The notes under the pieces were generated by a model. That model did not search any database and had not been told where the DNA came from. It was given only the letters and a program-made list of their open reading frames with translations. From a virus: DNA of 31,150 bases. The stretch covers positions 1 through 31,150 of IMG/VR virus record IMGVR_UViG_3300024518_000705; one strand, written 5' to 3'. Positions 1 through 31,150 of the stretch are shown here, in pieces; within the stretch, counting starts at the first letter, position 1; every line of letters starts with the position of its first letter. Position numbers and translations under genes: made by a program.

Positions 1-164
1 GGAGATGCGATCCACCCCTCCGGTATCACGATCTTGTTGTCAGACAGCACCCAGCCGTCTGAGGTGAACACGAACACGCGACCCCGAACATCAGGGCCGA
101 GCTTGATGAGATCAGTCGGAACCTTCGCCCCGTCCACTGTTGTCCATGTGATCGGTGGAATCAT
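1..164 (-). CDS. Unrecognised protein, N-terminal part (runs off window)
   Basis: An open frame begins with ATG at 164 and stays open to the left edge (54 codons). The translation starts MIPPITWTTVDGAKVP and continues with a hydrophilic, beta-rich stretch containing RVFVFTSDGWVL and IVIPEGW, which looks like a genuine globular protein rather than a shadow. It overlaps the 3' end of the preceding gene by 53 bp, more than any other overlap here, so the true start may be an internal GTG at 137. There is no strong Shine-Dalgarno sequence before the ATG. No family is recognised. It would be the next gene in the same operon, after the small membrane-type genes. Confidence 0.45.
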   Translation of the reverse strand, partial: MIPPITWTTVDGAKVPTDLIKLGPDVRGRVFVFTSDGWVLSDNKIVIPEGWIAS

Positions 165-333
165 CACCACTCGTGGATTGCTTCCGCATGAGATCAGTGA
201 TGCGGTCAGCCCAAGAGCGGCGCAGATCACGAGGTGCTTGCACAGAATCTTCAGCACGAGTCTCTTCCTTCTTGAACAGGAGCGGCAGCAACGCCTCGAA
301 CAACGGCTTCAATATTGACGCGAGCCAACTCAC
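112..333 (-). CDS. Small amphipathic/membrane-associated protein, 73 aa
   Basis: The start is taken as GTG at 333, overlapping the stop of the upstream gene (TGA 332-330), as is typical for this operon. The frame is open further upstream, but that part only shadows the preceding gene. The N-terminus (SWLASILKPLFEALLPLLFKK) is one hydrophobic or amphipathic helix of about 20 residues followed by charged residues. The rest is hydrophilic and ends in a Gly/Asp/Ser-rich tail. Size, membrane-seeking N-terminus and position among other small one-helix proteins would fit a lysis-module or holin-like protein. No family is recognised, so function is inference only. Confidence 0.5.
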   Translation of the reverse strand: MSWLASILKPLFEALLPLLFKKEETRAEDSVQAPRDLRRSWADRITDLMRKQSTSGDDSTDHMDNSGRGEGSD

Positions 334-575
334 GATAGCTTCACCAAGATGCCAACAGCCGCAGCGGTCGCAACTCCGAGCAGCCACTTGAGGACTCGCG
401 CCTGATGACGCAGATCGTTGACTGTCTTGGCAATCTCCTCCAGGTGTCTCACGCGCTCACCGATCTGGGTCTGTCGTTCATCGAACCGAATCAAACGAGC
501 TTCCTGCATCTGAACGAAGTTGGACAAGTCGTGTGATCGTTTACGAAGTGCCTGTACCCAGTCATCACTTGTCAT
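330..575 (-). CDS. Coiled-coil protein with C-terminal membrane segment (XhlA/holin-like architecture)
   Basis: The protein has 81 aa. The start ATG at 575 is chosen because it forms an ATGA overlap with the stop of the upstream gene (572-575); the longer frame adds only shadow sequence. Residues about 15-55 are heptad-like and charged (QMQEARLIRFDERQTQIGERV), predicting a coiled coil. The last about 20 residues (VLKWLLGVATAAAVGILVKL) are a clear transmembrane segment. Known XhlA-type haemolysin/holin accessory proteins share this layout, as do many uncharacterised phage membrane proteins. The gene at 801-1022 has the same layout. The lysis role is inferred from architecture and the post-tail position. 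Confidence 0.65.
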   Translation of the reverse strand: MTSDDWVQALRKRSHDLSNFVQMQEARLIRFDERQTQIGERVRHLEEIAKTVNDLRHQARVLKWLLGVATAAAVGILVKLS

Positions 576-784
576 TCGATGAGACCGGACGAGCGCAACT
601 GATCTTCGGTGAGGTCCGCCGTCGTCCACGACAGGGTGGCTTGTTCAATCTGGTACACCTTCTCTTCGACATCGCTGCACCGCTCGACACACTCTGCGAT
701 TGTGTGGATTGGCGTCTCCTTCCGAGGAGTGCGGCCAAGCAGCAACATCACGCGACGCATCAACCTGACTTTCAACGTGGACAT
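572..784 (-). CDS. Hypothetical protein, 70 aa
   Basis: The start ATG at 784 is preceded by GGGAG seven bases upstream; an in-frame GTG lies immediately before it. The protein begins with a basic, somewhat hydrophobic stretch (STLKVRLMRRVMLLLG), then RTPRKETPIHTIAECVERC, and ends in a charged region. The N-terminus could be an amphipathic helix, but no convincing membrane segment is present. It lies between two coiled-coil/membrane proteins and overlaps the downstream one by 4 bp, so the three are probably translated together. No family is recognised. Confidence 0.55.
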   Translation of the reverse strand: MSTLKVRLMRRVMLLLGRTPRKETPIHTIAECVERCSDVEEKVYQIEQATLSWTTADLTEDQLRSSGLIE

Positions 785-800
785 CACTCGTCTCCCAGGT

Positions 801-1022
801 TCACGAGGCTATCTGATTGAACACCCAAGACGCAGCAGCACTTGCACAAGCGGCGGCGAGCCCAGCGTACGCAAGCACCTTTGTTCTGAAGTCGCGTAGG
901 TCGTCCAACGCAGCAGCGATCTCTTTCAGGTCAACTCGTACGTCGCGTAGTTGATCCTTCAGGAACTCGATCTGTGCGCGTGTCGCTCCTCTGAACTCGC
1001 CATCTCCATTCGTAGCTGGCAT
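801..1022 (-). CDS. Coiled-coil protein with C-terminal membrane segment (XhlA/holin-like architecture)
   Basis: The protein has 73 aa, with ATG at 1022 and AGGA nine bases upstream. Residues about 15-46 (EFLKDQLRDVRVDLKEIAAA...) are a charged heptad-type helix. Residues about 48-68 (VLAYAGLAAACASAAASWVF) form a small-residue-rich transmembrane helix. Small holin and XhlA-type phage proteins commonly look like this. It directly follows the fibre-like gene, where siphophages often place lysis genes. A holin or lysis-accessory role is inferred; no endolysin is visible in the window to confirm a lysis cassette. Confidence 0.65.
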   Translation of the reverse strand: MPATNGDGEFRGATRAQIEFLKDQLRDVRVDLKEIAAALDDLRDFRTKVLAYAGLAAACASAAASWVFNQIAS

Positions 1023-1033
1023 TGGGGCTGTTC

Positions 1034-1756
1034 CTATGTGTCGATGGTGTACTCGACGATGGCAGCGAGTTGAGTGATCGAACCACCAGGGGTTCCTGTC
1101 TTCACGATCTGAAGCTCCAGCACGTCGTTCGCTGTCAACGATCCGCTGCTGATCGTGCCGAGACTGTAAGGCGTGTTCGCCACCAACTCACCATCGCTGT
1201 CTGTGTTGGCAGTCGCAAGCGTGGCGGGCGATGTGAGGTCTTGAGCGGTGAACGTCCACTTATCAGACCCGCCTGATCCTGAAGTTGCTGTTGCCGACAC
1301 GACAGACACTCGTGTGATGGTGATTGCTTCAGCGGCCACGATCAGGAAGTTCTCTTGCGATGCGCTGACCGTTCCGATCTGGGAGATACAGTGCCGCGTC
1401 CGAGCGTTGACTTGTTCCCAGCGAACGGAGTCACCTGCAACGGAACCCGCAGCGAGTCCGGTGAGCTTGTTGGTCCCCATCGCAAGGTTGCCTGTCATGG
1501 CAACCGCGCCGTCTCTGGAGACGAGACCACCGTGCGCTACGGAGATGTCGTCGAACAACAAGATCCACCCACTGCCGTTGTAGACGGACACCTGATTAGT
1601 GGGGGAGGTGTCGTAGAACAACTGACCCTGTACAGGACTGCCCGGTGCAGTCCCTCCACTGAAGCTGGATCGCAACGCGTCCGTCGTGTTGTTGAGTGTA
1701 GTTCGTGACGCGGTGAGCGTGTCAGTGCCCGCGAGGTTAGCGTACGTCTGTGCCAT
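1034..1756 (-). CDS. Tail fibre / receptor-binding-type protein, 240 aa
   Basis: The start ATG at 1756 has AGGAG six bases upstream. The N-terminal half contains the phage fibre signature of a short Ser/Thr-rich start, a segment GQLFYDTSPTNQVSVYNGSG and then MTGNLAMGTNKLTGLAAG, a repeat-like motif common in tail fibres of marine and enteric phages. The C-terminal half (about residues 120-240) is Ser/Thr/Gly-rich, predicted all-beta, and may be the receptor-contact domain. It lies just downstream of the tail-tip gene and a 45-aa coiled-coil gene, the usual place for a side fibre or tip appendage. The fibre call is by motif and position; the ligand is unknown. Confidence 0.7.
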   Translation of the reverse strand: MAQTYANLAGTDTLTASRTTLNNTTDALRSSFSGGTAPGSPVQGQLFYDTSPTNQVSVYNGSGWILLFDDISVAHGGLVSRDGAVAMTGNLAMGTNKLTGLAAGSVAGDSVRWEQVNARTRHCISQIGTVSASQENFLIVAAEAITITRVSVVSATATSGSGGSDKWTFTAQDLTSPATLATANTDSDGELVANTPYSLGTISSGSLTANDVLELQIVKTGTPGGSITQLAAIVEYTIDT

Positions 1757-1767
1757 GGGTGTCTCCT

Positions 1768-1905
1768 CTACTCCTCTTCTGCAACTATCTCTTCAACCTT
1801 GGAACCAACGGGCCAGTCCCTGTCGGCTACAACCTCAAGCACAGCGTGCAACTCACGAATTGCTTCTTCAAGTCGGTCAAGTCGTTGTTCAGTTGTCAGA
1901 GCCAT
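1768..1905 (-). CDS. Short coiled-coil protein, 45 aa
   Basis: The ATG at 1905 overlaps the stop of the giant tail-tip gene in a TGATG junction, so it is probably translated by coupling. The 45-residue product (MALTTEQRLDRLEEAIRELH then AVLEVVADRDWPVG...) is nearly all helical with hydrophobics at heptad positions, followed by a short acidic end. It could be a small trimerising or bridging protein between tail tip and fibre, or a chaperone for the fibre. No family is recognised. The longer frame extending to 2193 is a shadow of the tail-tip gene. Confidence 0.6.
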   Translation of the reverse strand: MALTTEQRLDRLEEAIRELHAVLEVVADRDWPVGSKVEEIVAEEE

Positions 1906-4900
1906 CAGATGAACACCCCGTAGACCATGACAGTGTGCTTGTCGCTGGCGGACGATCCGCCGCCCGTGTGGTCGTGTTGTATGTACGTCATACCTACTGG
2001 GTCGTCGTCGCCGACGATCGTCGCAAGCGGACTTGCAAGCGTGCCCTGCGCTTCGACGTTGATGTAGACGTTCGTCGAGTTCGTGAACCCTGAAGCGAGG
2101 ACATGATCGTTCACGCCTGTGTGCGCTTGGTCCGCCCACGTCCTGATGCCCACCGTCCACGTTGTCTTCCCTGCCGTGCTTCCTGCCTTGCAACGACCGT
2201 ACGCTGCCAAGACCTTCAACGTCTGCCCAGCAGGGATGACGAAGTTGGCGTCGTTGTCGGTAGTGTTCAGGTACATGCGGATCATCTGTCCGTTGCTGAA
2301 CGAACCGCTGCGGTATGCCGAGTGCGTGAACTGCCGCAGACCAGCAACCTCGTCGATGGCGTCACTGACAAGCGCCGCCGAGAGACCGGACGTTGCGTTG
2401 TCGTATGCGATCAGGTCCGCGCCCTTGCCTGTTGCGGCAGTCGTGAACTGTGACAGACGAGGAACCTCGTTCGATGTCGAAGCATCGGCGGCAGTCTTGA
2501 ACGTACCAGTGGCCTCGTCGTAGATGAGCGCGGACCCGGTGTTCTTCCAGTACGGGTCTGTCGTGTTGCGGTACAGGATCGAACCTGCTGTCAACGATGT
2601 GTCGTCTGATGTTGATCCATCAGCAACGAGGACATCTGTGGATGCAGGCGTCGTCACGAATCCGCTTGCAGTGACCGACCCACTGATGGAGATGGTGTTC
2701 GGAACGTCGTTGGATCGACCAACGCCTGTGACCTTGACCGATGCGTTCGATGCGTGCGCCTGCATCAAGATGCCGACGTTCTGGATCAGATGAGACGCGC
2801 TCGTGGGCTTCGTGTCTGTCAACCCGCCCGGAGTTGTTGGTGAGACGTAGAGGACATCACCCGCTGTGAAGTTTGCCGCTACACCAATCGCCTTGCCGAA
2901 TGAAACGGCCAAACCCTCCGCGCCTGCTGCAAGGTCTTGAAACAGCAGACCAAAACAAGGCATCTTGGCCGCATCACTTGCGTCGGCCAGTTCAACATCA
3001 ACCACGTTCGCGTTGTGCGGCCCGGACACATAAACAGCCTGCCCCTTCGTGAACGCCCCAGCGGTGTCGTTCTTGACCCGGATGAACATCCGGTCGTGGT
3101 ACTCGTTAACCCACTGACCGGAAGCTGAATCGTAGACCAAGATATCTTGATCGTTCGCACCAGTGATGGTCACGCCCGCGATGTCATCCAACGAAACGTC
3201 CCACGCTGTCAACGCAGTTCGCATCTGGTCTGCTTGGGGATTGTAGATCGTGGCCGGGCGGTTCAACGTGAGGCGAAGTCGAACGCGGTCAAGTGTGCGC
3301 TCCCCTGGTGAGTAAGGCTCGTACGCGCTCCACGACAACCCGTCGTTCGACGAGGTGGACATCTCTAACGTCGGCGCGAGACTGTTGATGACATCAGTCG
3401 GACCATCCCACTGGATGAGCGTTGCAAGCGCATCGTCCCAGGTGAAGCCGCCCTGGTCCCATGTCTGCACCTCTTCTGCTTCATATCCGTCGTAGTACGT
3501 CGTGTCCCATGTCTTCGATCCGTACCTGTCAGATAACCAAGTGAACCCTGCGTCCTGCCACTGCATGTCTGCTTGTTGCACCAAGCAGTTCACCAAGCCG
3601 AGGATGCCGTACCGTTGCGATGCGTCTGATCCGTTGGTCAGTTCTTCGACGTAGGTGCCCGTCAGGTTCGACCCAGACAGTTCGAGGTTGCCCGACGCTA
3701 CTTGCGTGTTCGACTTCGTACCAGACCACGCAGTGTCTGAGTTGACTGAATACTTCACACCGTTCGGGAGAACGATTGACGGGTCAGGAACTGTGTACGA
3801 CACCAAGGAGGCTGACTCGTACCCTGAACGGCTGACGGACTTGACCATCAAGACGTACGCCACCGCGTCATCGGTGAATACCTTGATGTGATGTTCGCCA
3901 GCACCAGCCTGCGTGATCTCCCTACCGGATGTCCAATCGCTTCCCGTCTTGATGCTGTAGTGGGAGAAGTCGGGGTCAGGGCTCTCTGGGAGAGAGATCA
4001 CAATCTGCTGACCCAACTGCCGGAACAACACATCGTCTGATGACGGGCTCGTTGGCAGCACGCGGCGTCCTTGGATGAACACCGAAGCGAACGTACCAGC
4101 GTCTGCTGAGCCGCGCACGCCGTTTGACGACACAGGCACCGCGCTGATGACCACGGTTGTCTTGCGTATCGGTGCAGGGAAGCGGAACGTGCTTCCGTTC
4201 GTGCGTCCCGCGTACTGCCAAGTCGCCTCTGCCTTGTCGAGATTGACCGCGCTCTTGGAGTCCCTCCAGAAGAAGTCGATGGGACCAGTCGTGATGTCGC
4301 GTTCTACTGATGCAGCGACGATGGATGTTGATGATCCGTCTGTCTGTACGCTGACCTCTTCCCATGCGGCGAGGTTCTGAAGTCGAGCGGGTATCTTGTC
4401 CGGGTTCGGGAACTCGTCTGTGCTTGGGCTGATAGGTCCGGGGTCGTCGTCGTACACCGCTGCGTTGTACTCGACAGCCTCGAACGTACGCATCAACGAC
4501 TCGTCCGTCTGGATCTTGGAGATGATGAACGGCTTGGTGTACGTCGTCACCGACCCCATCGAGTATGGGTCGCCTGCTTGTGGCTTGTCGTTGGCGTCCC
4601 ACGATCCTCCGCTCAGTGTGATCTCAGTGCCAGCGGCAACGGTTCCTGTTGTCACCGTTGTCGCAGTCTGTAGTACGTCCGATCCGGTTCCCGATGTACG
4701 AACGACAATCCGATCCGATGCAGCCAACACGACCTTCTTGTCCAACGTGATCTTGAAGTCGGTGGCTTCGTTCGACAGCACGCGACCAGACACTCCCCAG
4801 TCAACAGAACGGTGCGACAGGTTGACGACATCTCCGGGCTGGAGGTGGATCGCTTCGATGCCCGCCTTGAACGTTGCGACCTTGCCCACCTTGTCGGCCC

Positions 4901-7256
4901 AGTTCAAACGGAACTGGCATTGCCTGAACGCTTGGATCGGTCGAGTCACACCGACCAACGCGAGCCGACTCTTGACGATAGTGTCGTTGCTTGTCCAGAC
5001 ACCATCATCAACGCGCTGCGCCTCGTCGGATTCGTAGTCGGTGGTGACGTTCTTGAAGTCAGCCTCGATCACGTTGGGTCGCGTGTCCCGAGACTCGTAG
5101 CGCACAGAGAACTCGTTGACATCAGACATGCCAAGCAGTGCAACAGGACTCGCAGCATCATCAACGACTACGCTGATCTGTTGTCCGGTTGGTACGAGAT
5201 GACCCCAAGCCGAACGCGCTATGCCGCTGACGACTTCCCATCCGTCACCAACTGCATCAAGTACGGTGTCGCACACCGCACGCTTGGCTGTTCCTCCAGC
5301 ACCATCCGACACCAGTTCGCTGCACAACGTCTTCCATGTGTAGAACGATTGCCAATCCAAACGGTCAGCAGTCAGCAGGCCGTTGCGCCCAAGTCCGTAG
5401 ACCGGATGCAGGAGAAGATCAGCAACAACGTCAGCAGGACTGTCGCCCCACACAGGAGTCGGCACAACACCCGACCCCGATTGGTATGCCGTATCGAACG
5501 TGGGTGTGCCATCAGATGCGACCGACTGAAGACTCCATAGCTTCCTGCCCTTCCACACTGACGTGACGGTTGGTGTTCTGCCTTGGAACTGTTCGTTCGA
5601 CTGAACACGAACACCAAGCAACGCGAGCCCTGGGTAGGACTGCATATCATTCGTGATCTCGTTGACCGACACGATGTCGATCCGCGTATTCAGTTCAGGA
5701 TCTTCAGTCGGCCACTGACTGTTTCCTGTTGCTGTTCGCTCGATCTTGATGTCCAAGAAGATCGGGTCACCTTGGATGGTTGTGTTCGGGGATACGGTCG
5801 TGCCCGGAAGGTCATGGCGGAAGTACCTGTTCGTCGAACCACGGGTCTGCCCGGTGAGAACGATGTGCTGTCCGCTACCAGCTAACGCCGTCCAACTCGT
5901 TGTACCAGTCTCTCTCCAGTACACGTCGAAGCCAACTGCAACGTAGTCAACGTCACCATCGTCGAACTCGCATAGACCACCGGGACAGTTGAAGTTGATC
6001 TGGAAGCCATCAACCGCTGACGACGTGCTGTGCTGGAAGTGCGTTGCGTTGGTCGTCTCCCATGTGTACCCAATCGCAGACACCGTTTCCGCGAACCCTG
6101 GCATCGTGCTTTGGTCCACGGTGCCCATTCGCAAAGACACTTCGACTCCACGGTAGTTCGATGCAAGCGAGCCGTTGATCTTGATCTCGTCTGGAATCGT
6201 GGAGCCGGTCAACCCATCAACGTCAGAGGTGATGGTACTCACGCCTTCAACGGGTCCATGACTGATGGCGATAAGCATGTTGAGGATCTGATGTCCGTCT
6301 GCCTCAACAGTGTGGAACAGTTGGATGATGTTGCCGCCGATGATGTGTTCACCGTACACAACAGGAATCGGGATTCCGTTGAGCGCGGTGTTGCGGATAC
6401 CCTCCAGCTTGAACGTCGGAGAGTTGATGTCATCGCCACGACTCGGGTCATCAATACCGCTGAACGCGACAAGACCGTAGACGATGGACGCCACAGTCAG
6501 AATCAACGAGATGATGGCGAGGATGGTTCCAATCTCTAACCCGGTCGGCAAGTTCAGAACCAACAACGCCCCGCGCTCTGGGATGAGCGCATCGAAGTCC
6601 ATCCGCGAGCCGTCAGCATCGACAACGACAGCGGCGGTGTCTCCGTTCTCCCACCACTGAGCAGGTATGGCATCTCGTACGCGCAGCCCTTCGTGCCACG
6701 GCAGTCGTCGTACCTCGTGCGACTTAGGGTTGAAGATCGGGTCACCGACCAGCGTCACTGTGAACTCATGCTCGAACGTGAAGTGCTTGTCGTTGTTGAT
6801 GCCAACAAGACTCGCAGGCTCTTTCGGTCTCACGACACCAAGTACGAATGGACTACGGTCGAGACGGAACCGGGAGACATGGGCACCGTTGGACGGTGTT
6901 GTGTGGAGTATGCGCCCTGGCTCTGTGATGATGCCGAGATGATCGAACACACCGGGACGCGTTCGACTCATCAGTACCAGATCACCAGCGCGTGCGTCGT
7001 CCGCGTCAACGCTGTCCCATCCCCACGACGAGAACATGGATACGTCCGCGCTGCACTTCGCTGACTCGCTGAACTCACTGATGTCGAACCCGTCTACAGG
7101 ATCGAACATCTCAAGGCCCTGTCGCTGCATCACGACCTTGACCAACCCGAGGCAGTCGAGCCCTGTAGACTCGTTCCGACCGTGCAGCACGAACGGCGTA
7201 CCCAACAAGTCAGACCACAACGAGTCGTCGAGCTTGGTGTGCATCTCCGTCGTCAT
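1905..7256 (-). CDS. Tail-tip megaprotein: NlpC/P60-like peptidase + gpI-like membrane segment + gpJ-like central tip protein
   Basis: The protein has 1783 aa. Residues 1-140 resemble the C-terminal NlpC/P60 cysteine peptidase of lambda gpK, with nucleophile C35 in STGLDCLGLV and histidines at H106 (FDHLGII) and H118. Residues 150-235 look like the K/I ubiquitin-like part. A hydrophobic segment (about 238-266, TILAIISLILTVASIVYGLV) matches the membrane-perturbing part of gpI/J tip proteins. PTFKLEGIRN then PIPVVYGEHIIGG begins the gpJ-like host-specificity region, followed by fibronectin-like domains. Residues about 1400-1560 (KGQAVYVSG; FTAGDVLYVSPTTPGGLT) are a fibre-type domain common in aquatic phages. 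It should form the tip that digests peptidoglycan and opens the membrane. Start ATG 7256 overlaps the L-like gene by ATGA. Confidence 0.85.
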   Translation of the reverse strand: MTTEMHTKLDDSLWSDLLGTPFVLHGRNESTGLDCLGLVKVVMQRQGLEMFDPVDGFDISEFSESAKCSADVSMFSSWGWDSVDADDARAGDLVLMSRTRPGVFDHLGIITEPGRILHTTPSNGAHVSRFRLDRSPFVLGVVRPKEPASLVGINNDKHFTFEHEFTVTLVGDPIFNPKSHEVRRLPWHEGLRVRDAIPAQWWENGDTAAVVVDADGSRMDFDALIPERGALLVLNLPTGLEIGTILAIISLILTVASIVYGLVAFSGIDDPSRGDDINSPTFKLEGIRNTALNGIPIPVVYGEHIIGGNIIQLFHTVEADGHQILNMLIAISHGPVEGVSTITSDVDGLTGSTIPDEIKINGSLASNYRGVEVSLRMGTVDQSTMPGFAETVSAIGYTWETTNATHFQHSTSSAVDGFQINFNCPGGLCEFDDGDVDYVAVGFDVYWRETGTTSWTALAGSGQHIVLTGQTRGSTNRYFRHDLPGTTVSPNTTIQGDPIFLDIKIERTATGNSQWPTEDPELNTRIDIVSVNEITNDMQSYPGLALLGVRVQSNEQFQGRTPTVTSVWKGRKLWSLQSVASDGTPTFDTAYQSGSGVVPTPVWGDSPADVVADLLLHPVYGLGRNGLLTADRLDWQSFYTWKTLCSELVSDGAGGTAKRAVCDTVLDAVGDGWEVVSGIARSAWGHLVPTGQQISVVVDDAASPVALLGMSDVNEFSVRYESRDTRPNVIEADFKNVTTDYESDEAQRVDDGVWTSNDTIVKSRLALVGVTRPIQAFRQCQFRLNWADKVGKVATFKAGIEAIHLQPGDVVNLSHRSVDWGVSGRVLSNEATDFKITLDKKVVLAASDRIVVRTSGTGSDVLQTATTVTTGTVAAGTEITLSGGSWDANDKPQAGDPYSMGSVTTYTKPFIISKIQTDESLMRTFEAVEYNAAVYDDDPGPISPSTDEFPNPDKIPARLQNLAAWEEVSVQTDGSSTSIVAASVERDITTGPIDFFWRDSKSAVNLDKAEATWQYAGRTNGSTFRFPAPIRKTTVVISAVPVSSNGVRGSADAGTFASVFIQGRRVLPTSPSSDDVLFRQLGQQIVISLPESPDPDFSHYSIKTGSDWTSGREITQAGAGEHHIKVFTDDAVAYVLMVKSVSRSGYESASLVSYTVPDPSIVLPNGVKYSVNSDTAWSGTKSNTQVASGNLELSGSNLTGTYVEELTNGSDASQRYGILGLVNCLVQQADMQWQDAGFTWLSDRYGSKTWDTTYYDGYEAEEVQTWDQGGFTWDDALATLIQWDGPTDVINSLAPTLEMSTSSNDGLSWSAYEPYSPGERTLDRVRLRLTLNRPATIYNPQADQMRTALTAWDVSLDDIAGVTITGANDQDILVYDSASGQWVNEYHDRMFIRVKNDTAGAFTKGQAVYVSGPHNANVVDVELADASDAAKMPCFGLLFQDLAAGAEGLAVSFGKAIGVAANFTAGDVLYVSPTTPGGLTDTKPTSASHLIQNVGILMQAHASNASVKVTGVGRSNDVPNTISISGSVTASGFVTTPASTDVLVADGSTSDDTSLTAGSILYRNTTDPYWKNTGSALIYDEATGTFKTAADASTSNEVPRLSQFTTAATGKGADLIAYDNATSGLSAALVSDAIDEVAGLRQFTHSAYRSGSFSNGQMIRMYLNTTDNDANFVIPAGQTLKVLAAYGRCKAGSTAGKTTWTVGIRTWADQAHTGVNDHVLASGFTNSTNVYINVEAQGTLASPLATIVGDDDPVGMTYIQHDHTGGGSSASDKHTVMVYGVFI

Positions 7257-7945
7257 ACTCTTGCCGGTCCCTTCGGGATTCCAGGGAAGCCACCGAAGTT
7301 GAGAGGATGACGCGACGGGTGACCGTTAGCGGCTTCATTCGCTCCATGAGCGCGGCACCCGTTACCTTCGCTCTCGACACCAAGTTCGAGGTCGCACTTC
7401 GTTGGGTCGAAGTCTGAGTTGGTTGCAGAGATCAGGTTCGGCATCGAGGTGTCGTACATGCAACCCGGACCACCGTACACCCATCGGCATCGCGTTCGGT
7501 TGAAACGAACAGCAGGCACTTCTGCGGCCATGAGACTGTACGCACCGAGCAACAACTGTGCTGCGCCGAGCGATGTCGTCACCGTCTTGATGAAGTACGA
7601 CGACTCGTGGACTGACACCGTGAGATCGGATTCGTTGATGAGACGCACAGTGCATCGACGACCAAGCAAGTATCCAGACTCAAGGTATCCAGCGACCACT
7701 TGCTCGTAGTTCGCAACGACCACTTCGAGATCGAACAGGTCGCCTTCCCGACTCTTGTCCTGCGTTCCGATCTGTATGGGATATGGGTAGTAGACGTTGC
7801 CACCGAACGTCACCTGAGCATCGTAACCAGCAATGCGAACCGCGTTCGTTCCATCAACGTCGGCCTCGAACAACCAGACCCACGGCTTCGTGTTGTGGAT
7901 CTTGTTCTTCTCGGTGACGAGTGAGCTTGCAAGTGTTTCCGCCAT
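7253..7945 (-). CDS. Lambda gpL-like distal tail-tip protein, predicted Fe-S cluster
   Basis: The protein has 230 aa; the ATG at 7945 has AGGAGG seven bases upstream and overlaps the previous stop (GTGATG). The N-terminal half (residues 20-140) is the beta-rich tail-tip part, with YYPYPIQIG and EVVVANYEQVV. The C-terminal part carries four cysteines, C153 (TRCRWVYGG), C162 (GPGCMYD), C184 (TKCDLEL) and C197 (GNGCRAHG), and ends in NFGGFPGI, as lambda gpL-type proteins do. gpL homologues are known to coordinate an iron-sulfur cluster with such cysteines. Its place between the M-like gene and the K-I-J fusion matches lambda order. It should link the distal tail to the central tip protein. Confidence 0.82.
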   Translation of the reverse strand: MAETLASSLVTEKNKIHNTKPWVWLFEADVDGTNAVRIAGYDAQVTFGGNVYYPYPIQIGTQDKSREGDLFDLEVVVANYEQVVAGYLESGYLLGRRCTVRLINESDLTVSVHESSYFIKTVTTSLGAAQLLLGAYSLMAAEVPAVRFNRTRCRWVYGGPGCMYDTSMPNLISATNSDFDPTKCDLELGVESEGNGCRAHGANEAANGHPSRHPLNFGGFPGIPKGPARV

Positions 7946-9231
7946 CACAGAACCTCCTGCACTACAGCAGTCGCGCCATACACGCCCTTAGCACCTTCGA
8001 CGATGGTGAGCCCATCACCACCAACAGTGCGCAGCGTCACAGCCTCGTCAGTCTGTGGGTTCGTCCATGTGAACGTGAACACCCCGGACTCACTCGACTG
8101 CCACAACGCGTCAAGTGTGTTGCGCTGTGTTGCGTCCAACGCACCCCAGTGCATTTCCCATGTGCGGCGCGTGGCTGATGTCGCTGGTGAAGAGATCAGC
8201 GTGCCGTCACTCGTTCGGAAGTCTCGACTCGGGATGTCGTACGCAAGCGGCAACGCGAAGTCCGGTTGCACAGTCAGCGACGATCCTGATGCGTTCGCCT
8301 CACCGGCAAGAACAACGGACGCGAGTGGTGTCGTCGTTGTTGTTGCGGGCAACGGGAACAGCGAATCTGCGGGGACAGGGCGCAAGTCTTCTACCGTCCA
8401 CCAGTCAACACCAACGCGAGCCGTCAGGTCAATCGCCGCTCCCGGTGTGTACAGCGTCGGACCAACAGTGTGCGGCCCGTTCTGGCGAAGGTACACGCCG
8501 CAGTACCCGTCGAGACTTGTGATGTTCGCAGCCTCTGTGCGGGCGATGCTTTGCATTGCCGATGTCGGTGTACCAACACCAGAGTCATCGAAGTGACCGT
8601 ACAGCCTGAATTGTGTCGTAGACCATGCCTCGGCTCGTAGCGTGATGATGAAGTAGCTGCCCGCAGGAAGACTGAACCCACCAATGTTCGATGCGCCGAG
8701 TTGTACGCGGTTCGTGACGTGCCCCGTGTTGCAGTACGTCACTCTGTACAGGCGAAGCCATGACGGGTGAGCTACGCCAGCCTCGTATCGCCACAGGAGT
8801 TGGTACGCGTTCTGGCTGTCCGCATCGTTCGAGTCGAGGATGGTCACACCGGCTTCAACGTAGTCACCAACGTCAGTCGGCAAGACATCAGGCATCTTGA
8901 TGCGTGCGGTGACCCCGTACTCGATCGGGTCAGCTACAGTCGGTGTGCCACCAATCGGAGAAGGTCGTGGGTCGAAGTTCGTTCGCGTTCCACGGTACTC
9001 ACTGAACCGCCAGTCGGAACCACCGCTCGATGCGCCCGACGAATCAGGAAGCGTTAAAGCACCGTCCGTCTGCCATGCCTGACCACTCGACAACGTGCAA
9101 GCGTGTGGGTAGGTGTCTGACCCCGTAGTAAGCAGACGGGTCACCCACGCTGACCATAGACTGCTTGACGATGGAGTCGATGTGCCGAACGAATCGTTCT
9201 GCAACACGGTGCCCTGTTGATGAACAGCCAT
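7945..9231 (-). CDS. Minor tail protein: lectin-like N-terminal region with gpM-like C-terminus
   Basis: The protein has 428 aa. The ATG at 9231 shares its A with the tape-measure stop (TAATG). Residues about 60-290 are all-beta (RWSFxE-type opening, VEAGVTILDSNDADSQNAYQ, YGHFDDSG), resembling concanavalin-like/LamG carbohydrate-binding domains. The C-terminal about 95 residues (SATRRTWEMHWGAL ... SGVFTFTWTNPQTDEAVTLR) follow the pattern of lambda gpM/distal-tail domains, in which an F-x-W-T-x-P turn precedes a beta strand and a final strand. It lies between H and L exactly where lambda has M. It is likely a tail-end hub or adaptor with an inserted sugar-binding domain. Domain calls are by pattern, without a search. 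Confidence 0.65.
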   Translation of the reverse strand: MAVHQQGTVLQNDSFGTSTPSSSSLWSAWVTRLLTTGSDTYPHACTLSSGQAWQTDGALTLPDSSGASSGGSDWRFSEYRGTRTNFDPRPSPIGGTPTVADPIEYGVTARIKMPDVLPTDVGDYVEAGVTILDSNDADSQNAYQLLWRYEAGVAHPSWLRLYRVTYCNTGHVTNRVQLGASNIGGFSLPAGSYFIITLRAEAWSTTQFRLYGHFDDSGVGTPTSAMQSIARTEAANITSLDGYCGVYLRQNGPHTVGPTLYTPGAAIDLTARVGVDWWTVEDLRPVPADSLFPLPATTTTTPLASVVLAGEANASGSSLTVQPDFALPLAYDIPSRDFRTSDGTLISSPATSATRRTWEMHWGALDATQRNTLDALWQSSESGVFTFTWTNPQTDEAVTLRTVGGDGLTIVEGAKGVYGATAVVQEVL

Positions 9232-12200
9232 TACCGTCTACCGACTCGCGCAGAGACGCCTTGCTTGAAGTTGACGTTCTGGTTCAGCGCACGCTGCACG
9301 ACACCCGCAATGGTCGCACTCTCAGAGACGATCATCTGAGACACGCTACGCGAGTCCATGGCAGTCACATCGAAGTTGACGTTGACGATGACGTTCTGCC
9401 CACCACCTCCTTGCAGACGCACGGGGATGCTGCGGTTGTCTGGGAGAGGGACGATGGCTTCGGCGTTGCGTCCTTCTCCGATGAGTCCAAGCGTGGCACG
9501 GTTGACCACGCCACCGCGAGCCCATCGCGGGAAGGACTGGAGACCACCATCGCCTTGTTCGATGTCAACAGGGATGCCGCCTGGTGTGAAGTTCCCTTCT
9601 TGTCCTTCCCATGTACCGGGTTCTGCACCAGCAGAGAACAACTGCCCAAGCAGGCCGAGCGCCTTAAGCACCAACCACTTGGCAAACATCTCCGCAACGA
9701 AGTCAGACATCGCACGCAGGACACTCTTGAAGAAGTTGTCGAACGCTTGCTTGATGCCGTCAAGGTCACCAGTGAACAACGAGTAGAACGTATCGCTCAA
9801 CGCGCCGCGTAACGAGTCGATAACCGTTACCAGTCCATCGGTAACAGCATCACCGAGAAGCTCACCGAGTGTCCTGAGACGTTCGAGACCGTCTTCGTCT
9901 ACACGCACCAGCCCGAGTGCGCGTGCGATGTTTGATCCTGTCTCCTGCGCGAACGTCAGTTGCTCATCTGGTGTGCTGAGCAATCCAACACCAGCACCAG
10001 CACCAGCACCCCCACCAGCACCCACACCGCCAGTGAACCCCTTCCCGAGTGCTACCGCGCTCCTGAAGGCATCAGCCCCGAGCTTGCCCAAAGCAGTGAA
10101 ACCTGTCTTAACTCCCTTGGCAACTGGACTGCCCGCGATGGCAGTGAACGAGTCACTAAGAGTGTTCTGTAGATCGGTCATCCCCTTGACCTTGAACGCT
10201 TTGTTCAAGAGAGACGTAATCCTACCGACCAGTGCAGACACGTCGTCGAGGCTGAGCAACTTGGCGAATAGATCACCGCGTCCCTTCCCAAGTCGTGCAG
10301 CAGTCCGGTCGATGGCTCCTACCAACGCAGGCTTCAGTCTGTTGGCGACAAGATCATCCGCTCGTCTTGTGAGTTCTGACACATCAGCTTCGAGCAGTTG
10401 TGCCGCAAGACTACCCTCGCCCAGACTGTTGATAAGTGCGTCACGACGTTCGATGGTCTCCTTCAAGCCGTCGATGTGTTCCTGTGTGACGACTACTCGT
10501 AGAGCTTTCAAACGCTTCTGAAGATCGTTTGCTGTTATAGACAACCCAAGCTGCGTTCCGAACTCGCTACGTTTGCCGGGCATCCTCATTTGCTTTACAA
10601 CGTCAGCAAGTGCCTTCTCTACGGCGCGAATCTCTTCAGGTGTTCCGATGAACGATCCGATCCCGCGACCCGTCTCCTTCCTCAGTCGCTTGACGCCACG
10701 CTCCAAGCCGTTCAGTTGTTCACCGACCTTGGTTAGACTCGTGATGGCTTCACGCCCGACACCGAGCTTCAGCAACTCTTTTTTGAGGAACCCACCAAAG
10801 CCGTCAGAAGCTCCAAGGTTCCGAGCCAGTTCTGCTTTTGTAGAACCGAAGAGTGCCTGAGCAAGAGCAATGCCGATGCTCCTGCCGATCACCTTGAATG
10901 TCTGCAACATCAACGGGATGCCAGCAATGAACACCGCGATCATGCCATCCACGATCCCGATGGCGATGTTCACGAAGTCAGAGATGATCGTGCCTTCCTT
11001 CACGCTTGAGCGAATCAGGTCAAACAACTGCTTCATCTTCCGAGCGAGGAACGCAACAACCTCTCCGATGGACTTCGCAATAGCAGTAGTGAACGCAACA
11101 ATGGTCGGCGTGTTTCGGCGAATTACGACGGCGAACTCTTTGAGCTTTTTGATGACATCTTCGATGAACGGCTTGAGACCTTCACCGAGAGAGATGGCAA
11201 CAGTGTCGAACGCTGCACGAAGGCGAGTCAACTGAACCGCAAGCGTCTTCGACATGAACTCGAAGTTCTTTTCGGTGACACCTGCTGCATCGCCCATGGA
11301 CTCCAGTGTTTCGGTGAACGCCTTGGCATCGTCTGCTGCAAGTGCAGCAAGACCAACGAAGCCGCGCACAGAACCACCAAGAGCAGACATCTCTTCTACT
11401 GTCGGCTCAATGCCATCCTTGTTCAGTTGCTTGATGAGACCAAGCAGACCTTCAGCCTTCAACGTCGCACCGTCCCACTCGATGCCCAGCTTCTTCACAA
11501 CACTCGCAGACTCTTCGGATGGCCGGATCGCTGCCTGCAACGCAGCACGCAATGACGTAACAGCTTCGGCGGTTGATAGACCCGTGACCGCTGTGAGCGC
11601 AGACACCGACGCAAGCATCTCCTCAAAGCCGATGCCAGCAGTACGCGCAATGGGTGCCAGCTTGCCGATGTTGGTGGACAGTTCACCAACAGTCGTGATG
11701 CCGAGCTTCTGTGCTTGGAACAACGCGTCACTGACTCGCACAGCGTCATCGGCTTCGAGGTTGTACGACTTGATGATAGCGATCAGACCGGATGTCGCTG
11801 AACTCATGGTCGTGTTACCAGCGACCGCGAGCTTGCCAGCTTGAGTCAGTACGTCTGTACTGTCGGCTGATGCTACCTGGGCAGACACGAGGTCGAACAT
11901 CGCCTTAGACGCATCGGCAACCGACGCGCCCGTCTGAAGCATCGCTTGCTGCACGGCATCTGAAAACGAACTGAACGACGCCGCTGCGTCATCTGTCAGC
12001 GTGGCAACCGCAGCAACGCCCTTCTCGAACTCAGCAAACGTCTTGACAACCTCACGACCCAACGCTCCGATGATGATGCCCCTGAGCATTGTGAACCGTG
12101 GAATCAAACTACGCGCAGCCATGCCGATACGACGTAGCCCAGCCGAGAACTTCTTTGCTGCTGTTGTTGCCGCCCTGAAAGCCCTGCTTGTGTAGTCCTT

Positions 12201-12239
12201 CGCTCTGATTGCAACGAAGAGGGGAACTTGATCGGCCAT
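9231..12239 (-). CDS. Tail tape measure protein
   Basis: The protein has 1002 aa. It contains the classical phage tape-measure core (residues about 60-360: FEKGVAAVATLTDDAAASF, MFDLVSAQVASADSTDVL, ALTAVTGLSTAEAVTSLRAAL), the TP901-type family. Hydrophobic helical segments near residues 385-465 (IVAFTTAIAKSIGEVVAFLA, FVNIAIGIVDGMIAVFIAGI) probably enter the host membrane. A Gly/Ala-rich linker lies near residues 745-760. The C-terminus ends with VNVNFDVTAMDSRSVSQMI, a common tape-measure end. It sets tail length and is loaded by the G/GT chaperones encoded immediately upstream. Start ATG 12239 follows the T-frame stop by 2 bp. Confidence 0.93.
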   Translation of the reverse strand: MADQVPLFVAIRAKDYTSRAFRAATTAAKKFSAGLRRIGMAARSLIPRFTMLRGIIIGALGREVVKTFAEFEKGVAAVATLTDDAAASFSSFSDAVQQAMLQTGASVADASKAMFDLVSAQVASADSTDVLTQAGKLAVAGNTTMSSATSGLIAIIKSYNLEADDAVRVSDALFQAQKLGITTVGELSTNIGKLAPIARTAGIGFEEMLASVSALTAVTGLSTAEAVTSLRAALQAAIRPSEESASVVKKLGIEWDGATLKAEGLLGLIKQLNKDGIEPTVEEMSALGGSVRGFVGLAALAADDAKAFTETLESMGDAAGVTEKNFEFMSKTLAVQLTRLRAAFDTVAISLGEGLKPFIEDVIKKLKEFAVVIRRNTPTIVAFTTAIAKSIGEVVAFLARKMKQLFDLIRSSVKEGTIISDFVNIAIGIVDGMIAVFIAGIPLMLQTFKVIGRSIGIALAQALFGSTKAELARNLGASDGFGGFLKKELLKLGVGREAITSLTKVGEQLNGLERGVKRLRKETGRGIGSFIGTPEEIRAVEKALADVVKQMRMPGKRSEFGTQLGLSITANDLQKRLKALRVVVTQEHIDGLKETIERRDALINSLGEGSLAAQLLEADVSELTRRADDLVANRLKPALVGAIDRTAARLGKGRGDLFAKLLSLDDVSALVGRITSLLNKAFKVKGMTDLQNTLSDSFTAIAGSPVAKGVKTGFTALGKLGADAFRSAVALGKGFTGGVGAGGGAGAGAGVGLLSTPDEQLTFAQETGSNIARALGLVRVDEDGLERLRTLGELLGDAVTDGLVTVIDSLRGALSDTFYSLFTGDLDGIKQAFDNFFKSVLRAMSDFVAEMFAKWLVLKALGLLGQLFSAGAEPGTWEGQEGNFTPGGIPVDIEQGDGGLQSFPRWARGGVVNRATLGLIGEGRNAEAIVPLPDNRSIPVRLQGGGGQNVIVNVNFDVTAMDSRSVSQMIVSESATIAGVVQRALNQNVNFKQGVSARVGRR

Positions 12240-12243
12240 CAGG

Positions 12244-13115
12244 TCATCCCTTCTTCTTGGACGGCGACCCGAACATCTTCTTCAAGTCGTCCCCGGTCTG
12301 GTGCGGTTTCTGGGAAGCAGACATCCGCTGCTGCGCTTCGTCTGCTTCGAGGCGTGACGCTGCCTGTTCGAGACAGCGCATCGACTCTACGAAGTAGTTC
12401 GACTGGTCGAGTACACCACCGTCCACGGGCAACCGACCCGCTTGCCAGTCCGAGTAGAACGGAAGCATGGACATGAGGTGCCGAGGCACGACGCGGTATG
12501 GACAGTCCCGCAGTTCTACTACGCCCGTCCCCTTGCACACTGAACATGACAGGTCTTGCCCTGAGCAGCGATGACACTCCAGTGACGCGAACGGGAACTG
12601 CGATGCTGTGTCGCAGCCCCATCCGTCTCGTACGCCGGGGGATGTCTTGCACACTCGACAGTCTTGAGGCAACCGACCTGAGCCCAACGCCGCAAGCAGT
12701 GTCAGTTTCCCCGGTCAGCCTCCGAGAGTCTTGTCTGTTCGGTGATTGCATTGCATAGCTCGCGCCGGTCGTCCGGGTGAATCTTGTCGAGGAACGCGTA
12801 GGTGGGAACACGAATGGTGACCCCGTACTTCTTGCCGACGTTCTCCGTTGCGAACTCGACTTCGGCGTCATCAGATCCAAGGAAGTTCTCGACACCAGCG
12901 ATGCCGTTGCGGAGTGTCTCAAGGACAACGGTGCCTTGCCGCACTGCTACCTGTCCTGTGTCGGGGTCGTACGATCCGGTGCCGTCTTCGATCTGTGCGA
13001 GTTGCCGAGCCGTGAGAGGGCGCAGCTTCCACGTCGTAACGCAGTCAGCGTCCTCTTCACGGTCGGCAGACAACACATAGTCGAATGCAACGGTAGGGTC
13101 GATTGCTCTTGCCAT
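12244..13115 (-). CDS. Tail assembly chaperone G-T fusion made by -1 frameshift, zinc-ribbon T domain
   Basis: The predicted product joins 13115-12705 with 12705-12244 (about 290 aa). After the G frame reads GGA AAC at 12710-12705, a one-base backward slip continues as LTLLAALGSGRLPQDC and avoids the TGA at 12704-12702. Known lambda-type phages make gpGT this way, and the T part recruits the tape measure. The T part has eight cysteines, including CRVC, CHRCSG and CSVCKGTG, resembling DnaJ-type zinc-finger repeats. It ends in a helical, basic region (RLEADEAQQ ... SPSKKKG). The T frame lacks an upstream ATG or ribosome site of its own, which supports frameshift expression. A TTG start at 12687 is the only alternative. 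Confidence 0.8.
12702..13115 (-). CDS. Tail assembly chaperone G (0-frame product)
   Basis: The protein has 137 aa. It lies between the tail tube and the tape measure, the fixed location of gpG in siphophages. It starts MARAIDPTVAFDYVLSADRE, a typical N-terminus of this class (AIDP...YVL..DR), followed by WKLRPLTARQLAQIEDG. The C-terminus is helical (HPDDRRELCNAITEQTRLSEADR). Start ATG 13115 was chosen because GGAGA sits six bases upstream and the family usually begins there. An upstream ATG at 13187, overlapping the tube stop, adds 24 residues of non-family-like sequence. The last codons, CGG GGA AAC TGA, contain the slippery site, so most ribosomes stop here and a fraction make the G-T fusion. 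Confidence 0.82.
   Translation of the reverse strand: MARAIDPTVAFDYVLSADREEDADCVTTWKLRPLTARQLAQIEDGTGSYDPDTGQVAVRQGTVVLETLRNGIAGVENFLGSDDAEVEFATENVGKKYGVTIRVPTYAFLDKIHPDDRRELCNAITEQTRLSEADRGN
12705..12711 (-). other. Programmed -1 ribosomal frameshift site, heptamer G GGA AAC
   Basis: The minus strand reads C GGG GAA ACT GA, which in the G frame is CGG GGA AAC TGA. The heptamer G GGA AAC fits X XXY YYZ exactly. Both tRNAs can re-pair after a one-base backward slip (GGG, AAA), and the stop codon follows directly. Lambda uses G GGA AAG at the same junction. A weak stem (CTTG with GGC against GCC with CAAG, about 12690-12660) may stimulate the slip. The -1 frame is open for 153 codons. Confidence 0.85.
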
Positions 13116-13183
13116 GTCGTATCTCCAAGGGTCACGGGGAAGTGGATGGTGAATCTCCCACGCGGGATCTCCACCGAGACGCA

Positions 13184-14143
13184 TCATGGGGTGGCGTCCT
13201 TCGTCATGGTGATCTCGTCGTCACCGGATGTCTGCACGCAACTGCATGTGAGACCAGCCACGTCAATGCCGTTGCGGTCATCGTCCGAGATGGAAGTGAT
13301 CTGCGCTTTCGGAATCGAGAACTTGAGCAGTGGCTTGGACGTACCAACATTGAAGTCGATGTCGAGTGTGTTGTCGCCAGCGTAGTCGTCCCACCAGTCG
13401 ATGCCGTTCGAGTCAGCCTCGGTGTTCAGTCCGGGGTTCATCGTCAGTTCGGTGTTGCGTCCGGTGATGGCAACGTACTCAACGCCTTCTGCTTCGTTGG
13501 CGCAGATGATCGGCTGGACATCGTTGTTCATGTTGATGGACAGCGACTCGATGCACGGCGTCTTGGTGTTGACCGTCATGCTCAGGTTCTGGAACGCGGG
13601 CGGCACGCCAGCCTCTTGCGTGATAGTGAGCAGTGAGACATCACCAGCCGCTGACAGGACGCCGAAGAAGTTGAAGTTCCACAGCATCGGTTGACCGACG
13701 CTTGCACTCATCTCCACGTTGCCCATCGCACCCGTGATGGTGACAGCGAAGCCGTCCATGAACAGCTTGAGCGTCAACGTCTTCATGGTTGAGAGGGATG
13801 ATGTCGGCGCGTACACGAGGTCGGGAGTACCCGTCGCGTCTTCAGCGAATCCGCATCCTTGAAACAAAGCACCCCATGAGTCAGCGGTGACGCTGTCGTT
13901 CGTGCATCGCGCTTCGATGCTGAACTCAAGGCGTACCATCTTCCGCGTCGTTATCATCCCCTTGGGAGACAGTGACTCTTGCAGGTACTCCCGAGTGAAG
14001 TTCTCGTACTCGGGAGTGATGCGCGGGTTGATGATGAGGAACTTCGCCTCTGCGGCAGTGATGGTCTGGACGGTTCCCTTGGTGGCTTCGACTTTCGCAC
14101 CAAGCTGCCGCCGACGACTCAGTAGTGGTGTCGGATTCGCCAT
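13184..14143 (-). CDS. Major tail tube protein (lambda V-like)
   Basis: The protein has 319 aa. It lies between the tail terminator and the G/GT chaperones, as in all lambda-type siphophages. The N-terminus (MANPTPLLSRRRQLGAKVEA then KGTVQTITAAEAKFLI) and the following NPRITPEYENFTREYLQ are typical of long tail-tube proteins that open with a coordinate-setting strand. The rest is beta-rich (VRLEFSIEARCTN, GFAVTITGAMGNVEM, LSINMNNDVQPII). It should polymerise as hexameric rings around the tape measure. Start ATG 14143 has GGAAGGAAACGAGAC upstream. High expression is expected because it is a major structural protein. Confidence 0.85.
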   Translation of the reverse strand: MANPTPLLSRRRQLGAKVEATKGTVQTITAAEAKFLIINPRITPEYENFTREYLQESLSPKGMITTRKMVRLEFSIEARCTNDSVTADSWGALFQGCGFAEDATGTPDLVYAPTSSLSTMKTLTLKLFMDGFAVTITGAMGNVEMSASVGQPMLWNFNFFGVLSAAGDVSLLTITQEAGVPPAFQNLSMTVNTKTPCIESLSINMNNDVQPIICANEAEGVEYVAITGRNTELTMNPGLNTEADSNGIDWWDDYAGDNTLDIDFNVGTSKPLLKFSIPKAQITSISDDDRNGIDVAGLTCSCVQTSGDDEITMTKDATP

Positions 14144-14183
14144 GTCTCGTTTCCTTCCTTGGGGTCGTTCGGGAGCAGTTGGA

Positions 14184-14648
14184 TCATGCCAACGTACTCG
14201 GGTCAGTCTCGATGAACCCGTAGATCAGATCCAGCGAGATGGACACGCCGCACGTTGGCTGTTCGTCTTCCATGATGAACGTCTGCGTACCAGTGAACCT
14301 ATGGTCGCGGACTGTTCCGTTGAGTGTTGGGTCGTCGGCTACTGCCTTGATGACATCGTGGATCATCTTGCTCACGTCAGTTGACATATCCCACGACTCA
14401 AGCCAGCAGTCGAGTTGCACAGTTAGCGTCGAGTCCATCAGCAACGTGTTGCCAGCAACGGCACGCTCGACCAAGTTCTCTGATCGCGGGATGACAAGGA
14501 TCTGAGGGAAGACAGCAAGCGAGAACGCATCCTGTCTGACCTTGCGTACAGTCGGCGCTATGGTCGTTGCCCACCCGCCTCCAGAGGTGATGCCCTCAAG
14601 CACAGTCACCAACCGATCAATCGCTGCTTCTCTGACGTAGTTCGGCAT
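14184..14648 (-). CDS. Tail terminator / tail completion protein (lambda U-like)
   Basis: The protein has 154 aa; its ATG at 14648 overlaps the previous stop in a TGATG junction. It begins with the family-typical helix REAAIDRLVTVLEGI and has a central strand region (SLAVFPQILVIPRSENLVE; STLTVQLDCWLESW). It ends with the pattern of a strand followed by a short hydrophobic tail (ISLDLIYGFIETDP), as in HK97 gp11/lambda U-type tail terminators. Position directly before the tube gene supports this. It would cap the finished tail and join it to the neck. A general minor neck protein is the alternative. Confidence 0.75.
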   Translation of the reverse strand: MPNYVREAAIDRLVTVLEGITSGGGWATTIAPTVRKVRQDAFSLAVFPQILVIPRSENLVERAVAGNTLLMDSTLTVQLDCWLESWDMSTDVSKMIHDVIKAVADDPTLNGTVRDHRFTGTQTFIMEDEQPTCGVSISLDLIYGFIETDPSTLA

Positions 14649-16036
14649 CAGAGTGGAACCTTATCCAGACTCATCGACAGGGTGAACCTCTGCGGCGTCT
14701 CCTGCGTAGCGGAGAGCGACCCAGGACGTATGCGGACGGTACGCGCCGATCCACCCGGCGGTGTCCACGAGAACGACGACCCCTTCTTCTCTTCGTAGAA
14801 CGCGAGGATCTCGAAGTAGTCGGTCGGGGTTAGGAACGGCCACTGCACACTGAACGATCCAATGTCGAACCGCTCACCGTATCCACCGACAACAGCCGCT
14901 GCGGAACGCGGACTTAGGAAGTCTGGGAAGGAGTCAGCCGCGTGCGGGTACACGACTGTCTCGGAAACAGGGAACCCCGCGCTGCACGCTGGCAACGAGA
15001 TGGAAGGTACGGTGCCGCTGACTGTGATGTCGGTGTCAGGCACTCCGTCCCAGATCATCGACATCACGCGGAAGCAATAGAACGTACCGCTGCCGCTTGT
15101 CGAGTCGCAGTAGACGCCCCAGTACGAGCCGCTATGTGTTGCGTCTGTTGCGTTCAGGTTCGCTGTGTCCGTTGCGACTGTTGCGTCCTGTGTTGCTGAG
15201 TCGCCATCAACCTCGATGTCGATGTCTGTCTCAAGACCTACCTGCGCCGTGATGGACGACGAGTCGAGCGTACTGTCTATGCCGTTGGTCCAACGGATGA
15301 GTGAAGCTGTGTCGCCAGTGTTCCCTTGCAGCCCAGCACCGTACCCATCAAGGTCAGCGGACGAGTCCACCGCGTTGTTCGATGATGTCAGCACGCCGAC
15401 ACGACATGAACTGCCTGACCCTGATCCCAGCGTAACGTTAGCGCGAACACGCTGCACACTACGCGCAACGTCACCGATCGCCTTGAAGAACTGGTCTGTG
15501 CTGCCGAGCGGTGCCTTTGCTGCTCCTCCAGCGTCGTAAGTCCACGAGCCGTTGGTGCCGTACTGCGTACCGTCGATGGCGTCACCAGCGACTGCGGCCA
15601 CCCATGCGCCTGATGCTCTGGTGTACTTGAAGTCGTCGAACCACGCGAACGGCTGCGACCGCCTGTCGTCACCTCGGTACGTCGCGCTTGCTGTTGTGCG
15701 GTTGACTTGCGAGTACGCCTGCGCGGCCACCACGGGCAACGATGCAGTGAGGTCGCCCCAGTGCAGCGTGTACCCTGCGTCGTTTGCACCTGCCGCGATG
15801 CTCTGGGCAAGACTGAACCACACGCGAGTCGATGCTGTGTTCCCGTCCTCGACGTATACTTCACGATGCACGGCTGTTCCTGTGTAACTGATGAACAGGT
15901 CCGCACCATCGGAACGCGAACGTTTCGCAGTCACCAACGCAGCGTGGTCGAGCGTCAAGTACACAGAACGGAACTGCGAAAGCGAAACGCTCCCATGTCC
16001 GTTTGCAACTGTGACTGTCATGCTCGTCGATGGCAT
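14648..16036 (-). CDS. Structural protein with DUF2341/lectin-like domains and gpM-like C-terminus
   Basis: The protein has 462 aa. Residues about 20-105 (VYLTLDHAALVTAKRSRSDG, REVYVEDG, STRVWFSLAQSI ending YTLHWGD) fit the DUF2341 pattern, a beta domain often found with LamG modules. Residues about 128-320 (WFDDFKYTRASGAW, SSCRVGVLTSSN, YWGVYCDSTSGSG) look concanavalin-like. The C-terminal 90 residues (FSVQWPFLTPTDYFEILAFY, KGSSFSWTPPGGSARTVRIR) resemble lambda gpM with its FxWTPP turn. It sits between the gp10-like neck gene and the tail terminator, an unusual place for a gpM-type protein. It may decorate the tail or neck and bind surface sugars. Function is inferred. Confidence 0.55.
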   Translation of the reverse strand: MPSTSMTVTVANGHGSVSLSQFRSVYLTLDHAALVTAKRSRSDGADLFISYTGTAVHREVYVEDGNTASTRVWFSLAQSIAAGANDAGYTLHWGDLTASLPVVAAQAYSQVNRTTASATYRGDDRRSQPFAWFDDFKYTRASGAWVAAVAGDAIDGTQYGTNGSWTYDAGGAAKAPLGSTDQFFKAIGDVARSVQRVRANVTLGSGSGSSCRVGVLTSSNNAVDSSADLDGYGAGLQGNTGDTASLIRWTNGIDSTLDSSSITAQVGLETDIDIEVDGDSATQDATVATDTANLNATDATHSGSYWGVYCDSTSGSGTFYCFRVMSMIWDGVPDTDITVSGTVPSISLPACSAGFPVSETVVYPHAADSFPDFLSPRSAAAVVGGYGERFDIGSFSVQWPFLTPTDYFEILAFYEEKKGSSFSWTPPGGSARTVRIRPGSLSATQETPQRFTLSMSLDKVPL

Positions 16037-16749
16037 CAGGAGGAACCTAACCGTGCAGAGACATACCGTCCTGTGATGGGGTCACGGCCAACCTTGAACC
16101 CGCGTCCGTACTTGATTGAGTTCTTGATTGCTTCCTTCGTCGATTGATGAAGGCGACGGGCGATGGCTGTCTGGTGCGCCTTGCTGTCCCACATCTTCCT
16201 CAAACCAAGACGAGGCGGGATGTACACTGACTTCTTCAAGATGTACAACGGGGTCGGGTCGTGTCCTTCGTTGTCTTGAACGATGAACAGGTTGCCCGCC
16301 TTCGAGCGTTGGATGCGCGTGTTCGGCCAGTCTCGCGGACTGTACCCAAAGCGAGGACGGCCAGTCGGTGTCAGGACAGCAGGCAGCGGAACTGCAAGGT
16401 AGCTGCTTCGTTTCGGAGTGATGGTCTCCCCGTACTCATGCACGCCTGCCTTCATTGCTTGAAACGGCTGCCACCACCCAACAGCGCCTTCAAGTGACCG
16501 CAGATCGCTGCCGTCTACCTTTGTGATGAACCCTTTTGCAAGATCACCGCTTCGACGGAACACACCCTTCCTTCTATCACCTACAGTCAACGGACTGCCT
16601 GACTTGGTTAGCCGTTCCTCAGTAAACCGAGACTGAAACGTCTGGGTGATGTCCCTGAATGCTGTCTTCGTTGACAAGAACAGATTGGTCTTCCATCGAC
16701 GCTCCATCTGCTCAAGTGATTCTATGACGGCAGTGACTGTTCCGATCAT
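16036..16749 (-). CDS. HK97 gp10-like / lambda Z-like head-tail joining protein
   Basis: The protein has 237 aa; the ATG at 16749 forms an ATGA overlap with the connector gene. It begins with a long helix (VTAVIESLEQMERRWKTNLF then STKTAFRDITQTFQSRF) and has the region VGWWQPFQAMKAGVHEYGETITPK. VHEYG is the hallmark of HK97 gp10/tail-completion proteins, usually written V-E-Y/F-G-T. It is longer than typical gp10 (about 110-150 aa) because of a basic C-terminal extension (RKMWDSKAHQTAIARRL ... GFKVGRDPITGRY). It acts in the neck, joining capsid to tail. The call rests on motif and position. Confidence 0.7.
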   Translation of the reverse strand: MIGTVTAVIESLEQMERRWKTNLFLSTKTAFRDITQTFQSRFTEERLTKSGSPLTVGDRRKGVFRRSGDLAKGFITKVDGSDLRSLEGAVGWWQPFQAMKAGVHEYGETITPKRSSYLAVPLPAVLTPTGRPRFGYSPRDWPNTRIQRSKAGNLFIVQDNEGHDPTPLYILKKSVYIPPRLGLRKMWDSKAHQTAIARRLHQSTKEAIKNSIKYGRGFKVGRDPITGRYVSARLGSS

Positions 16750-17336
16750 CCGGTGAACCTCCTGTACTTCGACAGCACCTGCCGCAACATCGGCAAGAAG
16801 GTCACCGGGGAGAACATCGACACAGAACCACCGGCACCACTGACTCCTTCAAGTCCGAACTCCTTGCGCCGCTGAAACAGGAACGCGACTTGTGCGTCTA
16901 CTGCACCAGCGATGTCAGGGTACGCGGTGACGAACGCGCCAGCAGTTGCGGCCATGCCACCCGCGTACACGACCTTCAGCGAGGACGGCCACGGCGCTAC
17001 AGAGATGAGCAACATGAACTGACCCATGTCCCCGTTACGCACTACGCGGTAGTCGTCTGACGACAGCAACGTCGTCGCGCCGTAGTCCAGATCAGGATCA
17101 TAGTGGATGGTCGTGATCGAAGAGACCGGGAACGCTTGCAGTTGATACACCGTCCGCGTCCCCGTCTCTAACGTGTCGAGGTACTGCGTGGATGGTGCGG
17201 AGCTATCGGTCTGCCTGTCCATATAGGACTCGGCTTGTCCGCTGACCATCGTCAGGATCTGTCCAAGCTCAGTGTCGTAGGTGGCGACACCGATGCCGAG
17301 CAACGTCTTGACGCGTGCAACTGTGGACAGATCCAT
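16746..17336 (-). CDS. Head-tail connector (HK97 gp6-like adaptor)
   Basis: The protein has 196 aa. It starts with STVARVKTLLGIGVATYDTE and then QILTMVSGQAESYMDRQ, the opening helix pair of phage connector/gp6-like adaptors. A beta section follows (YQLQAFPVSSITTIHYDPDL; DYRVVRNGDMGQFML; SSLKVVYAGGM), then helices ending MLRQVLSKYRRF. This helix-beta-helix order and size are usual for the family. The adaptor ring binds beneath the portal and receives the tail-joining protein encoded next. It is 4 bp from the upstream gene stop and overlaps the downstream gene by 4 bp. Confidence 0.8.
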   Translation of the reverse strand: MDLSTVARVKTLLGIGVATYDTELGQILTMVSGQAESYMDRQTDSSAPSTQYLDTLETGTRTVYQLQAFPVSSITTIHYDPDLDYGATTLLSSDDYRVVRNGDMGQFMLLISVAPWPSSLKVVYAGGMAATAGAFVTAYPDIAGAVDAQVAFLFQRRKEFGLEGVSGAGGSVSMFSPVTFLPMLRQVLSKYRRFTG

Positions 17337-17340
17337 TGCG

Positions 17341-17616
17341 CTACTTCCTCTTCGCCTTCACGCGGTTACGGCGTGGATGTGAAGCCGCACGAGTCTGAGC
17401 GCCGACGCTTTCCATGTCAGACTCCTTAGGCTGCACGGCATCGACTGGCGCGACCAAGTGGGTCAGCCCGTTGGACACTCGATCAGAAGACAGCAACACC
17501 TCGGTGCCAGCAACGAAGTGGCGACCTTCTCCAAGGTGCAGCACACGGTGCGCCAAGACGACGTACACGCGCTTCTCGTCTGCGTCTCTGGGGAAGACAT
17601 CAACAGGAGCGGTCAT
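17341..17616 (-). CDS. Small hypothetical protein with basic C-terminus, 91 aa
   Basis: The start ATG at 17616 has GGAGG six bases upstream. The first about 60 residues (PRDADEKRVYVVLAHRVLHL, FVAGTEVLLSSDRV) look like a compact beta domain. The last about 25 (SHPRRNRVKAKRK region) are strongly basic and Arg/Lys-rich, suggesting contact with DNA or with the acidic capsid interior. It lies between the hairpin after the capsid block and the connector gene. Many HK97-type phages have a small unknown gene here. No family is recognised. Confidence 0.6.
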   Translation of the reverse strand: MTAPVDVFPRDADEKRVYVVLAHRVLHLGEGRHFVAGTEVLLSSDRVSNGLTHLVAPVDAVQPKESDMESVGAQTRAASHPRRNRVKAKRK

Positions 17617-17641
17617 TGGGAACCTCCATGCGTGAGAGAAC

Positions 17642-17682
17642 GAGAACGACGGGAGCGGAGTCCATGCACTCCCGTCGTTCTC
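17642..17682 (-). terminator. Strong hairpin, terminator or attenuator after the capsid/decoration genes
   Basis: A perfect 14-bp inverted repeat, GAGAACGACGGGAG (17642-17655) against its complement (17669-17682), has a 13-nt loop. It fills most of the 72-bp gap between the decoration-like gene and the next structural gene. On the minus strand only a broken T/C tract (GTTCTCTC) follows, so termination is probably partial. Such a site would give more transcript for the capsid and decoration proteins than for the neck and tail genes, or stabilise the 3' end of the upstream message. Confidence 0.6.
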
Positions 17683-17688
17683 AACGGA

Positions 17689-18117
17689 TCAGATGTTGAC
17701 GGTGAGTCCAGCGGGACTCGTGCCGTGGTCAGACGTAGCGACGGTCTGGTTGGCGTTGCTCAAGAGAACGACAGCACTCACCAACCCAGCAGCGCCGCCC
17801 GCAGTGGTGCATACCAAGCGGACGTATCGCAGGTGCGTCTGGATGGCGATGGAGCCCGACGCCAACTTGTTGTCGTCTGTTGCGCCGAACGCTGTGAATC
17901 CACCACCAGTGACATCCGCTTCACCGGAACCTGAAGTCGCGGTCTCCTGAAACTTGAAGGTAGTGGTGGTGTGGTCTGTCGCGCCGACGCACACATAGGC
18001 CGTGACCGTGTCGTAGCCTTCTGTGTCGATCTCGGTGCCGTTGGTTGTGGCTGCGGCCACCGACTGTGGCGGGATAGCCAGATACTCTTTGGTCTGAGTG
18101 ACGATCTGTGAGTTCAT
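17689..18117 (-). CDS. Putative capsid decoration / head fibre protein
   Basis: The protein has 142 aa. Start ATG 18117 has GGAGGAG upstream, an excellent ribosome site, consistent with high expression. After a short polar N-terminus (IVTQTKEYLAIPPQSVAAAT) the sequence is Thr/Gly/Ala-rich and beta-type (YDTVTAYVCVGATDHTTTTF; LRYVRLVCTTAGGAA). It ends in a small-residue tail. Size, composition and place immediately after the major capsid gene are typical of decoration or cement proteins. No specific fold is recognised, so the role is inferred from position. A minor head protein is the alternative. Confidence 0.55.
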   Translation of the reverse strand: MNSQIVTQTKEYLAIPPQSVAAATTNGTEIDTEGYDTVTAYVCVGATDHTTTTFKFQETATSGSGEADVTGGGFTAFGATDDNKLASGSIAIQTHLRYVRLVCTTAGGAAGLVSAVVLLSNANQTVATSDHGTSPAGLTVNI

Positions 18118-18132
18118 GTCGATCTCCTCCCT

Positions 18133-19311
18133 TTAGTCAGCGAGTGCAGTGCCGACACCGATTGCGGCTGCATGACGGAGGGCGACATCGACCTCCTGAA
18201 TGACACGCACCCACGTCTGATCTTGAGCGAAGGCATCGCCCGCTTCGGTGGTCGCAGCGATCTCCATCGCGCCCCACGAACCGAGCATCGACTCTGCCCA
18301 GTTGCCGACGAACCCATCGCTCGTCGAAGCACCCGAGTTGCGCGGGATGTCAGTGGAGACGTACCACGGCCAACCGAGCAGCGTACCCGCATCACCCTTC
18401 GACGGGTCGCCGTTGGTGAGCAGAGGAGCGGTTCCGCCAGCTGCCATGGTCGCGCTCAACTGACGGATCGACGCCATCCCTCGTGGATGGAACGCCCAAG
18501 CCATAGGCCCGGTGTCCGCGTTCGATGCTTCGATCTCTTCCAGCAGTTGCTGGAGCGCCGCCACAGTCACAACTCCAAGGGCGGCAGTGCTAACGCCCAC
18601 TTGGTTGACCACGCCGAGCGGTTGCCCCGCAGCGCCGATGCCTTGGAAGAACGCTGTCTGCACCGTGCGAGCCAGCGTCTCCATCATGGAGTTGCGGACG
18701 AAGCTCTCGACACGCGCACCGCCTGTGCGGATCAGCGTGTTCGACAACTTGGTCAGCGACCCGGCCTTGTGAGGACGCAGGCGCACCATGTCCGTCGTCT
18801 GATCCGCAGCGGTGATCGCTGCGTTCTCTCCGACCCAGTAGCCGGTGCCCGCTCCCGTCTCACGCGGGATCTCGATGGGCGAACCCGACAGGCCGTCGAG
18901 CATCGTCACACCGAGTTGGTCGAGGATCATCTTGCTGCGAAGCAACGGGATGACCTCATCCACGATGGTGTTCGGAACGAGGAAGCCGAGCGTGGCATCG
19001 TTCGCCAGAGACGCAGCACGCTGCTCGCCTCCCGGCGTTCTGCGTGCCTGCTCGAACACCTCCTTCTCGTAGCCCGCGTCGGCCCAGTTGTTCGTGGCGA
19101 TGGCACGCACCGCACGAGCGAACGAGAACTTACCGGGGTCGTCTGTCCCCGTGCCCGGCAGGTTCACGTCGGGACGGGACTGCGCCGCCGTCTCGACTTC
19201 TGCCATGCGACCCTCAAGCGTTTTCATGCGCTCGTCGGTCTTCGAGTTCAGCTCCCCCAAGTCAGCCACCCTGTTGCGGATGTCGAGGAGCAGGTCAGAT
19301 GCTTTTTGCAT
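18133..19311 (-). CDS. Major capsid protein, HK97 fold
   Basis: The protein has 392 aa. The ATG at 19311 is preferred over the adjacent GTG because GGAGAG lies six bases upstream; it shares a base with the protease stop. Residues 1-45 are coiled coil (NRVADLGELNSKTDERMKTL), the usual delta domain that acts as internal scaffold and is removed by the protease. The HK97 core begins near residue 105 (GFLVPNTIVDEVIPLLRSKM) and includes SPIEIPRETGAGTGYWVGEN, LTKLSNTLIRTGG and AFFQGIGAAGQPLGVVN, all hallmark segments. It assembles the procapsid around the portal. Length and neighbours are standard for the family. Confidence 0.95.
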   Translation of the reverse strand: MQKASDLLLDIRNRVADLGELNSKTDERMKTLEGRMAEVETAAQSRPDVNLPGTGTDDPGKFSFARAVRAIATNNWADAGYEKEVFEQARRTPGGEQRAASLANDATLGFLVPNTIVDEVIPLLRSKMILDQLGVTMLDGLSGSPIEIPRETGAGTGYWVGENAAITAADQTTDMVRLRPHKAGSLTKLSNTLIRTGGARVESFVRNSMMETLARTVQTAFFQGIGAAGQPLGVVNQVGVSTAALGVVTVAALQQLLEEIEASNADTGPMAWAFHPRGMASIRQLSATMAAGGTAPLLTNGDPSKGDAGTLLGWPWYVSTDIPRNSGASTSDGFVGNWAESMLGSWGAMEIAATTEAGDAFAQDQTWVRVIQEVDVALRHAAAIGVGTALAD

Positions 19312-20216
19312 CACTGGCTCTCCAGGTTGTTGTGAGTATCGGTGGCCGCGCTGAATGATGCCAACGCTTCTTCCAGATCCTCTTCAGTCACGTCCATCTC
19401 GATCTCCTCCGCAGGCAACGAGCCCGCGTCCTCTTCGTGATGGTTGTCGGGGTCAACGGGGATGTCGGACAACTGCAAGTCGTCTTCGAGTTGTGCCTCG
19501 ATACGATCCGCAGCCGCTTCGATTCGTTCAGCAGCAGCGAGCAAGACAACCACACGCGCATCGTCTTGCGTCTCTGCTGTTGGTGCAACGTCGTCCACGT
19601 CTTCAGTGGTGATCGAGTCCAACGCACAGAGGATGGCGTTGAAGTCGGCACCTTCTCTGGGAGAGACCGCTTGATGCTCGGTCGTGTCGTCTCCGTACCA
19701 CCCGCGCTGCACTCCAGTGGACAACGCCTCGGCGTTCATCGGCACGGTGACAGCGGACACCTCAAGCAGTTCGCTCTTGGTGAACCGTTGCCCATACTGA
19801 CCCATGCCGAGCGCATCGCGCTCCTCGGCAGACACGTCGCCGCGTTCGAGCGGACGGAAGCCGACTGACACTGCCTTCAGGAAGCCGCCGTCGTACATAC
19901 GACGCACCGTCTCAGCGAACGGGTGGATATCACTGGGCACGAACTTCACGCGGATCATCGTGCGTCTGCTACCCGGAGACTTGGCCGCTTTGCTTTCGAC
20001 CTTCTCTGTCCACACCTTGACGATCTTGCCAACAGGCAGATCGCTGTACGAGTGACCGTACAAGAACACCGGGTTCTTGCGGAACGACTTCATGTCCCAG
20101 TTCTGTTCCACGATGTCACCAGCGCGATCAACGTGGTTGGTGGAGGCGACGAACTCCATGACGCCTTCCTGTCCGTCTACCGCTCGCGCTTCGACGGCGA
20201 TGGTTGCCTTGTCCAT
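19311..20216 (-). CDS. Prohead protease (HK97 family, S78) with acidic tail
   Basis: The protein has 301 aa; ATG 20216 has AAGGAG upstream. Residues 1-160 are the protease: STNHVDRAGDIV opening, catalytic H55 in VFLYGHS, catalytic S117 in LKAVSVGFRPL and SELLEVSAVTVPMNAEAL near 148-164. The C-terminal about 110 residues are very acidic and helical (ERIEAAADRIEAQLEDDLQL; EEIEMDVTEEDLEEALASF). This tail is longer than in many S78 proteases and may give scaffold-like function. No separate scaffold gene lies between it and the capsid gene. It cleaves the capsid N-terminal domain during maturation. Confidence 0.92.
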   Translation of the reverse strand: MDKATIAVEARAVDGQEGVMEFVASTNHVDRAGDIVEQNWDMKSFRKNPVFLYGHSYSDLPVGKIVKVWTEKVESKAAKSPGSRRTMIRVKFVPSDIHPFAETVRRMYDGGFLKAVSVGFRPLERGDVSAEERDALGMGQYGQRFTKSELLEVSAVTVPMNAEALSTGVQRGWYGDDTTEHQAVSPREGADFNAILCALDSITTEDVDDVAPTAETQDDARVVVLLAAAERIEAAADRIEAQLEDDLQLSDIPVDPDNHHEEDAGSLPAEEIEMDVTEEDLEEALASFSAATDTHNNLESQ

Positions 20217-20225
20217 GTCTTCTCC

Positions 20226-22424
20226 TTAGTCCTCAACAACGGGAACAGCAACGCAGCGGCAGTTGATGACCTCGACAGCTTTGCCGAACGGGTCCATCGG
20301 AAACCGCAAACCGTTTGCGAACTTCTTACCGAGGTCCACCACTTCACCTTCCAGTGCGCGATGGTTCCCATCACCGACCGGACGGTACTCATCCTCTGGA
20401 CGAACGTGGTCATCTCGCGCAGTTGTCCACTTCGTCTTCTTCACACCTTCACGCTTCATGCCTTCGTTCCTGATCTCGCTGGACAGGATGCCGGTCTCCG
20501 TTCGAGCGATCAGGTCAGCACGCGTCGTGCTGAGCATGGTCATATGCTGCTTGATGTGGTCACGCAGCTTGCGAGTGTCCCAACCGCCTTGCGTGATGCC
20601 GCGCACAATCTGTTGCCGCAACTTGATGCGCTCACGCTTCGTGACGCGCACCATCGACGCCACACGACGCAGCCCGTAATCCTTCAACCACTTCTGCGGG
20701 ATGTTGATGTCGATCTGAGCGAAGCCGCCCATCTCCTTGTCGAGTTGCATGAGCGCAGAGAACGTCACCTTCTCAAACGGCTTACCGAGGTGTCGTTCGA
20801 CTTCCTTCTTCCACTCCTTGTGTGGAAGCAAGAACGCATCGACATCCTTCTTAGAAATAGGAGGAAGCGAGTCCCGCTCGTGGGTGCGTTTGGACAACCA
20901 CGAGTCGAACCGACTCATCTGAGCGCGACCGATGGAGCGATACGCCTTCTGCACTGAGGCGAGGACGACCTTCTCACCGGGACGACGGAACACCCTGTTC
21001 CATTCGTCTGCCCAGTTCGGAGCGGGAGCAGTGGTAGCGGTTGGCGTGTTGCGAGAGATGGGATCGACGATGGAGTTGTTCCCGCGACTCGCTTCCTCCT
21101 TGTATGCGTCTTCTACGATCTCGCCGTCAGCTTCAGCATCAGGTGCGATGATGACGGAGATCGGAACCTTGCCTGCGTCAGTCAACGCCTCGTCACCCCA
21201 CGGCGCTTCTTCCATGCCGAGGTCGAGACGTTCGTTGATCTTGTTGAGCGAGTACCCGATGCGATGCAGCGACTCTGCATGTTCGAGCTTCTCGGTGAAG
21301 TCTTCCTTCAACGCTTCAACATCAGACAGGTCGTACTCTGGGAAGAGGATCATGCCGCGACCTGAGTCCGCCAACGGGCGGAACAGGAACGACCACCACA
21401 CGTCCTCCATGTAACCCAAGCGCGGGATCAAGACGTTCTGCCACCACATGCGCTTGACCACTGTTGCCGTTGCGCGGTTCACGTCGTCGATCAGTCCGAC
21501 TTCGAGCTTCGGCACACGCAACACGGCAAGCACTTCCTCGCGGGTCCACTCACGCTGACCAAGGAACTGCATCTTGGTGTGGTCCACCACGATGGGCTCG
21601 TACTTCAACCCACCTTCAAGGATCGCCATGCGTCCGCGCTTGAACCGTCCCTTGTGCCTTGCCTCCCACGCGACTCGCACCGACTGCTTCTGTGCTTCGG
21701 TCAAGTCCATGTCCGTCATCAGCACACCGCCGGGGTCAGCGCCCTGATCCAAGAACGCTTGGTTGAACTGCGATGCCTTGTGGTCCCCGTTCAGTTCCAT
21801 GAACGCAGACCGCAACGGGGACAGTCCTCGGTAGGTGTCGTGCGGGTTGTATAGCTTGAAGTGGATGATCTGCGTGGCGGGCAGACTGATCCGCCCCTTC
21901 TGTGTTTCCTTCGACCACTCAACCACCACGCCGTTCTTGACATGCGCCTCGTACGACTTCGGCTCGCTGACGACCCACAGTTCCTTCGGTGGCCTGGTCG
22001 GGTCGTACCCACCACCGACTTCGTTGATCGCCAACACCAACGCTTCACCATCAATGTCGAGGTGGACGCTGATCGCTTCGGTCAACTGCGAACCAGTCAT
22101 CGCAGGGTTCGGTGACTGGAAGACGCGTTGCAACGGATCTTCCTCACCGACAGCATCACCTGTGTCTGTTGGGTCGTTGCGTCGTCCGCGCTTCACAACC
22201 ATCGGCACGTTCGACAGCGCACCGGACGTTGCACGCGCAGCGGCGTACACCCACGCGTTCTGCTCGTAGGGTCGCGTGAAGTCCTCACCGTCCATGCGTA
22301 GACGCAGCGGCAGGAAGAACGTCGAGTCAGCGTTGGTGTAGATGCGCTGATCCCAGTCAGCGTCCGCAGGCATGGCGAGTCGGTCGCCGTTGCCGTTCAT
22401 GGTGTGCTTGACTCGGGCACGCAT
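20226..22424 (-). CDS. Portal protein fused to MuF-like head morphogenesis domain
   Basis: The protein has 732 aa. Residues about 45-430 are an HK97-type portal (RPYEQNAWVYAAARATSGAL; DPLQRVFQSPNPAMTGSQL; HDTYRGLSPLRSAFMELNGD; EEVLAVLRVPKLEVGLI). A linker near 470-490 precedes a helical region. The last about 95 residues form a MuF/SPP1 gp7-like domain (ARTETGILSSEIRNEGMKRE, KTKWTTARDDHVRPED, DPFGKAVEVINCRCVAVPVV). The portal forms the DNA entry ring; MuF-type proteins are minor capsid proteins ejected with or bound to DNA. The two are usually separate genes but fusions are known. ATG 22424 overlaps the previous stop by 1 bp. Confidence 0.92.
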   Translation of the reverse strand: MRARVKHTMNGNGDRLAMPADADWDQRIYTNADSTFFLPLRLRMDGEDFTRPYEQNAWVYAAARATSGALSNVPMVVKRGRRNDPTDTGDAVGEEDPLQRVFQSPNPAMTGSQLTEAISVHLDIDGEALVLAINEVGGGYDPTRPPKELWVVSEPKSYEAHVKNGVVVEWSKETQKGRISLPATQIIHFKLYNPHDTYRGLSPLRSAFMELNGDHKASQFNQAFLDQGADPGGVLMTDMDLTEAQKQSVRVAWEARHKGRFKRGRMAILEGGLKYEPIVVDHTKMQFLGQREWTREEVLAVLRVPKLEVGLIDDVNRATATVVKRMWWQNVLIPRLGYMEDVWWSFLFRPLADSGRGMILFPEYDLSDVEALKEDFTEKLEHAESLHRIGYSLNKINERLDLGMEEAPWGDEALTDAGKVPISVIIAPDAEADGEIVEDAYKEEASRGNNSIVDPISRNTPTATTAPAPNWADEWNRVFRRPGEKVVLASVQKAYRSIGRAQMSRFDSWLSKRTHERDSLPPISKKDVDAFLLPHKEWKKEVERHLGKPFEKVTFSALMQLDKEMGGFAQIDINIPQKWLKDYGLRRVASMVRVTKRERIKLRQQIVRGITQGGWDTRKLRDHIKQHMTMLSTTRADLIARTETGILSSEIRNEGMKREGVKKTKWTTARDDHVRPEDEYRPVGDGNHRALEGEVVDLGKKFANGLRFPMDPFGKAVEVINCRCVAVPVVED

Positions 22425-22774
22425 CAGGTTGCTTGCTTCTTCCTCGCGTAGACGATGGTGCCGCTGACAAGGGAGGAAGTACCACCAGCCTCGCGGATGA
22501 CCACATCGTCTCCCCAGTCGCCACGAACGAATGCCTGAGACAGATCAACCCACACTGGTTGAAGCAACGAGTCTGTGTCGTTGCTCCATGTGAAGATGTA
22601 CTGCGCCCCTGCCGAAGCACCGAACGTCACTGTGTAGTTACCAATGGCGCTCGCCATCAAGGACATCGAGTACACCACGAGGGACTCGTCAGCGGCTGCT
22701 GAGATGATCGAGTTGTCTGCTGCGACTGCTTCGCCCAAGATGCCAACGTATGTTCCGCCGTCGTACTTCGCCAT
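22424..22774 (-). CDS. Hypothetical structural-type protein, 116 aa
   Basis: The start ATG at 22774 has AGGG close upstream; the longer frame only adds shadow of the terminase end. The protein (MAKYDGGTYVGILGEAVAAD, SLVVYSMSLMASAIGNYTV, YIFTWSNDTDSLLQPVWVDL) is beta-rich and small-residue-rich, like a virion decoration or minor head protein. It ends with a basic KKQAT tail. It lies between TerL and portal, where most HK97-type phages have nothing. No family is recognised; a structural role is inferred only from composition and location. Confidence 0.6.
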   Translation of the reverse strand: MAKYDGGTYVGILGEAVAADNSIISAAADESLVVYSMSLMASAIGNYTVTFGASAGAQYIFTWSNDTDSLLQPVWVDLSQAFVRGDWGDDVVIREAGGTSSLVSGTIVYARKKQAT

Positions 22775-22787
22775 GACCCTACTCTCG

Positions 22788-24341
22788 TTAGAAGACTGAT
22801 ACCTTCGCTTCCCTGAAACCACGCACGCGGATCTGCCACGCGACTGCCCACGTCATGATGAGATCGTCGTGAAAGCCTGACCGTGCTTCGTACTTGCCGT
22901 TGCCGTTGTCCTCGAACGTCCTGCACTCTGCGAGGAAGGCGCGGTCGTTGACAAGCACGGACTCCTCCACCATCGCTTCGCGCAGATCATCAAGCATGAT
23001 CGGTCGCGTCAGTTGGTCAGTGCCCCACCCGAGCTTCTTGGTTGCACGCCGCTTCTCGTTGACTGACTTCTCGTAGTACAGACGCGGGTAGCGTTCGACG
23101 TTCTGCAAGGTGTTCAGCGTCGAGTGCCCGTGGTTGTTTCGTTCGACGCCGATGAGTGCGAGGTTGTAGTAGCGACCCAACTTGGCGATGCGCTTAGCGA
23201 ACTCTTCCGGTCGCCACTTCCCCCAGAGCCTTGCGACCTGTTCGCCTGTCTCAATGTCGAGGACACCCGCTGCGCTGTAGTCGCCTTCAGGCGTACCCTC
23301 TGCAACGTCAGCACCGAGGACGTACGAGTGTCCCTCTTCCGGTTCCTTCCAGAACACGATGCCGTCTTCCGTTCGCAGTTCAGCCAACGCGTCAGCAGCG
23401 AAGTCGTTCAAGTCGGCGTGGTCCCAGTAGCACAGTGACGATGACAGGAACGACTCTTCAAGGATCTCCGGGTACTCCTGCGCGAACAGCCGACGCATCG
23501 CACGCTCTTGCTTCTTGGCCCGCCGCCACTTGATCTGTTCAGCAGTCAGCAGGTGTTCGCGGACAAGCCATGTCTCGCGGTCGTCGAGGGACGACATGAT
23601 CTCTCGCCGTTCGTCGTCTTGAGTGATCGGCAACTGTAGCTTCAAGTCCTTGAACCACGGGACGAAGATCAACGACCACTCGCTGTCCCTTGTGGACGCA
23701 GCCGTGCAGGCTTCGTACCACCACCCGCTGTTGCCGTTGCTCGTTGACTCAAGTGTCACCTCGCCATGCGAACACGCTTCGGTCAGCCCGGCGATGAGTT
23801 GCTCGACCTCGTTCTCCTTGTCGCGTCTGTTCGCAAGCCAGTACGCAACCTCGCTGCCATGCACGCGCTGAAGGGTATCGCCACGACCGAACGCAACGCT
23901 ACCTGCTGTGCCGATGAAGAACTGCGAGCCGAGTTCGTGGAAGTGCAACGACTTGGACGACTCCACCTTCCGCTTGGGTCGGATGGCCGGATCAATGTGA
24001 TCGTAGAACAGGGTCGCCATCTCGAAGATGCGGGCCGTCTTCTCTCTGCTGTCAGAGAGCGTCACTGCGTACTGACCACGACGGTTGGCGCACAACGCAA
24101 ACGAGAACGCCTGCTCCATCGTTGTGACACCCACGCGTCGAGACTTCGGCAACAGGAAGCGAGCAGGGCGACCAGCGGCACGGGCCTTCGCCTTCTCTGC
24201 CATGATGAACCGCTGCACGTTGTTCCAGTACAGCGGGATGACCTTGCCGACCTGATCGCGGATATGAAGCAACGACTGGCAGTACGCAGACGCCGACCCA
24301 AAGACGTGACTCGCCTTCGGGCCGACTTCAGTCTGTTGCAT
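22788..24341 (-). CDS. Terminase large subunit (TerL)
   Basis: About 517 aa from ATG 24341; a GTG five codons upstream (24356) is possible. The ATPase domain has a Walker-A-type loop near residues 65-75 (LLPKSRRVGVTTMEQAF) and a Walker-B-type strand in VHGSEVAYW. The nuclease domain has the acidic clusters VLGADVAEGTPEGDYSAAGV, LIGVERNNHGHSTL and GFHDDLIMTWAVAW, the usual RNase H-like metal site. It cuts concatemeric DNA and pumps it through the portal. It overlaps terS by 14 bp. The full domain set and length are normal, so it should be active. Confidence 0.93.
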   Translation of the reverse strand: MQQTEVGPKASHVFGSASAYCQSLLHIRDQVGKVIPLYWNNVQRFIMAEKAKARAAGRPARFLLPKSRRVGVTTMEQAFSFALCANRRGQYAVTLSDSREKTARIFEMATLFYDHIDPAIRPKRKVESSKSLHFHELGSQFFIGTAGSVAFGRGDTLQRVHGSEVAYWLANRRDKENEVEQLIAGLTEACSHGEVTLESTSNGNSGWWYEACTAASTRDSEWSLIFVPWFKDLKLQLPITQDDERREIMSSLDDRETWLVREHLLTAEQIKWRRAKKQERAMRRLFAQEYPEILEESFLSSSLCYWDHADLNDFAADALAELRTEDGIVFWKEPEEGHSYVLGADVAEGTPEGDYSAAGVLDIETGEQVARLWGKWRPEEFAKRIAKLGRYYNLALIGVERNNHGHSTLNTLQNVERYPRLYYEKSVNEKRRATKKLGWGTDQLTRPIMLDDLREAMVEESVLVNDRAFLAECRTFEDNGNGKYEARSGFHDDLIMTWAVAWQIRVRGFREAKVSVF

Positions 24342-24900
24342 CAGCGTCGCTGTCACCGTACAAGAAGCCTGCGGTCCCTTCGTCCATCTGCTGAAGCGTC
24401 AACGTCTCGCTGTCCACAGCTTTCCGTTTCTCTTCCAAGGCGTCGAGGATCTGTTCGACCTTCACCCCGACGTTGACGTTGACCTGACCCTCCCCAGGTT
24501 GTTTGCTCCAGCCCGGTTCCTTGAGGTCCATCTCAAGCCGCTGCACGATCTCCCAGTCCTTCGGAGTCGGATGGTAGGTCGGGTCGTTGTCGAGCCGTTC
24601 CTGCAACCGCTTGGCGATCCTGAGCTTCAGACCGACAGCAATCTTGATCGCTTGCTGCTTCTGTTGCAAGAGTTCGTCTTCAGTCGTGCTTTGCAGTCTG
24701 ATGGCATTCTGCTGCCGCCAGTCCTCCCGCGCTTCCTTCCACAAGTCCTTCGCCGCTCGCTTGTTGAGTGCGCTCAGGCTGACGCCATGCTTCACGCTCA
24801 ACTCTTCCCGAGATATCTGGGAAGTGATGTACTCGGTTCTGATGCGGGGCCAGTCCTTCGCGTCTCCTCGCAGCTTCACCCTCGCCTTAGCCTTAGCCAT
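24328..24900 (-). CDS. Terminase small subunit (TerS)
   Basis: The protein has 190 aa from ATG 24900, which overlaps the folE stop by 8 bp; the upstream extension is a folE shadow. The N-terminus is basic (AKAKARVKLRGDAKDW). An HTH follows, with IRTEYITSQISREELSVKHG and then VSLSALNKRAAKDLW as the recognition part, as in many TerS proteins. The middle is coiled coil (DELLQQKQQAIKIAVGLKL) and the acidic C-terminus should contact TerL. It recognises the packaging site. Its direct coupling to the 7-deazaguanine genes is unusual and is discussed under findings. Confidence 0.85.
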   Translation of the reverse strand: MAKAKARVKLRGDAKDWPRIRTEYITSQISREELSVKHGVSLSALNKRAAKDLWKEAREDWRQQNAIRLQSTTEDELLQQKQQAIKIAVGLKLRIAKRLQERLDNDPTYHPTPKDWEIVQRLEMDLKEPGWSKQPGEGQVNVNVGVKVEQILDALEEKRKAVDSETLTLQQMDEGTAGFLYGDSDADATD

Positions 24901-25450
24901 GCACCATACCGATGAGTTCAGCCCGTGCCGCATCCGACTCCCTGAACTGCCCAAGCATCGAGGTTGTGTGCATCACTGCGCTTGACTGCCGCACGCCTCG
25001 ACACTGCATACACAGATGCTGCGCCTGTACGAAGCAGGCTGCACCTCTTGCATCGAGATGATCCATCAACGCCTCTGCAACCTCACGAGTCATGCGTTCC
25101 TGTATCTGGAGGCGACGACTGAAGCACTCAACGAGTCGTGCCAGCTTCGACAACCCTACGACCTCGCCGCTCTTCCCTGGTAGGTAGGCAACATGGGCAA
25201 TGCCGCTGAACGGCAACAGGTGATGCTCGCACGTTGAGTGAAACGCGATGTCACGCAGCATCACAATCTCATCAGACCCTGCTGCGAACCGCTTCGCCAA
25301 CAGAACACCAGGGTCTTGACCGACACCTGATAACAGCTCCACCCATGCGCGTGCCACGCGGTGCGGTGTCTGAGCCATCAACTCAACGTCGTCGCCACGC
25401 CCTGCCATCGTCAGGATCGCCCGTACACCGTCACCCATCGCATCAGCCAT
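24893..25450 (-). CDS. folE: GTP cyclohydrolase I
   Basis: The protein has 185 aa. ATG 25450 has GGAG seven bases upstream and shares a base with the queE stop. It has the family zinc site: C74 and H77 in AFHSTCEHHLLPFSGIAHVAY, and C147 in QHLCMQCRG. The flanking motifs ELMAQTPHRVARAWVELLSG, GLSKLARLVECFSRRLQIQE and TREVAEALMDHL are all intact, and the length fits short FolE enzymes. It converts GTP to dihydroneopterin triphosphate, the substrate of QueD. In a phage with QueD, QueE and QueC, it supplies the first step of preQ0 synthesis rather than folate. Confidence 0.93.
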   Translation of the reverse strand: MADAMGDGVRAILTMAGRGDDVELMAQTPHRVARAWVELLSGVGQDPGVLLAKRFAAGSDEIVMLRDIAFHSTCEHHLLPFSGIAHVAYLPGKSGEVVGLSKLARLVECFSRRLQIQERMTREVAEALMDHLDARGAACFVQAQHLCMQCRGVRQSSAVMHTTSMLGQFRESDAARAELIGMVHG

Positions 25451-26118
25451 CACTCAACTCCAAGTACCTTGTGAGCCTGTAACGAAACTTGCCACGCACC
25501 AACAAGCGATGCCATCATCTCCACGAGCGCGTCTCTGCACTCACGCATCTGGTCACCGTAGTCTGAGGCACCGTCTTCAATCGGCTGCACATATCTACTG
25601 CCATGCCATGCGCCAAGCCATGAGTCGAACGCCAACGGCGTGAGGGCAGGATCTGGGTGGGGCCACAGCACCTTGAACTCATCAACGTCACCGATGGGTA
25701 TCTTGATCTCATCAGGCGGGCGCTTCGGGGAACACGCGACCCACTCAACAGCATCACGAACACCATGGTCCAACTGGACAAGACCGTTGGTCTCAACCCA
25801 CAACGACCAACTGCGAGAGAGTACGCGTGCCAGATCGCCGTCCAACTGCAACAGTGGTTCACCTCCTGAAACAACAACAGCGCGAACCCAACCGTGTGTC
25901 TTCTCGCTGATGGCATCGTGGATCTCGTCAGCCGTCATCAACGCGCCACCTATGAAGTCAGTATCACAGAACGGGCACAGGCTCGACGCCTTGGTGTCAG
26001 GATGACCACTCCACGCGTTGCATCCGGCGAACCGTAGGAACACTACTGGCGCACCAGCGTGCCGCCCCTCTCCCTGGAGAGTAGGGCCGAACACCTCCTT
26101 CACCGCGTACCGCTTCAT
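25450..26118 (-). CDS. queE: 7-carboxy-7-deazaguanine synthase (radical SAM)
   Basis: The protein has 222 aa from ATG 26118, which forms an ATGA overlap with queD. It opens RYAVKEVFGPTLQGEGRHAG, the QueE N-terminus. The radical-SAM cluster is the QueE-specific CX14CX2C: C33 (AGCNAWSG), C48 and C51 (LCPFCDTDF). SGGEPLLQ (84-91) is the SAM-binding GGEP motif, and VETNGLVQL and ACSPKRPP match the later beta strands. It rearranges 6-carboxytetrahydropterin into 7-carboxy-7-deazaguanine (CDG). All key residues are present. Confidence 0.93.
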   Translation of the reverse strand: MKRYAVKEVFGPTLQGEGRHAGAPVVFLRFAGCNAWSGHPDTKASSLCPFCDTDFIGGALMTADEIHDAISEKTHGWVRAVVVSGGEPLLQLDGDLARVLSRSWSLWVETNGLVQLDHGVRDAVEWVACSPKRPPDEIKIPIGDVDEFKVLWPHPDPALTPLAFDSWLGAWHGSRYVQPIEDGASDYGDQMRECRDALVEMMASLVGAWQVSLQAHKVLGVE

Positions 26119-26546
26119 CGACCTGCATCCGCCCAACAGTTCGGCGTCTCCCACACGCGGACGCTAACGACCTTGACGCCTGTGTCCGCAAGCAAGTCGT
26201 TTGACTTGTCGAGTAGCCAACCAGCCATGTTCTCTGCTGTCGGGTTGAACGGCACATAGACGATGCCGAGCTTCGTTGCTGACGCACCAGCACCGACCAG
26301 GATACCCTTGGCAAACCCGTCACCCTCCCACAGCAGCAGCTTGTGGTCCCAGTTGGCATCCAGCCACGTTCCGATCCGACCCTTCAGAACGCTGAAGTCG
26401 ATGACTCGACCAATCGAGTCAAGTGACTCAGCGTTCGCCGTTACCTCGACAACGTACCGATGCCCGTGCAGTTGAGCGCACTTCGACTCGTGACCGTGGA
26501 CACGGTGTCCAGCGTCGAACTCCAGCTTCCTCGTGCATGTGGTCAT
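26115..26546 (-). CDS. queD: 6-carboxy-5,6,7,8-tetrahydropterin synthase
   Basis: The protein has 143 aa. ATG 26546 is chosen because it forms an ATGA overlap with the upstream gene and has AGGAG upstream; the upstream frame is a shadow. Zinc ligands are H14 (FDAGHRVHG), H28 and H30 (QLHGHRYVVEV). The catalytic Cys is C23 (SKCAQLHGH), with D67/H68 (NWDHKLLL) and the C-terminal glutamate in VSVRVWETPNCWA. It converts dihydroneopterin triphosphate to carboxytetrahydropterin, between FolE and QueE. C23 before HGH is the feature that separates QueD-type from eukaryotic PTPS-type enzymes. Confidence 0.93.
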   Translation of the reverse strand: MTTCTRKLEFDAGHRVHGHESKCAQLHGHRYVVEVTANAESLDSIGRVIDFSVLKGRIGTWLDANWDHKLLLWEGDGFAKGILVGAGASATKLGIVYVPFNPTAENMAGWLLDKSNDLLADTGVKVVSVRVWETPNCWADAGR

Positions 26547-27202
26547 CTGTTGATCTCCTTCTGAGCCCACTCCCTCACGATAGGATGACACAGCGGCGCA
26601 TACATGGAAGGTCCGTGTGTCTGGACGTACCACCTCGACTTCTTGCCCGCCATGCGGCGTGACGGCATCAACCGCATGAACTGCGCCCACTGCAACGGGG
26701 TCGGCACAATAGCGAGTTCGATGCCCATGCCTGCACATACGCGAGACAGCAGGGCACGTTGCGCTTTGCGAGGGAGAAACGCCGCAACGATCTTTCTGTA
26801 CCGATGCGTCGAAAAGAATGAGCGCATCCGCCTCTCCAAGACCTCGGCGGTGTGGTCCACATGAGGTTCGATTGGATCAAATACTGTGAAGGGCCACTCG
26901 TTCTCAAAGGCCATCGGGACTACACAACCACCAGCGATCTGTTCCCATATCACCAAGTCTGCGCCTGTTAAGGTGGAGAAAGACGCCCACGTTCGAGAAC
27001 GAGAGAAAGGTTTTGTCTTGGTACACAGGGCCACGAAGCACACGGGATTCTTAATGCTGTGCCCCGCGCACACCCGTAACGATGCCTCTTCCATGATCTG
27101 ACTGCGGAGCATCCTGTTGGACCTTGTGTACCCTTGGAGCGTGGCATCTGGGACTCTCTCGGACTCAGAGAACAATGTCATGGACTCTTCTCTCAGGGTC
27201 AT
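26543..27202 (-). CDS. Unknown protein in preQ0 cluster with archaeosine-synthase-like (DUF5591) cysteine motif
   Basis: The protein has 219 aa and is tied to queC (27199-27202) and queD (26543-26546) by ATGA overlaps, so it belongs to the pathway. Residues 60-72 read C-TKT-KPF-SR-S-RT-W. The archaeal archaeosine synthase ArcS (TgtA2) has the signature P-C-x3-K-P-Y-x2-S-x2-H in its DUF5591 domain. The spacing is identical, with P to L, Y to F and H to W changes. The following GGCVVPMAFENEWPF and VFDPIEPHVDH also recall that domain. ArcS adds lysine to the preQ0 nitrile in tRNA. The protein lacks the TGT and PUA domains of ArcS. Alternatives are a DUF6884-like protein or another preQ0/CDG-processing enzyme. 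Confidence 0.55.
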   Translation of the reverse strand: MTLREESMTLFSESERVPDATLQGYTRSNRMLRSQIMEEASLRVCAGHSIKNPVCFVALCTKTKPFSRSRTWASFSTLTGADLVIWEQIAGGCVVPMAFENEWPFTVFDPIEPHVDHTAEVLERRMRSFFSTHRYRKIVAAFLPRKAQRALLSRVCAGMGIELAIVPTPLQWAQFMRLMPSRRMAGKKSRWYVQTHGPSMYAPLCHPIVREWAQKEINR

Positions 27203-27891
27203 GCAACTGTCGGAAACGCTGGGTCAAGGAACCCAGCCTCCTCGAAGCCCTTGGCACGCAGCAGGCACGCATGGCACGACCCGCACCCAGGACGAACGCC
27301 TGCGTAGCAAGTGTGAGACATGCCGAGCGCCTTCCAACACGCTTTGCCAAGCTCCTCCGCGAGCAGCACCGTCTCCTTCTTCGTTCGGTTGAGCAGCGGC
27401 GTCTCGATCACCGGCTGGACTGGCACGCTCTCGCCAAGAGCTTCGTCCATCGCGCTGCCCATCGACCTGATGAAGTCCTCACGGCAGTCTGGATAGCCGC
27501 CATAGTCCTCCTGCGAGACGCCTGTCACTATCGCGCTGCACCCAAGCACGGCAGCCCTGTTCGCAGCGATCGTGAGGAACAGCGCGTTACGCATCGGGAC
27601 GAACGTCTTCTCCACGCCTCCTGGGAGAGATGCGGCATCGGCATACGTCTCAAGGGCTTCCTCAGACACCAGCGGTGACGTGCCCGCCAACACCCCTTCA
27701 CCGATCGACACCGTCTCGTGAGACGACACCCTCGCGTGGCGTGCGATCGCTTCCGCCGCCTCCACCTCGCACTTGTGACGTTGCCCGTAGTGCATCGTCA
27801 GCGCATGGACCGCGTCGTACCGCTGCAACGCCCAGAACAGGCAGGTCGTCGAATCCTGACCACCAGAGAACAACACTACTGCTGACGCCAT
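27199..27891 (-). CDS. queC: 7-cyano-7-deazaguanine (preQ0) synthase
   Basis: The protein has 230 aa. ATG 27891 has GGAG nine bases upstream; GTG 27906 and ATG 27900 are weaker alternatives. The PP-loop ATP site is SGGQDSTT at residues 9-16. EKTFVPMRNALF and GVSQEDYGGYPDCREDF are QueC signatures. Four cysteines, C195, C203, C206 and C209 (HTCYAGVRPGCGSCHACLLR), form the zinc site. It turns CDG into preQ0 using ATP and ammonia. The start overlaps the dpdA stop by 16 bp. There is no amidotransferase (Gat) domain fused here, unlike the Gat-QueC proteins that make archaeosine. Confidence 0.94.
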   Translation of the reverse strand: MASAVVLFSGGQDSTTCLFWALQRYDAVHALTMHYGQRHKCEVEAAEAIARHARVSSHETVSIGEGVLAGTSPLVSEEALETYADAASLPGGVEKTFVPMRNALFLTIAANRAAVLGCSAIVTGVSQEDYGGYPDCREDFIRSMGSAMDEALGESVPVQPVIETPLLNRTKKETVLLAEELGKACWKALGMSHTCYAGVRPGCGSCHACLLRAKGFEEAGFLDPAFPTVA

Positions 27892-28727
27892 GACGAACAT
27901 CTCCACTCACCAGGTAACTCACTCATCAACTGAACTTGCTTGCGCCAACGCTGACGAAGTTGTCTCTCAGTACGCTGCCACCACTCGATCTCGACCCTGA
28001 CGTTCAACGCACCTCTCGCTGACAGTTGCGTCTGCGACGACTTACCAAGACGACGCCCATACCCACGCCACATGCCGTACTTGGAAGGACCAACCTTCCA
28101 AGTAGTCGCATCGACGGAATGCCAAGGCAACGCCCACAGATCCTTCGGTGAGAAGAACGCAAGCCCGTGGATGCGGCACGGCCACACACTTGCGAAGACT
28201 TGCTTAGCGAGATCGAGTTTACGTTTGCCCTTTAGCCCTGCTGCACCTCCCAAAGAAATCTTCGGATAGTGCTTCGCGTAGTGCGTCAACAACTCTTCCG
28301 ATTCCCCAGCGTGCCACACTGGTATGGCACGCACGCCTGCCTCCCACATCTTCTCTGTGTTGCGTCTTCCCTCTTCAGGATCGCCCAACACGTCCAGTGA
28401 GAACACCTCGACGAGCCTTGGATCTGTTGCCGCGAACTCGTGGCACGCCTCGATGTACTCCTGAAGATCAACAACACCTCCTGAGTTATAGGCTGAGAAC
28501 GCACCAGAGTCCATCGACCACGAGCGGTGGCGATAGTTCGTCGCTCGCTTGCGCCATGCGTCGATGAACGCGAAGGACACAAGCACTGACGACTTGCCTT
28601 GGGGCAACGCATCGTCCGCGTCTTCACCACATTGATCCCTCCACTCACAGTCATCTTCACCAGCGAGGCCAGCGGTCACATCACTGCCAGCCTTGCCTGT
28701 AGGGGTCACTGCGAAGCGGATGTTCAT
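27876..28727 (-). CDS. dpdA: DpdA-like DNA guanine transglycosylase
   Basis: The protein has 283 aa. ATG 28727 forms an ATGA overlap with the parB-like stop; GTG 28742 is the alternative. It has the TGT-type TIM-barrel pattern of phage DpdA: D73 in SWSMDSGAFSAYN (base-binding aspartate region), VFSLDVLGDPEEG, the repeat KISLGGAAG, CRIHGLAFFSPKDLWAL and D206 in WHSVDATTWK, the position of the nucleophilic aspartate. The length matches short phage DpdA proteins. Known DpdA enzymes exchange guanine in DNA for preQ0 or a derivative. The C-terminus is a basic, Trp/Arg-rich helix. DpdA subfamily cannot be set from the sequence alone. Confidence 0.85.
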   Translation of the reverse strand: MNIRFAVTPTGKAGSDVTAGLAGEDDCEWRDQCGEDADDALPQGKSSVLVSFAFIDAWRKRATNYRHRSWSMDSGAFSAYNSGGVVDLQEYIEACHEFAATDPRLVEVFSLDVLGDPEEGRRNTEKMWEAGVRAIPVWHAGESEELLTHYAKHYPKISLGGAAGLKGKRKLDLAKQVFASVWPCRIHGLAFFSPKDLWALPWHSVDATTWKVGPSKYGMWRGYGRRLGKSSQTQLSARGALNVRVEIEWWQRTERQLRQRWRKQVQLMSELPGEWRCSSWRQQ

Positions 28728-29374
28728 GCGTTGCGTCGCCACTCTTCGACAAGAGACAGCACAATCCCTTCGTTACTGTCTCCATGACCACCCGTGGCTT
28801 TCCATTCCTCGAAGAAGCGTGTCATCGTCACCCGTGCATCCCGTGCAAACTTCAAAACAACGAAGTCGTTAGACGCACCGCTGAGTTCAACACCCTCAAA
28901 CCCACCACCACCGAGGTCTTGTGCTGCGTCCCAGTCGGCATCGAACAACGGCTTGAGTTCATGCTCGTCCCACCCCAACAGACCAAGGTCAAACTCCTCC
29001 TCTCTCAATGCAGAGAGGGAACCAGACAACGATTCGAGATCCCAGTCTGCAAGCTCTGCCGTGCGGTTGTCAGCGATTGCAAACGCTGTGGCCGACACGT
29101 TGTCCTCGTCAACGACGACCGCAGCCACCTCTGTCCACCCAAGCTGCCGTGCTGCCTCCAGACGACCGTTCCCAGCACGGACGATCATTCCTTCTCGCTG
29201 AACAACAAGCGGGATGCGTTGCCCGAACTGCGAGAAGCTCGACTTGATCGCCTCGACGTTGCGCTCGTCATGCCGTCGTGCGTTCGCTGGATCGTGGTGC
29301 AACGAGTCCACCGCGACAGCCAACGGCTGCAACGACGGAACGATCCGCACAGCCTGCTTCGTCTTCGCTTTCAT
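28724..29374 (-). CDS. ParB/Srx-domain protein, coupled to dpdA
   Basis: The protein has 216 aa from ATG 29374, with GGGAG upstream. Residues about 15-110 are the ParB N-terminal domain: DSLHHDPANARRHDERNVEA, SFSQFGQRIPLVVQREG and the nucleotide-binding box RAGNGRLEAARQLGW, then AIADNRTAELADWDLESL, as found in phage ParB proteins often fused to DNA methylases. Here no methylase follows. The C-terminal about 60 residues (NDFVVLKFARDARVTMTRFF) are a separate helix-rich domain. It may direct DNA modification. In the bacterial dpd system, DpdB also belongs to the ParB/DndB superfamily and is needed with DpdA. That parallel is inference. Confidence 0.8.
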   Translation of the reverse strand: MKAKTKQAVRIVPSLQPLAVAVDSLHHDPANARRHDERNVEAIKSSFSQFGQRIPLVVQREGMIVRAGNGRLEAARQLGWTEVAAVVVDEDNVSATAFAIADNRTAELADWDLESLSGSLSALREEEFDLGLLGWDEHELKPLFDADWDAAQDLGGGGFEGVELSGASNDFVVLKFARDARVTMTRFFEEWKATGGHGDSNEGIVLSLVEEWRRNA

Positions 29375-29417
29375 TCAGAAACTCCCAAGGGGTTCGTTTC
29401 GTTCACCAGTCGAGTGA

Positions 29418-29497
29418 AGTGGTAGGTACACACCACCACTCTATAGATACATTTTGATCTACTCGTAAGTAAGAGAGTGGCCCCCACTTAGTAGATC
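29418..29497. repeat. Nested inverted repeats, possible operators
   Basis: Three inverted repeats lie close together: GATCTACT/AGTAGATC (29456-29463 with 29490-29497), nested AGTGG/CCACT (29476-29480 with 29484-29488), and AGTGGT/ACCACT (29418-29423 with 29435-29440). The core AGTGG recurs on both sides of the promoter candidate. This is typical of a repressor-binding region. The small HTH protein just upstream (29679-29885) is a candidate binder. Confidence 0.5.
29440..29468 (-). promoter_or_regulatory. Weak sigma70-type promoter candidate for the modification/late operon
   Basis: On the minus strand TTACGA (29468-29463) lies 17 bases before TATAGA (29445-29440). The match is 3 of 6 at -35 and 4 of 6 at -10, so the evidence is weak. 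Its position between the terminator and the ParB-like gene, in the most AT-rich stretch nearby, and between inverted repeats, is right for the start of the long downstream operon. A phage-specific or activated promoter is equally possible. Confidence 0.3.
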
Positions 29498-29577
29498 GTC
29501 TGAACGGGGCACCCGTCATCCTGTTCACTGAACGCAACCCGTAACCCACTGACAGTCCACGACCTTTGCTTCTGAGC

Positions 29578-29616
29578 AAAAAAACAGGCAACACCCCGAG
29601 TCGGGATGCTGCCTGT
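29578..29616 (-). terminator. Intrinsic (Rho-independent) terminator
   Basis: The minus strand reads ACAGGCAGCATCCC, loop GACTC, then GGGGTGTTGCCTGT, a 14-bp stem with two wobble pairs, followed directly by a run of seven T residues (29584-29578). It ends transcription of the accessory genes 31149-29679, 63 bp after the HTH gene. It is the clearest terminator in the window. Confidence 0.92.
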
Positions 29617-29678
29617 GTAGCGTCTGGTGAAGCCCTTCACTCCTGCTGTCTGACCGTGAGGCGTCATGTGGATCAGGA

Positions 29679-29885
29679 CTACTTCTGAGCCTTTGGGCGA
29701 CCTTGCGGACGTGGGGTCCACTTCCTCGCCTGCTTGGGGTCGATCACATGCTCGCTGACGTAGTCCACTCCGTCAGCCGTGGTCACGCACTCGACCGCTT
29801 CAAGCTCACCGCGTGCGATGGCTCGTCGTACTGTTTGTGGTGTCACGCCTTTCACGTCCGCCACCTTCGTCGTTGTCCAGAACAT
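29679..29885 (-). CDS. Small helix-turn-helix DNA-binding protein
   Basis: The protein has 68 aa. ATG 29885 is preferred over ATG 29888 because AAGGAG then lies at ideal distance. The N-terminal half (TTTKVADVKGVTPQTVRRAI then ARGELEAV) is a MerR/excisionase-type HTH: an entry helix, GVTPQTVRRAI as recognition helix and a short wing. The C-terminus is basic (KWTPRPQGRPKAQK), fitting DNA contact. Such proteins are excisionase-like factors or small regulators. It is the last gene before the terminator and next to the inverted repeats, suggesting it may regulate that region. No integrase is visible to support an excisionase role. Confidence 0.72.
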   Translation of the reverse strand: MFWTTTKVADVKGVTPQTVRRAIARGELEAVECVTTADGVDYVSEHVIDPKQARKWTPRPQGRPKAQK

Positions 29886-29924
29886 CATGCGCTCCTTCTA
29901 CCATCCCTCCATCGCCCGGTCGAG

Positions 29925-30197
29925 TTAATTGTCATCCTGCGGCGTCACATTCTTCCGCAACAGATACACGGCTTCCTTCGTTGCCTTCCGACACACAGCG
30001 AGCGCGAGCAGCAGACCGGACTCGCGGTCCACGAACTGCAACGAACTGAACCCATCAACGTCTTCCTCGATGGGGTCGATCCGCGCTGCGTTCTCCATGA
30101 CGAACGCGGCGAACTCTTGCTCGCTGACCACACGGGAGAACTTCGGGTCCGCCACGCGAGCCATCCACGATTCTGATTCCTGCGCGTACCACACCAT
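29925..30197 (-). CDS. Hypothetical protein, 90 aa
   Basis: ATG 30197 has GGAGGAG upstream and shares a base with the upstream stop. The protein is acidic with conserved-looking helical stretches (FSRVVSEQEFAAFVMENAAR, GLLALAVCRKATKEAVYLL) and a short hydrophobic centre. It has no signal or clear membrane segment. No family is recognised. It belongs to the accessory block that precedes the terminator and is probably expressed early. Confidence 0.6.
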   Translation of the reverse strand: MVWYAQESESWMARVADPKFSRVVSEQEFAAFVMENAARIDPIEEDVDGFSSLQFVDRESGLLLALAVCRKATKEAVYLLRKNVTPQDDN

Positions 30198-30676
30198 CAC
30201 TTCTCCTCCTTCAGCTTGTCGTAGGCGGCGAAGAAGTCACACTCGAAGTCCGACGTGTAAACTCGCGCAGCCTCCACCACCTTCTCGGCGGCATCCAACG
30301 TCTTCCGCAGCCGCTCGATCTCGTGTTGCATATCCTCTATTCCCCGTGCCTTGAGCCGCTTGTTCTCAGCCCGCAGCCGCTCCACCTCGGCGCGGAGTTC
30401 CCGAACTCGGTTGACAGAGAGGTTGGCATGGACCCGAGTGAAGCGCTTGCCGTCAACCTCAGGGTCACCCGTGTTGAACGAGCCACACTCGTTGCATTTA
30501 GTGTCGTACTCGTGCATGTCGGGGGTGTGGGTCTCGACGTTTGTGAAGCCTTCAAGTGAGCCGCAATCGAAGCACGCCCACAGCGGGGATTCCTCGCCAA
30601 CTTCCAGACCACCACAAAAGCAGGCACCGGGGATGTCCCAAGCCTGCAACGCGGGGCAATCTTTCTCGTGACCCAT
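30197..30676 (-). CDS. Zinc-ribbon and coiled-coil protein
   Basis: The protein has 159 aa; the ATG at 30676 overlaps the upstream stop, with a GGGGGAG site. The N-terminus has EKDCPALQAWDIPGACFCGG, a cysteine motif common in small actinophage-like and environmental phage proteins. CFDCGS and CNECGSF then form a four-cysteine zinc ribbon (about residues 34-66). Residues about 90-145 are a continuous coiled coil (VRELRAEVERLRAENKRLKA; EIERLRKTLDAAEKVVEAAR). A role in nucleic acid binding or as a dimeric adaptor is plausible but not shown. Confidence 0.68.
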   Translation of the reverse strand: MGHEKDCPALQAWDIPGACFCGGLEVGEESPLWACFDCGSLEGFTNVETHTPDMHEYDTKCNECGSFNTGDPEVDGKRFTRVHANLSVNRVRELRAEVERLRAENKRLKARGIEDMQHEIERLRKTLDAAEKVVEAARVYTSDFECDFFAAYDKLKEEK

Positions 30677-31149
30677 CACTCCCCCTCCTTCAGTGCTTCG
30701 CGGGCAACCCGCTGGAGCGACGTTACGAAACCTGCCTGGGTCGCGGGAATGTCGTCAAGTCTCCCGTCAGCGATGTCCTTGAGCGCCTCCCGCAGCCGCT
30801 CGACCACGGCGTTGCCGGAGACCTTGGCGTTCCCGGAGACCTTGGCGTTCCCGGAGACCCGGGCGTCGCCGCAGACCACGGCGTTGCCGAAGACCTTGGC
30901 GTTGCCGAAGACCACGGCGTTGCCGAAGACCGTGGCGTTGCCGTAGATCTCGGCGGTGCCGCTGACCCTGGCGGTGCCGCTGACCACGGCGTTGTCGAAG
31001 ACCGTGGCGTTGTCGAAGATCATCGCGTCGCCGTAGACCCAGGCGTTGTCGAAGATCATCGCGTCAGGCCCCACATAAGCCGTGTCGGCTACCGTCGCCG
31101 TATCGGCCACCCATCCGCCGCCGTTGGGGTGCTTCTTGTACCCGTCCAT
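30676..31149 (-). CDS. Left-handed beta-helix (hexapeptide-repeat) protein
   Basis: The protein has 157 aa. It starts DGYKKHPNGGGWVADTATVA, a usual opening for phage hexapeptide proteins, then carries about 16 hexapeptide turns (residues about 15-115; TARVSG, TAEIYG, NATVFG, NAVVFG, NAKVFG, DARVSG). These form a left-handed beta helix in known families. A short helical tail follows (VERLREALKDIADGRLDDI). Family members include acyltransferases, but no catalytic histidine loop is visible, so it may be a structural or binding protein. The ATG at 31149 is the last full codon of the window, so an earlier start cannot be excluded. Confidence 0.72.
   Translation of the reverse strand: MDGYKKHPNGGGWVADTATVADTAYVGPDAMIFDNAWVYGDAMIFDNATVFDNAVVSGTARVSGTAEIYGNATVFGNAVVFGNAKVFGNAVVCGDARVSGNAKVSGNAKVSGNAVVERLREALKDIADGRLDDIPATQAGFVTSLQRVAREALKEGE
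30802..31075 (-). repeat. 18-bp tandem repeats inside the beta-helix gene
   Basis: Near-identical 18-bp units encode single hexapeptide turns; on the plus strand they read like GACCTTGGCGTTCCCGGA or GACCACGGCGTTGCCGAA. The central ones differ by only one to three bases, so the array probably grows and shrinks by slippage. It is a coding repeat, not a CRISPR: there are no spacers. Confidence 0.8.
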
Positions 31150-31150
31150 C

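Follow-up and report, generated by a model that had tools for sequence, protein, structure and literature searches.

The question raised by this locus is which base is finally placed in the DNA of a phage that carries a gene set leading from GTP to a preQ0-inserting transglycosylase. The window analysed, a 31,150-base record classed as linear, is a fragment of a phage genome, so a gene missing from it could still exist in the phage. One compact minus-strand operon encodes a ParB-like protein, DpdA, QueC, the product of a sixth gene, QueD, QueE and FolE, and is followed by the terminase genes (Table 1). The first-pass annotation had described a route from GTP through preQ0 into DNA and implied that plain preQ0 was the end product. 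The route was the right one; the end product was drawn from an incomplete gene list, in which the gene between QueC and QueD went unmentioned. Because that gene encodes a homologue of the core domain of archaeosine synthase (ArcS) and sits inside the operon, the end product in this phage probably goes beyond plain preQ0.

Table 1. Operon genes and adjoining terminase genes in the window
Feature	Position	Strand	Evidence
Terminase large subunit	22788..24356	-	phrog_2, E 1e-23
Terminase small subunit	24328..24954	-	phrog_1206, E 3e-7; first gene past the operon
FolE, GTP cyclohydrolase I	24893..25453	-	Pfam GTP_cyclohydroI, E 2e-62; NF006826 above cut-off; aligns with solved FolE
QueE, radical SAM 7-carboxy-7-deazaguanine synthase, Cx14CxxC type	25450..26118	-	queE_Cx14CxxC (TIGR04508)
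QueD, 6-carboxytetrahydropterin synthase, 143 aa from ATG at 26546	26115..26546	-	PTPS, E 4e-32
ArcS-core-like protein (DUF5591 homologue), 219 aa, motif LCTKTKPFSRSRTW	26543..27202	-	Profile and fold
QueC, 7-cyano-7-deazaguanine synthase	27199..27906	-	TIGR00364, E 4e-56, above cut-off; alternative start 27891
DpdA, 9g-type DNA-guanine transglycosylase, 283 aa	27876..28727	-	phrog_887, E 7e-34
ParB-like protein	28724..29374	-	phrog_620, E 2e-35; precedes DpdA, its stop overlapping the DpdA ATG

Genes for preQ0 synthesis and insertion

The five pathway genes all lie within positions 24893–28727 and contain no internal stops. That they are present with key residues intact, as had been claimed, was borne out by profile matches and by residue alignments. 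The match of QueE to its NCBIfam model (E = 9e-40) is under the model cut-off, and its Cx14CxxC cluster aligns with that of 4NJG. The PTPS match of QueD spans residues 68–204 of a longer frame, with TIGR03367 matching under its cut-off (E = 1e-22). In QueC, the four zinc cysteines and the SGGQDS PP-loop align with 2PG3. The idea that the phage could make preQ0 without the host therefore stands as far as gene content goes. QueF, required for the preQ1 branch, is absent from the window, as had been stated: the sole match (11.8 bits; cut-off 27.3) is a cross-match inside FolE.

No Pfam match was found for DpdA. Residues D78, D117, H144, H192 and D211 are invariant in all 10 aligned DpdA proteins; D211, numbered from the GTG start, is the D206 earlier named as the nucleophile, a presumed role. 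H192 occupies the alignment column of H196 in phage JenP1, a position described in Hutinet 2019 (PMC6884629) as conserved in 9g-type DpdA, so that the window protein has both features of this type, the catalytic Asp residues and the His196 equivalent. According to the same paper, DpdA of other phages puts preQ0 into DNA, such bases protect from restriction, and operons of this type are already known as 7-deazaguanine DNA modification systems. The genes needed for such an operon (FolE, QueD, QueE, QueC and a DpdA) are all found in the window.

The portal protein and TerL of the phage have many phage matches of low identity and so point to no one lineage. No near phage relative was found for the first 25 kb of the window, and IMG/VR searches that used the ArcS-like protein, DpdA or TerL as single queries returned no relatives.

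The gene between QueC and QueD

The sixth gene overlaps the QueC stop and the QueD start, and its product is a remote homologue of the ArcS core domain (DUF5591). When the window sequence was left out of the profile, this protein scored 74.6 bits; of the 280 window frames, its own included, no other was matched at E ≤ 10, and neither was any of 2000 shuffles. A three-sequence profile that included the window protein found archaeal AF0587 (2Q07; E = 1e-10). A low-quality model of the window protein (pLDDT 54) had 2Q07 as its first-ranked Foldseek match (E = 0.014, probability 0.99). A better model, that of the relative at locus L013, gave 2Q07 as rank 1 in VIA-align (Z 14.5 over 138 residues, 3.1 Å; next best Z 6.7), whereas 2Q07 was absent among the best 50 Foldseek matches of the same model. 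Against Pfam DUF5591 the window protein reaches 21.7 bits, under the 26-bit cut-off, which was exceeded by all seven phage relatives scanned (nt-1, L006, L007, L013, L042 and two in L043). Profile and fold thus both relate it to the archaeal ArcS core. Archaeal ArcS has a fused TGT domain; the window protein is a single 219-aa domain in which Pfam showed no TGT domain and no PUA domain.

The Cys..[KR]P[FY] motif is common to the phage proteins, archaeal ArcS and AF0587, the cysteine and the following [KR]P[FY] being present in all 10 phage sequences. The archaeal motif, PC-x3-KPY-x2-S-x-T-H in five archaeal-type sequences, is replaced in the window protein by LC-x3-KPF-x2-S-x-x-W (LCTKTKPFSRSRTW). 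Pro is replaced by Leu and His by Trp or Tyr in 10 of 10 phage and 0 of 5 archaeal-type sequences, counts to be read with the fact that the loci fetched by pattern were pre-selected for Trp; Lys is replaced by Arg in 9 of the 10. The gene is under purifying selection (dN/dS 0.20 for L007–L009 and 0.06 for nt-1–CZ01).

Relatives in other viruses

Relatives of the ArcS-core gene occur in seven other virus groups (eight counting the window), mostly beside QueC and DpdA. Three loci (L007, L008 and L009) have the ParB-DpdA-QueC-ArcS-QueD-QueE-FolE order of the window; more genes follow FolE in them, packaging-like by eye. In L012, QueD precedes the ArcS-core gene. DpdA is beside or near the ArcS-core gene in L006/L012, L007–L009 and Sulfolobus virus STSV2; in L013 it was recognized by motif only, in L043 it is DpdA2-like, and in L042 no DpdA match was found in the stretch searched. 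Relatives were found neither with the first three-sequence alignment as query, nor in two scans of genome contigs, nor among plasmids searched with the window protein.

Mycobacterium phage Quesadilla shares the order ParB-DpdA-QueC-QueD-QueE-FolE-TerS-TerL with the window but lacks the ArcS-core gene that in the window separates QueC from QueD; ParB-DpdA is also common to L007, L008, L009 and L012. Of the Sulfolobus viruses STSV1/STSV2 (ORF18-19 / 15-16), STSV2 has a DpdA gene adjoining a stand-alone ArcS-core gene, and STSV1 has the same ArcS-core gene; unlike in the window, the host is archaeal and the archaeal motif is intact. In the nt-1/CZ01 cluster, QueD, ArcS-core, FolE, QueC and DpdA are grouped as in the window, and a DpdA2 beside or near ArcS-core in nt-1 has been published (Hutinet 2019, PMC6884629). 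The nt-1 ArcS-core protein is 31% identical to that of the window and has the same N-terminal LFSESE motif, whereas the DpdA2 of nt-1 lacks the His196 equivalent present in the 9g-type window protein. Moreover, nt-1 is a 247-kb member of the Straboviridae, the window belongs to a phage with a tape-measure tail, and their gene orders are not alike. The window operon adds to the variety of phage 7-deazaguanine systems on record.

Proposed fate of the preQ0 nitrile

Our preferred explanation, held with moderate confidence, is that the operon serves a tailed phage in modifying the bases of its DNA: it makes preQ0, inserts it by DpdA and modifies its nitrile by the ArcS-core-like protein, the likeliest enzyme for such a change. 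FolE, QueD, QueE and QueC would convert GTP to preQ0, for which DpdA would exchange guanines in phage DNA. The conserved cysteine (Cys60) of the ArcS-core-like protein would then form a thioimide with the nitrile already in DNA, and transfer of an amine (ammonia, lysine or other) would yield a base of the amidine type, which would be archaeosine (dG+) or a stable adduct of preQ0 with the amine. The analysis shows gene presence and order, homology, fold relationship, conservation and the lack of a RaSEA-family match in the records searched; the activity, the DNA target, the donor and the product are inferred, and linkage to DpdA is what points to DNA, not tRNA, as substrate.

In archaeal RNA, preQ0 receives a lysine from ArcS and RaSEA then yields archaeosine; TkArcS accepts even the preQ0 nucleoside (PMC11298593). 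The radical SAM partner was searched for with TIGR01210, which we take to be the RaSEA model. Among the 16 viral records searched, which include the window and of which 15 carry an ArcS core, none gave a RaSEA-family match; as the window is a fragment, the rest of this phage genome may hold one. Three radical SAM proteins were matched in the complete nt-1 genome: QueE, recognized by motif; a frame of 181 aa at 175133, which we guess to be NrdG-like; and ORF138, which may be a lyase. At E ≤ 0.01 no radical SAM protein was detected in G010 (306 kb), STSV1 or STSV2, a threshold under which QueE can score, since G003 carries QueE yet shows no match.

Phages with DpdA and a stand-alone ArcS-core protein and without RaSEA might keep a preQ0-lysine (or other amine) adduct as final base, a tentative proposal that we regard as somewhat unlikely. 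As archaeal ArcTGT cannot remove preQ0-Lys from tRNA (PMC11298593), such an adduct would lock the base in place. The mass spectrometry of nt-1 DNA in Hutinet 2019 (PMC6884629) found little; it covered five known bases, the lysine adduct not among them. The computed transition of dPreQ0-lysine ([M+H]+ 438.21 to 322.16) would be missed by the published MRM settings, which would account for nt-1 DNA seeming almost unmodified. If the adduct exists, phage DNA would carry a charged guanine analogue with an amino acid attached, and its synthesis by an archaeal-type enzyme would define a new class of hypermodified DNA. The function of phage ArcS, called 'less clear' in the same paper, becomes testable through this overlooked gene, with a named adduct mass to be sought in the cultured Vibrio phage nt-1. 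A 2023 paper in Nucleic Acids Research reportedly describes further phage 7-deazaguanines and may bear on nt-1.

Within the preferred explanation, archaeosine could instead be formed directly with ammonia or glutamine or via a host lyase, an outcome we consider slightly less likely than the adduct. Use of NH4+, Asn or Gln is reported for M. jannaschii ArcS, but lysine, and not ammonia, is what the ArcS proteins of other archaea transfer (PMC11298593), and the RaSEA search was negative. Phages with DpdA, FolE, QueD, QueE, QueC and ArcS were grouped in Hutinet 2019 with predicted dG+ rather than dPreQ0 producers; in the table consulted from that paper nt-1 alone carries ArcS, and it has 44 dG+ per million nucleotides, which is only ~0.02% of G. 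For nt-1 ORF392, a role as amidotransferase is an idea read from its MCGLF start only, and it has no Pfam match.

Less likely again is that the product is dPreQ0, as the first-pass annotation implied, with the ArcS-core-like protein inactive, structural or an accessory of DpdA. The altered active-site motif and the ArcS-less Quesadilla operon are consistent with this, as is Rosebush, which has the preQ0 set and DpdA but no amidotransferase and carries dPreQ0 at 28% of G (Hutinet 2019). The main base measured in nt-1 is also dPreQ0, which fits a feeble or inactive ArcS as well. Against it stand the conserved cysteine and [KR]P[FY], the low dN/dS, the recurrence of the gene in eight virus groups, and a base total in nt-1 ~200-fold below that of CAjan and lower still relative to Rosebush (same source). 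Finally, it is very improbable that the operon boosts or alters the modification of host tRNA and not that of phage DNA: in archaea the substrate of ArcS and TGT is tRNA (PMC11298593), but the ArcS-like protein of the window has a single domain, its DpdA is of the 9g type with the H196 equivalent kept, and the DNA base of phage CAjan requires DpdA.

Gene content of the deazaguanine operon

The record (31,150 bases, class linear, GC 58%) carries tailed-phage head and tail genes on its minus strand. Since the genes from ParB-like to FolE overlap (by four bases at ParB/DpdA, QueC/P0001 gene, P0001 gene/QueD, QueD/QueE and QueE/FolE) and no internal stop was found in any operon frame, we read them as one operon (see table). 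The first-pass annotation had named FolE, QueD, QueE, QueC and DpdA, all with intact residues, and no QueF; Pfam, PHROGs and NCBIfam assignments bear out the five identities, and no QueF was found in the window. As for intactness, the cofactor or metal ligands of QueC, QueE and FolE, at what we take to be the ligand positions, align with those of solved enzymes, the alignment being weaker for QueD. DpdA has no match in Pfam but matches phrog_887 (E 7e-34); all 10 aligned proteins, itself included, share its five catalytic-type residues. D206, presumably the nucleophile as in the TGT family, is the invariant Asp of the stretch HSVDATTW. H192 aligns with H196 of phage JenP1; according to Hutinet 2019 (PMC6884629), position 196 holds the histidine conserved in 9g DpdA, which the DpdA2 of Vibrio phage nt-1 lacks. 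The five-gene observation stands and is ordinary in kind; its interpretation was one gene short, the gene for P0001 (ArcS-core-like) having been missed.

Features of the window and of related loci
Feature	Coordinates	Strand	Remark
ParB-like	29374-28724	-	1st in transcription order
DpdA	28727-27876	-	2nd; phrog_887
QueC	27906-27199	-	3rd
P0001 gene	27202-26543	-	4th; unnamed in first-pass annotation
QueD	26546-26115	-	5th
QueE	26118-25450	-	6th
FolE	25453-24893	-	7th
Terminase small, then large subunit			after FolE in transcription order
Beta-solenoid repeat protein	30676-31149	-	window edge; Pfam B_solenoid_ydck, E 1e-16
ArcS-core (two copies), nt-1 DpdA2-like (two genes)	L043:6525-7280, 8173-8844, 8885-10567, 10622-12145		single stretch
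ArcS-core frame	L042:6235-7374		about 150 additional C-terminal residues without Pfam family match
FolE frame	L006:3182-4018		N-terminal extension resembling phosphoribosyltransferase (by eye)
STSV2_15, STSV2_16	L026:1998-3408		stand-alone ArcS-core gene, preceded by phrog_887 DpdA
STSV1 ORF19	L027:2845-3408		stand-alone ArcS-core gene
Haloarchaeal plasmid proteins	L024:974-2977, L025:1019-2983		TGT-type, 654-667 aa, with ArcS-core motif
nt-1 ORF138	L057:965-2020		radical SAM protein
nt-1 ORF392	L002:14639-15247		follows QueC; MCGLF start, class II glutamine amidotransferase-like by eye; no Pfam match

Relationship of P0001 to the ArcS core

On DUF5591, P0001 (219 aa) reaches 21.7 bits, below the cut-off of 26, and in tblastn against 50,697 phage records it matched only nt-1 (two records) and phage CZ01. 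A profile of these sequences and P0001, hence one containing the window sequence itself, found the archaeal ArcS-core relative AF0587 (PDB 2Q07) at E 1.3e-10. With a profile of four relatives, the window sequence left out, P0001 scores 74.6 bits and five archaeal-type sequences 12.7 to 41.1 bits; at E 10 this profile picked only P0001's own among 280 window frames, and 0/2000 shuffles. A structure model of the relative from viral locus L013 (pLDDT 77) superposes on 2Q07 with Z 14.5 (138 residues, 3.1 A; next row 6.7). Plain Foldseek with this model did not return 2Q07 among the best 50 matches listed; with a poor model of the window protein it ranked 2Q07 first (E 0.014, prob 0.99).

The motif reads PC-x3-KPY-x2-S-x-T-H in the five archaeal-type sequences and LC-x3-[KR]P[FY]-x2-[SG]-x-x-[WY] in ten phage sequences, its Cys being present in all those compared. 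At the archaeal His position, the five phage sequences free of search-pattern selection for Trp (window, nt-1, CZ01, L013 and the second L043 copy) have Trp in four cases, Tyr in one and His in none. The phage proteins form a subfamily, and for this reason we call P0001 ArcS-core-like and not ArcS.

Carriers and their neighbouring genes

A DNA pattern search led to four stretches, all true members by profile; alignment-based and wider pattern searches added viral loci L013-L016, L042 and L043 (a 306-kb record with two ArcS-core copies). The carrier groups are the window; nt-1/CZ01; L006/L012; L007/L008/L009; L013/L015/L016 with L014; L042; L043; and the Sulfolobus spindle viruses STSV1/2. QueC adjoins ArcS-core or sits a few genes away in every group except STSV, preQ0 genes having been searched outside STSV only. 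DpdA was identified by sequence in the window, L006/L012, L007-L009 and STSV2 (phrog_887, E 6e-56), with a DpdA2-like form in L043; the nt-1 enzyme is classed as DpdA2 (Hutinet 2019, PMC6884629). The gene adjoining ArcS-core in L013 is a candidate DpdA at motif level only, and no DpdA match was seen in the stretch of L042 that was searched. Phage Quesadilla has the gene order of the window, but without ArcS between QueC and QueD.

The archaeal motif is intact in STSV1 and STSV2, whose ArcS-core genes, like the STSV2 DpdA gene, are annotated as hypothetical throughout; two Bicaudaviridae are among the carriers of such genes listed in Hutinet 2019 (PMC6884629). A Natrinema plasmid protein combines TGT and DUF5591 by Pfam.

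Putative function and end product in DNA

According to PMC11298593, T. kodakarensis ArcS transfers lysine to preQ0 in RNA, from which RaSEA then yields archaeosine, and accepts the preQ0 nucleoside, not the free base; ammonia, Asn or Gln are reported donors for M. jannaschii ArcS. Because the archaeal enzyme works at the RNA or nucleoside level, an ArcS-core-like protein adjoining DpdA should, by analogy, act once preQ0 sits in DNA.

Hutinet 2019 (PMC6884629) gives, per million nucleotides, 232 dPreQ0, 72 dADG and 44 dG+ for nt-1 DNA, and 70,628 and 96,530 dPreQ0 for phages CAjan and Rosebush. A lysine adduct of dPreQ0 (calculated [M+H]+ 438.21, base fragment 322.16) would be invisible in the nt-1 measurement, since the transitions given there covered dADG, dQ, dPreQ0, dPreQ1 and dG+. 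The nt-1 values fit two readings: the DNA carries hardly any modification, or the monitored set did not include its main base. The window phage poses the same alternative for the end product of its base modification.

TIGR01210, which we take to be the RaSEA model, matched 0/16 viral records. BcepGomr is the one among them that is not known to carry ArcS-core; the other 15 include near-identical records and fragments, and nt-1, CZ01, STSV1 and STSV2 are deposited as complete genomes. Three controls, not marked individually and taken as the three euryarchaea of the control list, scored above cut-off. The complete nt-1 genome has three radical SAM matches, namely QueE (by motif), ORF138 and one at 175133; ORF138 could be an alternative lyase. 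CZ01, too, has a radical SAM match, equal in size to ORF138.

Follow-up and report, generated by a model that had tools for sequence, protein, structure and literature searches.

Which reaction is carried out by a small stand-alone protein whose gene lies between queC and queD in a viral operon that also encodes a DNA guanine transglycosylase? Euryarchaeota make archaeosine in two steps: the archaeosine synthase ArcS attaches lysine to preQ0, after which RaSEA turns this adduct into archaeosine (PMC11298593). The viral protein carries a motif resembling that of ArcS. The window analyzed here, that is, the whole stretch of DNA, is a virus record of 31,150 bases.

A stand-alone gene within a preQ0 and dpdA operon

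Both ATGA overlaps by which the original prediction had joined the 219-aa protein to queC and queD are exact, and the strand, which had been left out, is minus (Table 1). Its placement inside a preQ0 operon was borne out by profile searches, which identified folE, queD, queE, queC, and dpdA around the gene. The operon runs in the order ParB-like, dpdA, queC, ArcS-like, queD, queE, folE, and is followed by terminase genes; the ParB-like gene is also found in the relatives L055, L059, L060, and L065. The window DpdA retains DSGAFSA and HSVDATTW; in an alignment, these fall on the DSG and VDS/CDS motifs of other DpdA proteins. No radical SAM protein other than QueE was detected in the record. Elsewhere on the minus strand, positions 30676-31149 encode a 157-aa protein of hexapeptide-like repeats (xxGNAxV), which is probably a left-handed beta-helix.

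Table 1. Features of the viral preQ0/dpdA operon, in order of transcription
Feature	Position	Strand	Details
ParB-like protein, operon head	28724..29374	-	phrog_620 E 2e-35
DpdA1-like DNA guanine transglycosylase, 288 aa	27876..28742	-	phrog_887 E 7e-34
QueC, 7-cyano-7-deazaguanine (preQ0) synthase, without Gat domain	27199..27906	-	PF06508 E 3e-61
ATGA overlap, queC stop / ArcS-like start	27199..27202	-	
ArcS-core-like protein (DUF5591)	26543..27202	-	219 aa; alternative start M8 at 27181
Codons of motif C60-x3-K64-P65-F66-x2-S69-x2-W72	26987..27025	-	
ATGA overlap, ArcS-like stop (TGA) / queD start (ATG)	26543..26546	-	
QueD (6-carboxytetrahydropterin synthase)	26115..26546	-	PF01242 E 4e-32; start set at ATGA overlap
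QueE (7-carboxy-7-deazaguanine synthase)	25450..26154	-	TIGR04508 E 9e-40
FolE (GTP cyclohydrolase I)	24893..25453	-	PF01227 E 2e-62

Kinship with the catalytic core of ArcS

The predicted motif C60-x3-K64-P65-F66-x2-S69-x2-W72 is present in the window protein exactly as claimed. The ArcS motif itself, P-C-x3-K-P-Y-x2-S-x2-H, is not matched, since the viral protein reads L-C-x3-K-P-F-x2-S-x2-W. Taken alone, the motif says little: CSDRKPYVRSKTY occurs in an unrelated phage protein resembling 5'-3' exonucleases, and L052, a candidate DUF5591 member with a weak match, was rejected as a chance motif in an exonuclease. The ArcS-like assignment is thus based on the family evidence and not on the bare motif.

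The window protein matches DUF5591 (PF17884) with an E value of 1.9e-4 and 21.7 bits, below the gathering cut-off of 26 bits. The family link is nonetheless secure, because it is carried by a homologue in Vibrio phage nt-1, by relatives in IMG/VR, and by the predicted fold. The nt-1 protein VPFG_00169 is 31% identical to the window protein (E 9e-17) and scores 43.7 bits on DUF5591; relatives in viral records score 42.8 to 44.3 bits, likewise above the cut-off, and all nine viral family members match DUF5591 at E<=0.01. A profile built from these nine finds PDB 2q07 (AF0587) at 7e-11. Structure comparison, which had been proposed as a check on the ArcS/DUF5591 relation and would have refuted it by showing no such relation, led to the same protein and so bears the relation out: the AlphaFold2 model of the window protein (pLDDT 76.6) aligns with AF0587 at Z 13.6 in VIA-align, the next chain reaching 6.3, and AF0587 ranks first in Foldseek (E 6.4e-5). 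The model of the relative L055 is better (pLDDT 91.5) and aligns with 2q07 at Z 16.4, the next chain reaching 6.5. The best viral structural match is the nt-1 protein (BFVD E 1e-12). Among the best remaining matches of the models m56d71bfd8d57 and m253c9dcc5420, SMUG1/uracil-DNA glycosylases recur with background-level scores. They stand at Foldseek ranks 2-3, but kinship with these enzymes was rejected, as the resemblance does not rise above background (Z 6.2 with L055) and a profile comparison with archaeal uracil-DNA glycosylases gave a probability of 0.05%. DUF6884, another candidate family of the original prediction, gave no match at E<=5 in a Pfam scan of the window protein.

The window protein is therefore a divergent member of DUF5591, homologous to the catalytic core of archaeal ArcS, but it is not an ArcS in the strict sense, from which it departs in motif, length, and partner. 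On the full-length ArcS equivalog model it scores 12 bits against a cut-off of 440, which corresponds to the core only. With archaeal ArcS (Thermococcus kodakarensis; NCBIfam NF040592) the viral proteins share the DUF5591 core, the Cys-x3-Lys-Pro-aromatic motif, and a presumed action on the preQ0 nitrile; however, they cover approximately positions 283-412 of the 575-position model without the rest of the chain, have Trp for His and Leu for the Pro before Cys, and belong to a DNA pathway without RaSEA. AF0587 is the closest solved structure by profile and by fold, yet it is archaeal and has the canonical CTARKPYLTSRTH motif, and its PDB title records no function.

A Trp-type viral subfamily in clusters without RaSEA or QueF

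A DNA pattern scan of IMG/VR with LCTxT[KR]P[FY]xxSRxW yielded seven true viral homologues and one chance match (L054), and a profile scan added the viral members L066-L070. Close relatives of the window protein were not found by a single-sequence pattern scan of IMG/VR, and a two-sequence profile scan gave no confirmed match. In the phylogenetic tree, the viral proteins form one clade apart from the archaeal proteins (support 100/90), with the window protein on a long branch; it is the most divergent viral member and is without the FNFRPxxRN stretch of its relatives. Descent from an archaeal RaSEA-DUF5591 fusion was abandoned, as the adjacency seen in a first tree did not hold with denser sampling.

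Residues L59, C60, T61, and P65 are invariant across nine viral members, which share L-C-T-x-x-[KR]-P-[YF] and a motif ending in Trp, except for a Tyr in L070a; Ser69 is replaced by Gly in L066 and L070b. L053-L060 were chosen by a Trp pattern, so the residue is an unselected observation in nt-1, L066, L070b, and the window protein. Among 44 archaeal DUF5591 proteins chosen without motif selection, the final residue is His in 35 and Trp in none; the others have mostly Glu and also lack the lysine. One archaeal set had been chosen by a His-demanding pattern, and the His/Trp contrast uses the unselected 44 only. Searches for Trp-type relatives in bacteria and archaea (one genome per species, 84,980 species) gave 70 pattern matches, none of which was confirmed. 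The change from His to Trp, which had been called conservative, is not so, yet Trp is common to nearly the whole viral clade.

Eight viral lineages have the gene together with genes for preQ0 synthesis and dpdA: the window; L053/L065; L055/L059/L060; L056/L073; L057/L058; L066-L069; L070; and nt-1/CZ01. In all of them it is near queC and dpdA, usually adjoining queC or queD; the order varies, but the closeness to queC, queD, and dpdA is kept with DpdA1-like and DpdA2-like partners alike. Apart from these, no non-preQ0 gene is shared by all eight. The trait is uncommon, since only 2 of 42 QueC-bearing virus records have a DUF5591 gene, both being the already counted L057/L058. On a jumbo-phage contig of 306 kb (L070:5923-11531), two ArcS-like genes that differ from each other lie next to a pair of DpdA2-like genes.

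RaSEA (TIGR01210) was detected in none of 16 virus records, including the complete genomes of nt-1, CZ01, and Ssp-JY38; the window record is a fragment of 31 kb. The statement that no RaSEA-type partner is visible in the window stands and extends to these 16 records. In the control searches, three archaea exceed the TIGR01210 cut-off, and of 19 archaeal genomes with DUF5591, 13 give a RaSEA match at E<1e-30. Nor do the virus records contain a convincing QueF, the matches being FolE cross-matches and a single marginal frame of 108 aa. By contrast, the cluster of VH1_2019, a relative of nt-1 of the KVP40 type, encodes QueF but contains no DUF5591 gene. The tailoring enzyme of one cluster is swapped between these related vibrio phages (L061:1501-6862 versus L001:5027-10247), with QueF in VH1_2019 and the ArcS-like protein in nt-1 and CZ01.

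ArcS as a phage route in addition to Gat-QueC and QueF, as the original prediction presented it, is not new: the kind is already known, because nt-1 ArcS was reported together with DpdA2 in 2019 (PMC6884629). Like the window protein, the nt-1 homologue (VPFG_00169, R9TEI9; PMC6884629) stands alone as a DUF5591 protein within a preQ0/DpdA cluster, with the motif C-x3-[KR]-P-[YF]-x2-S-x2-W, the same predicted fold, and no RaSEA. It differs in its partner, which is DpdA2 and not DpdA1-like, in having R and Y where the window protein has K and F, and in the xNFxxxxRN stretch that the window protein is without. What is new here is that the viral proteins form a Trp-type subfamily, that the operon is conserved, and that RaSEA is consistently absent. 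Compared with the other phage systems, Gat-QueC (phages 9g and JenP1) is likewise a tailoring enzyme for the preQ0 nitrile and belongs to a FolE/QueD/QueC/DpdA operon, but it is an unrelated enzyme with a glutamine amidotransferase domain fused to QueC and its product is dG+. QueF of KVP40-type vibrio phages is the tailoring enzyme of a homologous cluster and is exclusive with the ArcS-like gene (nt-1 versus VH1_2019), but it is a T-fold nitrile reductase that converts free preQ0 to preQ1.

Diverse other DUF5591 proteins were encountered. The Synechococcus phages Ssp-JY38 and Yong-L2-223 and the IMG/VR record L309 have a fusion in which DUF5591, with the canonical His, follows a HAD-like domain, and this fusion comes directly behind a class-III aminotransferase (L309:3976-5984; L004:4472-6486 in Ssp-JY38). 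In L309 and Ssp-JY38 the pair lies in or close to a preQ0/DpdA cluster. The gene order in L309 is QueE-QueC-aminotransferase-HAD/DUF5591-QueD-FolE-DpdA, and in Ssp-JY38 an RpiB-like isomerase comes after the fusion. The class-III PLP aminotransferases of the two distant phages L309 and Ssp-JY38 are 39% identical. The Sulfolobus spindle viruses STSV1 and STSV2 encode DUF5591 as a stand-alone protein that keeps the canonical His and is close to the copies of their Sulfolobales hosts (L062:3911-4468 in STSV2; L305:9549-10112). DPANN and Thermoproteota archaea (L156, L118, L155, L113, L119, L127) have single chains of 419-491 aa that combine an RaSEA-like radical SAM domain with DUF5591, and many Euryarchaeota (L268, L270-L278) have, besides full-length ArcS, a second, stand-alone DUF5591 protein of 217-235 aa with C-x3-KPY-x2-SPSH. 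Proteins of 341-344 aa that carry PCTxxKPYxxSxEH and match the ArcS core weakly occur in Alphaproteobacteria and Acidimicrobiia (L095, L102, L132, L164).

Candidate reactions of the viral ArcS-like protein

We found no published biochemistry of any phage ArcS in the literature. T. kodakarensis ArcS attaches lysine to preQ0 in tRNA or in the 5'-nucleotide but leaves the free base unmodified (PMC11298593). Action on free preQ0, one of the options in the original prediction, is therefore unlikely by homology, and since ArcS works on preQ0 in nucleic acid, amine addition to dPreQ0 after DpdA is favored. In the reading that we prefer, which we consider evenly balanced between right and wrong, FolE, QueD, QueE, and QueC would produce preQ0, DpdA would exchange guanine for preQ0 in the phage DNA, and the virus-type stand-alone ArcS core would couple an amine, most likely L-lysine, to the nitrile of the DNA-bound preQ0. 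The Cys60 loop would attack this nitrile, with the invariant Cys as the likely nucleophile, and an N-substituted amidine (dPreQ0-Lys or a similar amine adduct) would be left; because the viruses are without RaSEA, the adduct is probably the end product. As the lysine adduct in tRNA cannot be exchanged back by ArcTGT (PMC11298593), by homology the adduct could also lock DpdA exchange. The chemistry or amine specificity may differ from that of ArcS, since Trp stands at the ArcS His position.

The measured bases of nt-1 DNA bear on this reading. Per 10^6 nt, it contains 232 dPreQ0, 72 dADG, and 44 dG+, a sum of 348 (PMC6884629), whereas the plain-dPreQ0 phages CAjan and Rosebush contain 70,628 and 96,530 dPreQ0 (PMC6884629), so that dPreQ0 in nt-1 is ~300 times below that of phages whose product is plain dPreQ0. 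In the QueF-carrying relative 6E351A, 15% of dG is modified (PMC12028318). Table 2 of the 2019 study covers five bases, and the lysine adduct is not among them (PMC6884629). The low nt-1 totals fit an unmeasured main product, although low DpdA2 activity would look alike and counts against the lysine adduct. The same reading has to accommodate the dG+ traces in nt-1 DNA, the position of the window protein as the most divergent member without FNFRPxxRN, and the prospect that archaeosine is completed by a host-supplied partner or by one without relation to TIGR01210.

Those dG+ traces keep direct amidation in play, in which dPreQ0 would be converted to dG+ in DNA via glutamine, asparagine, or ammonia or through an unrecognized RaSEA substitute. 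The 2019 authors predicted dG+ from such gene content (PMC6884629), and related phages such as JenP1 have Gat-QueC at the equivalent pathway position. We nevertheless consider it unlikely: dG+ amounts to only 0.02% of G in nt-1, while up to 27% is cited for the Gat-QueC phage 9g (PMC6884629), and later work showed that ArcS transfers lysine and that the radical SAM step is a separate one (PMC11298593); RaSEA, which would carry it out, is absent here.

The dADG of nt-1 could instead reflect a nitrile hydratase (amidohydrolase) activity like that of bacterial DpdC, an option that the 2019 authors raised for phage ArcS (PMC6884629), and replacement of His by Trp could abolish amine transfer. The same authors note that dADG may arise by natural oxidation of dPreQ0 (PMC6884629), and DpdC has DUF6884 (PMC11888242), which the Pfam scan did not find in the window protein; we regard this activity as improbable. 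The loss of the ArcS His in the viral clade, the long branch of the window protein, and the rank of dPreQ0 as the most abundant measured base in nt-1 would also suit a protein that has lost catalysis and serves DpdA or QueC as a binding partner or scaffold, with plain dPreQ0 in the phage DNA. Such a role seems very improbable, given that Cys60, Thr61, and Pro65 are invariant in nine divergent viral members and that dPreQ0 in nt-1 falls so far below the CAjan and Rosebush levels.

The HAD-DUF5591 phages also speak for amine addition. As an aminotransferase adjoins the DUF5591 domain in them, these phages may make the amine for preQ0 themselves. It is tempting, though somewhat less likely than not to be right, to extend this to a hypermodified DNA base with an amino acid or another amine amidine-bonded to preQ0, DUF5591 acting as a general amine-attaching module whose amine varies by phage and the aminotransferase/HAD-DUF5591 cassettes making their own.

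Should the adduct be the end product, these viruses would have a DNA base with an amino acid attached at the major-groove side of guanine. Such a base would be larger than those that the 2019 study measured and would probably keep restriction enzymes from cutting. This would also account for nt-1 showing almost no known base despite a full pathway. Small stand-alone ArcS cores without a need for tRNA or RaSEA would, moreover, be useful for studying the chemistry of the family.
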